A DNA stretch of 64,000 nucleotides, from the NCBI RefSeq assembly GCF_021513255.1, contig NZ_CP090977.1:1550001-1614000 (forward strand), read 5' to 3'. The stretch's first letter is position 1. Each line of letters starts with the position of its first letter. This DNA comes from Planococcus sp. 107-1. Lineage in GTDB: Bacteria > Bacillota > Bacilli > Bacillales_A > Planococcaceae. A program made the translations under genes and the position numbers. Of the stretch, positions 1-64,000 are shown one piece after another. The notes below the pieces were generated by a model. That model ran no database searches, was not told the origin of the DNA, and worked only from the letters and a program-made list of their open reading frames with translations.

Positions 1-231
1 CGAGAAAATGGGCATTCCATTCCAGCAAAAAGATATCGTCAAAGGCGAGTTTGTTGATTTGAAAGACCGCCACAGCCGCAAAACGCGGTTAGACAGACAA
101 ATGAAGCGGATGCGAAAGCGAAGACCATGGTCCATAAACCAAAAGCTGTAAAACCGATGTACAAAAAGAAAATGAAATGGAAAATGGACGAAATCAAAAA
201 AGTCGAACGCCGCAAAAACCGCAAAAAGTAA
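1..231 (+). CDS. cshB: DEAD-box RNA helicase CshB, 3' end, frameshifted
   Basis: This is the C-terminal tail of an ATP-dependent RNA helicase of the CshB (YqfR) type, a cold-shock and ribosome-biogenesis helicase. Only the basic tail is in the window, ending in a Lys/Arg-rich stretch at the TAA of 229-231. The frame read from base 2 (EKMGIPFQQKDIVKGEFVDLKD) must pass to the frame that contains the tail (MYKKKMKWKMDEIKK). A single missing A in the run at 98-101 joins the two. The identification rests on the tail and on its position 13 bp upstream of nfo, the same neighbour as in Bacillus. No helicase motif is visible, so the call is good but not certain. Confidence 0.7.
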
Positions 232-244
232 GGAGATTTTTTAG

Positions 245-1138
245 ATGTTAATAGGTTCACACGTATCCATGAGCGGAAAGAAAATGCTTCTTGCAGCAAG
301 TGAAGAAGCGGCTTCCTACGGAGCGAGTACATTCATGATCTACACCGGGGCACCGCAGAATACGCGGCGCAAACCGATTGAAGATCTGAATATCGAAGCG
401 GGACAAGCCCACATGGCTGCCCATAATTTGAGCAATATCGTGGTTCATGCACCTTATATCATTAATTTGGCGAATACCGTAAAACCTGAAACTTTTGAAC
501 TTGGCGTTGAATTTCTCCAAAAAGAAATCGAACGGACTGCAGCGCTTGGCGCAAAACAGATCGTCCTTCATCCGGGAGCTCACGTGGGAGCTGGTGCAGA
601 AGCGGGAATCGCGAAGATCATTGAAGGGTTGAACGAAGTGCTGACAGAAGATTATGCTGTCAATATCGCGCTTGAAACGATGGCTGGCAAAGGGACGGAA
701 TGCGGCCGCAGTTTTGAAGAAATCGCGGCGATCATTAACGGGGTAACCCATAATGAGCGTTTGTCGGTTTGCTTCGACACGTGCCATACGCATGATGCCG
801 GCTACAACATCAAAGAAGATTTTGACGGAGTGCTTGAGAAATTCGATCGGATTGTCGGAATCAACCGTTTGCAAGTGCTCCATATCAATGACAGCAAAAA
901 TGTCCAGGGCGCCGGGAAAGACCGCCATGAAAACATCGGCTTCGGTGAAATCGGATTTGAGGCTTTGAATGGCATTGTGCACCATCGCGATTTGAAACAT
1001 GTGCCGAAAATTCTTGAAACACCGTATGTCGGAAGCGATGCAAAAAATAAAAAGCCGCCGTACGCTTTTGAAATCGAAATGTTTAAAAACGGGATTTTCA
1101 CTCCCGGCGTCATCGAAGAAATGAAAACCCCTCTATAA
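245..1138 (+). CDS. nfo: Endonuclease IV (AP endonuclease)
   Basis: Type IV apurinic/apyrimidinic endonuclease, 297 residues, the normal length of the family. It cleaves 5' of abasic sites in base-excision repair using a trinuclear zinc centre. The start [14 protein letters not shown], the segment [13 protein letters not shown] and the metal-ligand segment HINDSKN with the following KDRHENIG are characteristic of the TIM-barrel Nfo fold. The ATG is preceded by AAGGAG at 230-235. The gene follows cshB by 13 bp and was probably cotranscribed with it. A hairpin terminator follows. Confidence 0.97.
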
Positions 1139-1151
1139 AAGGGATATATAG

Positions 1152-1200
1152 AAACCGCAGGCAAAACCGGAAGTTCCGGCAAGCCAGCGGTTTTTATTTT
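1152..1200 (+). terminator. Rho-independent terminator after nfo
   Basis: AAACCGC (1152-1158) pairs with GCGGTTT (1187-1193). An inner CCGGAA/TTCCGG stem lies at 1167-1179 and a T-rich tail follows. Confidence 0.8.
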
Positions 1201-1243
1201 TACTGAAATGGTTGAAAGCGAGTGGTTTTCTGAGTTCAATCTA

Positions 1244-1272
1244 TTTACAAGGGGGCTGGAGTCATCTATACT
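1244..1272 (+). promoter_or_regulatory. Sigma-A promoter of the zurAM-zur operon
   Basis: TTTACA (1244-1249) and TATACT (1267-1272) are separated by 17 bp, a near-consensus vegetative promoter. The Zur box begins 14 bp after the -10 element. Confidence 0.8.
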
Positions 1273-1285
1273 GATTTAATGATGT

Positions 1286-1306
1286 AAATCGTAATCATTA
1301 TTAATT
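1286..1306 (+). promoter_or_regulatory. Zur operator
   Basis: The core TCGTAATCATTATTA matches the known Bacillales Zur box TCGTAATNATTACGA in the left half and centre, with two mismatches at the right end. It lies just downstream of the -10 element, in a position to block initiation when Zur carries zinc. The operon encodes zinc ABC genes and Zur itself, so the match is expected. Confidence 0.8.
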
Positions 1307-1323
1307 AGAAAAGAGGCGGCTTT

Positions 1324-2097
1324 ATGGACGCGCCATTAATCAACATTAAAGAAATCAGTTATGAATATGAACAGACAAAAGCACTTGAGAACATTTCCCT
1401 GCAAGTGGAAGAAGGCGATTTTCTGGCCATACTCGGACCGAATGGATCCGGAAAATCAACTTTGCTGAAAGTCATGCTCGGCTTGATCAAGCCGACAAAA
1501 GGCAAGATTGAACTTTTTGGCGTCGATTCAAAAAACTTCAAACACCGTGAATGGATCGGCTATGTTTCCCAGAAATCCAATTCCTTCAATTCCGGTTTTC
1601 CGGCAACAGTTGAAGAAGTGGTCGCGGGGGGACTGGCCAAAAAAGCAGGCTTGTTCCACCGGCTTTCGAAAAATTACAAACAGGATGTAAAAGAAGCGCT
1701 CCTGTCGGTCGGCATGGAAGCTTTCAGCGGCCGAAGCGTCAGTGAATTATCAGGCGGACAGCAGCAGCGCGTTTTTATTGCGAGGGCTTTGGTTGCAAAG
1801 CCGAAAGTGCTCATCCTGGATGAACCGACGGTCGGCATCGACCATCAGAATGTCCAATCTTTCTATAATATGCTGGCTTCGCTTAACCGCGATCAAAACA
1901 TTACGTTGGTGCTGGTGACCCATGACGTGGATACGGTGACGGACCGCATCACTCATGTAGCTTGTCTAAACCAGACCATCCATTTCCACGGATTTAAAGA
2001 ACAGCTTCATACAATGAGCGACGCCCAGCGCGAAGCTTGGTATGGCCATTCTGTCCGTAAAATTCACCATATCGGAGGAAGCCATAGCCATGATTGA
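1324..2097 (+). CDS. zurA: Zinc ABC transporter ATP-binding protein
   Basis: Cytoplasmic ATPase of a zinc (ZnuABC/AdcABC-type) importer, 257 residues. Walker A is GPNGSGKST near residue 39, the signature is LSGGQQQRV, Walker B is LILDEPT, and the switch histidine is in LVTHD. The C-terminal tail is rich in His (HSVRKIHHIGGSHSHD), common in metal-transport ATPases. It is first in an operon with a membrane permease and a Fur-family regulator, as in Listeria zurA-zurM-zurR. The Zur box upstream supports zinc rather than manganese or iron as substrate. No solute-binding protein is encoded nearby, so that subunit must be elsewhere. The RBS GAGGCGG is 5 bp from the ATG. Confidence 0.92.
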   Translation: MDAPLINIKEISYEYEQTKALENISLQVEEGDFLAILGPNGSGKSTLLKVMLGLIKPTKGKIELFGVDSKNFKHREWIGYVSQKSNSFNSGFPATVEEVVAGGLAKKAGLFHRLSKNYKQDVKEALLSVGMEAFSGRSVSELSGGQQQRVFIARALVAKPKVLILDEPTVGIDHQNVQSFYNMLASLNRDQNITLVLVTHDVDTVTDRITHVACLNQTIHFHGFKEQLHTMSDAQREAWYGHSVRKIHHIGGSHSHD

Positions 2098-2944
2098 TGC
2101 TATATTAACGTATGAATTTCTGCAAAACGCCTTTGCTGCAGGGTTGATTATCGGCGTGATTGCACCGCTTCTAGGCGTGTTTATCGTGGTTCGCCGCCTT
2201 TCGCTTATAGCGGATGCCCTGAGCCATGTAACCTTAGCGGGAATAGCCGGAAGCTTGTTTTTGAGCCAAAGTGTAGCCGCTTTTGCTTTATTGAATCCGT
2301 TATTTCTGGGCATAGCCGCATCTGTCGGCGGATCGATTCTGATCGAACGTCTGAGAAGCCTCTATAAGCATTATGAAGAACTGGCAATTCCGATTATCAT
2401 GTCGGCAGGGATTGGCTTCGGGGCCATCTTCATTTCGCTGGCGCAAGGCTTTTCCAATGATTTATTCGGCTATCTATTCGGTTCCGTTTCGGCCGTCAGC
2501 CGGGAAGACCTGATGATTGTAGCTGGAATTGCGATCGTTGTCTTGGTCTTTATCTTATTATTCTTCAAAGAATTATTCGTATTGTCGTTTGATGATGAGT
2601 ACGCCAAAGCTTCCGGTTTGCCGGCTAAGTGGATACATTTCCTATTTATGATCGTCACAGCGCTTGTTATCGCGGGCTCAATGCGGATTGTCGGGATTTT
2701 ATTGGTGTCATCACTGATGACAATTCCCGTAGCTGCAGCAATGCGGGTAGCGAAAAGCTTCAAGCAGACCATCCTGTTGTCCATCTTTTTTGGTGAATTT
2801 TCTGTCATCACAGGGTTGGTCACCGCATTCTACTTTAATTTAGCGCCGGGAGGCACTATTGTTGTCACTTCAATTTTCTTGTTATTGCTGGTCATTGGCT
2901 TCAAAAAGATCTCTGTTTCAATGAAGAAGGGGGCTGTCGCATGA
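2090..2944 (+). CDS. zurM: Zinc ABC transporter permease
   Basis: Integral membrane permease of the ABC-3 family (ZnuB/AdcB/MntB type), 284 residues from the ATG at 2090. That start has GGAGG at 2074-2078 and overlaps the end of zurA by 8 bp. An ATG 48 bp upstream in frame lacks a good RBS. The protein is almost entirely hydrophobic, with about eight membrane helices. The conserved region RRLSLIADALSHVTLAGIA near residue 40 and PVAAAMRVAKSFK in the C-terminal third are family hallmarks. It forms the channel for the zinc importer with zurA and overlaps zur by 4 bp (ATGA), so translation is coupled. Confidence 0.92.
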   Translation: MIDAILTYEFLQNAFAAGLIIGVIAPLLGVFIVVRRLSLIADALSHVTLAGIAGSLFLSQSVAAFALLNPLFLGIAASVGGSILIERLRSLYKHYEELAIPIIMSAGIGFGAIFISLAQGFSNDLFGYLFGSVSAVSREDLMIVAGIAIVVLVFILLFFKELFVLSFDDEYAKASGLPAKWIHFLFMIVTALVIAGSMRIVGILLVSSLMTIPVAAAMRVAKSFKQTILLSIFFGEFSVITGLVTAFYFNLAPGGTIVVTSIFLLLLVIGFKKISVSMKKGAVA

Positions 2945-3351
2945 ACATCTCAAAAGCGTGGGACATTTTAAAAGAAAACGGCTATAAGGAAACGACAAAA
3001 CGTTCGCAAATCCTTGAGTTATTTGCAGACGATGACCGCTATTTGACGGCTCGTGATTTGCTCGACGTCATGCAAAAAGATTATCCGAGCATGAGCTATG
3101 ATACCGTGTACCGCAACTTGGCGACATTTGTGTCGCTTGGCATTTTGGAAGAGACGGAATTGTCGGGAGAGCGCCATTTCCGGATGCAATGCGAAAGCGA
3201 GCATCATCATCACCACTTTATCTGTTTGGACTGCGGGAAGATCAAAGAAATTCCAGTTTGTCCGATGGATATGCTGGGTGCGGCATTGCCGGCTTATGAA
3301 ATTGCCAACCACAAATTCGAAATTTACGGCAAATGCCCAGAATGCCAATAA
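2941..3351 (+). CDS. zur: Zinc uptake regulator Zur (Fur family)
   Basis: Zinc-responsive repressor of 136 residues with an N-terminal winged helix (MSYDTVYRNLATFVSLGILEE is part of it). The C-terminal metal and dimerisation domain carries an HHHHHFICLDCG motif and ends in CPECQ, so both Cys pairs of the structural zinc site are present. With zinc it should bind the box at 1286-1306 and repress its own operon. Fur and PerR paralogues are similar, but the zinc ABC operon context and the Zur-type operator favour Zur. The gene stops directly against the 123-bp repeat array; its terminator lies beyond the array. Confidence 0.9.
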   Translation: MNISKAWDILKENGYKETTKRSQILELFADDDRYLTARDLLDVMQKDYPSMSYDTVYRNLATFVSLGILEETELSGERHFRMQCESEHHHHHFICLDCGKIKEIPVCPMDMLGAALPAYEIANHKFEIYGKCPECQ

Positions 3352-3720
3352 GAAAAGCGGAAGTGCCTGTCCAGCTTCGAAAGGCATAAGACGGATTGCC
3401 GAAGCGGCGCATCTTGCCGCACAGGCGAGACGGCTTATGACCCGAGAAGCTAGGCACTGGAGTCTGGACAGTAAGAAAAGCGGAAGTGCCTGTTCAGCTT
3501 CGAAAGGCATAAGACGGATTGCCGAAGCGGCGCATCTTGCCGCACAGGCGAGACGGCTTATGACCCGAGAAGCTAGGCACTGGAGTCTGGACAGTAAGAA
3601 AAGCGGAAGTGCCTGTCCAGCTTCGAAAGGCATAAGACGGATTGCCGAAGCGGCGCATCTTGCCGCACAGGCGAGACGGCTTATGACCCGAGAAGCTAGG
3701 CACTGGAGTCTGGACAATAA
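3352..3720 (+). repeat. Three tandem copies of a 123-bp structured repeat (family A)
   Basis: Three units with an exact period of 123 bp start after the zur stop codon (units begin at 3352, 3475 and 3598). They are identical except for one C-to-T change in copy 2 (TGTTCAGC instead of TGTCCAGC) and a linker difference at the end. In copy 1 nested stems are visible: AGTGCC 3362-3367 with GGCACT 3453-3458; AGCTTC 3373-3378 with GAAGCT 3446-3451; CATAAG 3385-3390 with CTTATG 3434-3439; GCGGC 3404-3408 with GCCGC 3416-3420. The array is bounded by the 11-bp direct repeat CAATAAGAAAA (3346-3356 and 3715-3725). The 123-bp period equals 41 codons, which explains long open frames through it on both strands; they are not considered coding. 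Confidence 0.95.
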
Positions 3721-3722
3721 GA

Positions 3723-3756
3723 AAACGCAAGCGGTCTGATGCCGCTTGCGTTTTTT
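3723..3756 (+). terminator. Terminator of the zur operon, beyond the repeat array
   Basis: AACGCAAGCGG and CCGCTTGCGTT form an 11-bp stem followed by a run of T. Without the array it would start a few bases after the zur stop codon. Confidence 0.9.
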
Positions 3757-3776
3757 CATGTATTTATTCACCGAAT

Positions 3777-3867
3777 GCAAATAACTTACTGCTGAATGCA
3801 AATAAAAAATTTTAAGCGCAAATAAACCGCCGCCAAGCGCAAATAAACTTCCTTCAATTGCAAAGAA
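3777..3867 (+). repeat. Five helically phased short direct repeats
   Basis: The octamer GCAAATAA starts at 3777, 3798, 3818 and 3839, and a diverged GCAAAGAA starts at 3860. The spacings are 21, 20, 21 and 21 bp. The copies are preceded by AAT or AGC. They fill the convergent gap between the zur terminator and the terminator of the minus-strand yqfW gene. No coding potential or promoter is seen. Function is unknown. Confidence 0.8.
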
Positions 3868-3877
3868 CCAAACAAAA

Positions 3878-3908
3878 AACCATCAGCGGTTCAGTTCCGC
3901 TGATGGTT
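3878..3908 (-). terminator. Terminator of ispG-yqfW
   Basis: AACCATCAGCGG and CCGCTGATGGTT form a 12-bp stem with a 7-nt loop. An A-run on its left gives the U-tract on the minus strand. Confidence 0.85.
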
Positions 3909-3913
3909 TTCAT

Positions 3914-4504
3914 TTATTTTGACCGAATGGTTTGCTGAAGAGCAAATTCTTTTTCCACCCATTGCTCGGCTTCTAGCCAGTTATAAACGCGGACCACATT
4001 TTTAGGTGTCGGCAAGCGGTTATAAGGAGTGTCGAACAAAATGACAGGAATGTCCAGCTCCTCAGAAATTTCAACAGCGTTATCATGTTTGTCTTCAAAG
4101 AAGAGATCCACTTGATGGCGTTTTGCTGTTTCGATTTTCTTATGGGTTCCGATCAATTCGATATGATCATAAGCGATGGCGTGCTCTGCAAACCAATCGT
4201 ACGTAACATCGCGGACATTTTCGCCGCGTGCTGAGATGAAATACAATTCGTATTGCTCTTTCCATTTATCCAAAATATTCTTTGCGTTTTCCGAAATGGG
4301 CGAAGTGGCATAGATTTTTGGTTCAGCTCCCCGGAACCAGTCAAAAAACTCGCTTTTGGGAAGGTGGGGAAGAGCTGCAGTCAAATCGTATTCCTTTATG
4401 TCATTTAAAGTCAGGGTGCTGTTGAATGCTTCATTAATATGTGGAATCAATGAGGTAGGTGATGTCACCGTACCATCGATGTCAATGCCAAAACGGCTTC
4501 TCAT
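3914..4504 (-). CDS. HAD-family 5'-nucleotidase-like protein (YqfW type)
   Basis: Haloacid-dehalogenase-like phosphatase of 196 residues. Motif I is DIDGTVT at residues 8-14 with the nucleophile and acid Asp pair. Motif II lies in YFISARGE, and motif IV acids are in DLFFEDKHDNA. The size and sequence resemble the C-type 5'(3')-deoxyribonucleotidase family to which B. subtilis YqfW belongs. The natural substrate is not shown by the sequence. It lies 12 bp downstream of ispG on the same strand and shares its terminator, so the two form an operon. Confidence 0.75.
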   Translation of the reverse strand: MRSRFGIDIDGTVTSPTSLIPHINEAFNSTLTLNDIKEYDLTAALPHLPKSEFFDWFRGAEPKIYATSPISENAKNILDKWKEQYELYFISARGENVRDVTYDWFAEHAIAYDHIELIGTHKKIETAKRHQVDLFFEDKHDNAVEISEELDIPVILFDTPYNRLPTPKNVVRVYNWLEAEQWVEKEFALQQTIRSK

Positions 4505-4516
4505 AGCTTCACGACC

Positions 4517-5638
4517 TTATACTTGTTGTTGTTCCAATTCCGCTTTTTCAGCAGCTTGCTTTTCAAAGTATTCCTTTGCGAGCTTATCGATTTCAACTTT
4601 CAATTCTTCAACCATTGTTTCTTCCGGTACTTTACGGACCGTTTTGCCTTTCATGAACAGCAAACCTTCGCCGCGGGCACCAGCGATGCCGATATCGGCT
4701 TCACGAGCTTCACCTGGGCCGTTTACCGCACAGCCAAGGACTGCTACTTTAAGTGGAGCTTTGATGTGGGAGATGTATTCTTCCACTTCATTTGCGATTT
4801 TGATCAAATCGATTTCAATGCGTCCGCAAGTCGGGCAAGAAATCAATGTCGCAGCGTTTGAAGACAAGCCAAAGACTTTCAATAATTCACGGGCCACTTT
4901 TACTTCTTCAACCGGGTCAGCACTTAGCGAGATGCGCAAAGTATTGCCGATGCCTTTTGCAAGCAGTGCCCCGATGCCGGCAGCACTTTTCACAGTTCCA
5001 GAGAACAAAGTACCGGATTCTGTGATGCCGAGGTGAAGCGGATAGTCGAAAGCTTTCGAAGCTTTTTCATAAGCTTCAATCGCCAAACTTACATCTGATG
5101 CCTTCATCGAAACGATAATGTCATGGAAATCCAAGTCTTCCAGGATCTTAATGTGGTGAAGTGCACTTTCAACCATGCCATCTGCAGTTGGGTAGCCGTA
5201 TTTTTCAAGGATTTTGCGTTCCAAAGAACCGGCGTTAACCCCGATGCGGATCGGAATGCCTTTCGCTTTTGCTGCGTTTACAACAGCTTCCACTTTTTCG
5301 CGGCGTCCGATATTGCCTGGGTTGATGCGGATTTTGTCAGCGCCTTGTTCAATAGCGATCAAAGCCAATTTATAGTCAAAATGAATATCAACAACAAGCG
5401 GGATATTGATGCGTGCTTTGATTGCACCGATTGAATAAGCTGCGCGTTCATCCGGACAAGCGACGCGGACAATTTGGCAGCCTGCTTCTTCAAGGCGCAG
5501 AATTTCTGCAACTGTCGCTTCCACATCGTGGGTTTTTGTTGTTGCCATACTTTGAATGAATAATTCATTGCTTCCGCCAACCGTCAGATCACCAACTTTA
5601 ACGGGGCGTGTTTTCGTACGGTGAATGCTTTCACTCAT
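4517..5638 (-). CDS. ispG: 4-hydroxy-3-methylbut-2-enyl diphosphate synthase IspG
   Basis: Fe-S enzyme of the MEP isoprenoid pathway, converting MEcPP to HMBPP, 373 residues. The TIM-barrel start [13 protein letters not shown] and [13 protein letters not shown], the segment CPTCGRIE and the segment [13 protein letters not shown] carry the cysteines that hold the 4Fe-4S cluster in the bacterial short form. Dxs and IspA of the same pathway are also in this window. It is first gene of a two-gene minus-strand operon. A palindrome sits in its leader. Confidence 0.97.
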
Positions 5639-5693
5639 TAAAATTCTCTCCTTTTTAGCAGGATAGGCTTCACTCGGCCTACCGCTTTTTCCA

Positions 5694-5709
5694 ACTAGTT
5701 GACTAGTTT
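5694..5709 (-). promoter_or_regulatory. Palindrome in the ispG leader (candidate operator)
   Basis: AACTAGT and ACTAGTT are perfect 7-bp arms separated by TG. The site falls roughly 13-28 bases downstream of the transcription start predicted from the minus-strand promoter at 5729-5758. No regulator is assigned. Confidence 0.45.
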
Positions 5710-5728
5710 GTTTCAGTTACCTATTGCC

Positions 5729-5758
5729 ATTTTAGCAGTCTGACAACCGAAAAGACAA
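5729..5758 (-). promoter_or_regulatory. Putative promoter of ispG
   Basis: On the minus strand, TTGTCT (complement of 5753-5758) and TAAAAT (complement of 5729-5734) are 18 bp apart. The region 5639-5854 holds no gene. Confidence 0.5.
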
Positions 5759-5854
5759 GAAAGAACGGTTATGCTGCCATTTTTTTGAATAATGGCAAGA
5801 CTCCATTGCGAGATCGGGATCTGTTCTTGTGCAGATTTCGGTTTAAAGCATATT

Positions 5855-6370
5855 TCAAGCTTTTTTAACCGGTTGTTTTGGATAATAATTCGTGGCCAAA
5901 TACAAATAGAGGACCGTCAACAAACTTGTTCCGGCTGAAACCCATAAATCAGCTCCGATAAAACTGAAGGCAAAGGACACAAGTGTCGGAATTGTGACTG
6001 CTAAAGCAGTAGTGCGCCAAAGGTGGCGATATTCGCCTTTGCGTTTTTTCATTTTAATAAATAACAAGCCGACTAAAGCGAAAAAACTGATTTTCAAAAA
6101 ATGATAGAGTGTCGTCGAAACAAATAAAAATACGAAAGCAAAAGGATAGAGCAGAAATTCGATTTGTTCGACAAACTGGAGAAGGCCATCCACATCACTG
6201 GTCGTATCGCTCAAGCCGAGTGATAATTCAATGAAGGAAATTACCGTCATAAACAGGATGAACACGAAAACAAAGCGCATAATCTTTCCTATTGTCATAA
6301 TACGGACGGCTGCCTGCTTTTTTGGTTCCATTAAACTGGCTTTAAATAATTGATAAAGATTCACATCCAT
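5855..6370 (-). CDS. DUF1189 membrane protein (YqgB-like)
   Basis: Integral membrane protein of 171 residues with about four hydrophobic helices. A short N-terminal cytoplasmic stretch (MDVNLYQLFKASLMEPKKQA) looks like the start of DUF1189 proteins. In B. subtilis the family member YqgB occupies this same position between ispG and sodA. No catalytic motif is seen and no function can be assigned. It is divergently transcribed from the phosphate cotransporter gene. Confidence 0.6.
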   Translation of the reverse strand: MDVNLYQLFKASLMEPKKQAAVRIMTIGKIMRFVFVFILFMTVISFIELSLGLSDTTSDVDGLLQFVEQIEFLLYPFAFVFLFVSTTLYHFLKISFFALVGLLFIKMKKRKGEYRHLWRTTALAVTIPTLVSFAFSFIGADLWVSAGTSLLTVLYLYLATNYYPKQPVKKA

Positions 6371-6461
6371 CTTCCTTTCAGCTAATAATTATATCCTAAC
6401 ATGGAGAGCAGGTAGAAATTGGGGTGCTTTGTTACGGGAATGTAAATTTTAATTAAAGGTA

Positions 6462-6491
6462 TTTACAATGCCTTATCGAACTCTTCATAAT
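6462..6491 (+). promoter_or_regulatory. Putative promoter of the Na/Pi cotransporter gene
   Basis: TTTACA (6462-6467) and CATAAT (6486-6491) are 18 bp apart. TGTAAA at 6440-6445 and TTTACA form a short inverted repeat that might be an operator. Confidence 0.45.
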
Positions 6492-6525
6492 AGACTAGGT
6501 GTGAAATCGTAAATTTAGGAGTTGA

Positions 6526-8166
6526 ATGTACATCGTGGAAACGAATTGGCAAGAAATGCTTTTTACTTTCTTTGGCGGTTTGGGAATATTCCTATTTTCT
6601 ATTAAGTATATGGGGGATGCCTTGCAAAAAGCTGCGGGCGACAGATTGCGGGGAATTTTAGACCGCTTTACGACTAACCCTTTCATGGGAGTCCTCGTAG
6701 GGATTATCGTTACTGTGCTGATTCAATCGAGTTCGGGTACAACAGTTATTGTTGTCGGATTAGTAAGTGCAGGATTTATGACTTTAAGACAGGCTATCGG
6801 TGTCATCATGGGTGCCAATATCGGGACAACCGTAACGGCATTTATCATTGGGCTGGATGTAGGGGCGTATGCATTGCCGATTATGGCAGTCGGTGCCGCG
6901 CTGATTTTCTTCTTTAAGAAAAATCAAATCCAGAACTTCGGACAAGTGGTGTTCGGTTTCGGCGGCCTGTTCTTCGGGCTCGAATTGATGAGCGACGGGA
7001 TGAAGCCTTTGCGCGAATCTTCCGCTTTTATCGATTTGACAGTCAGTTTAAGTGATCTGCCGATTCTAGGAGTAGTTGTCGGGACGGTATTTACCTTGAT
7101 CGTACAAAGTTCAAGTGCGACTGTTGCGATTTTGCAGGGCCTTTACGCAGAGAATGTCTTGTCGTTGGGCGCATCGCTGCCGGTACTTTTCGGAGATAAT
7201 ATCGGTACAACGATCACTGCTGTACTCGCAGCATTAGGGACTTCAATTGCTGCGCGCAGAGCAGCAGCTGTCCATGTCCTGTTTAATGTCGTGGGTTCAA
7301 TTGTTTTCCTGCTGCTATTGATGCCGTTCACGGCGTATGTAGAATGGATTGCTGGGATATTGAACCTGGAACCGAAAATGCAAATCGCTTTTGCCCACGG
7401 TACATTTAACGTTGTAAATACAATTATTCAGTTTCCATTGATCGGCTTCTGGGCTTATCTGGTGACGAAAGTCATACCAGGCGAAGAAGTTTTGATCGAA
7501 TTCAAGCCGAAGCATTTGGATGTCCATTTTATCGAACAATCGCCTTCGATTGCGTTAGGCCAAGCGAAAGAAGAAGTTTTGCGAATGGGCGGATACGCGG
7601 TGCAAGGCCTTGAAGAAACTTACGAATACTTGAAAACGAAAAGCAAGAAAAGTGCGGAGATGGCTTATCAGCTGGAAGATGCCATCAATAATCTGGACAG
7701 CAAAATAACGGATTATTTGGTATTGATTTCTGCTGAATCGATTTCCGCTACAGATTCGACACGCCACACAATGCTGATGGAAACGGTGCGGGATATTGAA
7801 CGGATCGGAGACCATTTTGAAAACATCATTGAATTGGTGGATTATCAGGAAAATAACCGAGTGAAAATCACAGAAGATGCAATGGAAGATTTACGTGAAA
7901 TGTTCACATTGACGATTGCCACTGTGAAAAAAGCTTTGGATGCTCTGGATACAACGAGCCACGAATTGGCGCGTGAAGTAGCTGAGCAAGAAGATCTGAT
8001 TGATAAGATGGAACGCAAATTCCGCAAAAAGCATATTATGCGCTTAACGGAAGGCCAGTGTTCTGCTCAAGCGGGAATCGTTTTTGTCGACATCGTCAGC
8101 AATTTAGAACGGGTCGGCGACCACTCCGTCAACATTGCAGAAGCCATTCTTGGCAACCGGGCATAA
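6526..8166 (+). CDS. Na+/phosphate cotransporter with C-terminal PhoU-like domain
   Basis: Type II Na/Pi cotransporter family protein, 546 residues. Two inverted Na/Pi repeats each carry the diagnostic QSSS motif (IQSSSGTTVIVVGL near residue 67 and VQSSSATVAILQG near residue 192). About eight to nine membrane helices occupy residues 10-320. The last 200 residues form a soluble helical PhoU-like domain (VRDIERIGDHFENIIE and VSNLERVGDHSVNIAE are the two half-motifs). It should import phosphate with sodium, complementing the Pst system 4 kb downstream. The ATG follows TAGGAG. The gene stands alone between a divergent neighbour and a hairpin-rich gap. Confidence 0.9.
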   Translation: MYIVETNWQEMLFTFFGGLGIFLFSIKYMGDALQKAAGDRLRGILDRFTTNPFMGVLVGIIVTVLIQSSSGTTVIVVGLVSAGFMTLRQAIGVIMGANIGTTVTAFIIGLDVGAYALPIMAVGAALIFFFKKNQIQNFGQVVFGFGGLFFGLELMSDGMKPLRESSAFIDLTVSLSDLPILGVVVGTVFTLIVQSSSATVAILQGLYAENVLSLGASLPVLFGDNIGTTITAVLAALGTSIAARRAAAVHVLFNVVGSIVFLLLLMPFTAYVEWIAGILNLEPKMQIAFAHGTFNVVNTIIQFPLIGFWAYLVTKVIPGEEVLIEFKPKHLDVHFIEQSPSIALGQAKEEVLRMGGYAVQGLEETYEYLKTKSKKSAEMAYQLEDAINNLDSKITDYLVLISAESISATDSTRHTMLMETVRDIERIGDHFENIIELVDYQENNRVKITEDAMEDLREMFTLTIATVKKALDALDTTSHELAREVAEQEDLIDKMERKFRKKHIMRLTEGQCSAQAGIVFVDIVSNLERVGDHSVNIAEAILGNRA

Positions 8167-8213
8167 AACATACTGGCGGGTGGAGAAAAACGGATTTTCG
8201 TTGCTCTTTAACC

Positions 8214-8257
8214 GGCAGCAGCAAGAACCCGGGAGTTAAACTGGAACTCTTGCTGCC
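8214..8257 (+). terminator. Hairpin downstream of the cotransporter gene
   Basis: GGCAG-CAAGA (with a 3-nt bulge) pairs with TCTTGCTGCC, with an inner GAGTT/AACTC stem. It lacks a T-tract, so it is a weak terminator or RNA-stability element. Confidence 0.4.
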
Positions 8258-8282
8258 CATTCCAGTAGAATAGATAAAACAG

Positions 8283-8340
8283 CTCCTTTTCATTACTTTA
8301 CATTTCAAAAAATGTAGGGCACGATGAAAAGGAGTTTTTT
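8283..8340 (+). promoter_or_regulatory. Terminator-like hairpin abutting the RBS of the DUF456 gene (candidate attenuator)
   Basis: CTCCTTTTCAT (8283-8293) pairs with ATGAAAAGGAG (8324-8334). TACATTT (8299-8305) pairs with AAATGTA (8310-8316) inside it. Six T (8335-8340) follow directly. The RBS AGGAGG starts at 8344 and the ATG at 8358. No promoter fits between hairpin and gene, so transcription of the gene must either read through this hairpin or be blocked by it. Confidence 0.65.
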
Positions 8341-8357
8341 ACTAGGAGGATGAAGAA

Positions 8358-8837
8358 ATGGAAATTTTCGCTTGGATTGTCATTTTGCTGTTTTTTGCTG
8401 TTGGATTCATCGGCTTGATTTATCCGATTATTCCAGCGGTCCTATTTATCTTCGGCGGATTTGTCGTTTATGGGCTGTTCTTCGAGTTCAGCGATTTGCC
8501 TTGGTGGTTCTGGCTGATTGAAAGCTTGTTTGTTATTTTGCTGTTCGGAGCGGATGCGCTGGCCAATGCTTTCGGCGTAAAAAAATTCGGCGGTTCGAAA
8601 GCGGGTTTATGGGGCAGCACAATCGGGTTGATCATTGGCCCATTCGTCATCCCGATTGCCGGTATTTTAATCGGGCCGTTCCTTGGGGCGATTCTTGCAG
8701 AATTGATTTTCAATAAATCGACGATCAAGCAATCGGTAAAGTCCGGCATCGGTTCTGTCGTCGGGTTCATCACGTCGGTCTTCACTAAAGGGATCATCCA
8801 AATAATCATGGTCGTCCTGTTCTTTATCGTAATTTGA
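8358..8837 (+). CDS. DUF456 membrane protein (YqgC-like)
   Basis: Membrane protein of 159 residues, nearly all hydrophobic, with about five helices and glycine-rich segments such as KFGGSKAGLWGSTIGLIIG and the repeat-like GPFVIPIAGILIGPFLGAILAE (split here as GPFVIPIAGILIGP and FLGAILAEL), typical of DUF456. B. subtilis YqgC sits in the same place upstream of sodA. The function is unknown. The upstream hairpin suggests control by transcription termination. The start has a strong AGGAGG 8 bp away. Confidence 0.7.
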   Translation: MEIFAWIVILLFFAVGFIGLIYPIIPAVLFIFGGFVVYGLFFEFSDLPWWFWLIESLFVILLFGADALANAFGVKKFGGSKAGLWGSTIGLIIGPFVIPIAGILIGPFLGAILAELIFNKSTIKQSVKSGIGSVVGFITSVFTKGIIQIIMVVLFFIVI

Positions 8838-8880
8838 TTCAGTCAAAAGACTGATTAAATGAATTGTCTGGGCATTTTAA

Positions 8881-8909
8881 TTGTATCGCTCGAAAAACTT
8901 TGATACGCT
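8881..8909 (+). promoter_or_regulatory. Putative sodA promoter
   Basis: TTGTAT (8881-8886) and TACGCT (8904-8909) are separated by 17 bp, upstream of the AAGGAGG of sodA. Confidence 0.45.
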
Positions 8910-8947
8910 AAGAAAGTAGAACAATAGACTCAAGGAGGAATTTAATC

Positions 8948-9556
8948 ATGGCTTATGAATTACCAGAATTACCTTACGCGTATGACGCACTTGAACCACA
9001 CATCGACAAAGAAACGATGAACATTCACCACACGAAGCACCATAACACTTATGTAACAAACGTAAATGCGGCTTTAGAAGGCCACGAAGACCTTGCTTCA
9101 AAATCAGTGGAAGAACTAATCTCTGACTTGAACGCAGTTCCTGAAGATATCCGTACAGCAGTGCGCAACAATGGCGGCGGACACGCTAACCACTCATTGT
9201 TCTGGCAATTGCTTACGCCAAATGGCACTGGCGCTCCATCAGGTGCTCTTGCTGAAGCAATCGATGCTAAATTCGGCAGCTTTGACGAGTTCAAAACTAA
9301 ATTCGAAAACGCTGGTAAAACACGCTTCGGTTCAGGCTGGGCTTGGCTAGCAGTTTCAAACGGTGAGTTGGAAGTAACTTCAACTCCTAACCAGGACTCT
9401 CCATTAATGGAAGGCAAAACGCCGATCCTTGGAGTAGACGTTTGGGAACATGCTTACTACTTGAAATACCAGAACAAACGCCCTGATTACTTGGCGGCAT
9501 TCTGGAACGTAGTAAACTGGGATGAAGTTTCAAAACGCTACGAAGCAGCAAAATAA
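8948..9556 (+). CDS. sodA: Superoxide dismutase (Mn/Fe family)
   Basis: Cytoplasmic superoxide dismutase, 202 residues, full length. The metal ligands are visible as His27 in the [12 protein letters not shown] helix, His in NHSLFW, and the Asp and His of DVWEHAYY. The GGGHANHS sequence and the Gln in NPNQ-like TPNQDSP region fit the Mn-type subgroup common in Bacillales. It lies between yqgC and pbpA as in B. subtilis, and its own promoter and terminator suggest a single-gene transcript. Mn versus Fe use cannot be proven from sequence. Confidence 0.97.
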
Positions 9557-9576
9557 TTCAAATCCAACGCAACTTT

Positions 9577-9614
9577 ACACACACTTTTTCGTCAGAAAAA
9601 GTGTGTGTTTTTTT
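9577..9614 (+). terminator. Terminator of sodA
   Basis: ACACACACTTTTTC and GAAAAAGTGTGTGT form a 14-bp stem with a GTCA loop and a T-run. Confidence 0.95.
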
Positions 9615-9667
9615 ATGTAAAATGCTATACTAGCAATTGCCTATTTTGGTGAAAGGAGTGCACAAAA

Positions 9668-11860
9668 ATGAATACCCCTCAGAAAAGGCGTGTATCGCTC
9701 GCGAAAGCGAAACTGAAGTCGCATACCGTCTTTCGGATGAATATCCTCTTTTTCTCCATTTTCTTGCTGTTTTCTGTATTGATTCTTCGGCTAGGCTATT
9801 TGCAGATCGTTAAAGGCGAAGATTTCACGCGCGCTTTGGCCCGGACAGAAGAAGTTCCGGTCAACACCAGCGTGCCGCGGGGACGTATTTTTGATAGCGA
9901 AGGCCGCGTGCAAGTTGATAATAATCCTGTCAACGCCATTACATACACGGCCATGCAGACGACCAAAAGAGAAGAAATGATGCGAGTTGCAGAAAAACTG
10001 GCATCTTTGATTGAAAAAGACCCAAAAAAAGTGACGCTGCGCGATAAACAGGATTTCTACATTTCATTGAATACCGAAAAAGCGACAGCAAAAGTCACAG
10101 ATGAAGAACGCCTTGAGATCAACAATAAAGACATTCAGGAAAAAGAAAAGCAGCGTGAAATCGACACGTTGATCCGCGAAAGAATAACAGATGAAGAGCT
10201 GGCGAGCCTGACAGACCAGCAACTCGAAGTATTGGCGATTTATCGCGAAATGACATCTGGCTATGCGCTTTCTCCCCAAATCATTAAAAACGAAGGCGTA
10301 ACCGATGAAGAGTTTGCCCGGGTATCTGAACGTTTGACCGATCCGGATTTAAAAGGAGTCAACACGATCACGGACTGGAAACGGGTAAAAACATCGGATT
10401 TGACCATTTTAGGGAATACGACGACGCCTGAACAAGGGCTGCCAGCAGATAAAATCGATTATTACTTGGCACGCGATTATTCACGCAATGACCGCGTCGG
10501 CATCAGTTTCCTGGAAGCGGAATATGAAGAAGTGCTGCAAGGCCAGAAATCCATCGTGAAAAACGTGACGGATGGCCGGGGGCGTGTTGTTGAGACGGTG
10601 ACTGTCGATGAAGGGGAGCCAGGGAAAGATGTGGTTCTTACCATCGATTCAGAAATTCAAAATGCAATGGAAGATATTGTCGAAAAGAAACTATTGGAGC
10701 TGAAAGCTGGCCCCAATTCCCAATTGGTGAAAGATGCTTATTTAGTCATGATGGATCCGCGGACCGGGGAAATCATTTCGCTAGTGGGCAAACAATTGGA
10801 CCGGGATGAAGACGGCAAACGGATCGTCCGCGATTACTCATTCGGAACCATCACGGCAGCTTATCCGACAGGTTCGGTCGTCAAAGGGGCGACAGTACTT
10901 GCGGGTTACAGCAATGATGCCATTGCCATGGGCCAAACGATGATCGATGAGCCGATGCTGCTTCCTGGCGGCTTGATGAAAGCTTCCCTTTTCAACAGAA
11001 CGATCGGCAACAGAGTAGCGGTCAATGACCAGACTGCACTGGAACGTTCGTCCAACGTTTATATGTTCAAAATTGCATTGGCAATTTCCGGGAATGCCTA
11101 TGAACGCTATAGAGGATTCAGCGTAGCGCAAGAAGATTGGGATACGATGCGCAATTCCTTTGCGGAATTCGGTCTGGGTGTACGCACAGGCATCGATTTG
11201 CCGAACGAAGGAAAAGGTGTTACCGGCCGTTTCATCCGGACAGAGCCCGGTACATTCCTTGACTTTGCCATAGGACAATATGATACGTATACGCCGCTCC
11301 AATTGCTTCAATATGTATCAACAATCGCCAATGACGGCTACCGCATGCAGCCGCATGTTGTCAAAGAAATCCGCCAGCCTTCAAGCGACGGCAAAACTTT
11401 AGGTGCGGTCGAAACGGTGGTTGAACCCAAAATCTTGAATCGCATCAACAATAGCCAGGCTGAAATCGACCGGGTGAAACAAGGCATGCGCATGGTTTAC
11501 ACAGGCAGCAACGGGACTGCCCGCAAATACTTTAACGACCTTAAATATTCTGCTGCCGGCAAGACAGGTACAGCAGAGATCAATTATTACGACGACAAAG
11601 AGAGCCCTTTCTATACAAAAGCTTCGGTCAATACGACGCATGTCGGGTTTGCACCTTATGAGAATCCTGAAGTCGCCTATGCGGTGGTAATTCCTTATAT
11701 TACGACCGATCCGCGCAACGTTCCGCCAGCGAGCAATGAGATTGCGCGTGCCGCTCTGGATAAATACTACGAACTGAAAAACAAAGAAGTAAATGAATCA
11801 CCTTCCGTTATCAAATCACCTGCCACTGATACCGCAGTTGAAGAAGGCGAAGAAAACTGA
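9668..11860 (+). CDS. pbpA: Class B penicillin-binding protein (PBP2 type, transpeptidase)
   Basis: Monofunctional D,D-transpeptidase that cross-links peptidoglycan, 730 residues. One N-terminal membrane anchor spans about residues 25-47. The dimerisation domain begins with the LQIVKGEDF and VPRGRIFDSEGR segments. The transpeptidase domain has the active-site Ser403 (S-V-V-K), the S461-S-N463 motif and K632-T-G. These three motifs and the length match elongation PBPs such as B. subtilis PbpA. An acidic tail (AVEEGEEN) ends the protein. The ATG is preceded by AAAGGAG. A terminator follows, separating it from pst. Confidence 0.93.
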   Translation: MNTPQKRRVSLAKAKLKSHTVFRMNILFFSIFLLFSVLILRLGYLQIVKGEDFTRALARTEEVPVNTSVPRGRIFDSEGRVQVDNNPVNAITYTAMQTTKREEMMRVAEKLASLIEKDPKKVTLRDKQDFYISLNTEKATAKVTDEERLEINNKDIQEKEKQREIDTLIRERITDEELASLTDQQLEVLAIYREMTSGYALSPQIIKNEGVTDEEFARVSERLTDPDLKGVNTITDWKRVKTSDLTILGNTTTPEQGLPADKIDYYLARDYSRNDRVGISFLEAEYEEVLQGQKSIVKNVTDGRGRVVETVTVDEGEPGKDVVLTIDSEIQNAMEDIVEKKLLELKAGPNSQLVKDAYLVMMDPRTGEIISLVGKQLDRDEDGKRIVRDYSFGTITAAYPTGSVVKGATVLAGYSNDAIAMGQTMIDEPMLLPGGLMKASLFNRTIGNRVAVNDQTALERSSNVYMFKIALAISGNAYERYRGFSVAQEDWDTMRNSFAEFGLGVRTGIDLPNEGKGVTGRFIRTEPGTFLDFAIGQYDTYTPLQLLQYVSTIANDGYRMQPHVVKEIRQPSSDGKTLGAVETVVEPKILNRINNSQAEIDRVKQGMRMVYTGSNGTARKYFNDLKYSAAGKTGTAEINYYDDKESPFYTKASVNTTHVGFAPYENPEVAYAVVIPYITTDPRNVPPASNEIARAALDKYYELKNKEVNESPSVIKSPATDTAVEEGEEN

Positions 11861-11863
11861 TCA

Positions 11864-11908
11864 AAAGCGATGGACACAGGCTTTAAGCCCGGGTCTATCG
11901 CTTTTTTT
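11864..11908 (+). terminator. Terminator of pbpA
   Basis: AAAGCGAT...GAC pairs with GTC...ATCGCTTT around an inner GGCTT/AAGCC stem, with a run of seven T. Confidence 0.85.
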
Positions 11909-11955
11909 ACGTCTTCAAACTGTTTATGAACCAAACTACATGGAAATAAACCCGA

Positions 11956-12009
11956 TTTACATTTTCTTAACATTCGCTTTATACTTCCTCAACAATCGGT
12001 CTTTATAGT
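11956..12009 (+). promoter_or_regulatory. PhoP box and promoter of the pst operon
   Basis: Four TTAACA-like hexamers start exactly 11 bp apart: TTTACA 11956, TTAACA 11967, TTTATA 11978 and TCAACA 11989. This is the known arrangement of PhoP-phosphate binding sites in Bacillus. A TATAGT -10 element follows at 12004-12009, so PhoP takes the place of a -35 sequence. The operon should be induced by phosphate starvation. Confidence 0.88.
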
Positions 12010-12049
12010 TAAGAATGTAAATAACACAAACCTTAGGAGGAAATGAGAA

Positions 12050-13024
12050 ATGAGAAATTGGAAGTTCGCAATGGCATCGACAATTCTAGGTTCAGCGTTA
12101 ATTTTAGGGGCATGCGGCGGAGAAGAAGGATCTGCGGATTCGAATTCTGACGTTGAAGAAACAACATCTGACACAGCAGGCGAAGAGTCAGCTGAAGTAG
12201 AAGGCGCTGTTTCAGGTGATGGATCTTCGACAGTTGCACCTATCATGGAAGGAATTGTTGAAGAATATGCAGGAGACCAGCCGAAGGTCCAAGTAACAGT
12301 TGGGGTTTCCGGTACTGGCGGCGGATTTGAAAAGTTCATCCAAGGTGAAACGGATTTCTCAAATGCATCACGTCCGATTAAAGAAGAAGAAGCGGCAAGC
12401 CTGGAAGAAGCAGGCATTGAATACACAGAGTTCCTACTCGCTTACGACGGCTTATCAGTCGTTGTCAGCCAAGACAACGACTGGGTGGAAGATTTGACGG
12501 TAGAAGATTTGAAAAAACTGTGGGTCGAAGATGGCTCTACGAAAAAATGGTCGGATATCAATCCTGAATGGCCGGATGACGAAGTGGTCTTCTACGCTCC
12601 AGGAACTGATTCAGGGACATTTGATTATTTCAATGAAGTCATTCTAGAAGATGAAGACATTGTCAGCAGTGCGACGCTATCAGAAGATGACAACGTGTTG
12701 GTTCAAGGGATCCAAGCTGATCCGAACGCGATCGGATTCTTCGGATTTGCTTATTACATCGCTAACAAAGATACATTGAAAGTAGTGAATATTGGCGGAG
12801 TGGAGCCGACGCATGAAACGATCGAATCAGGCGAGTACGAACCATTATCGCGTCCGTTGTTCACCTATGCGAGCAATAAAGCCATTTCAGAAGATCCAGC
12901 TGTTTATGATTTCATGGAGTACGCATTAGAAAATGCAGGTGAAATGGCTGAAGCAGTCGGATATGTATCACTTCCAGAAGAAGAATATGAAAAAGGGCTT
13001 GCAGATTTAGAAGCACTTAAATAA
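12050..13024 (+). CDS. pstS: Phosphate-binding lipoprotein PstS
   Basis: High-affinity phosphate-binding protein of the Pst ABC importer, 324 residues. A lipoprotein signal peptide ends at the lipobox LILGAC with the modified Cys near residue 22, followed by an acidic Ser/Asp/Glu-rich linker. The binding domain shows GDGSSTVAPIM at its start, VGVSGTGGGFEKF, and GTDSGTFDYF, the phosphate-contacting loops of the family. The start at 12050 has GGAGG 9 bp upstream; an overlapping ATG at 12043 is out of frame. It is the first gene of the PhoP-controlled operon, and a hairpin after it can raise its level above the permeases. Confidence 0.96.
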   Translation: MRNWKFAMASTILGSALILGACGGEEGSADSNSDVEETTSDTAGEESAEVEGAVSGDGSSTVAPIMEGIVEEYAGDQPKVQVTVGVSGTGGGFEKFIQGETDFSNASRPIKEEEAASLEEAGIEYTEFLLAYDGLSVVVSQDNDWVEDLTVEDLKKLWVEDGSTKKWSDINPEWPDDEVVFYAPGTDSGTFDYFNEVILEDEDIVSSATLSEDDNVLVQGIQADPNAIGFFGFAYYIANKDTLKVVNIGGVEPTHETIESGEYEPLSRPLFTYASNKAISEDPAVYDFMEYALENAGEMAEAVGYVSLPEEEYEKGLADLEALK

Positions 13025-13048
13025 TACGGGTTAAAGATCGGGTCTTAG

Positions 13049-13073
13049 GGTGAGCAGCCGCTGCTCGCCTTTT
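13049..13073 (+). terminator. Intra-operon hairpin between pstS and pstC
   Basis: GGTGAGCAG and CTGCTCGCC form a 9-bp stem (one G-T pair) with a CCG loop and TTTT. It probably acts as a partial terminator or 3' stabiliser for pstS mRNA. Confidence 0.6.
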
Positions 13074-13094
13074 GCGGTTGAAAGGGGATTTCAT

Positions 13095-14021
13095 ATGCGT
13101 CCATCTGTGCAGGAAATGATCGCGCAGTCGAAAGGCAAGAAAAGTAAAAAGATCATTGAGAAAATCATTCCAATTCTATTATTCCTGATTGCTTCAGTTT
13201 CGGTACTGACGACAATCGGCATTGTTTTAACTTTGATTGTAGAAACCTTCACGTTCTTCTCGCGTGTTTCGTTCTTCGATTTCATCACCGGCACCACGTG
13301 GCTGCCGTTTTCGAATAAAGAAGCGCAGTACGGCATTTTGCCGTTGATCATCGGTACGCTGAAAATAACGGCGATCGCTGTGAGTGTCGCTGTCCCTATC
13401 GGTATCGGGGCTGCCATCTATTTAAGTGAATATGCTAGCGAAACGGTCCGAAGAATCGTTAAGCCGGTACTGGAAATCCTCGCTGGAGTTCCGACGATCG
13501 TTTACGGTTTTTTCGCTTTGACATTTGTGACACCTGTCTTGCAAGGGTTATTTCCGGAAATCAAAATCTTCAATGCCATCTCACCAGGGATTGTAGTAGG
13601 CATCATGATTATTCCGATGATAGCTTCCTTATCCGAAGACGCGATGTCTTCAGTGCCTAGGCAGATCAGAGACGGGGCTCTTGCAATGGGTTCGACGAAA
13701 TTTGAAGTGGCCATAAAGGTCATTTTGCCAGCCGCTTTATCCGGGATTGTCGCATCCGTGGTGCTTGCCGTCTCCCGTGCAATCGGTGAAACGATGATCG
13801 TGTCACTGGCGGCAGGATCTACACCAAGGTTTGACGGGGATTTCACAGGTTCCATCCAGACCATGACTTCGTATATCGTCCAAGTTTCAAAAGGCGATGC
13901 AGGATATGGCACGACGATTTATTACTCCATCTATGCCGTCGGTTTTACCTTATTCATCTTTACGATGCTTATGAATATCCTTGCCACTTATGTTTCAAAA
14001 CGTTTCAAGGAGGAGTATTGA
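13095..14021 (+). CDS. pstC: Phosphate ABC transporter permease PstC
   Basis: Inner-membrane permease of 308 residues from the ATG at 13095, which has AAAGGGG upstream. About six membrane helices are predicted. The binding-protein-dependent transport loop is seen as DGALAMGSTKFEVAIKVILPAA. PstC pairs with PstA to form the phosphate channel. It sits between pstS and pstA, one base from pstA, and the order S-C-A-B-phoU is the usual one. Confidence 0.95.
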   Translation: MRPSVQEMIAQSKGKKSKKIIEKIIPILLFLIASVSVLTTIGIVLTLIVETFTFFSRVSFFDFITGTTWLPFSNKEAQYGILPLIIGTLKITAIAVSVAVPIGIGAAIYLSEYASETVRRIVKPVLEILAGVPTIVYGFFALTFVTPVLQGLFPEIKIFNAISPGIVVGIMIIPMIASLSEDAMSSVPRQIRDGALAMGSTKFEVAIKVILPAALSGIVASVVLAVSRAIGETMIVSLAAGSTPRFDGDFTGSIQTMTSYIVQVSKGDAGYGTTIYYSIYAVGFTLFIFTMLMNILATYVSKRFKEEY

Positions 14022-14022
14022 G

Positions 14023-14900
14023 ATGAGATATGTAGACCACGACTTAGTAGTGAAGCGGATGGGCAGCAGAAAAATCGTCAATTTTCTGTTCAAGGGCCTT
14101 TTCATGCTCGCAACAACCATTGCATTGCTCGCATTGGCAATTTTGCTTTATCGCATCATTACCCAAGGAGCGGAAATCTCTCGTGGGAATTTCTGAACAA
14201 CTTCGCTTCCCGGTTCCCGGAAAAAGCGGGGATCAAAGCGGCTTTGATCGGCTCACTTTGGCTAATGGCTGTAGTGGCTCCGACTTCCATCATTTTAGGT
14301 GTTGGTTCAGCCATCTATTTAGAGGAATATGCGAAGAAAAACCGGATGACTTCCTTTATCCGCACCAATATCTCAAACTTGGCGGGGGTCCCGTCAGTCG
14401 TGTTCGGCTTGCTTGGGTTAACCATTTTTGTCCGAGCCCTATCACTTGGAAATAGTGTGTTGGCAGCCGGATTCACCATGAGTCTGCTGATATTGCCGGT
14501 CATTATCGTAGCAGCACAAGAAGCGATCCGTGCGGTGCCAAATGAACTCCGGGATGCTTCGCTTGGAATGGGTGCAACTAAATGGCAAACGATTGTGAGG
14601 ATCATTTTGCCGGCTGCCATTCCGGGAATCTTGACGGGTAGCATTTTGGCTTTATCACGTGCGATCGGGGAAACGGCGCCTTTGATTGTCATCGGGGTGC
14701 CGGTGATCATCCAGTTCCTGCCTGCCGGTGTAATGGACACGTTCACCGCATTGCCGATGCAAATCTATGATTGGTCAAGCCGCCCGCAGCAAGAATTCCA
14801 AGCAGTCGCGGCAGCTGGAATCATTGTGCTGATGGCCGTACTTTTAACGATGAATTCAATCGCTGCACTTATCCGCAACAAGTTCCAGAAACGCTATTAA
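14023..14900 (+). CDS. pstA: Phosphate ABC transporter permease PstA, frameshifted
   Basis: Second permease of the Pst importer, about 292 residues once corrected. The frame starting [14 protein letters not shown] at 14023 runs through the first membrane helix and stops at 14194-14196. The rest ([24 protein letters not shown]) continues in another frame to 14900. One base appears to be missing near 14176-14186. The transport loop [22 protein letters not shown] is intact downstream. All neighbours in the operon are intact, so an error in the consensus is more likely than a real null mutation. Confidence 0.9.
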
Positions 14901-14928
14901 TACTATTTATGTGAGAGGGGTTTCACAA

Positions 14929-15747
14929 ATGACAACCATCAGTCCGATAAAAATCAAAAAAGAAATTCAGCCGAAAGAGCAGCACGACATAAAAAAATCG
15001 GTGTATTTAACGAAGCAATTGAATCTTTGGTACGGCGATAAGCATGCTTTGAAAAACATTGACTTGGATATAAAAGAACATGAAGTCACGGCCATAATCG
15101 GGCCTTCAGGATGCGGAAAATCAACATATATCAAGACTTTGAACCGCATGGTGGAATTGGTGCCGACGGTTAAAACGTCTGGAGAAATCCTTTACCGCGA
15201 ACGGAATATTTTCGATTCAAACTACGCTGTCGAAGAATTGCGCACGAAAGTCGGCATGGTATTCCAGAAACCGAATCCATTTCCGAAATCAATTTATGAC
15301 AATGTGGCTTATGGACCGCGGATCCATGGCATCAAAAACAAAAAAATCCTTGATGAGATTGTCGAGAAAAGTTTGCGCGGAGCAGCCATTTGGGATGAAG
15401 TGAAAGACCGGTTAAATGAAAATGCCTACAGCATTTCAGGGGGGCAGCAGCAGCGGATCTGCATCGCCCGGGCACTTGCGATCGAACCGGATGTCATCCT
15501 GATGGATGAACCGACTTCGGCACTGGATCCCATCTCGACATTGAAAATCGAAGAATTGGTCCAGGAATTGAAAAAAGACTACAGCATCATCATCGTTACG
15601 CATAATATGCAGCAGGCAGCGCGTATTTCGGATAAGACCGCTTTCTTCTTGAACGGCGAAGTGATCGAATATGATGATACGGATGTCATTTTCTCAAATC
15701 CTTCCGATAAACGGACGGAAGATTATATTTCAGGGCGATTCGGATAA
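14929..15747 (+). CDS. pstB: Phosphate ABC transporter ATP-binding protein PstB
   Basis: ATPase that drives phosphate uptake, 272 residues from the ATG at 14929 (GAGGGG 8 bp upstream; an in-frame GTG at 14911 is too close to that RBS). Walker A is GPSGCGKST, the signature is [14 protein letters not shown], Walker B is [13 protein letters not shown] and the switch His is in [13 protein letters not shown]. The sequence [27 protein letters not shown] is typical of PstB (given here as two parts, [14 protein letters not shown] and [13 protein letters not shown]). One pstB is present rather than the two of B. subtilis. Confidence 0.96.
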
Positions 15748-15763
15748 AGGAGCGGAACAGAAT

Positions 15764-16423
15764 ATGTCAGTACGCGAAAAATTTGATTATGAATTAAATT
15801 CTGCGCAAGACCAGCTGATCGGAATCAGCAAAATGGCAGTTGAAGCTTTAAGCAAATCGGTAAAAGCCTTACTGACCCATGATGTGGATGCGGCGCTTGA
15901 AGTCATCGAAGATGATGTCGAGATTAATAAATTAGAAGAAGAAATCAACGACCAGGTAATTTTGATGATCGCTAAACAATCGCCGGTGGCAACTGACTTG
16001 CGGAGATTAATCGTTACGATCAAAGTAGCAAGTGATATGGAACGCGTCGGCGATTATGCGGTGAATATTGCAAAAGAAACCATCCGGATCGGCAAAGAGG
16101 ATTTGCTTCCGCAAATTCGCCAAATCGAGCAGATGCACGACTTGGCCGTAGCGATGCTTTATCAAGTAATCGATGCTTTTGTAGAAGAAGATGTCTTGAA
16201 GGCAAAAGAGATTGCAGAACTGGACGACCAAGTCGATGAATTATACGGCGATGTCATCCGCAAATTGATGCATGCAGGTGGGGAGCATCCTGAAAAGCTC
16301 AGCCAAATCACACAATTGGCATTCGTCAGCCGGTATATGGAACGTTCAGCTGATCATGCCACAAATATCGCAGAACAATTATTTTATCTGGTGAAAGGCC
16401 GCCATTACGACTTAAATAGCTAA
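15764..16423 (+). CDS. phoU: Phosphate signalling protein PhoU
   Basis: PhoU, 219 residues, an all-helical protein with two repeated three-helix bundles. The metal-binding half-motifs are VASDMERVGDYAVNIAKE and SRYMERSADHATNIAEQ. It links the Pst transporter to control of the phosphate response and limits uptake. The ATG at 15764 has AAAGGAG upstream; the open frame extends further up inside pstB but without a plausible start. It is the last gene of the pst operon, followed by a terminator. Confidence 0.93.
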   Translation: MSVREKFDYELNSAQDQLIGISKMAVEALSKSVKALLTHDVDAALEVIEDDVEINKLEEEINDQVILMIAKQSPVATDLRRLIVTIKVASDMERVGDYAVNIAKETIRIGKEDLLPQIRQIEQMHDLAVAMLYQVIDAFVEEDVLKAKEIAELDDQVDELYGDVIRKLMHAGGEHPEKLSQITQLAFVSRYMERSADHATNIAEQLFYLVKGRHYDLNS

Positions 16424-16426
16424 CCG

Positions 16427-16454
16427 CTTCCCGGCAGCATTCACTGCCGGGAAG
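16427..16454 (+). terminator. Terminator of the pst-phoU operon
   Basis: CTTCCCGGCAG and CTGCCGGGAAG form a perfect 11-bp stem followed by TTTCTT. Confidence 0.9.
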
Positions 16455-16492
16455 TTTCTTGTATTTCCGGAAGAAATAATGAATATTTTCAG

Positions 16493-16520
16493 TAGACTTT
16501 GCCTCTAGATATGCTATAAT
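16493..16520 (+). promoter_or_regulatory. Promoter of rpmG
   Basis: TAGACT (16493-16498) and a consensus TATAAT (16515-16520) are 16 bp apart. A TG one base before the -10 makes it an extended -10. Confidence 0.7.
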
Positions 16521-16585
16521 AGTTAAGTCGTATAGATCAACCGCTTATTAACAAATGATCTTTGAAAGAATTAGGAGGGATACCG

Positions 16586-16735
16586 ATGCGTGTTAACATC
16601 ACTTTAGCTTGTACAGAATGTAGCGAACGTAACTACAGCACTGTTAAAAATAAGCGCAACAACCCTGAGCGTCTTGAAATGAAAAAATATTGCTCACGTG
16701 AAAAGAAAATGACTCTACACCGTGAAACGAAGTAA
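16586..16735 (+). CDS. rpmG: 50S ribosomal protein L33
   Basis: Ribosomal protein L33 of 49 residues, [18 protein letters not shown] at the start and ending TLHRETK. It has three cysteines (Cys9, Cys12 and Cys36); the fourth position of a full zinc ribbon is not Cys. It resembles the RpmGA form, which lies at the same place in B. subtilis upstream of the 5-formyl-THF cyclo-ligase gene. TTAGGAGG precedes the ATG. Paralogues with different zinc content are common in Bacillales and may exist elsewhere. Confidence 0.95.
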
Positions 16736-16745
16736 TTCATTGACT

Positions 16746-16775
16746 GCCAAAACCTACACGGGTTTTGGCTTTTTT
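16746..16775 (+). terminator. Terminator of rpmG
   Basis: GCCAAAACC and GGTTTTGGC form a 9-bp stem followed by six T. Confidence 0.85.
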
Positions 16776-16799
16776 CTTTATATAAGGAGATGTTTTGAT

Positions 16800-17375
16800 A
16801 TGGACAAATCCACCAGCAGAAAAGAAATGCTTGCAAAATTAAAGGCGATGCCTGAAGAAGTACATAGAGAAAAAACAGAAAAAATCATTCAGCGATTGGC
16901 TGAAGATCCTATTTTTGTAAATGCAACAACTATCGGAATGACCATTTCGGCTTTTCCGGAAGTCGATACCTCGCAACTGATTCACTATTGCTGGAGCATC
17001 GGCAAAAAAGTGGCTGTTCCTAAATGCATTCCGAGTACGAGAGGAATGGATTTTTACATCTTGACGGATTATAGTGAACTGGAAAATGTCTATATGAAAT
17101 TGCTGGAGCCACGGATTGACAAAAACCGCTACGTTTCACCGAATGAAATCGATTTAATGATTGTACCCGGTGTGGTATTCAGTAAATCCGGGTATCGCAT
17201 CGGTTTCGGCGGCGGCTATTATGACCGTTATCTTTCTGCCTATAACGGGGACACTGTTTCACTTGTCTTTGAAATCCAAATGGTGGAATCGATGCCTGTA
17301 GAAAACCACGACATTCCTGTGCAGCAACTTATTACGGAAAATGAATGGATCGAAACGATGGGGTGGCGAAAATGA
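16800..17375 (+). CDS. 5-formyltetrahydrofolate cyclo-ligase (YqgN-like)
   Basis: Converts 5-formyl-THF to 5,10-methenyl-THF with ATP, recycling a folate storage form, 191 residues. Basic N-terminal residues (STSRKEMLAKLKAMP) and the C-terminal nucleotide-binding segment VPGVVFSKSGYRIGFGGGYYDRYL are family hallmarks. The ATG at 16800 has AAGGAG upstream; an earlier ATG at 16790 is followed at once by a stop. It overlaps yqgQ by 4 bp. FolD and the glycine-cleavage genes in this window belong to the same one-carbon network. Confidence 0.93.
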   Translation: MDKSTSRKEMLAKLKAMPEEVHREKTEKIIQRLAEDPIFVNATTIGMTISAFPEVDTSQLIHYCWSIGKKVAVPKCIPSTRGMDFYILTDYSELENVYMKLLEPRIDKNRYVSPNEIDLMIVPGVVFSKSGYRIGFGGGYYDRYLSAYNGDTVSLVFEIQMVESMPVENHDIPVQQLITENEWIETMGWRK

Positions 17376-17563
17376 AAAATTTATATGATGTGATGCAATT
17401 ATTGAAGCGATACGGCACGATCATCTACACGGCTGATTTTCAAGCGGATTTGGCATTGATGGAAGATGAGGTGCGGGAGCTTTACCGCATGCAATTCATT
17501 ACGGCAAAAGAATATACCACCGCTTTGATGATTCTTCGCCAAAAGCGCAGTGAAGGAAAATAG
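17372..17563 (+). CDS. yqgQ: YqgQ family small protein (DUF910)
   Basis: Small soluble helical protein of 63 residues, MKNLYDVMQLLKRYGTIIYT at the start, with LMEDEVRELY and TALMILRQ, matching the YqgQ family. Translation is coupled to the upstream gene by an ATGA overlap. The function is unknown. In B. subtilis, as I recall it, a rhomboid protease (gluP) and glucokinase (glcK) flank yqgQ; neither is present here. Confidence 0.8.
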   Translation: MKNLYDVMQLLKRYGTIIYTADFQADLALMEDEVRELYRMQFITAKEYTTALMILRQKRSEGK

Positions 17564-17646
17564 TTCTTAGAAAGAAACAATTTGAGGTTTTATCCGTCTT
17601 AATAAGGGTACTCAATATGTTGAGGCTATAATCTGCAAACTTCCAG

Positions 17647-17698
17647 TTTACATTCTTATGTTAAAGTAGAGGTAGACGGAGGGTTAAGAATGTGTAAA
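17647..17698 (+). promoter_or_regulatory. Interrupted inverted repeat upstream of the LtaS-family gene
   Basis: TTTACATTCTT (17647-17657) is the reverse complement of AAGAATGTAAA, which occurs at 17686-17698 with a GT inserted (AAGAATGTGTAAA). The repeat lies 13-64 bp before the RBS and could be an operator or an mRNA stem. The gap 17564-17727 otherwise holds a TATAAT at 17628-17633 without a clear -35. Confidence 0.4.
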
Positions 17699-17727
17699 TT
17701 ACCCCTGTGAAAAGGAGGATGCGCGGG

Positions 17728-19680
17728 ATGATGAAAAAAGAGTGGCCCAGACATTCGATCCTGGCTATCGCAATCATCGTTACATGGCTAAAAACCTACA
17801 TTATCTACAAAACCAGCTTCTCGATTACAATCGACAACGCTTTGCAGGAATTTATCCTTTTTATCAATCCGCTTAGCTGGCTGCTGTTCGTTTACGGCAT
17901 ATCGCTATTCTTTAAAAGCGATAAAGCCAAAAATCGGTACATTCTTGCAATCGCTGTCATTTCGTCTATCGTTTTGTACGCCAATGTTGCCTTTTACCGG
18001 TTTTTCAGCGATTTCATTACGCTTCCGGTGTTGTTCCAGAAAGATAATTTCGGGGATTTAGGAGCAAGTGCTGCCGAAAGTGTTTACTGGACAGACATTG
18101 CTTATTTTATCGATGTCATCGTAATTTCACTTGCGATCAAGTTCATAAAAATCAAATCGGAATCAACAGCATTCCGCAAAGGGCAGCGAAAAGCCTATTT
18201 CATCCTCTCCACTGCAGTGATGTTTTTCAATTTAGGCCTTGCGGAAGCAGAACGGCCACAGTTATTGACACGCAGTTTTGACCGTGAAATGTTAGTGAAA
18301 AATATCGGGATGTACAACTACCATATTTACGATATTTATATCCAATCAAAATCACAAGCGCAGCGCGCTCTCGCAGATGGCTCGCAGCTCGTTGAAATCA
18401 ATAACTATGTAAGTTCAAACCAATCAGAGCCCAATCCGGAAATGTTTGGGCTCACTGAAGGCCGGAATCTTATCGTCGTGACATTGGAGTCGCTGCAATC
18501 ATTTACGATCAATAATGATATGAACGGAGAGACGATTACTCCTTTCCTGAATGACTTGACAGAAGATGAAGATACTATTTACTTCCCGAATTTCTATCAC
18601 CAAACAGGGCTTGGAAAAACTTCCGATTCTGAATTCCTGCTTGAAAATTCGCTTTACCCATTAAGCGGCGGAGCCGTATTTTTTACGCATAGCGGAAATT
18701 CTTATAATTCAATGGCAGAAAGCCTTGGAAAGAATGGGTATCATACTTCCGTCCAGCACGCGAACACAAAGAGTTTCTGGAACCGCGACATGATGTATGA
18801 ATCATTGAATATCGATGAATTTCTGGACATCGACAGCTATGAAATCGGGGAAGGTGAAGCGGTAAACTGGGGAATGAAAGACATCCCGTTTATGGAGCAA
18901 TCCGTAGAGCATATGGCAAAATTGCCTGAGCCGTTTTATACCCGTTTATTGACGCTGACGAACCACCATCCTTTCTATTTGGATGAGGAAGATAAAATGA
19001 TCGATGAATTCGATTCCAATTCAGGCACCTTGAACCGCTATTTCCAAACAGCCCGTTATTTAGATGAATCGGTAAAAGTATTATTCGATGAATTGAAACA
19101 GCAAGGGCTGTATGAAAATTCGGTTATTGTGATGTATGGTGACCATTATGGAATTTCAGAAAACCATAATGCCGCGATGGAGCAGTATCTTGGAAAAGAA
19201 ATTACACCATTTGAGACGGCGCAGCTGCAGAAAGTGCCTTTCTTTATTCATATCCCGGGCTATGGTGAGGGGCATGTTGATGAAGAAATCGGCGGGCAAG
19301 TGGATATCCGCCCAACTATCATGCATTTGATGGGTGTGGAAACGAAGGAAGACATCCAGTTCGGCGGCGATCTATTCTCGGAAGAACATGAAGAGTTTGT
19401 TGTGTTCCGCGATGGACGCTTCATCACCAAGGACCACGTTTATGCAGGAAATACTTGCTACGATAGCGAAACCGGCGAAGAAATCGACCAGACAGCTTGT
19501 GAACCGTATATCGAGCCTGCGTTTACCGAGCTTGAATATTCCGAGTCGATTATCAACGGAGATCTTTTAAGATTTTACGATGAGGACAATGGCCAAATGA
19601 TCCTTTCAGAAAAAGAACTGGATAAATTAGAAAAAGAGCAGCAAGAAAATGAGGCCATTGAAGTTGTGCCCCAGCAATAA
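17728..19680 (+). CDS. Lipoteichoic acid synthase family protein (LtaS/YqgS-like)
   Basis: Membrane-anchored phosphoglycerol transferase that builds polyglycerolphosphate from phosphatidylglycerol, about 650 residues. Five N-terminal membrane helices occupy about residues 10-190 and an extracellular sulfatase-like domain follows. The catalytic threonine is Thr298 in GKTSDSE; metal-site segments include VTLESLQSF, FWNRDMMY and MYGDHYG. Position matches B. subtilis yqgS, one of several LtaS paralogues, so whether it is the main synthase or a primase-like paralogue is open. Two other upstream starts (17707, 17719) lie on or before the RBS AAGGAGG, so 17728 is preferred. Confidence 0.9.
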   Translation: MMKKEWPRHSILAIAIIVTWLKTYIIYKTSFSITIDNALQEFILFINPLSWLLFVYGISLFFKSDKAKNRYILAIAVISSIVLYANVAFYRFFSDFITLPVLFQKDNFGDLGASAAESVYWTDIAYFIDVIVISLAIKFIKIKSESTAFRKGQRKAYFILSTAVMFFNLGLAEAERPQLLTRSFDREMLVKNIGMYNYHIYDIYIQSKSQAQRALADGSQLVEINNYVSSNQSEPNPEMFGLTEGRNLIVVTLESLQSFTINNDMNGETITPFLNDLTEDEDTIYFPNFYHQTGLGKTSDSEFLLENSLYPLSGGAVFFTHSGNSYNSMAESLGKNGYHTSVQHANTKSFWNRDMMYESLNIDEFLDIDSYEIGEGEAVNWGMKDIPFMEQSVEHMAKLPEPFYTRLLTLTNHHPFYLDEEDKMIDEFDSNSGTLNRYFQTARYLDESVKVLFDELKQQGLYENSVIVMYGDHYGISENHNAAMEQYLGKEITPFETAQLQKVPFFIHIPGYGEGHVDEEIGGQVDIRPTIMHLMGVETKEDIQFGGDLFSEEHEEFVVFRDGRFITKDHVYAGNTCYDSETGEEIDQTACEPYIEPAFTELEYSESIINGDLLRFYDEDNGQMILSEKELDKLEKEQQENEAIEVVPQQ

Positions 19681-19730
19681 GAAGAAGCGGTTGCTACTAC
19701 AGCTCCCGCTTTTATTTTTAAAGCAATAAA

Positions 19731-19761
19731 AAAAGCTGATGCCAGAAGGCATCAGCTTTTT
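19731..19761 (+). terminator. Shared terminator of the LtaS-family gene and the DUF2759 gene
   Basis: AAAAGCTGATGCC and GGCATCAGCTTTT form a 13-bp stem with an AGAA loop. A and T runs on the two sides let it work in both directions between the convergent genes. Confidence 0.9.
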
Positions 19762-19765
19762 CGGA

Positions 19766-19945
19766 TTAATGTAGGCTTGGTGGATATCCTTGTGTAATGA
19801 TCGTCGCGATCGTGAAGCCGCCGAAAATTACAAACGTACCGAAGTTGAAAATTAATCCTAAAAATTGTTTGTTTTTCAAGGTTTGTACAGTGCCTACTGC
19901 TGCTAAAATAGCAATCAGCCCAAATATAACCATAAGCAAGTTCAT
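19766..19945 (-). CDS. Small membrane protein, DUF2759 (YqgW-like)
   Basis: A 59-residue protein with two hydrophobic segments, starting MNLLMVIFGLIAILAAVGTV and ending QGYPPSLH. The start has AAGGGAG 9 bp upstream on the minus strand. The order LtaS-like gene, this gene, yqgX, yqgY matches B. subtilis yqgS-W-X-Y, which supports the DUF2759 assignment. Function is unknown. Confidence 0.75.
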   Translation of the reverse strand: MNLLMVIFGLIAILAAVGTVQTLKNKQFLGLIFNFGTFVIFGGFTIATIITQGYPPSLH

Positions 19946-20062
19946 CTATGACACTCCCTTCAACATTAACAGCCAGTGCCGCCGTGTTCTCTTATTATTG
20001 TAATGAATAACAGGATGTTTGTCGAGAGATAATATTGTCATTCCGTTGAACACTTGAGATGC

Positions 20063-20068
20063 TATAAT
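20063..20068 (+). promoter_or_regulatory. Extended -10 promoter of yqgX
   Basis: TGCTATAAT is an extended -10 element with no good -35, 15 bp before the RBS region. Confidence 0.5.
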
Positions 20069-20088
20069 TTGAAAGAGGTGAAATGCAC

Positions 20089-20721
20089 ATGTTGAAAATC
20101 AATCAAATGGAATTAGGGCCAGTGCAAACGAATTGCTATATCATTTCCAGCGACTTGAATGAGTGCTTGATTTTTGATCCGGGAGAAGAAAGCAAAAGAG
20201 TGGTTGAGTTTCTGAAAAAGAAAAAGTTGAAGCCGCTCGCGATCTTATTGACGCATGCCCATTTCGACCATATTGGGGCGATTGACGATTTGCGGGACCA
20301 GTTCGACATTCCGGTTTACTTGCATCGCTTGGAAAAAGACTGGCTCGGACGTCCGAATCTCAATGGTTCTGGAAAATACCCTTCCTTGCCGGATTACCGG
20401 ATGCGGGAAGCAGATAGATTGCTGGATCAGGAAAAGTCGCTTGAAATCGGCAGCTTCAAAATGGAGTTGTTCCACACGCCGGGCCATTCGCCGGGAAGCG
20501 TCACTTTTTCTTTTGGAAAAGAAGGATTTGCGATTGTCGGAGATACATTATTTCGGGGAAGCATCGGAAGAACGGATTTAATCGATGGCTCTGAAGTGAA
20601 ATTGCTTCAATCGATTAAACAATCGTTGCTGACGATGCCTGAGCATATGATCTTGTATCCGGGACATGGACCGGAAACGACGCCGTCAGTAGAAAAGAAG
20701 TCGAACCCTTTTTTGCAATAG
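20089..20721 (+). CDS. yqgX: Metallo-beta-lactamase-fold hydrolase (YqgX, glyoxalase II-like)
   Basis: MBL-fold hydrolase of 210 residues. The zinc ligands are visible in THAHFDHIG (HxHxDH), HTPGHSPGS, GDTLFRGSIGRTD and PGHGPETT. This is the short glyoxalase-II-like type; in Bacillus it is linked to bacillithiol-dependent methylglyoxal detoxification, but the substrate is not shown by sequence. The ATG at 20089 lies 8 bp after AGAGGTG; an ATG at 20083 is only 2 bp away and less likely. Confidence 0.88.
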   Translation: MLKINQMELGPVQTNCYIISSDLNECLIFDPGEESKRVVEFLKKKKLKPLAILLTHAHFDHIGAIDDLRDQFDIPVYLHRLEKDWLGRPNLNGSGKYPSLPDYRMREADRLLDQEKSLEIGSFKMELFHTPGHSPGSVTFSFGKEGFAIVGDTLFRGSIGRTDLIDGSEVKLLQSIKQSLLTMPEHMILYPGHGPETTPSVEKKSNPFLQ

Positions 20722-20744
20722 CAGAGTTGAAAAGAGGAAATTAA

Positions 20745-20770
20745 AAAAGCGGCCGCAATGGGCCGCTTTT
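20745..20770 (+). terminator. Bidirectional terminator between yqgX and yqgY
   Basis: AAAAGCGGCC and GGCCGCTTTT form a 10-bp stem between two convergent genes. Confidence 0.85.
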
Positions 20771-20787
20771 CTTTTTTGATTTCTTGA

Positions 20788-21030
20788 TTAATGTCCAGCT
20801 CCGGGAATATGGATGAACGTTGTGTAGTAAGTGAAGCCTACGAAGAATACGGTTAAGTAAGCTCCGAAAATGTACAAGTACATGCGTTCGGAAATGTTTA
20901 AGAATCCAAGAAGAACGAAAAATCCAGTATTAGCTACCATTATTAATGATACCTCTACCATATCACCTACGTAAAAAAGAACTGCGAATATCCCAGTCCA
21001 CCATCCCATTAATTTGAACATCTTATCCAT
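20788..21030 (-). CDS. Small membrane protein, DUF2626 (YqgY-like)
   Basis: An 80-residue protein starting MDKMFKLMGWWTGIFAVLF with three hydrophobic segments, the pattern of DUF2626. Start chosen at 21030 because AAAGGAGGG lies 7 bp upstream; a longer reading adds MAKEGLP but overlaps that RBS. Convergent with yqgX, as in B. subtilis. Function is unknown. Confidence 0.75.
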   Translation of the reverse strand: MDKMFKLMGWWTGIFAVLFYVGDMVEVSLIMVANTGFFVLLGFLNISERMYLYIFGAYLTVFFVGFTYYTTFIHIPGAGH

Positions 21031-21276
21031 GGGTAATCCCTCCTTTGCCACAACACAATAATCTCCTATTTATTATATAGGAAAGGGAGCGAGTGTGTAA
21101 ACAGCGAGTTGTTCTTTCTTTGTGACAAACAGGTGTATTGTTGCCAAGCAGATCAAACAACCGGCGTTTTCTCTGGTCGCTATGAAAGTGAGCTTACCTC
21201 AAGAAATGATTTATTGCAATTGCCGAGCAAAAAGAAAAGGGAAAACAGCTGAAATCAAATCGGTTAAATGTGTTCA

Positions 21277-21359
21277 AAAATGAGATTTCCCCTCTATAGA
21301 GCGATCAAATATTTATTTTGAGAGAAAGTATTCCCAAAGCAAATTCAGCCGGTTATACT
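21277..21359 (+). promoter_or_regulatory. ComK-type box and promoter of the comG operon
   Basis: Two AT boxes fit the ComK pattern AAAA-N5-TTTT with one mismatch each: AAAA-TGAGA-TTTC (21277-21289) and AAAT-ATTTA-TTTT (21307-21319), 17 bp apart edge to edge. The -10 TATACT is at 21354-21359, with TTCCCA as a weak -35 at 21331-21336. This is the layout of ComK-activated late competence promoters. The upstream gap 21060-21276 shows nothing else recognisable. Confidence 0.7.
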
Positions 21360-21409
21360 GTGGGGGAATGAAGAGGCGCCCTTTATTCAACTATTAATAG
21401 GAGGTGGCT

Positions 21410-22454
21410 ATGCAAGAGATAATCGAACGCAGATGTGCAGATCTGCTGAGCCAGGCAGTGGAATGTGCCACAACTGATATCCATATAAAACCTGAGCAAG
21501 ATAGTTATTCCATTTCGTTCCGTTCGTTCCAAGCTTTAAAGCAAGTGACCAAAATCCCCCTTGAATTAGGCAATCGCATGATTGCGTATTTTAAATACCT
21601 TTCCCTTCTGGATATGAGTGAAAAGCGAAAACCTCAAACAGGCTCATTCCAACTTCCAATTGAAAACCATCCTTATTATTTTAGAATATCAACTTTGCCA
21701 TCGGTTTTAACAAAAGAAAGCATTGTGATCCGGATTATGGCAGATGATGTAGCAGATTCAATCCATTCGCTTGCCGCATTTCGAGACTCCGCCTTTCTGT
21801 TGGAGAAATTATCAGAAGCGCCTCAAGGGCTATTGTTGTTTACGGGTCCAACAGGATGCGGAAAATCAACCACCTTGTATTCGCTCTTAAAGCACTGCGC
21901 AGAGCAGTTAAACCGCAATATCATCACGCTGGAAGATCCGGTGGAGCGGAAAAAACCAGTCGATTTTGCAAATCCAAGTCAATGAAAAAGCGGGGCTAAG
22001 TTATGCGGCAGGACTGAAAGCAATTTTGCGCCATGATCCCGATATCATCATGATAGGCGAAATCCGTGATGCTGAAACTGCGCAAATCGCGGTTCGTGCG
22101 GCTTTGACAGGCCATTTGGTGCTATCGACAATCCATGCCAGGCATTCTGTCGGGTGCCTACATCGCCTTTATGACCTTGGTGTTTCCTATGAAGATATGG
22201 CGCAGACCCTGATTGCCATATCAGCGCAGAAAATCATTCCCGTCTTTAGTGAAATGGATCAACTGGAAACGTCGTATCGTGCATTGTATGAAATTTTGCA
22301 TGGGGAACGGCTGATGGAAGCGGTGGATTCGGCAAAAGAAAAGAAACCGTATAGGCTGCCGGAACATTTGTCGTTTAGCGGACAAATCCGGGAAGGAGTG
22401 AGGATCGGTGCGATTGAAGCGAGTCTTGAAGCCGAAACCAATCCCTATTCATGA
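21410..22454 (+). CDS. comGA: Competence traffic ATPase ComGA, frameshifted
   Basis: Secretion ATPase that powers assembly of the competence pseudopilus, about 348 residues when repaired. Walker A is GPTGCGKST, the Asp box is ITLEDPVE, Walker B is IIMIGEIRD and the His box is LTGHLVLSTIHA. The frame from 21410 ends in VDFANPSQ at 21985, while the motif-bearing remainder (LQIQVNEKAGLSYAAGLKA) lies in another frame. One extra A in the A-run at about 21951-21956 joins them. Loss of two T at 21964-21967 would also restore the frame. It heads the comG operon and overlaps comGB. Confidence 0.92.
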
Positions 22455-23451
22455 CCGTGAACATTTCCTCAGCCGGCTTTCCGTGTTAATGAAAGAAGGC
22501 TATTTGCTGCCGACGGCATTGCAGCTGCTGCTTCCAGTGCATACAAAAAAACTGGAAGAGGCGCTATCTGGCATCACCGCTATTTTAAAAGGTGGAGGTA
22601 CGGCAGCTGAGATTTTGAAGTTTCTTGGCTTCAAAGACCAAGTGCTGTTTCCGGTGGAAATTGCTGAATTCCATGGCCGCTTGCCTGAGTCGATAGAAAG
22701 CATCGCCAAAAGTTTTTCGCGGACGGAACAAGTACAGAAAAAACTAAAGAATATCTTGATTTATCCGGTGTCTTTGCTGCTTTTCACTTCTATGCTGTTT
22801 TTGTTTTTTCGGACAAACTATGTGCCCAATTTAACGGAACTCATGGAATCGCTTCAATCCGGTGAAGAAACGTCCGGAGTGCCGACTTATTTACTGAATT
22901 TGCCGGATGTTTTCATCGGCCTCTTTGCCTTGTTTGCTTTAGCGGCAACCAGCTTTTGGCTGATCTTAAACAAACAGAAAGTGCCGATCCAAATCCATTG
23001 GATCTTGAAGCTTCCTGTGCTGCGAGGCTATATGAGGCTTTACTGGTCCCATCTCTTTGCCCGGGAACTCGGAACCTTATTGCATAGCGGCATCTCATTG
23101 CAGCAATCCTTGCAATTGCTTCAAGAACAGACTTACCATTCGATCATCCAGTTTATGGCCAATGCATGCCGTGAAGAAGTCATCAGCGGCCAAAATCTAT
23201 CGGTTGCGCTTTCCCGCCAGTCTTTTTTTGCGGGCGACATGGCGTCATTCGTCCAGCACGGGGAATTGACTGGACACCTCGGGAAAGAATTGATTTTGTA
23301 TAGCGAAGTGCTGATGGAGCGGATCGAGAAGAAATCCCAAGCGATGCTGAAAATTATTCAGCCTGCCTTTTTTGTCATCATCGCTTGCTGCATTGTCGGC
23401 GCTTATTTAGCGATTTTATTGCCTATGTACAATTTAGTCCATACGATCTGA
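22408..23451 (+). CDS. comGB: Competence pseudopilus membrane protein ComGB
   Basis: Polytopic platform protein of the type II secretion F (GspF/PilC) family, 347 residues, which anchors pseudopilus assembly with ComGA. Two F-domains are visible, each with a hydrophobic segment (IYPVSLLLFTSMLFLFF near residue 120 and FFVIIACCIVGAYLAILL at the C terminus), plus FARELGTLLHSGISLQQSL in the second. The GTG start at 22408 has AAGGAG 8 bp upstream and overlaps comGA by 47 bp. Confidence 0.9.
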   Translation: MRLKRVLKPKPIPIHDREHFLSRLSVLMKEGYLLPTALQLLLPVHTKKLEEALSGITAILKGGGTAAEILKFLGFKDQVLFPVEIAEFHGRLPESIESIAKSFSRTEQVQKKLKNILIYPVSLLLFTSMLFLFFRTNYVPNLTELMESLQSGEETSGVPTYLLNLPDVFIGLFALFALAATSFWLILNKQKVPIQIHWILKLPVLRGYMRLYWSHLFARELGTLLHSGISLQQSLQLLQEQTYHSIIQFMANACREEVISGQNLSVALSRQSFFAGDMASFVQHGELTGHLGKELILYSEVLMERIEKKSQAMLKIIQPAFFVIIACCIVGAYLAILLPMYNLVHTI

Positions 23452-23462
23452 GGAGGAGAACA

Positions 23463-23786
23463 ATGAAACGATTAAAAAATCAAAAAGGATTCACTTTAAT
23501 TGAAATGCTGATTGTTATGCTGATCATCACTGTATTAATCGCGATTGCCATACCGAACGTTACAAAACAGACTTCTGCAGTTGAAGATAAAGGCTGCAAA
23601 GCTTACGTGCATATGGTCCAAGGCCAAGTCGAGTCTTACCGAATGGATGAGAAAGCGGTGCCGACAATGCCGAACCTTGTGGAAAAAGGCTATTTGAAAG
23701 AAAACGAGACAAGCTGTCCGAACGGTGACCCGGTATCGATTTCAACGGCTGGCGTCGTGACGACATCTAAAAAAGGAACGCCATAA
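23463..23786 (+). CDS. comGC: Major competence pseudopilin ComGC
   Basis: Type IV pilin-like major subunit, 107 residues. The prepilin signal KNQKG-FTLIEML near residues 6-15 is cut before Phe by the prepilin peptidase ComC, followed by the hydrophobic polymerisation helix. Two cysteines (KGCKA and TSCPN) can form the intramolecular disulfide known for ComGC. GAGGAGG lies 5 bp before the ATG. DNA-uptake pseudopili depend on it. Confidence 0.95.
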   Translation: MKRLKNQKGFTLIEMLIVMLIITVLIAIAIPNVTKQTSAVEDKGCKAYVHMVQGQVESYRMDEKAVPTMPNLVEKGYLKENETSCPNGDPVSISTAGVVTTSKKGTP

Positions 23787-24217
23787 TCAAAGGCGAACAG
23801 GGGTTTACGTTGATTGAAATGTTGTTGGTGCTGCTCGTGCTGATGACTGTTACAGGCATCGCGATTCCAAGTTACCGGGCGTTTGAAACTGAAAGGGACG
23901 AACAGCGCTATTTCGAATTGCTTCAGCAGGATATTTACTATGCCCAAAGTGAAAGCTACCGGTCCAAGGCGCCGGTCACGGTCGTCTTCAGGGAAGTCAG
24001 CCATTCAAGCGAAGTTGTACAAACTTTCAGAGGGGCGCTTTCAACGAGGAAAATGCCAAAAAGCGTCCAATTAAAAAAATCCAGCAACCTAAAAGAAATT
24101 CACTTTACCGGAAACGGTTCGGTTTCCGGGTCCGGCACGTTGAATTTTGAAACGAGTGCTGGAGATAAATCCATAGTCGTCCATTTGGGCAAAGGGAGGG
24201 TGGTTTTTTCTGAATGA
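23783..24217 (+). CDS. comGD: Competence minor pseudopilin ComGD, possible ATA start
   Basis: Minor pseudopilin with the prepilin motif KGEQG-FTLIEMLLVLLVLM. The in-frame region upstream of this motif runs back to a stop at 23768-23770 and contains no ATG, GTG or TTG before the motif. The junction with comGC reads CCATAATC, giving ATA as the only start-like codon in the right place, overlapping the comGC stop TAA. An ancestral ATGA overlap, changed by one base, would explain it. The first normal start codon (TTG 23810) would remove half the pilin signal. Length is 144 residues from ATA. Confidence 0.75.
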   Translation: MIKGEQGFTLIEMLLVLLVLMTVTGIAIPSYRAFETERDEQRYFELLQQDIYYAQSESYRSKAPVTVVFREVSHSSEVVQTFRGALSTRKMPKSVQLKKSSNLKEIHFTGNGSVSGSGTLNFETSAGDKSIVVHLGKGRVVFSE

Positions 24218-24503
24218 AAAAGGGGTTTCCTGGGCAGAAACCATGCTCAGCCTGTTCATGTTTTTTATCGTATTTGGAACGCTCTTGCCGACGTTCCAAT
24301 ACACACAGCAAGCCATGCATTTGAAAAAAGAAAAGATGATCGCTTATGAGACGATGCATGAAGGGGCGAAACAACTAGCGAGCGGGACAATGTCGGGCCG
24401 AAGAAAAGTGGAAGGCACCGTTTATCGATGGGAGTTCTCAGGGGATTTATGCGTCAGTTATGAAAACTATAAAGAACAACAACAAACCGTATGCTTAAAT
24501 TAA
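24210..24503 (+). CDS. comGE: Competence minor pseudopilin ComGE-like, probable CTG start
   Basis: Small pilin-like protein of about 97 residues. Its N terminus in frame reads NEKG-VSWAETMLSLFMFFIVFG, a prepilin motif with Glu at +5 and a hydrophobic helix. The first ATG in frame (24243) lies after the cleavage site, so the start must be upstream. CTG at 24210 has GGGAGGG about 9 bp before it and overlaps the end of comGD. The sequence itself is divergent; the gene order identifies it. Confidence 0.65.
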   Translation: MNEKGVSWAETMLSLFMFFIVFGTLLPTFQYTQQAMHLKKEKMIAYETMHEGAKQLASGTMSGRRKVEGTVYRWEFSGDLCVSYENYKEQQQTVCLN

Positions 24504-24934
24504 ATCCGTTCAATGAAAACGGCTTTACTTTTCTGGGATCGCTTTTCGAGCTCATCATTCTAATGGCGTTTCTTCCATTAATCGTTATTTTCTTCAGTCT
24601 CATGATTGCTTTTGAAAAAGAAACCGATGCCGGCAATGCGGAATGGCATTTGTTTTCTTACGAACTGCAAAGTTATTTAACAAAAGTCGATTCAATCGAA
24701 GTCATCAACAATGGCAGCGGAATAAGAGTGATTCAAGATGAAGTGGAATACGATATCGAACTGTACGGGAATTTAATCCGAAAGCAGAAATTCAGGCAAG
24801 GGCATGAAGTGATGGCTACTAAATTGGATTCCTGCTCTTTTCAAATTGAAGGCACAATCTTGACGATTTTTGCAGAATTCGCAAATGGCCGTTCGATGGA
24901 GGCAGAATATGTTTACACGTATGCTGAAAAATGA
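24491..24934 (+). CDS. comGF: Competence pseudopilus protein ComGF
   Basis: ComGF-type protein of 147 residues with the prepilin-like start NENG-FTFLGSLFELIILMAF. It is followed by a soluble domain rich in beta structure, including VIQDEVEYDIELYG. It overlaps comGE by 13 bp and comGG by 26 bp. Family members are needed for transformation as minor pseudopilins. Confidence 0.85.
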   Translation: MLKLNPFNENGFTFLGSLFELIILMAFLPLIVIFFSLMIAFEKETDAGNAEWHLFSYELQSYLTKVDSIEVINNGSGIRVIQDEVEYDIELYGNLIRKQKFRQGHEVMATKLDSCSFQIEGTILTIFAEFANGRSMEAEYVYTYAEK

Positions 24935-25115
24935 AAAAGGGGCATTGTATCCGATTTCGCTTGTGTTTTTTATGTCGGCTTTAATCCTGCTTTCCCACAG
25001 TCTCGCCTTATACACGGTCCATTATAAAACATATGACGGATTGGAAAATATGCATAGACATGCTACTATACAACTACTAATGGAAATTCAGAAAAATAAA
25101 ATACCTGAACAGTAG
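24909..25115 (+). CDS. comGG: Competence pseudopilus protein ComGG-like
   Basis: A 68-residue protein from the ATG at 24909, chosen because GGAGG lies 7 bp upstream. It starts MFTRMLKNEKGALYPISLVF and has a single hydrophobic segment, consistent with a short ComGG. It is the last gene of the comG series. The C-terminal half is short compared with other ComGG proteins, and the sequence is divergent, so the name rests mainly on position. Confidence 0.65.
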   Translation: MFTRMLKNEKGALYPISLVFFMSALILLSHSLALYTVHYKTYDGLENMHRHATIQLLMEIQKNKIPEQ

Positions 25116-25134
25116 GGTGGCATTGGGTGGTAGG

Positions 25135-25647
25135 ATGAAAAGAATTTATTTGATCGGATTCATGGGCTGCGGCAAAAGCGCTGTTGGCAGAAGGCTCAGC
25201 TTTTTAATGAAACTGCCTTTCTACGACATGGATAAAGAAATTGTACGGCAAACGGGAAAAACGATTCCTGAAATCTTCGACCAATACGGTGAAGAGCATT
25301 TTAGGAATCTGGAAACAGAGTTTTTGCGGAACTTCAACCATAACAGGTGCATCATTTCGACGGGCGGCGGTGTGGCTATGAAAGAACGCAATCGAAAAAT
25401 CATGCGGGAAACCGGACTCGTCTTGTTTTTGGATGCCCCTTTTCGAGAAATTTGGCGGAGGATCCATAAAGATCCCAACCGTCCGATCGTCAGGGATTCC
25501 ACAAGAGAAGAAATTGAAGCGATGTTCAAATCGCGCTACCGGACATACAAAGCTGCTGCCCATATCACTATCCGCACAGAATTTCGTACCTTGCGGCAAA
25601 TCACACAGTATGCAGCCTTTCAAGCAAATCGTTTGAAAGGCGAATAA
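25135..25647 (+). CDS. aroK: Shikimate kinase
   Basis: Phosphorylates shikimate with ATP in the chorismate pathway, 170 residues. The P-loop is GFMGCGKSAVG at residues 8-18, the shikimate-binding parts are FYDMDKEIVRQTG and FRNLETEFL, and STGGGVAM is the Walker-B-like glycine motif. The RPIVR segment lies in the lid. The ATG at 25135 follows GGTAGG; a GTG at 25117 is possible. It follows comGG by 19 bp. AroQ, two steps earlier in the pathway, is at 35.7 kb. Confidence 0.93.
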   Translation: MKRIYLIGFMGCGKSAVGRRLSFLMKLPFYDMDKEIVRQTGKTIPEIFDQYGEEHFRNLETEFLRNFNHNRCIISTGGGVAMKERNRKIMRETGLVLFLDAPFREIWRRIHKDPNRPIVRDSTREEIEAMFKSRYRTYKAAAHITIRTEFRTLRQITQYAAFQANRLKGE

Positions 25648-25700
25648 TTCGGATGTTTATATACAGAATGTTCGTTTTTGACAACTCAATGGAAAAAAGT

Positions 25701-25729
25701 TTGCGCTTACGCCAATTCAATGTTAGGAT
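25701..25729 (+). promoter_or_regulatory. Putative promoter of the gcv operon
   Basis: TTGCGC (25701-25706) and TAGGAT (25724-25729) are 17 bp apart, about 65 bp upstream of the first glycine aptamer. Confidence 0.55.
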
Positions 25730-25794
25730 ATAGTCAAAGTTGTACTATTCAGTATAACGTTTTGGACCAATCAAATTGATTTGGGCGGATGATT

Positions 25795-25956
25795 GTACGG
25801 GGAGAGAACGCGAAAGCGTCGCCGAAGGAGCAAACGACAAAATGTCGTGAATCTCTCAGGCAAAAAGACTCGTACGGGACGCATCTCTGGAGAATGCTGC
25901 ATGCAGCTACCAAAGAGGAAAGCCGTAAAGGTAAACTTTCAGGTTCCAGGACAGAG
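25795..25956 (+). promoter_or_regulatory. Tandem glycine riboswitch
   Basis: Two consecutive glycine aptamers precede gcvT. Aptamer 1 is closed by GTACG (25795-25799) with CGTAC (25871-25875) and contains the conserved GGAGAG and CTCTCAGGCAAAAAGAC parts. Aptamer 2 has TCTGGAGA, CCAAAGAGGAAAGCC and AACTTTCAGG and is closed by CTCTG (25885-25889) with CAGAG (25952-25956). Tandem cooperative glycine aptamers upstream of gcvT are well known in Bacillales. Confidence 0.95.
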
Positions 25957-25992
25957 ATTTCCCTTATTAAAGGGGAATCTCTGTCCTTTTTT
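25949..25992 (+). terminator. Riboswitch-controlled terminator
   Basis: GGACAGAGATT (25949-25959) pairs with AATCTCTGTCC (25976-25986), followed by six T. Its 5' arm includes CAGAG (25952-25956), the 3' strand of the aptamer 2 closing stem, so the two structures exclude each other. This predicts an ON switch: glycine stabilises the aptamer and lets transcription continue into gcvT. Confidence 0.9.
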
Positions 25993-26069
25993 CATGGCGA
26001 AATGCTAGTCTGAAGTGAATTTTGACGGACTCGCCATGCAAAGGATCTGACAAATAAGGAGGAAGTTGA

Positions 26070-27179
26070 ATGGCAGAACTTACAAACCAATTACAGCGAA
26101 CACCACTTTTTGAATCTTATGCAAAGCATGGCGGAAAAACCATCGATTTTGGCGGATGGGAACTGCCGGTACAATTCTCAAGCATTAAAGAGGAACATGA
26201 AGCAGTGAGAACAAAGGCCGGACTTTTCGATGTTTCCCATATGGGCGAAATTTTCGTCACAGGCAATGACAGTTTGGCTTATTTGCAGCAGCTCGTTACC
26301 AATGATGTTTCCAAAATCCAAAATGGGCAAGCCCAATATACAGCTATGTGCTATGAAGATGGCGGCACAGTCGACGATTTACTGATATACAAAATAGAGG
26401 ATGCCCATTATTTGTTGGTTGTCAACGCTTCGAATATTGAAAAAGATTTTGAATGGATGCAAAAAACGGTTTTGGGTGACGTGAAATTGGAAAACCATTC
26501 AGCTGATTATGGCTTACTTGCTTTGCAAGGCCCGCTCGCAGAGAAAATCCTTCAACGGCTTACGGAAGAAAATTTAGCTGAAATCAAAGCCTTCCGCTTT
26601 AAAACGGATGTTTCAATCGATGGACATTCTGTCATTGTGTCACGGACAGGCTACACCGGTGAAGACGGTTTTGAAATCTACGGGAACCCGCAAGCTGTAG
26701 TTGCACTTTGGGATGCATTATTGGCTGAAGGTGCAGAAGACGGCCTTGTTCCGTGTGGTCTCGGTGCACGCGATACGCTGCGTTTTGAGGCATGCTTAGC
26801 GCTTTACGGACAAGAGCTTTCCGATGATATTACACCTTTGGAAGCCGGATTGAATTTTGTGGTGAAATTGAACAAAGAAGAGTTTATGGGCAAAGAAGCC
26901 CTGGCTTCACAAAAAGAAAATGGCATACCAAGGAAATCCGTCGGAATCGAAATGATTGATAAAGGAATTCCGCGCCACGGCTATGCGGTTTACTTACATG
27001 ATGAAAAAATCGGCGAAGTCACAACCGGTACGCAATCGCCGAGCTTGAAGAAAAATATTGGTTTAGCCCTGATTTCCAAAGAACATGCGGAGCTTGGAGC
27101 AGAAATTGAAATCGAAATCCGCAACAAGCGCCTGAAAGCGAAAATTGTCGAAACGCCATTTTACAAACGCTCAAAATAA
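26070..27179 (+). CDS. gcvT: Glycine cleavage system T protein (aminomethyltransferase)
   Basis: Transfers the methylene group from the aminomethyl-lipoyl H protein to tetrahydrofolate, releasing ammonia, 369 residues. The FDVSHMGEI segment near residue 52, [14 protein letters not shown] and the C-terminal [10 protein letters not shown] are GcvT hallmarks. It is first gene of the riboswitch-controlled operon. The ATG has AAGGAGG upstream. Confidence 0.96.
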
Positions 27180-27206
27180 TTCAATTTGAAAAGGGGTCAG
27201 CACTCA

Positions 27207-28574
27207 ATGAAACATCGCTATTTACCAATGACGTCTCAAGACGAAAAAGAAATGCTGGAAGCTATCGGAATCGAATCAATCGATGAATTGTTTGCAGATA
27301 TTCCTGAGAAAGTCCGCTTTAAAGGCGAATACAATATCAAACCGGCTAAATCCGAGTCTTCTTTGACGAAGGAATTGGCTGCTCTCGCTGCTAAGAACGC
27401 GGATTCCAACCGCTTTGCTTCTTTCCTCGGAGCCGGTGTATATGATCACTATAAACCGATCATCGTTGACCACGTCATTTCACGTTCTGAATTTTATACG
27501 GCTTACACACCATATCAGCCTGAAATTTCCCAAGGTGAGTTGCAGGCGATTTTCGAGTTCCAGACAATGATCAGCGAATTGACAGGCATGGATATTGCCA
27601 ACTCTTCCATGTATGACGGCGGAACGGCCTTAGCGGAAGCGGGAATGCTTGCAGCTGGCCATACACGCCGCAAGAAAATTCTCGTCTCACGTGCTGTCCA
27701 TCCGGAATCCCGTGATGTTGTCCGCACCTATGCGCTTGGACAATCCATCGAAGTAGAAGAAATTCCGTTGAAAGACGGCCATACTGATTTGGAAGCTTTG
27801 AAAAACATGATCGACGATAATGTCGCAGTGGTGATGATCCAGTATCCGAACTTCTTCGGCCAAGTTGAAAACTTGAAAGAATTGGAGCCGGTCATCCACG
27901 AGGCAGGAGCGCTATTTGCAGTATCGGCAAATCCGCTTTCACTCGGCGCTTTAACGGCTCCTGGGAAATTAGGTGCTGATATTACAGTCGGCGACGCACA
28001 GCCTTTTGGAATCGCTGAAGCATTCGGCGGCCCACATTGCGGTTATTTCGCAGTGACCAAAAAATTGATGCGTAAAGTACCTGGCCGTTTAGTCGGTGAA
28101 ACGGTCGATGAAGATGGTCGCCGCGGATTTGTGTTGACTTTGCAAGCGCGCGAGCAGCACATCCGCCGCGATAAAGCGACGTCGAATATCTGTTCAAACC
28201 AAGCCTTGAATGCACTCGCCGCTTCTGTTGCGATGACAGCTCTTGGAAAAGTCGGAACAAAAGAAATGGCAGTCCAAAACATTACGAAAACACATTATAT
28301 GAAACAGCAACTTAAAGGAGCCGGTTTCGAAATTCCATTTAGCGGCGCTCATTTCAATGAAGTCGTTGTTAAAGTCAATGCACCGATCAAAGAATTGAAT
28401 GCGGGCTTATTAGCAAAAGGAATTATTGGCGGATACGATCTTGGCCGCAGCTACGATGAATTGGATGGCCATATGCTCGTATGTGTTACGGAACAGCGGA
28501 CAAAAGAAGAAATCGATGCATTTGTGCAGGAATTGACTGCGAAAGTGCAAGAAGTGGGGGCTACTCATGCATAA
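27207..28574 (+). CDS. gcvPA: Glycine dehydrogenase (decarboxylating) subunit 1
   Basis: N-terminal subunit of the two-part P protein, which decarboxylates glycine on pyridoxal phosphate, 455 residues from the ATG at 27207. Characteristic segments are [25 protein letters not shown] and [10 protein letters not shown]. It overlaps gcvPB by 8 bp. The in-frame start at 27186 precedes the RBS AAAAGGGG and is not used. Confidence 0.95.
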
Positions 28575-30029
28575 GGACAATCAACCGCTCATTTTTGAAA
28601 TGACAAAAGAAGGCCGCATCGGCTATAGCCTGCCGGACTTAGACGTGCCGGAAATCGATCTTGACGAGCTATTTCCGGAAGAATTAGTGCGCGATGAAGC
28701 AGCGGATCTTCCCGAAGTTTCCGAACTGGATATCATGCGCCATTACACTGCATTATCTAAACGCAATCATGGTGTGGACTCTGGATTCTATCCGCTTGGC
28801 TCATGCACCATGAAATACAACCCGAAAATCAATGAATCGGTTGCGCGGTTCCCTGGGTTCGCAAATATCCACCCATTGCAAGAGGAATCGACAGTCCAAG
28901 GTGCATTGGAGTTATTGTTTGATCTTCAGGAACACTTAAAAGAAATTACCGGAATGGATGAAGTGACGCTTCAGCCTGCTGCAGGTGCACACGGCGAATG
29001 GACAGGCTTGATGATGATCCGGGCATATCATGAGTCAAGAGGCGATATGAAACGTACGAAAGTCATTGTTCCCGATTCAGCACACGGGACAAACCCCGCT
29101 TCTGCAACCGTTGCCGGATTTGAAACCGTTACGGTGAAATCGAATGAACACGGACTCGTTGATTTGGAAGACCTGAAACGCGTAGTCGGTGAAGATACGG
29201 CTGCATTGATGTTGACCAACCCGAACACGCTTGGTTTATTTGAAGAGCAGATTCTCGAAATGGCTGCCATCATCCATGAAGTCGGCGGAAATTGTATTAT
29301 GACGGCGCTAACTTGAACGCGGTTATGTCTAAAGCACGTCCAGGAGACATGGGCTTTGACGTTGTCCATTTAAACTTGCACAAGACCTTCACTGGCCCTC
29401 ACGGCGGCGGTGGCCCGGGATCGGGTCCTGTCGGCGTGAAGAAAGACTTGATTCCGTATTTGCCAAAACCTGTGCTTGTTAAAACGGATCAAGGCTTGAC
29501 GTTCGACTATAACCGTCCGGAATCCATCGGACGCGTGAAGCCGTTCTATGGCAACTTCGGCATCAACGTCCGGGCATATACGTATATCCGTTCAATGGGA
29601 CCAGACGGCTTAAAAGCTGTAACGGAATATGCGGTCTTGAATGCCAACTACATGATGCGGAAATTGCAGCCGCATTTCGACTTGCCGTATGATCGCCATT
29701 GCAAACACGAATTCGTGTTGAGCGGCCGCCGCCAGAAGAAACTGGGCGTCCGTACATTGGATATGGCAAAACGCTTGCTTGATTTCGGCTACCATCCGCC
29801 AACGATCTACTTCCCGTTGAATGTGGAAGAAGGCATGATGATCGAACCGACTGAAACAGAATCCAAAGAAACCTTGGATGCTTTTATCGACGCGATGATC
29901 CAAATCGCGAAAGAAGTGGAAGAAAATCCGGAAATCGTCCAAGATGCACCGCATACGACAGTCATCAAACGTTTGGATGAAACACAAGCAGCCCGCAAGC
30001 CGGTGCTCCGCTACACTAAACCAGAATAG
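28567..30029 (+). CDS. gcvPB: Glycine dehydrogenase (decarboxylating) subunit 2, frameshifted
   Basis: C-terminal subunit of the P protein, about 487 residues when corrected. It carries the PLP lysine segment [18 protein letters not shown] and the conserved [13 protein letters not shown]. The frame from 28567 ends in [12 protein letters not shown] at 29316; the continuation is [12 protein letters not shown]. One A missing in GGAAATTG at 29288-29295 (expected GGAAAATTG) joins the frames. The same GGAAATTG sequence marks the dxs break. The gene is otherwise intact. Confidence 0.93.
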
Positions 30030-30047
30030 AATAAAAACAAAATGCAA

Positions 30048-30081
30048 AAAAAGCCCGATGGAATTTTTCCATCGGGCTTTT
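30048..30081 (+). terminator. Terminator of the gcv operon
   Basis: AAAAGCCCGATGG and CCATCGGGCTTTT form a 13-bp stem with an AATTTTT loop; it also faces the convergent ATPase gene. Confidence 0.92.
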
Positions 30082-30087
30082 CACTGT

Positions 30088-31359
30088 TTAAAAACCGATT
30101 GTGGTATCTTGTTCAACCCAATCGTTCTGCTGGGTGCGCTTGTTTTGCTTTTGCAATTCTCGGATGCTGTTTTCATAGTTGGAATCGCCTTCGTAATGCC
30201 AGTTCAGCGCTGAAGACATATACAATTCATTCATCTGCGAAATGGAAAGCCCTTTGCTCAGTTCAGCCATATGCTCCAGCTGGGAATCGGTGAAAATCGA
30301 TTTGACATCGAGTTTTTCCAAGTAGGATTTTCGCAATTCTTTATTTGGCGACGGAATTTCATACGCCCTGTCAAAGCGCCCTGCGCGGTTGATCAAGGCA
30401 GGATCGATTTTTTCCGGATAATTGGTCGTCCCGATGATAAACAAGCCCTCGCGTGATTGTGTGCCGTCTAAGGTGTTCAGGAAGACCGATCGGGTGAACT
30501 CCGGCATGGAATCGATATCTTCAATGACCAAGATGGCGGGGGCTAAGCCGGATACAATGCCGAAAACTTCCTGAATCGTGTAGCTGTTCGTGTATTCTGT
30601 GATTTGCCAGTAGATGACGGGTGCATTGGTCGAGCCTGTAATGGACTTGACCAGCGTCGTTTTGCCGTTCCCAGGGGCGCCGTACAACAATATGCCGCGT
30701 TTATAAGGAACGCCGTACTCTTTGAAGAATTGGCCGCCGTCTTTGAAAAATTCATCGATGGAGCGGAAAATATCCGTTTTCACTTTTTGTTCCAGCATAA
30801 CGTCTTCGCGGGAAACGATCGCCATCTCTCCATAATTCCGGCGTTTCACGCCTTCTTCCGTATCGACAAGGAAAGTGATATTGTTCATCAGGGCTTGGCG
30901 CACCATTTCGTTGGCGTGTTCAAGAAATGAAAAGGCATCTTCTACGGACTTGGCAAAGCATTGAAATTCGGGCCAGCTGTTTTCAGAAGAGGTGAAAAAA
31001 GGTATCTGCGCAAGAGCGACATCATAGCCAGGAAAATAAATTAAGCGGTTTTCAAAAGTCTCCTGGATTTTAATATGGCCTTTATCATTTGCATCGGACA
31101 CATTAGTGATTTTGCCGAGAGGTTTGGCTTCATATATATAAGAGAGCGTATCGTAAGGCAGATCGCCATTTTCCATCATGTCGAGTAGGTGCGTGCTAAG
31201 CTGGATAACGGGCTCTGAGATATCGATCTGCTTCCATTGTCCATTCGAACGATCGTTTAGTATAGAAAAGATCTTTTCTGAAACAATGGAAAAAGCGGCG
31301 TAATAAGGCAGAACTTCCTGAACTTCAATCGTATTCGGAAATAGGATGGGTATTTTCAT
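30088..31359 (-). CDS. AAA+ ATPase, YjoB-like
   Basis: AAA+ protein of 423 residues, the same length I recall for B. subtilis YjoB. The N-terminal 200 residues show no known motif. The ATPase domain has Walker A GAPGNGKTT, Walker B ILVIEDIDS, sensor 1 IIGTTNYPEKID and the arginine finger region NRAGRFDRAYEIP, with a C-terminal lid helix. The FtsH/BCS1-like core suggests a hexameric chaperone-type machine acting on an unknown partner. YjoB belongs to the sigma-W regulon in B. subtilis, but no TGAAAC-N16-CGTA promoter is seen in the short leader here. The gene is monocistronic, between two terminators. Confidence 0.8.
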   Translation of the reverse strand: MKIPILFPNTIEVQEVLPYYAAFSIVSEKIFSILNDRSNGQWKQIDISEPVIQLSTHLLDMMENGDLPYDTLSYIYEAKPLGKITNVSDANDKGHIKIQETFENRLIYFPGYDVALAQIPFFTSSENSWPEFQCFAKSVEDAFSFLEHANEMVRQALMNNITFLVDTEEGVKRRNYGEMAIVSREDVMLEQKVKTDIFRSIDEFFKDGGQFFKEYGVPYKRGILLYGAPGNGKTTLVKSITGSTNAPVIYWQITEYTNSYTIQEVFGIVSGLAPAILVIEDIDSMPEFTRSVFLNTLDGTQSREGLFIIGTTNYPEKIDPALINRAGRFDRAYEIPSPNKELRKSYLEKLDVKSIFTDSQLEHMAELSKGLSISQMNELYMSSALNWHYEGDSNYENSIRELQKQNKRTQQNDWVEQDTTIGF

Positions 31360-31402
31360 CTGTAGCCTCCTGTAGTTAAATGATGACGAGCTGATTAGGT
31401 AG

Positions 31403-31435
31403 AAAAAAAGCCTTTCCAGGATGGAAAGGCTTTTT
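31403..31435 (-). terminator. Terminator of the rhodanese-like gene
   Basis: GCCTTTCC and GGAAAGGC pair around a 5-nt loop. An A-run on the left side supplies the U-tract for the minus strand. Confidence 0.85.
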
Positions 31436-31437
31436 GA

Positions 31438-31821
31438 TTAGGATTTAGACTTGATCTTACCGGTCCATTGCTTGAAACCGCCTTGCAATTGATACAATTG
31501 CGTATAACCTTGTTTTTTAAGGAATAACGCCACACGGCCACTGCGTGCGCCATTTTGGTCGTAAAGGTATACAGGTTTATCTGCGCGGATTTCTTTGTAG
31601 CGTTGGCGCAATTGGGATTGCGGCAAGTTGCGAGCCCCTAGAATATGGCCGCCTGCGAATTCTTTCGGTTCACGGACATCAATCAGCTGAGCTTTCCGAT
31701 ATCCCTCGATAAATTGCTCTTGAGTCAATGTAGTGACAGCTTTCTTTATGCGGTAATAGGAAATAACCGCAAAGATAATGACGATCAATAATACGGCTAA
31801 AATAACATACAGAAAATCCAT
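31438..31821 (-). CDS. yqhL: Membrane-anchored rhodanese-like protein lacking Cys (YqhL-like)
   Basis: A 127-residue protein with one N-terminal membrane helix (residues 3-21) and a rhodanese domain ([22 protein letters not shown]). The position between gcvPB and lipM matches B. subtilis yqhL. In the catalytic loop the usual C-x-x-G-x-R-S reads D88-Q-N-G-A-R-S, and the protein contains no cysteine at all. It therefore cannot act as a persulfide-forming sulfurtransferase; a binding or regulatory role is more likely. Start at 31821 has AAGGGG upstream. Confidence 0.85.
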
Positions 31822-31919
31822 TGTCTTGCCCCTTTCTCTTCTACTTCTATTATAAAAGAAGGAGTGACTCTTATTCAATGGCAATGTTACACTTATTAAT
31901 GGATTTAGGAGGCGATCTT

Positions 31920-32756
31920 GTGAAATATGGACGATGGTTTTTTATAAATTCAGGGTATTGCAGCCCTTCTTATAATATGGCGCTTGATGAAGCCTTATTG
32001 AATTGGCATAGTGAAGGATTGATTCCGCCGGTTATCCGGTTCTACGGATGGCAGCCGGCCGCCTTGTCGATCGGCTATTTTCAAAAAGCGGAAACGGAAA
32101 TTGACTTAGAGCGGGTGAAAGAGCTTGGCCTCGGTTTTGTCAGGAGGCCGACAGGAGGCAGAGGTGTTCTGCATGAACATGAACTGACTTATAGCATCAT
32201 CGTCAGCGAGGAGCATCCCGATATGCCTGAAAGCGTCACGGAAGCTTACCGGATTTTAAGCGGCGGATTGCTGGAAGGATTTAAAAATTTGGGCCTCGAT
32301 GCTTATTTTTCAGTCCCGGATACCGCAGAAAAACTGGCAGACCTGAAAAAGCCGAAATCCGCGGTTTGTTTTGACGCACCGAGCTGGTATGAGATGGTCG
32401 TCGAAGGAAAGAAAGTAGCAGGCAGCGCTCAAACTCGCCAAAAAGGCGTGATTTTACAGCATGGCGCTATTTTAATCGATCTGGATGCTGAGAAGTTATT
32501 GTCTTTATTCCGCTTTTCAGACGCTGGAGCTAAGGAAAAAATGCGGCTCAAAATACCGGAAAAGGCCGTATCGATCAATTCCTTGCGCAGCTATCAAGCG
32601 ACGATGGATGAGTGCATCGAAGCCTTTAAAGAGGGCTTTCGGTCATCTCTCGAAATCGAGTTGGAACCATACATATTGACTTCGGAACAAATGGAATATG
32701 TCAAGACCTTAGAGAAAGAAAAATACGCCTCTGATTCGTGGAATTTCAGAGCGTGA
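31920..32756 (+). CDS. lipM: Octanoyltransferase LipM
   Basis: Moves octanoate from acyl carrier protein to GcvH, the first step of lipoate assembly in Bacillales, 278 residues from the GTG at 31920, exactly the length I recall for B. subtilis LipM. AGGAGG lies 7 bp before that GTG; the open frame continues upstream without support. The [18 protein letters not shown] segment and the active-site cysteine in [12 protein letters not shown], followed by [18 protein letters not shown], define the family. GcvH and the BCKDH E2 (bkdB, 60.7 kb) depend on this pathway. Confidence 0.93.
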
Positions 32757-32851
32757 GGAGACTTTTGACTCATTTTCAAAATGGAAACCTTGCTGCATTC
32801 GGCTTTGCAGGTTTCTTAAGCTTTTAACTATAATTTTGTTATTTAAAAAAG

Positions 32852-32899
32852 TTTCAATATCTAGTATGATGGGAAATGTAATAATACTATATATAGTGT
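32852..32899 (+). promoter_or_regulatory. Two NrdR boxes upstream of nrdJ
   Basis: TTTCAATATCTAGTAT (32852-32867) and ATACTATATATAGTGT (32884-32899) fit the NrdR box ACACWATATVTWGTGT; the second is the better match. Their starts are 32 bp apart, about three helical turns, as usual for paired NrdR sites. They imply dATP/ATP-sensing repression of the reductase. A TATAAT sits between box 2 and the RBS (32909-32914 region, ATATAAT). Confidence 0.75.
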
Positions 32900-32933
32900 T
32901 TGACCCCATATAATATAAAGGAGGAATTGTCAA

Positions 32934-35491
32934 ATGGTTTCCGTTGCACAATCCCAATATACACTTGATCCAAATTTATTAAACAAGGATATTCAGCTGT
33001 TTCCGCAAGTCCATGAAATTACGCCGGATATGAAAACAACTCATAAAGGGGTTTCCGCCTGGTCATGATTGACCGCTATTCTTTTAAGGATACGGCTAAG
33101 GCAACGCTAAAAGCAGGCGATTTTGTGGTGCTTACTGTTAAGGAAGATCCGAAATTCCCTGCGCGCGGCCTCGGCTATATCGTTTCAGTCGACAAAGAGG
33201 CAAATACCGCCAAAGTGTGGATTGAGGAAGATTACCGGAGTGCTATCGACAAAGAAGACGAAATCACGAGCGGCATTGTCAATCGTTCATTGGATGTCAT
33301 TGAAAAACCTTTAGAGGTTTACTATGAGCAAATCGCGAAACGCAATGCAACAGGGCTCGCATCTGTTGAACAAACAGCTGAAAAACGCCAGGAATGGTTT
33401 GAGAAATTCTACAAGCAATTAGTGGATTTAAAGTTCATTCCGGCAGGTCGCGTTCTTTACGGGGCAGGCGCTGATACGGACGTCACGTATTTCAACTGCT
33501 ACGTAATGCCATTCGTGGCAGATTCACGTGAAGGCATTTCTGACCACCGCAAACAAGTGATGGAAATCATGTCAAGAGGCGGAGGCGTCGGAACAAACGG
33601 TTCGACTTTGCGCCCGCGCAATACCTTGGCGCGCGGTGTTAACGGCAAATCGTCCGGATCGGTTTCATGGCTTGATGACATTGCGAAATTGACGCATTTG
33701 GTGGAGCAAGGCGGATCTCGCCGCGGAGCGCAAATGATCATGCTTGCTGATTGGCATCCGGACATTGCGGAGTTCATCATCTCGAAAATGCAGAATCCTC
33801 GCATTCTGCGCTATTTGATCGAAAATACGAATGATGAAACGATTAAGAAATTGGCTCATGAAAAGCTAAAATTCAAACCGCTCAGCCAACAGGAAGAAGC
33901 GATGTACCAAGGCATCTTGAATTACCGTACAATTCCTGGAATGGGCGGGTTCAATGAAAAAATCATGCGCGATGCTGAAACGAAGCTGCGCGACGGTGGA
34001 ACCTACTCTGTCCATAACGAAGAATTTTTGACAGGTGCAAATATTTCCGTGACGCTGACGGACGATTTCATGAAGGCAGTCGAAGAAGATGCGGATTTTG
34101 AACTTCGCTTCCCGGCAGTCGAGTCTTATTCGAAAGAAGAAATGGCCGTTTACAACGAACAATGGCACGAAGTTGGAGATGTCCGCGAATGGGAGCGCCT
34201 GGGCCATAAAGTCCGCACTTACCGGACAATGAAAGCTCGCGACCTTTGGAACTTGATCAATGTCTGTGCAACTTATTCAGCAGAACCGGGCATTTTCTTT
34301 ATCGATAATGCCAACGAAAAAACGAATGCCCGTGCCTACGGACAAAAAGTCGTCGCTACAAATCCATGCGGCGAACAGCCGCTTGCTCCGTATTCAGTCT
34401 GCAACCTGGCAGCTGTGAACTTGGCGCAATTTGCGGATCCGAAAACAAAGCAAGTGGATTTTGAAGCGTTGAAAGAAACAGTACGCGTCGGCGTCCGCAT
34501 GCAAGATAACGTAATCGACGCAACGCCTTATTTCCTTGAAGAAAATCGGGTGCAGGCTTTAGGCGAACGCCGCGTCGGCCTTGGCGTCATGGGCCTTGCC
34601 GATTTACTGATCTACTGCGATAAGGAATACGGTTCTCCGGAAGGCAACGAATTAGTCGATGAAATCTTCAAGACGATTGCAATCGCAGCCTATGAACAAT
34701 CAACTGAGCTTGCAGCAGAACGTGGAAGCTTCCCGTTCCTAGTCGGCAATACAGATGAAGAAACGGCTGCACTTCGCAAAGCCTTTACCGAAACAGGCTT
34801 TATGCAAGGCATGCCGGAAGAAGTCCGCCAAGGCATTTTGGAAAACGGAATCCGCAACTCTCATTTATTGACGGTTGCGCCGACAGGATCTACGGGAACA
34901 ATGGTAGGTGTTTCAACGGGATTAGAACCTTATTATTCATTCACTTACTACCGCAGCGGCCGTCTCGGCAAGTTTATTGAAGTAAAAGCGGATATTGTCC
35001 GTGAATACTTGAAAAACAATCCGGATGCAGATGAAGAAAATCTTCCAAAAGCATTTGTTACGTCGATGGATCTAGCTCCGGAAGCGCATGCGGATGTCCA
35101 GTGCATCATCCAGCGCTGGATCGATTCATCCATCTCGAAAACCGTCAATGCACCACGCGGCTATACAGTCGAACAAGTGGAAGGCGTTTATGAGCGTCTT
35201 TATAAAGGCGGCGCTAAAGGCGGAACGGTGTATGTAGACGGAAGCCGTGATTCACAAGTCTTAACGCTGAAAGCGGAAGAAAACACATTTGAAGAAGACC
35301 ATCAGGAAGATGTTAAAGGGAAACGCCCAATCGTCCTTATTGATACCATTCAAGATTTGCGTTCAACAAACGTGACAATCGGTTCTGAAGTAGGCGACAC
35401 TTGCCCTGTCTGCCGAAAAGGGACTGTTGAAGAAATGGGTGGCTGCAATACCTGCACAAACTGCAATGCGCAGTTGAAATGCGGATTATAA
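32934..35491 (+). CDS. nrdJ: Vitamin B12-dependent (class II) ribonucleotide reductase, frameshifted
   Basis: Reduces ribonucleotides to deoxyribonucleotides using adenosylcobalamin, about 852 residues when corrected. The barrel shows TYFNCYVMPF, SRGGGVGTNGS and the class II signature NPCGEQPL; VAPTGSTGTM follows. The C-terminal CPVCRKGT and CNTCTNCNAQLKCGL supply a zinc-ribbon-like and redox cysteines. The start at 32934 (MVSVAQSQYTLD, AAGGAGG upstream) leads to a stop at 33066-33068 after GVSAWS; adding one C in TTTCCGCC at 33051-33058 restores GVSRLVMIDRYSF. Cobalamin dependence is family knowledge. Confidence 0.93.
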
Positions 35492-35513
35492 GTTCGATTC
35501 ATAAATTTTTAGA

Positions 35514-35541
35514 AGCGGTGGCTCATGCCACCGCTTTTTTT
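35514..35541 (+). terminator. Terminator of nrdJ
   Basis: AGCGGTGGC and GCCACCGCT pair with a TCAT loop, followed by seven T. Confidence 0.92.
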
Positions 35542-35586
35542 ATTTTGCCGGTTTTCGGTAAAAAGTAAAAAATAGAGCCAAAGGCA

Positions 35587-35630
35587 TTTCTAAATTTAAA
35601 TGTAATTAATTACATAAGGGTATTTAGAAA
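35587..35630 (+). promoter_or_regulatory. Nested palindromes upstream of aroQ
   Basis: The outer arms TTTCTAAAT (35587-35595) and ATTTAGAAA (35622-35630) are exact reverse complements. Between them lies the perfect 16-bp palindrome ATGTAATTAATTACAT (35600-35615). No T-tract follows, so this is not a typical terminator. It lies about 45 bp upstream of the predicted aroQ promoter. Confidence 0.55.
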
Positions 35631-35673
35631 AAATCAAAAAACGAAACAAGAAAGGAACGAAAACGGGAAGAAG

Positions 35674-35701
35674 TTGCTCGAATGGAGGCTTGTGATAAAA
35701 T
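35674..35701 (+). promoter_or_regulatory. Putative promoter of aroQ-papA-efp
   Basis: TTGCTC (35674-35679) and TAAAAT (35696-35701) are 16 bp apart. Confidence 0.5.
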
Positions 35702-35733
35702 AAAAAGGGTGAGGCAGGAGAGGAGTGCATGGA

Positions 35734-36165
35734 ATGAAAGTTTTATGTTTGAACGGTCCGAACTTAAACCGCTTAGGCAAACGTGAAAAAGAAGCTTATG
35801 GGACATTTACACTTGCCGAACTGGAAGCTGAATTAATGGAATTTTCCGCCCAAAACGGCATAGCTTTGGAATGCCGGCAATCGAACCATGAAGGGGCTCT
35901 AGTCGATTGGATCCACGAAGCGGCGGATGACGGAACAGAAGGAATCGTCTTAAACGCAGGGGCATATACGCACACAAGCGTTGCAATTCGGGATGCGATT
36001 GCATCCATAGAAGTACCTGTAATCGAAGTACATATTTCAAATGTTTACAAACGGGAAGAATTCCGGCACCACTCCTATATTGCACCGGTAGCTGCCGGAC
36101 AGATTGCAGGATTTGGAAAAGACGTATACAAACTTGGCTTGCAGGCTTTATTATTTCGAAACTAG
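35734..36165 (+). CDS. aroQ: 3-dehydroquinate dehydratase, type II
   Basis: Converts 3-dehydroquinate to 3-dehydroshikimate, 143 residues. The start LCLNGPNLNRLGKRE with the conserved Tyr in KEAYGT, NPGAYTHTS-like LNAGAYTHTSVAIRDA and EVHISNVYKREEFRHHSY are type II signatures. ATG at 35734 lies 8 bp after AGGAG; a GTG at 35725 overlaps the RBS. The protease gene follows at once. Confidence 0.95.
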   Translation: MKVLCLNGPNLNRLGKREKEAYGTFTLAELEAELMEFSAQNGIALECRQSNHEGALVDWIHEAADDGTEGIVLNAGAYTHTSVAIRDAIASIEVPVIEVHISNVYKREEFRHHSYIAPVAAGQIAGFGKDVYKLGLQALLFRN

Positions 36166-36180
36166 AGGGGAATGGCGAAA

Positions 36181-37239
36181 TTGAAATTACAAAAATTGCG
36201 CAATGAAATGGCAAAGCAAAACATCGAAGCATTATTGGTTACCAGTTCTTATAACTTACGGTACATAACAAACTTTACGGGATCTGCAGGATTGGCGCTT
36301 GTAACGAAGGAACAGGCATTTTTCATCACAGATTTCCGCTATACGGAGCAAGCATCCGAACAAGTGACGGAATTTAAAGTCGTACAAGCGAAAACGAATC
36401 TACTCGAAGAAGCAGCTGAAAAAGCGAAAGAGCTTGGCATCGAATCATTGGCTTTTGAACAGGATTACGTGACTTATTCTTCTTATCTTCAATACCAGGA
36501 AAAAATGGGCTCGGCATTAAAGCCAGTCAGTGGCTTGATTGAAAAAATCCGCATGATTAAAACACCTGAAGAAGTTGGAATCTTAAAAGCGGCAGCAAAA
36601 ATTGCAGATGATGCTTTTGAACATATTTGCGGTTTTATCAAAGCTGGACAAACGGAACTCGAAATATCAAATGAACTGGAATTCTTCATGCGCAAACAAG
36701 GCGCGACGTCTTCATCATTTGATACGATTGTTGCCTCAGGCCTTCGTTCTGCATTGCCGCACGGAGTTGCAACAGACAAAATCGTTGAACAAGGCGATAT
36801 GATTACACTTGATTATGGAGCACTCTATAACGGATATATTTCAGATATCACCCGTACAGTTGCGGTAGGAGAACCTTCTGAAAAAATGAAGGAAATCTAC
36901 CAAATCGTCTTGGATGCACAAGTGCTTGGCGTTGAAAAAATCGGTCCGGGAATGACTGGAATCGAAGCGGATGCAATCGCGCGTGACTACATCAAGTCAA
37001 AAGGCTATGGCGAGGCGTTTGGCCATTCTACGGGACACGGCATCGGGCTTGAAGTCCATGAAGGTCCTGGGTTATCATTTAAATCACAGACGGTGCTTGA
37101 GCCAGGCATGGCTGTAACAGTGGAACCGGGAATTTATCTTCCGGGAATTGGCGGAGTACGCATCGAAGATGATATACTAATTACCGAGTCAGGAAACGTA
37201 CGATTAACTAACTCCACAAAAGAGCTACGCATTTTATAA
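36181..37239 (+). CDS. papA: Xaa-Pro dipeptidase (M24 family, YqhT/PapA-like)
   Basis: Metallopeptidase that cleaves X-Pro dipeptides, about 352 residues. The creatinase-like N-terminal domain is followed by the M24 pita-bread domain with metal ligands in [33 protein letters not shown] and [19 protein letters not shown]. The TTG at 36181 is preferred because AGAGGGG lies 10 bp upstream; the ATG at 36172 is 1 bp from that RBS. It sits next to efp, a translation factor for proline stretches, as in B. subtilis. Confidence 0.9.
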
Positions 37240-37256
37240 CAAACGGAGGAACTCAA

Positions 37257-37817
37257 ATGATTTCAGTAAACGATTTTAAAACAGGAGTAACAATTGAAGT
37301 GGATGGCGGAATTTGGCGCGTTATGGAATTCCAGCACGTAAAACCTGGCAAAGGTGCAGCATTCGTCCGCTCGAAACTGCGTAATTTGCGTACAGGCAGC
37401 GTAACGGAAAAAACGTTCCGTGCCGGTGAAAAAGTGGCGAAAGCCCAGATTGATAACCGCAAAATGCAATATCTGTATGCAAATGGCGATGAGCATGCTT
37501 TCATGGATACAGAAACTTACGATCAAATCGAATTGAACGAAAAAAACATCGAGTATGAATTGAAGTTCTTGCAGGAAAACATGGAAGTTCAAGTCATCCA
37601 GTTCCAAGGGGAAGTCTTGGGCGTTGAATTGCCGAACACGGTCGTGTTGGAAGTTGCTGAAACGGATCCTGGCATCAAAGGCGACACAGCTAGCGGTGGA
37701 TCAAAACCAGCTAAGCTTACTACTGGCTTGGTCGTACAAGTTCCATTCTTCATCAATGAAGGCGATCAATTGATCATCAACACAACAGACTCTTCATACG
37801 TATCACGGGCACAATAA
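37257..37817 (+). CDS. efp: Translation elongation factor P
   Basis: EF-P relieves ribosome stalling at polyproline, 186 residues with three beta-barrel domains. The modified tip is KPGKGAAF, with Lys32 at the position that is 5-aminopentanolylated in B. subtilis. ACGGAGG precedes the ATG. In spore formers the spoIIIA operon follows; here accB follows after a 228-bp gap. Confidence 0.97.
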
Positions 37818-37852
37818 GTTCGGAAAATGTGTGTCGACTCTTGATGCGGCCC

Positions 37853-37957
37853 TAGCAAGGTCTTTAGTTCCATTTATGCATTAGGAATATTAAGCAATGG
37901 CGCAATGGAGCTATTCTTGCTAAAAAATCCGGCCTCTTCCTATAGAGGCCTTTTTTT
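37853..37957 (+). terminator. Structured efp-accB gap with terminator
   Basis: TAGCAAG (37853-37859) is the exact reverse complement of CTTGCTA (37916-37922), bracketing 56 nt. A terminator follows: GGCCTC (37931-37936) with GAGGCC (37945-37950) and seven T. The whole could be the 3' UTR of efp or a small RNA; no promoter for a separate RNA is evident. The spoIIIA genes would lie here in Bacillus. Confidence 0.6.
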
Positions 37958-37974
37958 AAATGTCCATCAGGCTA

Positions 37975-38003
37975 TTTCCAAACCATTCAAAAAAGTCTAA
38001 AAT
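37975..38003 (+). promoter_or_regulatory. Putative promoter of accBC
   Basis: TTTCCA (37975-37980) and TAAAAT (37998-38003) are 17 bp apart. ACCATT and AATGGT (37982-37987, 38001-38006) form a short inverted repeat over the spacer and -10. Confidence 0.5.
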
Positions 38004-38045
38004 GGTAGAGTAGTTCATTACATACATAAAAGGGAGTTGGATACA

Positions 38046-38555
38046 TTGAAAATTCAAGAAATCCGAGAAATCATTAAATTAGTGGATAATTCTTCAATTG
38101 ATGAATTCACATATGAATCTGAAGGTACAAAAGTGAAGTTGAAGAAAAGCGGCAGTACAGTAAGTTCTTCAGCACCTGCCCAAGTTTCGGCGCCTGCAGC
38201 TGAACCGGCGGCTCAAACAGCAACTGCACCAGTTTCAACTCCTGCACCAGCAGCAAAAGCGGAGGAATTGATTTCCGAGGAAACTCCTGAAGTTCCAACA
38301 GCCCAAGAAGACAATATGCACAAAATCCTTTCTCCGATGGTTGGTACATTCTATAAGTCGCCGTCGCCGGAAGAAGAAGCATACGTCCAGCCAGGAACAA
38401 AAGTATCTGCTGATCAAGTCGTGTGCATCGTAGAAGCGATGAAATTATTCAATGAAATCGAAGCGGAAGTGGATGGGGAAATTGCTGAGATTCTTGTCAA
38501 AGACGGCCAGCTTGTCGAATACGGCCAACCTTTATTCCTCGTCAAAACTAAGTGA
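38046..38555 (+). CDS. accB: Acetyl-CoA carboxylase biotin carboxyl carrier protein
   Basis: Biotin carrier of acetyl-CoA carboxylase, 169 residues from a TTG at 38046 (GGGAG about 10 bp upstream; the TTG at 38037 is too close). A conserved N-terminal helix ([15 protein letters not shown]) is followed by an Ala/Pro/Thr-rich linker at about residues 38-85 and the biotinyl domain. The biotin attachment site is Lys133 in EAMKL. It forms an operon with accC. Confidence 0.95.
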
Positions 38556-38569
38556 GGAGGGTTATGGCC

Positions 38570-39919
38570 ATGAAAAAAGTTTTAATAGCAAACCGTGGTG
38601 AAATTGCCGTCCGGATTATTCGTGCCTGCAAAGAAATGGGCATTGAAACCGTAGCGGTCTATTCTGAAGCAGATAAAGAAGCTTTGCATGTGGAACTCGC
38701 CGATGAAGCTTATTGCATCGGTCCGAAACTTTCCAAAGACAGTTATTTGAACTTCTCAAACATCATGAGTGTCGCTAAACTGACGAATTGCGACGGCATT
38801 CATCCAGGATATGGCTTCCTTGCAGAAAATGCGAGTTTTGCTGAGCTTTGTGAAGCGTGCGACATCATGTTCATCGGCCCAACTTCCGATGCCATTTCTA
38901 AAATGGGAACAAAAGACGTTGCCCGTGAAACGATGAGAAAAGCCGGCGTGCCGGTCGTTCCTGGATCCACAGGCATTGTAGGGAGCGAAAAAGAAGGTTT
39001 GGAAATTGCTGAAGAACTTGGATTCCCGGTCATCATCAAAGCGACAGCAGGCGGAGGCGGCAAGGGCATCCGTGTGGCACGCAATCGTGAAGACTTCATT
39101 ACCGGACTTCGCATGACCCAAAAAGAGGCGGCAGCTGCTTTTGGCAATCCTGGCGTCTATATTGAAAAATTCATCGAAGATTTCCGCCACGTGGAAATTC
39201 AAGTGCTGGCCGATTCGCATGGAAATGCGATCCATCTTGGAGAGCGCGATTGTTCGATTCAGCGCCGCATGCAGAAATTGGTCGAAGAAGCACCATCACC
39301 GGCATTGACGCCTGAAATCCGTTCACAAATGGGCGATGCTGCAGTTAAAGCTGCTTTAGCCGTTCAATACCGTGGTGCAGGCACAGTCGAATTTATCTTT
39401 GACGCGGTCAACCAAAAGTTCTATTTCATGGAAATGAATACACGAATTCAAGTTGAGCATCCCGTCACTGAAATGATTACAGGAATTGATCTGATCCAGC
39501 AGCAACTAAAAGTGGCTTCTGGGGAAACATTGGCTTATAAGCAAGAAGACGTGAAATTTAAAGGATGGGCGATTGAATGCCGCATCAATGCGGAGAACCC
39601 GGCTAAAAACTTCATGCCATCAGCAGGCAAAGTCAATATGTACCTTCCGCCAGGCGGACTTGGCGTACGCATCGATTCAGCAATGTACCCTGGATATAGC
39701 ATCCCGCCGTACTATGATTCGATGGTCGCGAAATTGATCACATTTGCAGACACACGCGAAGAAGCGATTGCAAAAATGAAGCGTGCACTTGGCGAATTTG
39801 TAATCGAAGGCGTTCATACGACCATTCCGTTCCATTCGAAATTGATGGATCACGAAGTGTTTAAATCTGGAGACTTCAATACAAAATTCTTAGAGAAATA
39901 TGATGTATTGGAATCCTAA
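38570..39919 (+). CDS. accC: Acetyl-CoA carboxylase biotin carboxylase
   Basis: Carboxylates biotin on AccB with ATP and bicarbonate, 449 residues. It has the ATP-grasp fold with KKVLIANRGEIAVRIIRAC at the start, the glycine-rich loop KATAGGGGKGIRVA, ERDCSIQRRMQKLVEEAPSP and FMEMNTRIQVEHPVTE. ATG at 38570 is chosen because GAGGAGG lies 9 bp upstream, rather than 38564. Confidence 0.97.
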   Translation: MKKVLIANRGEIAVRIIRACKEMGIETVAVYSEADKEALHVELADEAYCIGPKLSKDSYLNFSNIMSVAKLTNCDGIHPGYGFLAENASFAELCEACDIMFIGPTSDAISKMGTKDVARETMRKAGVPVVPGSTGIVGSEKEGLEIAEELGFPVIIKATAGGGGKGIRVARNREDFITGLRMTQKEAAAAFGNPGVYIEKFIEDFRHVEIQVLADSHGNAIHLGERDCSIQRRMQKLVEEAPSPALTPEIRSQMGDAAVKAALAVQYRGAGTVEFIFDAVNQKFYFMEMNTRIQVEHPVTEMITGIDLIQQQLKVASGETLAYKQEDVKFKGWAIECRINAENPAKNFMPSAGKVNMYLPPGGLGVRIDSAMYPGYSIPPYYDSMVAKLITFADTREEAIAKMKRALGEFVIEGVHTTIPFHSKLMDHEVFKSGDFNTKFLEKYDVLES

Positions 39920-39936
39920 AAGGAGGATACCAACCG

Positions 39937-40331
39937 ATGGCTGAAAAAACTGCACCTTATGTACGCATGCAATCAAAAGGCGCCCAAGACCTTGGCAATA
40001 TCGAAGTTGCTCCTGAAGTATTGGAGATTATTGCGAGCATTGCTGCAACAGACATTGAAGGAGTTGCCAGCATGCGCGGAAACTTTGCTTCTGATGTGGT
40101 TGAGCGTCTTGGAAAAAAGTCCATGGCAAAGGCATTAAAACCGATTTATCAGAAGAAGGTTTGATGATTGACGTGTATTGTGTAGTCAATTACGGAGTTT
40201 CCATTCCGAAAACGGCATTGAAAATACAAGAACAAGTGCGCCAAACACTTGAAAATATGACATCACTTCAAACTCAAGAAGTGAATGTACATATCACTGG
40301 AATTCAGTTCGATACTCCAGCAGGCGAATAA
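39937..40331 (+). CDS. yqhY: Asp23/Gls24 family protein YqhY, frameshifted
   Basis: DUF322 (Asp23) protein of about 131 residues when corrected; B. subtilis YqhY, in the same place after accC, is tied to control of acetyl-CoA carboxylase activity. The first frame reads to GKKSMAKALK and stops at 40162-40164. The conserved remainder (VHGKGIKTDLSEEGLMIDVY) lies in the -1 frame and ends at 40331. The junction is GGA-AAA-AAG at 40111-40119; one more A would make a single frame. As printed it is also the A-AAA-AAG slippery heptamer. The sequence error explanation is preferred. Confidence 0.88.
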
Positions 40332-40335
40332 TGTT

Positions 40336-40378
40336 AAGCTATACCTTTTCCGGAAATGAGGAAAAGGTATGGCTTTTT
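40336..40378 (+). terminator. Terminator of accBC-yqhY
   Basis: AAGCTATACCTTTTCC and GGAAAAGGTATGGCTTT pair nearly perfectly, with a T-run. Confidence 0.9.
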
Positions 40379-40559
40379 GTTTTGCTTATCACTGGCTAGA
40401 AAACATGAAATGAGGTCACTCCCGATTCATTTAGCGGTTGAAATCAGCACCAATTCCAGAATTGAAGGAATTTGTCTAAAGATTTCAAACATGGAAGTTC
40501 AGGCTGAATACCTGTATAATGAGGGGTAATTAGTTGTGAAAAGGAGATCGGGAATAGAT

Positions 40560-40949
40560 ATGAAAAGACATGAAGCACGTGAAAAGGCGCTCCAGACTTT
40601 ATTTCAGTTGGACGGCACCGAATTGACGATTGAAGAAGCGATTGAACATGTGATGGGGACAGAGCAGGACAATTTCTATAGCTTGCTTGTCCAAGGAACT
40701 TTCCAAAATATGCCGGCAATCGATGATAAATTAAAAGGGCATTTGGAGAATTGGTCGCTTGAGCGCCTTCCAAAAGTCGAACGCACCATTTTAAGAATGG
40801 CCGTATTTGAACTTTCCTTTATGGAAGATGCACCTTCAAATGTTGTGATGAACGAAGCGATCGAATTGAGCAAAACATTTGGAGACGATAAATCCAGCCG
40901 ATTTGTAAACGGGGTATTATCGAAATTCACTGACGAACTGGCAAACTAA
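40560..40949 (+). CDS. nusB: Transcription antitermination protein NusB
   Basis: Helical RNA-binding factor of the rRNA antitermination complex with NusE, 129 residues. The start KRHEAREKALQTLFQLD and the C-terminal PSNVVMNEAIELSKTFGDDKSSRFVNGVL (shown here as VVMNEAIELSKTFGDD and SSRFVNGVL) are diagnostic. Start at 40560; the open frame runs further up but through the RBS. TATAAT at 40515-40520 is the likely -10. folD follows by 14 bp. Confidence 0.95.
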   Translation: MKRHEAREKALQTLFQLDGTELTIEEAIEHVMGTEQDNFYSLLVQGTFQNMPAIDDKLKGHLENWSLERLPKVERTILRMAVFELSFMEDAPSNVVMNEAIELSKTFGDDKSSRFVNGVLSKFTDELAN

Positions 40950-40963
40950 TTGGAGGGTTTTAA

Positions 40964-41839
40964 ATGGCTGCAACAATCATTGATGGTAAAGCAGTAAGCC
41001 GAAAAATTAAAGAGCAAGTGCAAACGCGAGTGGAAAATTTAAAGCAGCAAGGTGTGGTGCCTGGTCTAGCAGTCGTTATTGTTGGCGAAGATCCTGCATC
41101 TCTTACATATGTGAAAAACAAGAAAAAAACCTGCGAAGCGCTGGGAATGCGTTCCGATCTTCATCAATATCCGGATACAATCAGTGAAAACGAATTGCTT
41201 GAAACAATTAGAGGGCTGAACAACGATCCTGAAATTCATGGGATTCTGGTGCAATTGCCGTTGCCAGCCCATATCGACGAATTTAAAGTGATCCTGACAA
41301 TTGATCCTTCAAAAGATGTAGATGGCTTTCATCCGGTTTCTGTCGGCAATATGATGATCGGACGAGAAGCATTCCTTCCATGCACGCCGCATGGCATTAT
41401 GAAATTGCTCGAGCATTATCAAATCGATCCAGCTGGAAAACATGTCGTGGTGATCGGGCGCAGCAATATTGTCGGAAAACCTGTTGGCCAGTTGATGCTT
41501 CAGGAAAATGCGACGGTCACGTATTGCCACTCAAGAACAAACGATCTTCCTTCTTATACAAAACAGGCGGATATCTTGATTTCTGCCATCGGTAGAGCTA
41601 AGTTTATCGATCATCGTTATATCAAACCAGGTGCTGTCATTATTGATGTCGGCATGAACCGTGATGAAAACGGGAAATTATGCGGTGATGTGGATTTTGA
41701 CGATGTCTTGGAAACAGCATCTTATATCACACCTGTTCCCGGCGGCGTCGGGCCAATGACCATCGCGATGCTGATGGGAAATACGCTTCAATCGGCTGAA
41801 AACGGTTTGACGAAAGACAAAACCGGTAAAACGATGTAA
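40964..41839 (+). CDS. folD: Methylenetetrahydrofolate dehydrogenase/cyclohydrolase FolD
   Basis: Bifunctional enzyme interconverting 5,10-methylene-, methenyl- and 10-formyl-THF, 291 residues. Catalytic Lys and Tyr are in [21 protein letters not shown] and the NADP site [16 protein letters not shown] are intact, and [14 protein letters not shown] ends the domain. It lies in an operon with nusB and uses the one-carbon units that the Gcv system makes. Confidence 0.97.
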
Positions 41840-41853
41840 AATGGATAGAAATG

Positions 41854-41884
41854 AAGCTGTTTTTCGAAAGAAAGACAGCTTTTT
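41854..41884 (+). terminator. Terminator of nusB-folD
   Basis: AAGCTGT and ACAGCTT form a 7-bp stem with a long A/T-rich loop and a TTTT tail. Confidence 0.7.
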
Positions 41885-41908
41885 AATTTCTTAGACAGGG
41901 GTTGAAAT

Positions 41909-43273
41909 TTGTTGTCGGCCGACCCGTACTTATCAGTAAAAGCATTAACCAAATACATAAAAAAGAAATTTGACGCGGATCCCCATTTGCGCGACGTTTA
42001 CGTTAAAGGGGAATTGTCGAATGTCAAAATCCACACAAGTGGACATATTTACTTTACGTTAAAAGACAATTCGGCACGCCTCGCTGCGGTCATGTTTTCA
42101 GCGAATGCAAAATCCGTTAAATTCAAGCCGGAAAGTGGCATGACGGTCTTGATTCGGGGAGATGTCAATGTCTACGAAGCTTCGGGGCAATATCAATTGT
42201 ATGCCCAATCGATGCAAGCAGATGGAATAGGGGATTATTATCTGGCTTTCGAGCAGTTGAAAGAAAAACTGGCAAAAGAAGGCTTGTTCAATGCTGTGCA
42301 TAAAAAGCCGTTCCCTCGTTTTCCGAAGCGGATTGCAGTGGTGACAGCTCCAACCGGTGCAGCGGTTAGGGATATCGTTACCACGTTGAACCGGCGTTAT
42401 CCGCTGGCTAAAGTGGTTATTTTCCCAACGCTGGTGCAAGGTGCACAAGCGACACAGTCGATTGTCCAGTCCATTCAAGCGGCTGGAAAAAGTGATTTTG
42501 ATGTGATGATCGTTGGCCGCGGAGGCGGCTCGATTGAAGATTTATGGGCATTTAATGAAGAAGCGGTTGCACGAGCGATTTTTCAGTCGCAAATTCCGAT
42601 CATTAGCGCAGTTGGCCACGAAACGGATACGACCATTTCCGATTTTGTCGCTGACCTGCGGGCTCCTACGCCGACTGCCGCTGCGGAACTGGCAGTGCCA
42701 AGCAAAGCCGAATTGATAGACCGGCTGCTCGGTTACCGGTCAGCCATGTACCGCATGACCTCCAATATGATTACAAAAGATAAAACAGCATTAAACCGGT
42801 TGATGAATTCAATGCCGTTTGCATATCCGGACCGCTTATACCGCCCATTTATTGAACGGGTCGAACGAGCGACGGATTCGTTGCAGCGCGAAACGGATCA
42901 GCTGATTGTACGGGCGAAAGAGCGCCATAATTATCTGCATAATCAATTGGCAAATCGCACACCTGTCCAACGCATCAAACAGTCTGCAATCGATATTGGA
43001 CAATTGGAGCGGAGGCTCGATCATCTGCTTTCTGCCCAGCTCCGTTCGAACCAGCAGCAATTCTCATCTGCAATGCGGACCTTGGATGCTTTGAGTCCTT
43101 TGAAAATTATGGATCGCGGGTATTCGATTTCCTATAAAGAAGGGCAAGTCGTAAAAAGCGTCAAACAAGTTGAAAAGGGCGACGAATTAACCGTTTCCTT
43201 ACAAGATGGCACATTAAAGGCATTAGTGACTGAACGAAATCTTACGAGTGAAGGAGATAAAGAAAATGGCTGA
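41909..43273 (+). CDS. xseA: Exodeoxyribonuclease VII large subunit
   Basis: Large subunit of the ssDNA exonuclease VII, 454 residues. The N-terminal OB fold (YVKGELSNVKIHTSGHIYFTLKD, given here as YVKGELSNVKIH and GHIYFTLKD) is followed by the catalytic core with VVTAPTGAAVRDIV and the GRGGGSIEDLWAFNEE motif, then a coiled-coil arm and a C-terminal tail. The start is a TTG (41909 or the adjacent 41912) after AGGGGT. It overlaps xseB by 8 bp. Confidence 0.95.
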   Translation: MLSADPYLSVKALTKYIKKKFDADPHLRDVYVKGELSNVKIHTSGHIYFTLKDNSARLAAVMFSANAKSVKFKPESGMTVLIRGDVNVYEASGQYQLYAQSMQADGIGDYYLAFEQLKEKLAKEGLFNAVHKKPFPRFPKRIAVVTAPTGAAVRDIVTTLNRRYPLAKVVIFPTLVQGAQATQSIVQSIQAAGKSDFDVMIVGRGGGSIEDLWAFNEEAVARAIFQSQIPIISAVGHETDTTISDFVADLRAPTPTAAAELAVPSKAELIDRLLGYRSAMYRMTSNMITKDKTALNRLMNSMPFAYPDRLYRPFIERVERATDSLQRETDQLIVRAKERHNYLHNQLANRTPVQRIKQSAIDIGQLERRLDHLLSAQLRSNQQQFSSAMRTLDALSPLKIMDRGYSISYKEGQVVKSVKQVEKGDELTVSLQDGTLKALVTERNLTSEGDKENG

Positions 43274-43502
43274 AAAAGAGATCATGTTTAACCAAGCGAT
43301 GGAACAATTAGAAGAGATAGTCCGTCAGTTAGAGCAAGGGGATGTACCGCTTGAAGAAGCTTTGACGCTTTATCAAAAAGGGATGGAGCTTTCCAAAGTG
43401 TGCCACGATAAATTACAGAGTGCGGAGAAGCAGCTGGTCACGATGATGAATGACGGCAAAGAAGTTTCAATTGATGTAGAAATGGATGGGACTTCCAAAT
43501 GA
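43266..43502 (+). CDS. xseB: Exodeoxyribonuclease VII small subunit
   Basis: Small subunit of exonuclease VII, 78 residues, two helices with MEQLEEIVRQLEQGDVPLEEAL (in part MEQLEEIVRQLEQGD). It wraps around the XseA coiled coil. GAAGGAG lies upstream of the ATG. It overlaps xseA and ispA. Confidence 0.94.
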   Translation: MAEKEIMFNQAMEQLEEIVRQLEQGDVPLEEALTLYQKGMELSKVCHDKLQSAEKQLVTMMNDGKEVSIDVEMDGTSK

Positions 43503-44377
43503 ATCTGACTACATTCCGAGAAGTGAACGAACCATTAATCCAAAATGAATTAGCGTCATTGATCAAGCAATTGGAAATTCCTGCTTCATTAAAAGATTCC
43601 ATGGATTATTCCTTGCAAGCCGGCGGCAAACGGATCCGCCCGATTTTATTGCTGGCAGTGGTCCATGAACTTGGCGGCAGCCACCCGGATGCTATAAAAG
43701 TGGCAGCAGCCATTGAAATGATCCATACGTATTCGCTGATCCATGATGATTTACCAAGCATGGATAATGATGATTTGAGACGGGGAATGCCGACGAATCA
43801 CAAAGTTTATGGCGAAGCCGTCGCAATTCTAGCTGGGGATGCCTTATTGACTTATAGTTTCGGTGTTGTGGCACGTCTGCAGCATGTTTCAAGCGATGAC
43901 AAAATCCGTCTGATCGATTTGATGAGTGTATCAGCTGGGGCTGAAGGCATGGTAGGCGGCCAAGTGCTGGATATTGAAGGCGAAGAAAAGAAATTGAGTT
44001 TGGAAGAACTGGAGCAAGTCCATCGTTTGAAAACAGGGGCTTTGCTGACGTACAGCATTTTAGCTGGCGCAATATTAGGCGGGGCGACGCCAGAGCAAAT
44101 TCTGGCATTTTCAAAATTCGGGGAACATATCGGGCTCGCATTCCAAATTCAGGATGATATCTTGGATGTTACGGGAACTTCACAGGAGCTTGGCAAGACG
44201 GCTGGAAAAGACGAATCAAGCGAAAAAAGCACATATCCAGGTCTGTTAACTTTGCCAAAAGCAAAAGAAAAGCTGGATTACCATGCTTCTGAAGCATTAT
44301 CGGCCATTCGTTCGCTTGGCGGAAATATGCAGCTGCTAGAGGAATTGACTGCTTTGATCGTAAAACGAAAAAATTAA
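43499..44377 (+). CDS. ispA: Farnesyl diphosphate synthase (geranyltranstransferase)
   Basis: Prenyl elongase adding IPP to DMAPP and GPP, 292 residues. The first Asp-rich motif is DDLPSMDND, the second is QIQDDILD, with GGKRIRP for the IPP site. It is the xse operon's third gene and lies just upstream of dxs, as in B. subtilis. Confidence 0.95.
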   Translation: MNLTTFREVNEPLIQNELASLIKQLEIPASLKDSMDYSLQAGGKRIRPILLLAVVHELGGSHPDAIKVAAAIEMIHTYSLIHDDLPSMDNDDLRRGMPTNHKVYGEAVAILAGDALLTYSFGVVARLQHVSSDDKIRLIDLMSVSAGAEGMVGGQVLDIEGEEKKLSLEELEQVHRLKTGALLTYSILAGAILGGATPEQILAFSKFGEHIGLAFQIQDDILDVTGTSQELGKTAGKDESSEKSTYPGLLTLPKAKEKLDYHASEALSAIRSLGGNMQLLEELTALIVKRKN

Positions 44378-44392
44378 GCGATGCGCTCAAGT

Positions 44393-44420
44393 TTGTACAT
44401 TTGGAATAGATTGTTATAAT
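44393..44420 (+). promoter_or_regulatory. Promoter of dxs
   Basis: TTGTAC (44393-44398) and a consensus TATAAT (44415-44420) are 16 bp apart. Confidence 0.65.
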
Positions 44421-44469
44421 AGGTAAAGGTAATTTTACGGTAAAAATATAGAAAAAGGTGTGTGATGGA

Positions 44470-46370
44470 ATGGATCTGCATACGATTACTAGTCCATCTT
44501 TCTTAAAAGAGCTAGATCAGAAACAGCTCGTTGAATTAAGCGAAGATATCCGGAAATTTCTTATTGAAAATTTATCAAAAACAGGCGGGCATATCGGTCC
44601 AAATTTGGGTGTAGTTGAACTGACAATTGCTTTACACCGTGTATTCAACAGTCCAGCTGACAAATTCATCTGGGATGTAGGGCATCAGTCATACGTCCAC
44701 AAGATTTTAACGGGACGCGCTAGCCAATTTGATACATTGCGCCAATTCAAAGGCTTGTGCGGATTCCCGAAACGCAACGAAAGTGAGCATGATGTTTGGG
44801 AAACCGGACATAGTTCCACGTCTTTATCAGCGGCTATGGGCATGGCTGCTGCGCGTGATATCAAAAAAGCTAAAAACCATGTTGTTCCGATTATCGGAGA
44901 TGGTGCGCTTACCGGCGGGATGGCTTTTGAAGCACTTAACCACATTGGTCATGCTAAAACGAATATGATTGTCATTTTAAACGACAACGAGATGTCGATT
45001 GCACCGAATGTCGGCGCGATGCACAGCGTCCTCGGAAGAATGCGGACGGCTGGCAAATACAATAAAGTCAAAGACGATTTGGAATATCTATTGAAGAAAA
45101 TTCCGGCTGTCGGCGGAAATTGGCTTCCACCGCAGAACGCGTCAAAGACAGCTTGAAGTATTTGCTGGTATCGGGCATGTTCTTTGAAGAGTTAGGCTTT
45201 ACATATCTTGGACCGATCAATGGCCATGATCTGGAAGAGCTGGAAGAAAATCTTCGATATGCGAAAAAGATGGACGGCCCAGTGCTTCTGCACGTCATAA
45301 CGAAAAAAGGCAAAGGTTATTTGCCGGCTGAACAAGACCGCATCGGAACGTGGCACGGCATCGGGCCTTATAAGATGGAAACAGGAGATCTTGTGAAATC
45401 ATCTTCAAAAGCGCCTTCCTGGAGCGGCTTGATTGCAGAAACGGTAAGGAAACTTGCAAGGACAGATGAGCGAATTGTAGCCATTACACCGGCAATGCCT
45501 GTCGGTTCGAAGCTCGAAGGATTTGCCTCTGAGTTCCCGGACCGCATGTTTGATGTCGGCATCGCGGAACAGCATGCAACAACGATGGCTGCGGGACTTG
45601 CGACGCAAGACATGAAACCATTTTTGGCGATCTACTCTACATTCCTTCAGCGCGCCTATGATCAAGTCGTGCATGATATTTGCCGCCAAAACTTGAATGT
45701 TTTCATCGGCATCGACCGTTCGGGATTAGTAGGAGCGGATGGCGAAACGCACCAAGGTGTATTTGACATTGCGTTCTTGCGCCATTTGCCGAATATGGTG
45801 ATCATGATGCCTAAAGATGAAAACGAAGGACAGCACATGGTGAAAACTGCCATCGAATACAATGACGGCCCAATTGCCCTCCGCTACCCACGCGGAAATG
45901 GTTTAGGCGTTGAGATGGATGCCGATTTGATGACATTGCCGATCGGTTCGTGGGAAGTTTTAGAAGAAGGCAAAGATGCTGTAATCCTGACTTTCGGAAC
46001 GACGATTCCAATGGCGCTCCATGCAGCGGAACAATTGCGTGAACAAGGCATTCAGGCAGAAGTGGTCAATGCACGATTCATCAAACCGATGGATAATGCG
46101 ATGCTCCATAAAATATTCGGACGCAATGTGCCGATCGTGACGATCGAAGAAGCTGTGCTTCAAGGCGGCTTCGGCAGCGGTGTGCTTGAATTTGCTGAAG
46201 AAAATGACTACCGCAGCGCAGTCATCGACCGCCTTGGTATTCCAGATCAATTTATCGAACACGGCGATGTGGCTGAATTGATGGATGAAATCCATTTGAA
46301 CAGCGATGAAGTTGTTAAAGTCATCAAAAAACGTGTAAATGCTTCTGCGAAAGCGGAAACGAACGTATGA
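44470..46370 (+). CDS. dxs: 1-deoxy-D-xylulose-5-phosphate synthase, frameshifted
   Basis: Thiamine-dependent first enzyme of the MEP pathway, about 633 residues when corrected. [29 protein letters not shown] (TPP and Mg site), [10 protein letters not shown] and [17 protein letters not shown] are intact. The first frame ends [12 protein letters not shown]; the continuation [16 protein letters not shown] lies in the next frame. One A missing in GGAAATTGG at 45116-45124 restores [12 protein letters not shown]. Dxs is normally essential where the MEP route is the only one, which argues for a sequence error. Start 44470 lies 9 bp after AAGGTG. Confidence 0.94.
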
Positions 46371-47192
46371 CCAATAAAGTGAAAAAAGAACGGGTGGACA
46401 TTCTCCTCGTTGAACGGGGAATTTGTGAAACCCGGGAAAAAGCAAAACGCGCCATCATGGCTGGCATCATTTATTCCAATGAAGAGCGCATGAACAAACC
46501 TGGCGAAAAAATTCCGGAAGATGCGCCGCTGCAGATGAAAGGCAATGATTTAAAATATGTCAGTCGAGGCGGATTGAAGCTCGAAAAAGCCATAGCGGAG
46601 TTTGATTTGTCCGTAGACGGCAAGTTGATGCTCGATATCGGTTCTTCGACTGGCGGCTTTACAGATTGCGCTTTGCAAAATGGAGCGAAGCATTGCTACG
46701 CACTCGATGTCGGCTATAATCAGCTGGCTTGGAAAATTCGGCAGGATGAACGTGTCACCGTCATGGAACGCACCAATTTCCGCAATTCGAAACCGGAAGA
46801 TTTTACAGAAGGTTTGCCTGAATTTGCAACGATTGATGTGAGTTTCATTTCCTTGCGCATTATTTTGCCGGTTCTCAAAGAAATCATCGTCCCTGGCGGC
46901 GATGTGATCGCTTTAGTGAAACCGCAATTTGAAGCTGAAGCGGGAAGCTGTCGGAAAGAAAGGGATTGTCCGTGAACCGAAAACTCACCGCGATGTGCTG
47001 ATGAAAGTCGGCGGCTTTGCGGTGGATGCCGGTTTCCACCTGCGAAATATGTCTTTTTCACCCATTACCGGAGGAGAAGGAAATATTGAATTTCTTTTCC
47101 ATCTTCAGTCCGCTATGGATGGCGAGGAAATTGCAGCGGTATCAGAACAAACTGTTCAAGCTACCGTGCAGGAAGCACACGAGCGCCTATAA
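46367..47192 (+). CDS. TlyA family rRNA 2'-O-methyltransferase (YqxC), frameshifted
   Basis: S4-domain plus FtsJ-like methyltransferase, about 275 residues when corrected. The N-terminal S4 RNA-binding part ([22 protein letters not shown]) is followed by the SAM site [19 protein letters not shown] and the K-D-K-E-type acid in [11 protein letters not shown]. The first frame fails after [14 protein letters not shown]; the continuation [20 protein letters not shown] lies in another frame. One extra base in GCTGAAGCGGGAA at 46936-46948 explains it. It overlaps dxs by 4 bp. In B. subtilis it lies at the same place before ahrC. Confidence 0.88.
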
Positions 47193-47221
47193 CACATTCC
47201 ATTTGGAATGTGTTTTCTTTT
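47192..47221 (+). terminator. Terminator of dxs-tlyA
   Basis: ACACATTCC and GGAATGTGT form a 9-bp stem with an ATTT loop and a T-rich tail. Confidence 0.88.
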
Positions 47222-47315
47222 TGAGAAATTCGGCCCCTTTTGCATATGAAAAATTCAGTAATCGTATTTCAGAACTGCCAATTTAACCAGTAAATTTCGT
47301 GTTTTTCTAATTGAC

Positions 47316-47344
47316 TTGTCAGCGCCTCTGTTTAAAGGTACGAT
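47316..47344 (+). promoter_or_regulatory. Promoter of argR-recN-spo0A
   Basis: TTGTCA (47316-47321) and TACGAT (47339-47344) are 17 bp apart. Confidence 0.6.
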
Positions 47345-47354
47345 ATTAAGGAAA

Positions 47355-47370
47355 TAGAATATTTATTCAT
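47355..47370 (+). promoter_or_regulatory. ARG box (ArgR/AhrC operator)
   Basis: TAGAATATTTATTCAT is close to the known ARG box core TGAATWWWWATTCA, with one mismatch. It lies just downstream of the -10 element, so ArgR probably represses its own operon. Confidence 0.65.
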
Positions 47371-47386
47371 TCTAGGAGGATAAACC

Positions 47387-47836
47387 GTGAACAAAGGCCA
47401 ACGCCATATCAAAATCCGTGATCTGATTTCGAACCGAGAAATCGAGACGCAGGATGAATTAGTCGACTTACTGAAATCAGCAGGCTACGAAGTGACGCAA
47501 GCGACCGTTTCAAGAGATATTAAAGAATTGCATTTAGTGAAAGTGCCGCTGCAAGACGGCCGTTACAAATATAGCCTACCGGCAGATCAGCGATTTAACC
47601 CGATGCAAAAATTGCATCGTGCGTTGACAGATGCGTTTGTCAGCATCGATGGGGCGAGCCATTTCTTAATCATGAAAACCTTGCCGGGAAATGCCCATGC
47701 TATCGGTTCCTTGATTGACCATTTGGATTGGGAGGAAATTTTAGGGACCATTTGTGGGGACGACACGTGCTTGATTATTTGCCGTGACGTGGAACAGCGC
47801 GAAATCTTAAAACAGCGTTTAATTGAAATGCTTTAA
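47387..47836 (+). CDS. argR: Arginine repressor ArgR/AhrC
   Basis: Arginine-responsive regulator of 149 residues. The N-terminal winged helix carries [18 protein letters not shown] and the C-terminal arginine-binding hexamer domain has [17 protein letters not shown] and [15 protein letters not shown]. The GTG start has AGGAGG 6 bp upstream. It precedes recN by 17 bp, as in B. subtilis (ahrC-recN). Confidence 0.95.
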
Positions 47837-47853
47837 AAAAGAGGTGGATGGGT

Positions 47854-49551
47854 ATGCTTCGGGAATTGGATATACGCAATTTTGCTATTATCGACTCCTT
47901 GACAGTCAGCTTTACAGAAGGGCTGACGGTTTTGACTGGGGAAACTGGGGCCGGCAAATCGATTATCATCGATGCGGTCCATTTATTGGCTGGGGGAAGA
48001 GGCAGCCAAGAGTTTATTCGCCATGGCGCTAAAAAAGCGGAAATCGAAGGATTGTTCACACTGGACAATGAAAAGCATCCGGTGTTTCGCAAATTAGAAG
48101 AATTCGGCATCGATTCGAGTGACGGGGATATTCTTCTGCGCCGGGAATTGAATGACCGCGGAAAAAATGTTTGCCGGATCAATGGCAAGCTTGTCACGAT
48201 CTCTATTTTGCGTGAAGTGGGCGCTGCCCTCATTGATATACACGGCCAGCACGAGACCCAGGAATTGATGGATGAAAAGCAGCATCTTTATCTGCTGGAT
48301 CAGTTTGCCGGAAAAACCTTGACCAAAGCGAGAGAAAGCTATTCCCATACGTATGATAAATACATGAAGCTGAAGCGGGAATTTGCCTCATATAATGAAA
48401 ATGAGCAGCAAATTGCACAGCGCATCGATTTACTGACGTTCCAATTGCGGGAAATTGAAGCTGCCGAACTGGTAGCAGGGGAAGAGGAAGAGCTTCAGCA
48501 AGAGCGTAAGAAACTTCAAAACTTCAATAAAATCTTCGAATCGGTATCGGCCGCCCATGAAGCCATCCAAGGCGAATCGAAGGGACTCGATTGGGTAGGT
48601 TCAGCGATGTCGGAACTCGAGCATGCCGCTTCAGTGGATGAACAGCTGAATAGCCATTCCGAAACACTTTCGAGCGCCTTTTATTTGATCCAAGATGTAT
48701 CGACTGATATTAAACGGATACTGGATGACATGGAATTCGATCCAGCCAGGTTGAATGAAATTGAACAGCGTCTTGTCTTGCTCCAATCGCTTAAACGGAA
48801 ATACGGAGCTTCGGTGGAAGACATCCTTTTGTATCACGAAACGCAAGTGGACGAATTGGATAAATTGATCAACCGTGACCAGCGCATTCAGCTTGACCAG
48901 GAAAAGCTGAAGGAATTGACGGAAGACCTGCGCGTGGAAGCGGAAGAACTGACGATCTTACGGAAAAAAGCAGCTGCCAAGCTCAGCAAAGCCATCATGG
49001 AACAATTGCGCGAACTCCATATGGGGAAAGCTTCTTTCGAAGTGAATTTTGCCTCGCTGCCGGGTGGACGGTTTGACCGCAATGGCCGTGATGCGATTGC
49101 GTTCTACATTTCAACCAATCTTGGCGAACCATTGAAGCCCTTGACAAAAGTGGCTTCCGGCGGGGAATTGTCGCGGATGATGCTTGCGCTGAAAACGATT
49201 TTTTCGAAACACCAAGGCATTACTTCCATTATTTTCGATGAAGTGGATACGGGAGTCAGCGGCAGAGTGGCACAAGCGATCGCCGAAAAAATCGCTGCCA
49301 TCTCGGTTCATTCCCAGGTTCTGTGCATTTCGCATTTGCCGCAAGTTGCAGCTATGGCCGACCAGCATTTATTCATCGAAAAGAAAGTGGAGAAACAGCG
49401 TACCACTACAGCGGTCCATGAACTAGAGGGCTATGAACGGACAGAAGAAATGAGCAGAATGCTTTCAGGAGCAGAAATTACTGATTTGACTTTACAGCAT
49501 GCCGAAGAATTACTGACGCTTGCGCGCGACAGAAAACTTACCATGAGGTAG
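47854..49551 (+). CDS. recN: DNA repair protein RecN
   Basis: SMC-like double-strand-break repair ATPase, 565 residues. Walker A is GETGAGKS near residue 30, long coiled-coil arms span about residues 150-370, the signature segment is SGGELSRMMLALK and Walker B is IIFDEVDTGVSGR. ATG at 47854 has AGAGGTGG 7 bp upstream; the ATG at 47848 abuts it. Only 33 bp separate it from spo0A; spoIVB, which lies between them in B. subtilis, is absent. Confidence 0.95.
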   Translation: MLRELDIRNFAIIDSLTVSFTEGLTVLTGETGAGKSIIIDAVHLLAGGRGSQEFIRHGAKKAEIEGLFTLDNEKHPVFRKLEEFGIDSSDGDILLRRELNDRGKNVCRINGKLVTISILREVGAALIDIHGQHETQELMDEKQHLYLLDQFAGKTLTKARESYSHTYDKYMKLKREFASYNENEQQIAQRIDLLTFQLREIEAAELVAGEEEELQQERKKLQNFNKIFESVSAAHEAIQGESKGLDWVGSAMSELEHAASVDEQLNSHSETLSSAFYLIQDVSTDIKRILDDMEFDPARLNEIEQRLVLLQSLKRKYGASVEDILLYHETQVDELDKLINRDQRIQLDQEKLKELTEDLRVEAEELTILRKKAAAKLSKAIMEQLRELHMGKASFEVNFASLPGGRFDRNGRDAIAFYISTNLGEPLKPLTKVASGGELSRMMLALKTIFSKHQGITSIIFDEVDTGVSGRVAQAIAEKIAAISVHSQVLCISHLPQVAAMADQHLFIEKKVEKQRTTTAVHELEGYERTEEMSRMLSGAEITDLTLQHAEELLTLARDRKLTMR

Positions 49552-49584
49552 TATGCAAAAAGCAGTCAACAGGGGGAAAAGTTG

Positions 49585-50343
49585 ATGGATAAGATAAAAA
49601 TTGCAATTGCGGACGATAATCGTGAACTTGTGAGGCTGATGAGCGATTATTTAAGCAAAGAACCGAATATGGAAGTTGTCGCAATCGCATACAACGGAAA
49701 AACGTGTATTGAAATGCTGAAAAAACAGAAAATCGATATATTGGTATTGGACATCATCATGCCTTATCTAGACGGAATAGCGGTTTTAGACGCGATCAAA
49801 GAAGATGATAACTTACGGGGAATCGACGTAATTATGCTTTCGGCATTCGGGCAAGAATCGATTATGAGCCAAGCTGCCCAATACGGTGCTTCCTACTTTA
49901 TCATGAAGCCGTTTGAAACCGAGCGGCTTGCTGTGCAGATCAACCACATCATGCAAAACCGGTCGGTTCCGCAGCAGACAGCGAGCGGCGAAACCTTAAA
50001 AGAAGAACGCATCAGCACGATGATGAAAGATATCGGCGTTCCTCCGCATATTAAAGGTTATGTTTATCTGAAAGAAGCGGTTTCGTTGGTGCTTGAAAAT
50101 CCGGATATCTTAAACCGGATCACAAAAGCCCTTTATCCGGGAATCGCCGATATTTTCGATACGACCCCTGCCAGAGTGGAGCGCTCGATCCGTCATGCGA
50201 TTGAATTGGTGTGGAATAAAAGCGAGACCACCCACATTTCCAAGATTTTCGGCTATAGCGAAGAACATCTACAGTCGAAGCCTTCCAACTCGCAATTCAT
50301 TGCAATGGTTGCCGATAGTATTCGGCACGGCCATCATTTATAA
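49585..50343 (+). CDS. spo0A: Response regulator Spo0A
   Basis: Master regulator of stationary-phase development, 252 residues. The receiver domain has the acidic pair Asp10-Asp11, the phosphorylated Asp56 (LDIIMPYLDG) and a Lys in MKPFE. The C-terminal DNA-binding domain is intact: ARVERSIRHAIELVW is the conserved promoter-contact helix, and KPSNSQFIAMVADSIR ends the protein. AGGGGG lies 8 bp before the ATG. It has no room for its own promoter (33-bp gap) and must be read with argR-recN or from a promoter inside recN. Its retention without nearby sporulation genes suggests roles other than sporulation. Confidence 0.94.
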   Translation: MDKIKIAIADDNRELVRLMSDYLSKEPNMEVVAIAYNGKTCIEMLKKQKIDILVLDIIMPYLDGIAVLDAIKEDDNLRGIDVIMLSAFGQESIMSQAAQYGASYFIMKPFETERLAVQINHIMQNRSVPQQTASGETLKEERISTMMKDIGVPPHIKGYVYLKEAVSLVLENPDILNRITKALYPGIADIFDTTPARVERSIRHAIELVWNKSETTHISKIFGYSEEHLQSKPSNSQFIAMVADSIRHGHHL

Positions 50344-50424
50344 TTACAATATGCGATTAATCCTATTTAATCGCTCGACTTAAACACTCAGCCAATGACT
50401 GTTCATCGGAGTAAAAATAGAAAG

Positions 50425-50454
50425 AAAAGCCGGGGAACAAGCCTGGCTTTTTTT
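50425..50454 (+). terminator. Terminator after spo0A
   Basis: AAAAGCCGG and CTGGCTTTT pair around an imperfect loop, with a T-run. Confidence 0.75.
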
Positions 50455-50478
50455 ATATTAGAAAGAGGATGATAAAAC

Positions 50479-51203
50479 GTGTCTGAAGTTAAAGTGTACG
50501 CTCACCGCGGCACCTCCGGCTACATGTTGGAAAATACATGGAGTGCTTTCCAAAAAGCATGTGAATTCGGAGTGGGCATCGAGTTGGATGTGCAAATAAC
50601 GAAAGATGGAGTTGTTGTGGTCTATCACGACGACAATTTAAAGCGGCTCAGCGGAAAGAACTGCTTAATAGAAGAGCATAACTACGAAACACTGAAGGAC
50701 ATTAAAATCGGCAAACGCTGGAAACGGCGGTTCACTAGCCATTCCATTCCGCTTGCTTACGAAGTGTTTCAATGGGCGAAAGAAAAAAATGTGCCTTTGA
50801 ATATAGAAATGAAAAAATCGGTTTCTACCCATCCGAAAGGACCTGAAATTCTGGCAGCGATGCTTGAAGGGGCGGGGAATTTCATCTTTCGTCATTCGAC
50901 GCAGAATTGCTTCGCAAGATGAAAGTCTTGATGCCTGGCACTGAGATGGCTTTGATCATTAAAAAAGGAATGCCACTTGAAAAGATCGAAACAATGGATT
51001 GGATCGATAGCATCCACCTCCATAAACGGCTGTATTCCATGGAATTTTTGAAGAACTTGCATAAAATGAAAAAGAATATCCGCGTCTATGGCCTGCTCGG
51101 ACGAGAAGCTGCTTTAAGAGAGCTTGCGCCAGAACTGGTTGGCGTAATTACGGATTACCCAGATCGGATAAAAGAAAAATTGCGTCTTGCCTATGAAAGG
51201 TAA
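50479..51203 (+). CDS. Glycerophosphodiester phosphodiesterase (YqiK-like), frameshifted
   Basis: Hydrolyses glycerophosphodiesters to glycerol-3-phosphate, about 241 residues when corrected. The catalytic HRGTSGYMLENT near residue 9, ELDVQITKDGVVVVYHDD and the Glu-Lys pair in LNIEMK are GDPD motifs. The first frame ends NFIFRHSTQNCFAR; the continuation SSFDAELLRKMKVLMPG lies in the next frame. One missing base near TCATCTTTCG (50883-50891) restores it. GTG start after GAAAGAGGATG. There is no signal peptide, so it is cytoplasmic. Confidence 0.9.
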
Positions 51204-51217
51204 GACGCAATTTTTTT
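51177..51217 (+). terminator. Terminator overlapping the 3' end of the GDPD gene
   Basis: TTGCGTCTT and AAGACGCAA pair with an inner CCT/AGG stem, followed by seven T. The 5' arm lies inside the coding region. Confidence 0.88.
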
Positions 51218-51258
51218 GAGGTTTTAATTCTTATTTTTGGGGGCGCTTTTGAAATTTC

Positions 51259-51477
51259 TCAGCGACTGTCCCTTTTTTTGCGGTCCCGGTTCAATAAGAA
51301 GCCGGCGAAAAATCCAATTCCAATTACAACAAACAGCGTTCCTAATGTGAATTGCAGCCATAATGCAGGGTACGGCTCCAATAATTTATTGAACAAAGTA
51401 TCGCGCATAAGCTTAATGCCATAAGCAGCCAAGATACCTGGAATCAGCAAAATAATAAATGCGATTAAACGGCCCAT
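51259..51477 (-). CDS. Small membrane protein, DUF2627 (YqzF-like)
   Basis: A 72-residue protein with two hydrophobic helices, starting MGRLIAFIILLIPGILAAYG and ending in a basic tail. AAGGAG lies 8 bp before this start; the longer frame has no RBS. The position between the GDPD gene and bkdR fits B. subtilis yqzF. Function is unknown. Confidence 0.7.
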   Translation of the reverse strand: MGRLIAFIILLIPGILAAYGIKLMRDTLFNKLLEPYPALWLQFTLGTLFVVIGIGFFAGFLLNRDRKKRDSR

Positions 51478-51559
51478 CTTTTCACTCCTTTCATCTATTG
51501 TTTCCAATTCTGATTAAGTTGTCAAGAATTCGTTCCTGATGTACCCTTTAAAAAGAGAC

Positions 51560-51573
51560 TGCAATTTATTGCA
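51560..51573 (+). promoter_or_regulatory. TGCAA-N4-TTGCA palindrome upstream of bkdR
   Basis: TGCAATTTATTGCA lies 28 bp before the bkdR start. The same motif occurs twice upstream of ptb. It is a candidate BkdR site for autoregulation. Confidence 0.55.
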
Positions 51574-51600
51574 AGATGTATAGGAAAGGTATGAATCCAT

Positions 51601-53646
51601 TTGCAAAACGTAGTGATTATCGGCGGCGGCGCTGGAGGCTCTGCCATTTTACAGATTTTATTGGAATCGGATTATATGCAGGTCATCGGCATTGCAGACA
51701 CAAATTTGGATGCGCCGGCGATTCATACGGCGCATACCGAAGGAATATTTGTCACTGACAATTACCGGGACTTTAACAAAGAACTAGTGGATATGGTCTT
51801 TAACGTAACGGGAAGTGAGAATGTGCAAAAGGAATTGCCGCAATTTTTTTCGGAAAATACGGTAATCATCCCCGGCAGCATCGCCAACGCCCTTGTCCGC
51901 CTGTTGATAGAAAAAGAACATTTGATTTCGTTGCTGAGCGAAGAAAGCCATAAACAGAATATCATTTTTAATTCCATAGAAGAAGGCATGATCGGAATCG
52001 ATAAAGACGGGCATGTCAATTTCATGAATCGAAGCGCTGCCCGCATGGTCAATGTGGATATCGAATCTGCCATCGGCCGGCCGGTCAATGAAATCATTTC
52101 TTCGAGTGAACTTTCGCGCATTTATGAAACTGCGCGCACTGAGTTGAACCGGGAACTGGTGTTAAAAAACGGCACCAAAATTGTCACTTCCCGTTTTCCG
52201 ATGATTGACGAGAACGGGGAAACCATCGGCGCTTTCGCTGTTTTTAAAGACATCAGTGAAGTCGTTTCCTTAGCGGAGCAGATTACGGATTTAAAAGAAG
52301 TCCAGACGATGCTGCAAGCGATTATCCAGTCCAGTGATGATGCCATTTCCGTAGTCGATGAAAAAGGCAATGGATTGTTGGTGAACCCGGCTTATACACG
52401 CATTACCGGTTTGCAGATGGCAGATGTAATCGGGCAGCCGGCTTCTGCAGATATATCGGAAGGGGAAAGCATGCACTTAAAAGCACTGCAAACACGCAAG
52501 CCTTACCGGGGAGTTAATTTGAAAGTCGGCCCTGCGAACCGGGAAGTCATTGTCAATGTGGCGCCGATTATCGTAGACAATCAATTAAAAGGCAGTGTCG
52601 GCGTTATCCACGATACAACAGAAATCCGGTCGCTGATGAAAGAATTGGACCGGGCACGGAGCATCATCCGGACACTTGAATCGAAATATACATTCGATGA
52701 CATTGTCGGCTATTCTTCTGAAATGCAGCTCAGCCTTCAGCAGGCAAAACTTGCCGCACAGACCTTGGTGACCGTATTGCTCCGCGGAGAATCCGGAACC
52801 GGCAAGGAATTGTTTGCGCACGCCATCCACAGCGCCAGTGAGCGGAAATTCAATAAATTCGTAAGGGTCAATTGTGCGGCTTTATCGGAATCGCTGCTCG
52901 ACAGTGAATTGTTCGGCTATGAAGAAGGGGCACTTCCTGGCGTCAACAGCGGAGCCAAACGCGGTTTGTTCGAAGAAGCGAACAACGGCAGTATTTTTCT
53001 TGACGAAATCGGGGAATTATCTCCCGCCCTTCAAAGCAAGCTCCTTCGTGTGCTGCAGGAACATGAGACGCTGCGCATCGGCGGTACAACACCCATTCCC
53101 GTCAATGTCCGTGTCATCGCTTCGACAAATGCAAATATGGAAAAAGCGCTTCTTGACGGCACATTCCGTGAAGATCTTTATTACAGGCTGAACCGGATGC
53201 CGATTTTAATTCCGCCGCTGCGCAAACGAAAGCAGGACATCCCGCAAATCGTGGAACGGCTTTTGCTGAAATTGAATCAGGAATACGGCCGGAATGTAGA
53301 GGCGGTCACGGAAAAAGCGACGCAATTATTGAAAGTATACGATTGGCCCGGAAATGTCCGGGAACTGGAGAACGTAATTAGCCGTTCAATGATTTTCATG
53401 CAGATGAATGACAAGACTTTAACCGAAGAACACATTCCGAGGAATATGCTGAAAGCGGCTGAAGCAAAGCATGAAGTAGTTGTTGAATCTTCTGTGCCGC
53501 TCCAGGAACAGCTGGACGCAGTTGAACGCGGCATTTTGCATCACGCACTCACTCAATTCAAAGGGAATAAATCCAAGACTGCAAAGCAGCTGGAAATCTC
53601 CCTTCGCACTTTGTATTACAAACTCGAAAAATATGGCTTATCGTGA
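51601..53646 (+). CDS. bkdR: BkdR-like PAS/AAA+/Fis regulator with degenerate GAFTGA motif
   Basis: Regulator of 681 residues placed before the bkd operon like B. subtilis BkdR. Domains in order: a Rossmann-like N-terminal domain (residues 1-110, VVIIGGGAGGSAIL with a GxGxxG pattern), two PAS domains (about 120-230 and 240-350), an AAA+ domain (Walker A GESGTGKE, Walker B GSIFLDEIGE, arginine-finger region) and a Fis-type helix-turn-helix (NKSKTAKQLEISLRTLYYKL). The sigma-54 contact loop, normally GAFTGA, reads GALPGV (52930-52947). This predicts loss of sigma-54 activation, as in TyrR-type proteins. The start is a TTG with AGGAAAGG 11 bp upstream. It probably senses branched-chain metabolites or a nucleotide. 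Confidence 0.85.
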   Translation: MQNVVIIGGGAGGSAILQILLESDYMQVIGIADTNLDAPAIHTAHTEGIFVTDNYRDFNKELVDMVFNVTGSENVQKELPQFFSENTVIIPGSIANALVRLLIEKEHLISLLSEESHKQNIIFNSIEEGMIGIDKDGHVNFMNRSAARMVNVDIESAIGRPVNEIISSSELSRIYETARTELNRELVLKNGTKIVTSRFPMIDENGETIGAFAVFKDISEVVSLAEQITDLKEVQTMLQAIIQSSDDAISVVDEKGNGLLVNPAYTRITGLQMADVIGQPASADISEGESMHLKALQTRKPYRGVNLKVGPANREVIVNVAPIIVDNQLKGSVGVIHDTTEIRSLMKELDRARSIIRTLESKYTFDDIVGYSSEMQLSLQQAKLAAQTLVTVLLRGESGTGKELFAHAIHSASERKFNKFVRVNCAALSESLLDSELFGYEEGALPGVNSGAKRGLFEEANNGSIFLDEIGELSPALQSKLLRVLQEHETLRIGGTTPIPVNVRVIASTNANMEKALLDGTFREDLYYRLNRMPILIPPLRKRKQDIPQIVERLLLKLNQEYGRNVEAVTEKATQLLKVYDWPGNVRELENVISRSMIFMQMNDKTLTEEHIPRNMLKAAEAKHEVVVESSVPLQEQLDAVERGILHHALTQFKGNKSKTAKQLEISLRTLYYKLEKYGLS

Positions 53647-53650
53647 ATCT

Positions 53651-53686
53651 GTGCAAATTATTGCAGGGTTTTGCAATAATTTGCAC
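53651..53686 (+). promoter_or_regulatory. Perfect 15-bp inverted repeat upstream of ptb (candidate BkdR UAS)
   Basis: GTGCAAATTATTGCA (53651-53665) and TGCAATAATTTGCAC (53672-53686) are exact reverse complements separated by GGGTTT. Each arm is itself a TGCAA-N4-TTGCA element, so the site can hold two dimers 20 bp apart. It starts 5 bp after the bkdR stop. Confidence 0.7.
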
Positions 53687-53708
53687 GATAAATAGCCTTA
53701 AAAAGGAA

Positions 53709-53722
53709 ATAAAGCGCTTTCA
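53709..53722 (+). promoter_or_regulatory. Candidate cre site (CcpA) upstream of ptb
   Basis: ATAAAGCGCTTTCA matches the cre consensus TGWAANCGNTNWCA at 12 of 14 positions, with a perfect right half. Carbon-catabolite repression of branched-chain amino acid degradation is plausible. Confidence 0.5.
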
Positions 53723-53778
53723 TCCCTTATATCTTAGCTTTCAATCTGTTTTAATAAAGAAGGAACGGGGTGATTTTG

Positions 53779-54690
53779 ATGGCCACATTAGCTGAAATCC
53801 TGGAAAGTACGGCGAGCAGCGAAGAAACGATTGTAGCCGTTGCGGCTGCAGCTGATTCAGAAGTACTTGAAGCAGTCCACCGCTCGCTCGAACGGAATCT
53901 TGCCAGTTTCAGGCTTTTCGATGATATGAGAAAATTGCGTTCTGTAATGGCGCAAAGCCATCCCTATCTAAGCAATCATCCTAAAATACAAATTCACCAT
54001 GCAGCCGATCCTCAATCAGCAGCTGAAGAAGCTGTGAAGTCAGTTTTCAATAAAGAGTCTGACGTATTGATGAAAGGGCATATACCAACAGCTGTATTAA
54101 TGAAAGCGGTTTTACAACCGGAATTTGGCTTGCGGACCGATCAGATTTTGTCACATGTTGCCGCCTTTGAAATCGAAGGTTTTGAACGGCTGCTATTTGT
54201 GACGGATGCGGGAATGAACATCAACCCGGATCTGCAAAGAAAAGCTGAGATACTCCAGAATGCAGTTTTTTTCGCGCATTCACTTGGAATCTGCATGCCG
54301 GTTGTTGCGCCGCTCGCTGCAATTGAAGTCGTCAATCCCGTCATGCAAGCGACAGTAGATGCTGCTGCTCTCACTGCGATGAATAAGCGCGGTCAGATAA
54401 CGGGCTGCATTGTAGATGGGCCGCTCGCCCTCGATAACGCGATTTCATTAAAAGCAGCCAAACACAAAGGGATTGCCACGAAGTCGGCTGGATTAGCTGA
54501 TATTTTGCTGGTCCCCAATATTGAAGCAGGCAACATCTTGTATAAATCATTAGTCTTTTTTTCAAAAGCGAAAGTGGGAGGCGTCATTGTGGGGGCAAAA
54601 GCGCCCATCGTCTTGACTTCCCGGGCAGACAGCGCAGAAACGAAATTGTTCTCGCTTGCTCTCGCCATTCGCTCATCGAGCATTCAATGA
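53779..54690 (+). CDS. ptb: Phosphate butyryltransferase family acyltransferase
   Basis: Interconverts branched acyl-CoA and acyl phosphate, 303 residues of the PTA/PTB family. C-terminal segments DGPLALDNAISLKAAKHKGI and AGLADILLVPNIEAGNILYKSL are characteristic. It is the first gene of the bkd operon and works with buk to make ATP from acyl-CoA. The N-terminal 90 residues are poorly conserved. Start at 53779 has GGGGTG 6 bp upstream. Confidence 0.9.
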   Translation: MATLAEILESTASSEETIVAVAAAADSEVLEAVHRSLERNLASFRLFDDMRKLRSVMAQSHPYLSNHPKIQIHHAADPQSAAEEAVKSVFNKESDVLMKGHIPTAVLMKAVLQPEFGLRTDQILSHVAAFEIEGFERLLFVTDAGMNINPDLQRKAEILQNAVFFAHSLGICMPVVAPLAAIEVVNPVMQATVDAAALTAMNKRGQITGCIVDGPLALDNAISLKAAKHKGIATKSAGLADILLVPNIEAGNILYKSLVFFSKAKVGGVIVGAKAPIVLTSRADSAETKLFSLALAIRSSSIQ

Positions 54691-54712
54691 GACCCACTAG
54701 GAGGAATTTACA

Positions 54713-55807
54713 ATGGAAATTTTCAAAAGAATGGAACAGCACGACTACGAGCAATTGGTATTTTGCCAAGATAAAAACTCAGGTTTGAAAGCAATCATCT
54801 GCATTCACGATACGACGCTTGGACCAGCTCTAGGCGGTACACGCATGTGGAATTATGAAACAGAAGAAGAAGCAATCGAAGATGCAATCCGCCTTGGCCG
54901 CGGAATGACTTATAAAAACGCAGCTGCCGGATTAAACCTTGGCGGCGGTAAAACAGTTATCATCGGCGATCCGTTAAAAGACAAAAACGAAGAAATGTTC
55001 CGTGCTTTCGGCCGTTTCATCCAAGGCTTGAATGGCCGCTATATCACAGCTGAAGATGTGGGTACGACAGTTGCAGATATGGACTTGATCCATGAAGAAA
55101 CAGATTTCGTCACTGGAATCTCACCTGCATTCGGTTCTTCAGGCAACCCTTCACCGGTAACAGCTTACGGAATTTACATCGGCATGAAAGCCGCTGCTCT
55201 TGAAGCGTTCGGCGACGATTCGCTTGAAGGCAAAACGATTACGGTCCAAGGCGTAGGGAACGTTGCCTACACACTTTGCAAACACCTTCACGAAGAAGGC
55301 GCAAAATTGATCGTTACGGATATTAACCAAGACGCGGTACAGCGTGCAGTAAATGATTTCGGCGCAGTAGCTGTTGCACCAAATGATATCTATTCACAAG
55401 AAGCGGATATTTTCGCACCATGTGCGATGGGCGCAATCATCAACGACGAGACGATTCCTCAATTGAAAGTAAAAGTTGTAGCAGGGTCTGCAAACAACCA
55501 ATTGAAAGAAGAGCGCCACGGCGATGAATTGGAAGCGAGAGGCATCGTTTATGCTCCTGACTTCGTCATCAACTCAGGCGGCGTAATCAACGTTGCTGAT
55601 GAATTATACGGCTACAACAACGAACGTGCGATGAAACGCGTTGAAACAATTTATGACAGCATCACACGCATTTTCGAAATCTCAAAACGTGATGGCATTC
55701 CTAGCTATATCGCTGCAGAGCGTATGGCAGAAGAACGCATCAACCGCGTTAGAAATTCAAGATCACAATTTTTGCGCAACGGACATGACATCCTAAGCAG
55801 AAGATAA
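54713..55807 (+). CDS. bcd: Leucine dehydrogenase
   Basis: NAD-dependent oxidative deaminase of Leu, Ile and Val, 364 residues. The [11 protein letters not shown] segment contains the catalytic Lys region, and the NAD fold has [26 protein letters not shown] (shown here as [11 protein letters not shown] and AKLIVTD). Its keto-acid products feed the BCKDH complex encoded downstream. AGGAGG lies before the ATG. Confidence 0.95.
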
Positions 55808-55829
55808 CAAAGAAATGGAGGGTCCGCTT

Positions 55830-56921
55830 GTGCAAGAACAGCATCATCGTATTTTGGTCCTGAATCCCGCTTCGGATGCGACTAAAATCGGCGTTTTTGA
55901 CAACGACATTTTGATCATGGAGAAAACGCTCCATCATTCTTCAAGTGAATTTGATGAATTTGCTTCATTAGCAGGTCAAAGTGCCGTTCGAAAACAAGCG
56001 ATTCTTGAAGCGTTGGATGAAGAAGGCATGAATGTCTCGAATCTGGCGGCAGTATGTGGAAGAGGAGGATTGCTCCGTCCCATAGAAGGCGGGACTTATT
56101 TGGTGAATGAAGCAATGCTCGAAGATTTGAAAAAAGGGATATTAGGTCAGCATGCCTCCAATTTAGGGGGCATTGTTGCGTATGAAATCGCAAATGGCTT
56201 GAATATCCCTTCTTTCATTGTCGACCCGGTAGTGGTGGATGAATTATCGCCGCTTGCCAGAATCTCTGGCTTTGACGGCATCGAACGAAAATCGATTTTT
56301 CATGCGTTAAATCAGAAAGCGGTTGCCCGCAGATATGCCAAAGAACGTGGGCGAAGCTATGAAGATGTTCGGCTGATTGTCGCCCATTTAGGCAGAGGGA
56401 TTACCGTAGGGGTCCATCAAGGCGGCAAAGTGGTCGATGTCAACAACGGCCTTCACGGCGACGGCCCTTTCAGTATGGAACGTGCAGGTACGATCCCTTC
56501 CGGTGATTTGGTGGAATTGTGTTATTCCGGGCGTTATAGCCGGCGGGATATGCTGCTGAAGCTTGTCCGGAATTCTGGAGTTGCAGGATATTTAGGCACG
56601 AGCGACAGTGTCCGGATCGAACGGCGGATTAAGAACGGCGATCTGGCAGCGAAAACGGTTTATGACGCGATGGCTTATCAAGTAGCAAAAGAAATCGGGG
56701 CGGCAAGCGCAGTTCTTGAAGGCCGGATCGATGCCATCATTTTGACCGGGGCGCTGGTGCACGGCAAAGCCTTAACCGAAGAAATCACGAAGCGCATCCA
56801 CTGGATTTCAGATGTAATCATTGAACCGGGTGAAAACGAGCTTCAGGCATTGGCTGAAGGAGCTGTCCGGGTTTTAAAAAATGAAGAAGACGCAAAAGTT
56901 TACCCAGCATTATCAGAATAA
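55830..56921 (+). CDS. buk: Butyrate kinase
   Basis: Acyl phosphate plus ADP to acid plus ATP, 363 residues of the ASKHA (acetokinase) fold. [21 protein letters not shown] and [17 protein letters not shown] are conserved. The GTG at 55830 is chosen because TGGAGGG lies 7 bp upstream; the ATG at 55815 overlaps it. It pairs with ptb. Confidence 0.93.
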
Positions 56922-56938
56922 GGAGGTCATCTTCACTC

Positions 56939-58366
56939 ATGGCACAAAATTATGATGTAGTTATCCTTGGAGGCGGGACGGGCGGTTATGTAGCTGCTAT
57001 CCGTTCAGCACAATTAGGGTTAAAGACGGCAATTGTTGAAAAAGGTAATTTAGGCGGTACCTGTTTGCATAAAGGCTGTATTCCAAGCAAGGCGCTGCTT
57101 CGCAGTGCAGAAGTCTACTCGACGACGAAGAACCATGCAGCGGACTTCGGTGTGAACACTGGTGAAGTATCATTGGACTTCTCACGTGTCCAGCAGCGCA
57201 AACAAGGAATCGTTGATCAATTGCATGCAGGCGTCAAAGGCTTGATGAAAAAAGGCAAGATCGACGTCTATGAAGGCATTGGCCGTATTTTAGGGCCATC
57301 CATCTTTTCGCCGAATCCGGGCACCATTTCTGTTGAAATGAATAACGGAGAAGAAAATGAAATGCTGATTCCGAATAATGTCATCATCGCTACCGGATCT
57401 CGTCCGCGCACGTTGCCGGGTCTTACAATTGACGGGAAATTCGTCATGAGTTCAGATGAGGCCCTTGCAATGGAAGAGCTTCCCAAATCGATTCTGATTG
57501 TCGGCGGCGGCGTTATCGGCATCGAATGGGCATCCATGCTCAATGATTTCGGTGTAGAAGTCACGGTTATCGAGTATGCGGACCGCATCATTCCAACAGA
57601 AGATAAAGATATTTCAAAAGAAATGCAGAAGCTTCTGGCGAAAAAAGGCATCAAGTTCGCAACGAGCGCTAAAGTGATGGCTGAAACGCTCCAGACTGGT
57701 GACAACGGTGTGACGATCCAGGCAGAAACGAAAAACGGGACTGAATCTTTCTCAGCTGAAAGAATGCTGGTTTCTGTAGGGCGCCAGGCAAACGTTGAAA
57801 ACATCGGCCTTGAAAATACCGATATTATTGTTGAAAAAGGGTTTATTCAAGTAAAAAATACCTTCCAGACTAAAGAATCCCATATTTACGCAATTGGAGA
57901 CGTCATTGGCGGCCTTCAACTCGCGCATGTGGCTTCACACGAAGGAATTACGGCGATTGAACATATTAAAGGGAACAACCCGCACGCCATCAATTATGAT
58001 CTGGTATCCCGCTGCATCTATTCAAATCCGGAAGCTGCAAGCGTCGGCATCACAGAAGATCAGGCAAAAGAAAAAGGCTTTGACGTCAAAGTCGGCAAAT
58101 TTTCGTTTAAAGCAATCGGCAAAGCGCTTGTTTACGGCGAGTCAGACGGCTTTGTGAAAATCATCGCTGACAAGGCGACTAACGACATTCTTGGTGTCCA
58201 TATGATCGGACCGCATGTAACGGATATGATTTCTGAAGCTGGCCTTGCAATGGTGCTTGATGCAACGCCGTGGGAAATTGCAGAGACGATTCATCCGCAC
58301 CCGACTTTGTCTGAAGTAATGGGCGAAGCAGCACTCGCTGTAGATGGAAAAGCGATCCATAGTTAA
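56939..58366 (+). CDS. lpdV: Dihydrolipoamide dehydrogenase (BCKDH E3)
   Basis: FAD enzyme that reoxidises the lipoamide of BkdB with NAD, 475 residues. The FAD fold VVILGGGTGGYVAAIR, redox cysteines GGTCLHKGCIPSK, the NAD fold ILIVGGGVIGIEWASM and the C-terminal HPHPTLSE catalytic His are all present. Bacillales often have several E3 paralogues; location assigns it to the bkd operon. Confidence 0.95.
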   Translation: MAQNYDVVILGGGTGGYVAAIRSAQLGLKTAIVEKGNLGGTCLHKGCIPSKALLRSAEVYSTTKNHAADFGVNTGEVSLDFSRVQQRKQGIVDQLHAGVKGLMKKGKIDVYEGIGRILGPSIFSPNPGTISVEMNNGEENEMLIPNNVIIATGSRPRTLPGLTIDGKFVMSSDEALAMEELPKSILIVGGGVIGIEWASMLNDFGVEVTVIEYADRIIPTEDKDISKEMQKLLAKKGIKFATSAKVMAETLQTGDNGVTIQAETKNGTESFSAERMLVSVGRQANVENIGLENTDIIVEKGFIQVKNTFQTKESHIYAIGDVIGGLQLAHVASHEGITAIEHIKGNNPHAINYDLVSRCIYSNPEAASVGITEDQAKEKGFDVKVGKFSFKAIGKALVYGESDGFVKIIADKATNDILGVHMIGPHVTDMISEAGLAMVLDATPWEIAETIHPHPTLSEVMGEAALAVDGKAIHS

Positions 58367-58379
58367 AGGAGGAATTCAA

Positions 58380-59384
58380 ATGGCTTCAAAACACGAAGAA
58401 GTAGGTTTGACAACAGAAGATTTATTGAAGATCTATGAAACGATGATGACGGCCCGCCGTGTCGATGAGCGTATGTGGCTCTTGAACCGTGCCGGCAAAA
58501 TCCCATTCGTCATTTCATGCCAAGGCCAAGAGGCGGCTCAAGTCGGAGCGGCTTATGCACTGGATAACACAAAAGATTATATCGCGCCTTATTACCGCGA
58601 TTTAGGGGTTGTTTTGCATTTCGGCATGACGCCTAAAGACATTATGCTTTCTGCTTTTGCGAAAGCGGAAGATCCGAACTCCGGCGGACGCCAAATGCCA
58701 GGGCATTTTGGACAGAAGAAAAACCGCATTTTGACTGGATCTTCACCTGTAACGACGCAATTGCCGCATGCAGTAGGCGTAGCGCTTGCCGGGAAAATGA
58801 AGAAACAGGATTTCATTACATTTAATACGCTTGGTGAAGGCTCTTCCAACCAAGGTGATTTCCATGAAGGCCTAAACTTTGCCGGCGTCCATAAATTGCC
58901 GGTCATCACAATGGTTGAAAACAATAAATACGCCATTTCTGTTCCATTTGATCGCCAAGTGGCGAGCAAAAACGTTTCGGACCGTGCGGCAAGCTATGGC
59001 ATGCCAGGCGTTACGATTGATGGAAATGACCCAATTGAAGTTTACAAACATGTTAAAGAAGCAGCTGACCGCGCCCGCCGCGGCGAAGGCCCAAGCTTGA
59101 TTGAAACTGTTTCTGAACGGATGACGGCCCATTCGTCGGATGATGATCACCGTCAATACCGCTCAGCTGACGAATTGGCTGCGCAAAAAGAGAAAGATCC
59201 GATTCTGACTTTCGGTGCTTATTTGAAAGAAAATGGCATCATGAATGACGAATTAGAGAAAGAAATCAACGACCGCATCATGGTGATTGTCAATGAAGCG
59301 ACAGATTATGCTGAAAACGCGCCATACGCAGAACCGGAACATGCGCTTAAATATGTCTATGCGGAAAAAGGAGGAAACGAATAA
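58380..59384 (+). CDS. bkdAA: Branched-chain 2-oxoacid dehydrogenase E1 alpha
   Basis: Thiamine diphosphate E1 alpha subunit, 334 residues. The TPP/Mg segment reads GEGSSNQGDFHEGLNFA followed by ENNKYAISVP; phosphorylation-loop type SYGMPGVTIDGND and MTAHSSDDDHRQYR are seen. In the TPP motif the first Asp of GDG is Glu (GEG), a form seen in this subfamily. ATG at 58380 follows AAAGGAGG. It overlaps bkdAB by one base. Confidence 0.94.
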   Translation: MASKHEEVGLTTEDLLKIYETMMTARRVDERMWLLNRAGKIPFVISCQGQEAAQVGAAYALDNTKDYIAPYYRDLGVVLHFGMTPKDIMLSAFAKAEDPNSGGRQMPGHFGQKKNRILTGSSPVTTQLPHAVGVALAGKMKKQDFITFNTLGEGSSNQGDFHEGLNFAGVHKLPVITMVENNKYAISVPFDRQVASKNVSDRAASYGMPGVTIDGNDPIEVYKHVKEAADRARRGEGPSLIETVSERMTAHSSDDDHRQYRSADELAAQKEKDPILTFGAYLKENGIMNDELEKEINDRIMVIVNEATDYAENAPYAEPEHALKYVYAEKGGNE

Positions 59385-60366
59385 TGGCAGTAATGAATTA
59401 TATTGACGCCATCACGCTTGCCATGAAAGAAGAAATGGAACGTGACGAAAACGTTTTTGTCCTGGGTGAAGATGTGGGTAAAAAAGGCGGCGTATTTAAA
59501 GCGACGCAAGGACTTTACGATCAATTCGGAGAAGACCGCGTTGTCGACACGCCGCTGGCTGAATCGGCAATTGCCGGTGTCGGGATCGGAGCAGCTATGT
59601 ATGGCATGCGTCCAATCGCAGAATTCCAATTTGCTGATTTCATCATGCCTGCAGTCAACCAGATCATTTCGGAAGCTTCGCGCATCCGTTACCGTTCGAA
59701 CAACGACTGGTCATGCCCGATCGTTTTCCGTGCACCATTTGGCGGCGGCGTTCACGGTGCTCTTTACCATTCTCAATCTGTAGAAGCGGTATTTGCGAAC
59801 CAGCCAGGATTGAAAATTGTCATTCCTTCAACTCCTTACGATGCAAAAGGATTATTGAAAGCGGCTATCCGCGATGAAGATCCGGTCATGTTCTTTGAAC
59901 ATAAACGCGCTTACCGTTTGATCAAAGGTGAAGTTCCAGAAGACGACTATACTGTTGAAATTGGAAAAGCCGATGTAAAACGAGAAGGCGACGACATTAC
60001 AGTCATCACTTACGGATTGGCTGTCCATTTCGCGCTGCAAGCTGCTGAACGTTTGGCAGAAGACGGCATTTCTGCACACGTTCTTGATCTTCGGACAATT
60101 TATCCATTGGATAAAGAAGGCATCATTGAAGCTGTGAAGAAAACAGGGAAAGTATTGCTTGTCACAGAAGACAATAAAGAAGGAAGCATTATCGGAGAAG
60201 TGGCGGCAATCATCGCTGAAAACTGCCTATTCGACCTTGATGCGCCAATCAAACGCCTGGCGGTCCTGATGTTCCGGCAATGGCTTATGCTCCAACTATG
60301 GAAAAATATTTCATGATCAACCCGGATAAAGTGGAAAAAGCGATGCGGGAACTAGCGGAATTTTAA
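59384..60366 (+). CDS. bkdAB: Branched-chain 2-oxoacid dehydrogenase E1 beta, frameshifted
   Basis: E1 beta subunit, 327 residues when corrected. GEDVGKKGGVFKATQGLYDQFG, RAPFGGGVHGALYHSQS and ITYGLAVHFALQAAE are conserved. Near the end the frame drifts from KRLAV to an early stop at 60316; adding one G at GCGGTCC (60258-60264) gives KRLAGPDVPAMAYAPTMEKYF and a stop at 60364-60366. The 123-bp repeat array follows directly. Confidence 0.93.
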
Positions 60367-60620
60367 AAAAGGAAAGCGCAAGCGCCCGTGTAGATTCGAC
60401 GGGCATAAGACAGGCTGGCGAAGCGGCATTTTTTCAGCCGCACAGCTGGACTGGCTTATGACACTAGAATCTGGGCGCTGGAGTCTGGACAAAGGAAAGC
60501 GCAAGCGCCCGTGTAGATTCGACGGGCATAAGACAGGCTGGCGAAGCGGCATTTTTTCAGCCGCACAGCTGGACTGGCTTATGACACTAGAATCTGGGCG
60601 CTGGAGTCTGGACAAAGAAA
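60367..60620 (+). repeat. Two tandem copies of a 123-bp structured repeat (family B)
   Basis: Two units (60371-60493 and 60494-60616) are identical over their length, with period 123 bp, the same as the array at 3352. The sequence differs from family A, yet the stems are at matching places: AGCGCC 60381-60386 with GGCGCT 60474-60479; AGATTC 60392-60397 with GAATCT 60467-60472; CATAAG 60404-60409 with CTTATG 60455-60460; GCGGC 60423-60427 with GCCGC 60437-60441. Both families end in GGAGTCTGGACA. The array begins right after the bkdAB stop codon and fills most of the gap before bkdB; the rest (60621-60655) holds only the bkdB RBS. Confidence 0.95.
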
Positions 60621-60655
60621 AGTAAAAGATGCACTCAATAAAGGAGGAATCCCTT

Positions 60656-61999
60656 TTGGCTATAGAAAACATTAAAATGCCGCAGCTTGGCGAAAGTGTG
60701 ACTGAAGGAACCATTGAAAAATGGTTGGTTCAGCCAGGAGACCACGTCAATAAATACGATCCTTTGGCTGAGGTCAATACGGATAAGGTAACGGCTGAAG
60801 TACCTTCTTCATTCACTGGAATCATTAAAGAATTGATCGCTAATGAAGGCGACACGCTGGATGTCGGAGCGATTGTCTGTACAATCGAAACTGAAGGCGG
60901 AGGTTCTGAACCTGCTGAAGAAGCAAAACCGGCTGAAACCGGAAAAGAAAATGTTATGCCTGCTGCAGATACGGAAGTGACAAAAGGCTTGCAAGGAACG
61001 AAAGGTTCATCCCAGCCGGTACGTCCGGAAGGCTCAAAAGCCCGCTTACTCGCCTGCAGTTCTGCGTTTGGCCCAAGATAATGATATCGACTTGGCACAA
61101 GTGCAGGGAACTGGAAACGAAGGGCGCATTACGCGCAAAGATTTGCTGGCATTAATCGAAGGCGGCAATATTCCAAAAGCCGGAGATGTACAAGCAGCTC
61201 CTGCGAAAGAAGAAAGCCGGCCAGCTGCAAGTGACTCTGCGCCAGCTCAAACGTCATCTGCGCCAGCACAAAAATCTGCACCGATCGAAAGTGCGCCTGG
61301 CGACATTGAAATTCCTGTCACGGGTGTTCGCCGCGCGATTGCAGCCAATATGCTGAAGAGCAAACACGAAGCGCCGCATGCGTGGATGATGATCGAAGTC
61401 GATGTGACGGAATTGGTTTCTTACCGTGATTCCCTGAAAACGGAATTCAAAAGCAAAGAAGGCTTCAACCTCACATATTTCGCATTTTTCGTCAAAGCGG
61501 TTTCTCAGGCATTGAAAGAATTTCCAATGATGAACTCAATGTGGGCGGAGATAAAATCATCCAGAAGAAAGACATCAATATTTCAATTGCTGTCGCTTCT
61601 GACAATGCGTTATTTGTCCCGGTCATCAAAAACTCGGATGAAAAATCAATTAAAGGCATCGGCAAGGAAATCAATGAATTGGCTGTTAAAGCCCGTTCCG
61701 GCAAATTGAAATCAGCTGATATGCAAGGCGGAACATTTACTGTGAACAGCACAGGATCGTTTGGTTCAGTGCAATCCATGGGCATCATCAACCATCCGCA
61801 AGCGGCGATTCTGCAAGTCGAGTCAATCGTTAAACGTCCAGTCATCATGGACAATGGTATGATTGCGGCGCGCGATATGGTCAATTTATGTTTGTCTCTT
61901 GACCACCGTGTATTGGATGGACTCATTTGCGGCCAATTCATGGGACGCGTGAAAGAAATTCTTGAAAATATGAACAAAGGCAATACTTCTGTTTATTAA
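60656..61999 (+). CDS. bkdB: Branched-chain 2-oxoacid dehydrogenase E2 (lipoamide acyltransferase), two frameshifts
   Basis: Core acyltransferase of the BCKDH complex, about 447 residues when corrected. The lipoyl domain has the lipoyl lysine in EVNTDKVTAEVPS, the E1/E3-binding domain reads RLAQDNDIDLAQVQGTGNEGRITRKD (in part NDIDLAQVQGTGNEGRITRK), and the catalytic domain ends in LSLDHRVLDG with the active His. The first break is in SKARLLACS, where one extra C in GCCCGC (61040-61046) restores SKAAYSPAVLRLA. The second is in MWAEIKSS, where one missing G in GCGGAG (61546-61551) restores MWAGDKIIQKKD. TTG start with AAGGAGG 9 bp upstream. Confidence 0.92.
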
Positions 62000-62044
62000 T
62001 TTCGTTGAGCAGGAGGATTTGCATCCTTTGAAAATAGAGAGAAA

Positions 62045-62077
62045 AGCTCGGAGTCTTTGGACTTCGGGCTTTTTTTC
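62045..62077 (+). terminator. Terminator of the bkd operon
   Basis: AGCTCGGAGTC and GACTTCGGGCT form an 11-bp stem including G-T pairs, with a TTTG loop and seven T. Confidence 0.88.
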
Positions 62078-62137
62078 TTTAATGTCGGTGCTTACTCGGG
62101 TAAAATGAAGATAGATCGCCTTTGAGGAGGGAACCTA

Positions 62138-63837
62138 GTGACAATCGAGTCCATGAAACAGACCAAATTTTCGGAGCGTACATATGAAGAATGGCAAGCT
62201 GCCGCTGAAAAAGCGTTGAAAGGCAAACCGTTCAATGAAACTTTAAAAACCAAAACTCTTGAAGGGATAACCCTTGAACCTCTTTACACGAAAGAAATGC
62301 TGGGGCAATCCGGTGAAATGATTGAACAGCAGATCCAAGCTGTCCGCAGTGGAAAGCAATTGCCTGGGTGGTTTATCGCACAGGAAACAGCAGCGGCGAC
62401 TGCAACGGATTATTTAACGGCTGTCAAAGAGGACTTGGCGCGCGGCAATGAAATGATTGTCTACACAAGCTATCAGCGCTTGGAATGGAATGACAGCGAG
62501 CTGAAGGAATTGGCATCGCTGATTGAGCGTTTCCCATTATACTTCCGCCTAACGTCAGATGACACGCAAATTCTGCGGGTTTTCGATTTTATGGAAGAGG
62601 AAAAGCTGACGAATGTACAAGGTGTGATTTATTCGGAAGAATTTGTGAAAGCGCCTGCAAAAGTACGCACCCAGCTAATTGATACGATACCGGTACATCA
62701 TGCAGGAGGCACCATCATCCACGAACTTGGCGTGGCACTCAGCATTTTAGCGGAGACGGTCACTAAGGAGGATTTCCAGAAACAGGCTGAAAACACGTGG
62801 GTGCGTTTTGCAGTCGATACGGCATTTTTCCAGGAAATTGCGAAATTGCGCGCTTTTCGCGTACTTTGGACGGCATTCTGTTCAGCTTATGGGGAAGAAG
62901 CTCCTCCAATTCCGATTTTTACCGAAACATCGGTCCGTTCTTATTCAAAATTGGACCCATACGTAAACTTGCTTCGCGCAGGCAATGCCACTTTTTCGGC
63001 AGTCCTTGGCGGAACGAATGCGCATACTGTCCATCCACATGACTTCTTGACCGTTTCGGACGCACAAAGCCGCCGGATTGCACGCAATGTCCAGTTGGTT
63101 ATTAAAGAAGAGACGCATGTCAACCATGTCATGGATGCGAGCGCAGGATCTTACTTCATTGAAACATTGACGAATGAATATGTTGATGCAGCGTGGCGCT
63201 ATTTCTTGGAGATTGAAGGTGCGGGCGGCTATTCAGAAGCGATGAATTCCGGCTGGCTGACCGATGATATTCAAGCGAAATGGATGGAGCGCAAGGAAAA
63301 AGCGGCAGTCCGGGAGATGTCGCTGATCGGTACGAATGTTTATGCGAACCCACAAGAGCCGGTGAAAGATGGGCAAATTGATGAGACGCATCTCGAATAT
63401 ATGACAGCTAAGCGTTTGGCTGCACCGTTTGAGAAATTGCGGGCGCGCAGCAAAGAAGTGATGCTGAAGACAGCGATTGTCCATCTTGGCCCATTAAAAG
63501 CCGTGAAAGCACAGTCTGATTTTGTCCAAGGATTTTTAGCCGTTGGCGGAATCGAGCCGATGATCAGCCCTGAAATCCAGACGGCGCAAGAATTAAATCA
63601 GTTCCTTGCAGAAAATCATATCCAGTATGCAGTATTATGCGGCGGAAAGAAAAAATTGATGAAGTTGCCATTGGTATGACTACGGATGCAGTAATTGACG
63701 TGGCAGGCAAGTATCCGGAACAGCAGATGGCTGAGTGGAAAGTTTTCCATATCGAAGATGCCATCTACACCGGCAAACACATTACTTCGAAGCTCGAGCA
63801 AATTTTGAAGTTAGGAAAGGAGGCTGTTCAAGAATGA
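62138..63837 (+). CDS. mutA: Methylmalonyl-CoA mutase small subunit, frameshifted
   Basis: Non-catalytic beta subunit of the heterodimeric B12-dependent mutase, about 566 residues when corrected. The barrel has RHAGG-like VHHAGGTIIHELGVALSI and NHVMDASAGSYFIETLT. The first frame ends in CGGKKKLMKLPLV; the continuation GKEKIDEVAIGMTTDAVIDV is in the next frame, and one extra A in GGAAAG (63645-63650) joins them. GTG start after GAGGAGGG. It overlaps mutB by 4 bp. Confidence 0.9.
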
Positions 63838-64000
63838 GAAAGCCGGATTTTACAAAAGTTGATTTGAATGGGATTAAAGCTTCTCACACAGAAGAATATC
63901 AGCAAGAGGCATTTGAAACGAATGAAGGCATTGCAGTGAAGCCTTTTTACACTTCCAAAGACGCGGCAAGTACAGAAGACAGCCTGCCTGGATTTGCGCC
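63834..64000 (+). CDS. mutB: Methylmalonyl-CoA mutase large subunit, 5' part
   Basis: Only the first 55 codons are in the window: MRKPDFTKVDLNGIK and IAVKPFYTSKDA, then PGFAP, which match the N-terminal arm of the catalytic alpha subunit. Overlapping ATGA start with mutA shows coupling. The B12-binding domain is beyond the window. The mutase can turn methylmalonyl-CoA into succinyl-CoA, an outlet for propionyl-CoA from valine and isoleucine. Confidence 0.9.
   Translation, partial: MRKPDFTKVDLNGIKASHTEEYQQEAFETNEGIAVKPFYTSKDAASTEDSLPGFA

Follow-up and report, generated by a model that had tools for sequence, protein, structure and literature searches.

Two places in a 64,000-nt stretch of Planococcus sp. 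107-1 (the window; positions 1550001-1614000 of contig C1 of the 3.51 Mb genome G000) carry tandem repeats with a 123-bp period, originally described as families A and B of a nested-stem repeat under selection for its folded form. Both tandem repeats were recovered by Tandem Repeats Finder, array A at 3349-3725 (period 123, 3.1 copies, 98% matches) and array B at 60368-60622 (period 123, 2.1 copies, 99% matches), and again by a covariance model. Units A1 (119 nt) and B1 (121 nt) are identical at 94 aligned positions, and A and B are therefore two members of one family. Array A covers 3352-3716 with three 119-nt units and 4-nt linkers, and array B covers 60371-60614 with two 121-nt units and a 2-nt linker. 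The features of both sites are summarized in Table 1.

Table 1. Features at arrays A and B, in window positions
Feature	Position	Strand	Description
Presumed Fur/PerR-type regulator gene upstream of array A	2941..3351	+	Stop codon TAA 3349-3351 abuts the first unit
Unit A1	3352..3470	+	Head GAAAAGCGG, nested stems, tail GGAGTCTGGACA; from sequence, fold and covariance model
Unit A2	3475..3593	+	From sequence and covariance model
Unit A3	3598..3716	+	From sequence and covariance model
Terminator-like hairpin with T-run	3721..3756	+	Directly right of array A; 5' arm starts GAAAA
Unit B1	60371..60491	+	Follows TAA 60364-60366, counterpart of the P. ruber stop
Unit B2	60494..60614	+	Followed by AAGAAAAG and the likely ribosome-binding site of the next gene

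The gene upstream of array A, which we take from its sequence to encode a Fur/PerR-type regulator (perR-like), has an orthologue in 46/46 genomes of the genus. The hairpin on the right of the array was detected on both strands and is also present at the site in Planococcus ruber (G119), the nearest named neighbour seen; it is presumably the terminator of the upstream gene. At site B our own detector found no terminator-like hairpin within 160 nt of the array. The open reading frame of the region before array B (window 59384-60366) ends at 60316, the P. ruber stop corresponding instead to the TAA named in Table 1, and three ORFs, 60629-61081, 61068-61709 and 61541-61999, share the gene after the array (60629-61999); frameshifts or errors in the sequence are a likely cause. 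Positions 62138-63679 of the window, used as query against the genome contigs, matched a single locus.

The unit is bounded by constant ends, the head GAAAAGCGNAA on the 5' side and the tail GGAGTCTGGACA on the 3' side, with only about 10-12 nt fixed. The nested stems occupy alignment columns 11-17/104-110 (outer), 22-27/98-103 (second), 32-48/76-94 (inner) and 53-57/67-71 (tip), and the unpaired letters of head and loops are invariant. All stems originally listed for A and B are found in the sequence and agree with the minimum-energy folds of the + strand (A -52.7 kcal/mol, z -5.0; B -48.4 kcal/mol, z -3.0); the minus strands of both also fold beyond most shuffles (z -2.8 each). The CATAAG stem and the GCGGC tip had been described as unchanged, which is correct between A and B with their CATAAG...CTTATG interior and GAAGCGGC/GCCGCACAG tip, but not for other copies, which include a CTTAAG type and other tips. 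A second interior type reads GCGCTGGAAG...CTGAAGCGAC with an AATGGCG/CGCCATT-like tip (P. ruber C8:247371, C8:34572), and copy 539225 has a third kind of tip, GAGGAAATCC. Mini-units composed of head, short hairpin and tail occur at 3402824, 997989, 2969399 and near 393 kb. At 1266 kb strain 107-1 has a mini-unit where P. ruber has a full unit of the second type, which in our reading suggests an internal deletion.

A DNA search of the genome with unit A1 gave 60 matches, and the covariance model R1, made from 44 copies, gave at least 105 in the 3.5 Mb genome (150 of 1630 candidates scored). These were grouped, for 104 matches, into 62 arrays, 30 with a single unit, 22 with two and ten with three; the arrays analysed below number 61, one antisense row of the 105 having been dropped and array 997989 lacking a locus. 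Modelled on the interior type found in the window, R1 overlooks units whose interiors differ, among them 182261 in P. ruber and the mini-unit near 393 kb in strain 107-1. With stricter filters and only 36, 13 and 12 candidates scored per genome, searches at the level of family, order and class found matches in 60/101, 190/261 and 39/299 genomes, respectively. The 261 genomes of the order search all belong to one family, the Planococcaceae, and the 190 with matches include 46/46 genomes of the genus; the 39 of the class comprise 20 of the own family and, in line with the original statement on other Bacillales, 19 from nine other families, three of these with one match each.

Unit-to-unit spacing is 116-126 nt in 39/42 cases and exactly 123 in 10/42, so that the common period holds for A and B and fails family-wide. 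The spacings vary over the genome and therefore no reading frame is common to all copies; a coding repeat was rejected, although 123 is divisible by 3 and ORFs cross array A. Longer arrays were seen in two other members of the genus, seven units at steps of about 123 nt (G079:C2:59039-59895) and five units with identical scores that follow one another every 124 nt (G102:C1:2640916-2641530). Plasmid and phage collections delivered no match to unit A1, the only query, at E 1e-5, and carriage by plasmid or phage was rejected. Rfam at gathering score returned for the whole window two glycine riboswitch matches only, which are adjacent aptamers at 25789-25958 on the + strand (RF00504, 70.7 and 40.9 bits) with an ORF at 26070 downstream. 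For region 3300-3760, with E up to 5, six Rfam matches were returned, all far below their gathering scores; a known RNA family was rejected, as the array regions have no Rfam match at gathering score. A published description of this repeat family was not found in a literature search whose coverage of subscription papers was poor, which is no proof of absence.

The alignment used for covariation was reduced from the 60 matches of unit A1 to 53, then to 47 by dropping six partial or odd copies, and to 44 by leaving out the second copies 3598-3716 and 60494-60614 and copy 2830654. Standard pairs fill 97.3% of its 1402 pair cells (shuffled 85.5%, slid 25.2-43.1%); pair-breaking as frequent as pair-keeping was looked for and not found. 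Both sides have changed in 22/32 pairs (shuffled 13.3, 0/500 as high), the rows being related so that shuffles are not probabilities, a relatedness which the slid control retains. Doubly changed cells number 182 against 50.8 in shuffles, the covariation score is 0.428 against 0.201 shuffled and 0.048-0.096 slid, and further pair types number 46 against 41.9 (13/500 as high). The outer two stems alone pair in 97.7% of cells with a score of 0.604 against 0.270, two of the five measures lying inside the shuffles (11 both-side pairs, 30/500 as high; 21 pair types, 383/500). Pairing is thus conserved far beyond the five copies from which selection on the fold was first proposed; as an account of the repeat this is incomplete, the copies behaving as a mobile element. 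Strong covariation without a matching Rfam entry brings a risk of annotation as an RNA gene.

Palindromes undergo templated correction from one arm to the other. If this happened here at replication, the paired substitutions would be mutational and the fold unselected, with stem letters otherwise free, as they are. Such correction does not account for the surplus of G.U over A.C pairs, which stand at 68:11 over all pair cells and at 36:11 minus the two richest pairs (42-82, 46-78), and it leaves the invariant unpaired letters of head and loops unexplained; we consider it highly improbable. Because a paired substitution alone can also be explained by templated correction, the argument for selection on the fold of one strand is the asymmetry of G.U over A.C.

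The fold of one strand is kept. Its + strand is the more stable in 86/93 units with RNA parameters and in 92/93 with DNA parameters. A split of the asymmetry by surroundings, covering 46 units including two duplicates of alignment rows, gave G.U:A.C of 50:8 in 34 units from arrays at most 60 nt behind a co-oriented gene, 20:2 in 11 units from arrays with an antisense upstream gene, and 1:1 in the one remaining unit. As copies lying antisense show the same direction, the preference seems to come from the element's own propagation rather than from transcription of the host site, although these copies may be too young to have changed.

With genes called by a simple script, 34/61 arrays start at -1 to +6 nt relative to the stop codon of an upstream gene in the same orientation. 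The upstream gene is co-oriented at any distance in 39/61 arrays and antisense in 22/61; 34 of these 39 near the stop compare with 3.2 expected under uniform starts in the remaining gap, a count that never exceeded 11 in 20000 simulations, and a convergent stop is found within 6 nt of the right end in 1/40. Truncation of its upstream ORF keeps site B out of the 34, although B1 lies 4 nt past the TAA equivalent to the P. ruber stop. Terminator-like hairpins within 160 nt were detected on the tail side of 44/61 arrays and on the head side of 10/61. The head side of sense arrays is coding, so that the fairer contrast is that of the antisense arrays, with 15/22 on the tail side and 2/22 on the head side. 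At 17/61 arrays the detector, a crude one, found no tail-side hairpin within 160 nt; like the gene caller it is a simple script of our own, without benchmarking. The site 2682311 is unit-free in P. ruber and is a place with no terminator-like hairpin, so terminators are not the sole targets.

Arrays occupy the 3' untranslated regions of many genes, and a host-kept cis-acting 3'-UTR element, a folded unit between stop and terminator that protects or processes the mRNA, would account for the 34/61 arrays right behind a co-oriented stop and for the conserved + strand fold. The accessible part of a report on Bacillus cereus mentions longer half-lives of bcr3-bearing transcripts, which its authors find hard to attribute to the repeat itself (PMC3446304). 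Against this explanation stand the 22/61 arrays with an antisense upstream gene, which have the same strand asymmetry, and the distribution of units among related genomes.

Flanks of the perR-like gene were covered for 30 of the 46 genomes of the genus. Units occur behind the gene at only 7/30 loci, oriented like the gene and starting 0-4 nt past its stop codon, a patchiness that speaks against a host-kept element. Among 24 of the 30 sites read, five have units and 19 show by eye an inverted repeat soon after the stop, which at unit-free sites is often AAGCGAGAGTGG...CCACTCTCGCTTTT. On the tree of the 30 rows occupancy requires 6 changes, at least 5 of them forced by supported branches, and clusters like shuffled labels (192/500 as low), which fits fast turnover and gives no direction. 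The perR-like site of P. ruber has the same stop, head and terminator, with units that are only 66% alike.

In the P. ruber genome 73 matches were obtained, 70 after dropping three antisense rows, which form 48 arrays. A site is shared with an array of strain 107-1 by 39 of the 48; two face a mini-unit that R1 overlooked or that was outside the set of arrays (3402824, near 393 kb), two a head only (C8:34572, C1:182983) and four a unit-free site (C8:171888, C8:247371, C1:190034, C1:1161528), with no assignment for P. ruber array C12:9952 and for arrays 804576, 812198, 960845 and 997989 of strain 107-1. Full-length units are present in both genomes at 33/39 shared sites. The best unit identity is 0.847-0.974 at 22/33, read as inherited, and 0.645-0.765 at 11/33, near the random-locus median of 0.686 and thus that of unrelated members. 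Sites with unrelated occupants in the two genomes mean that sites persist while occupants change. The different occupants at 11/33 comparable sites also speak against a host-kept 3'-UTR element, to which we assign a low probability. Sites that two related species both keep while the occupants are exchanged would offer a directly testable natural experiment on the entry and turnover of repeats.

Conversely, 23 arrays of strain 107-1 have no shared P. ruber array, and 19 of their sites are readable there: by our reading, one has units of another type, nine a partial unit, head or tail, and nine no clear trace, although 2702793 and 354411 among these have a stretch resembling GAAAAGC. The pair at 2695494 is the clearest: P. 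ruber has the stop, GAAAA and the terminator without a unit, reading TAAGAAAA with the terminator immediately behind, whereas three units and one partial unit lie between the same stop and terminator in strain 107-1. Flanks in P. ruber are mostly 85-95% identical, so that gains and losses are indistinguishable at most sites.

Pairs of units from the same array fall into two groups, 11/44 with an identity of 0.95-1.00 and 33/44 with 0.54-0.85, which points to both tandem duplication and stacking of unrelated units. Tandem expansion as the sole process was rejected, 33/44 pairs being at most 85% alike. Between loci the best unit identity is 96%, so no insertion is fresh. Many arrays terminate in a 5'-partial unit. 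For 42 arrays with both heads recognisable, the letters of the first-unit head and the trailing head agree at 25/42 sites against 13.7 when shuffled, but only at 8/19 where the first head differs from the common GCGG. At 1617 kb in P. ruber three units of different kinds and a partial share the rarer head GAAAAGCGTA. Shared head letters fit either target duplication or repeated insertion on the head side, the two being inseparable here; no target-site duplication of constant length was found in filled/empty site pairs. At 804500-804800 (L035) a unit is nested in another; in contrast to most arrays, the inner tail is not followed by a GAAAAGC head. The unit at 2055906 appears by eye to be a mosaic, its left arm fitting its own right arm badly while the trailing partial fits the right arm.

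Exchange between dispersed units by ordinary homologous recombination or by gene conversion, with unequal crossing over in arrays and without dedicated transposition, would produce the nearly identical pairs (11/44), the mosaic, the exchange of occupants inside kept sites and the head letters common to a site. It leaves unexplained the first occupation of unit-free sites and the orientation towards terminators, and the fixed ends are short; we hold it to be improbable.

Two classes of enzyme were considered as mobilisers. The Y1 transposase (PF01797) matches 63/101 genomes of the family and has one match in strain 107-1 (C1:2570168), about 34 kb from the nearest R1 match. No Y1 match was obtained in three genomes of the same genus, G007 (8 units), G044 and G058 (at least 36 units each), or in four genomes of another genus with units (G003, G022, G040, G056). 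On this account Y1/RAYT was rejected as a mobiliser on which upkeep of the family depends. Reverse transcriptase (PF00078) matches 11/46 genomes of the genus, all 46 of which carry units, and was rejected in the same role, 35/46 genomes including strain 107-1 bearing units without it. Neither enzyme is needed to keep the family; either may still have moved it and been lost after the spread. The tail pattern has 70 matches, 10 of them outside the model matches. Eight of these ten were read and no larger autonomous partner with this tail was found among them: they are two mini-units, one half of a nested unit, one remnant beside an array and four coding-like stretches.

Taken together, the repeats of arrays A and B are probably a non-autonomous mobile palindromic element, a short interspersed repeat similar to REP, BOX or MITE, which spreads folded and enters at terminators. 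Mobility is read from patchy presence, filled and empty sites, occupant exchange, and differing or missing interiors. The family is a real, abundant and fold-conserved repeat, a variant of the short interspersed palindromic repeats, and its behaviour is notable for being terminator-side, one-strand, site-keeping and occupant-swapping. Beyond the observed copies, covariation, strand asymmetry, placement, orientation, site sharing and occupant exchange, we infer a single-stranded intermediate, targeting and an enzyme acting in trans. Folded single strands of + sense, either RNA or single-stranded DNA, would carry the spread, and the unit would enter mostly at the A-rich foot of an intrinsic terminator with its tail facing the terminator, which would often put it directly behind a stop codon. 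Stem letters are free if paired, and the interior module is exchangeable. An occupied site would stay a site of landing or exchange, where unrelated units stack and units duplicate in tandem, and recombination would delete units, leaving partial heads. If true, a repeat that is abundant in the Planococcaceae is directed to terminators and kept by its fold, and this in genomes able to lack both suspected enzyme classes.

A cassette-like system might explain the same observations: terminator feet would be lasting attachment sites, head and tail recombination sites, and the + strand folds cassettes swapped by an enzyme that is neither Y1 nor reverse transcriptase, with sites inherited and occupants exchanged. 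We regard this as unlikely.

The mobile element favoured here shares single features with several known systems. Group IIC introns also target the foot of intrinsic terminators. On their own strand they are found 3' of the hairpin, and they encode a reverse transcriptase, whereas the Planococcus units lie 5' of the hairpin and PF00078 is unmatched in the genome of strain 107-1. No Rfam match to group II intron RNA was obtained in the window at gathering score or around array A with E up to 5. REP elements move as single strands. In the accessible part of their description, REP elements paired with RAYT carry a tag beside a palindrome, have many copies and are thought to be mobile, CGTC REPs being said to lack a dedicated transposase (PMC3733652). 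The Planococcus unit differs in its length of about 119 nt, its several nested stems and its ends GAAAAGCG and GGAGTCTGGACA without a GTAG/CGTC tag, and the lone Y1 gene is not flanked by the repeat, in contrast to a REP/RAYT arrangement.

By anatomy the family resembles the BOX elements of Streptococcus, which, as far as the available text describes them, have constant ends boxA and boxC, inner modules and a high degree of folding, and are found with RUP and SPRITE inserted into each other; mobilisation through similarity of the ends to ISSpn2 has been proposed (PMC3049150). This comparison is by description. In BOX it is the inner module that is repeated, within a single pair of ends; in the Planococcus family entire units stack, each with ends of its own. 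The bcr1-bcr18 repeats of the Bacillus cereus group come nearest in host and size and are likewise compared by description: the accessible portions of two articles report them as mostly chromosomal and intergenic, 100-400 bp long, with tens of copies of bcr1, some MITE-like and often in UTRs (PMC6542083, PMC3446304). One of the two (PMC6542083) states that they are confined to the B. cereus group and connects them with a TTTAT motif, unlike the Planococcus family with its GAAAAGCG head and GGAGTCTGGACA tail, which occurs in Planococcaceae and other Bacilli. Bhal-1 and Bhal-2 of Bacillus halodurans, repeated stem-loop families of 74-76 bp known to us from a partial description (PMC2267715), could be relatives.

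Head and tail variants seem to be linked in other genera (L055, L059, L061, L062, L068, L070, L074): a TAAAAGC head occurs with a tail ending in GGATA, and CAAAAG with an ending TGA or CGA, against GAAAAGC with GGACA. Such linkage could reflect recognition of the ends specific to subfamilies. A larger interior, CATCTCTTTGCGACGAAGC...GATGCAGGAGCAA, recurs in units of several genomes (L120 1913-2106; P. ruber about C8:31.7 kb, L136; the site facing 182261, L197) and is perhaps another small repeat that targets the units.
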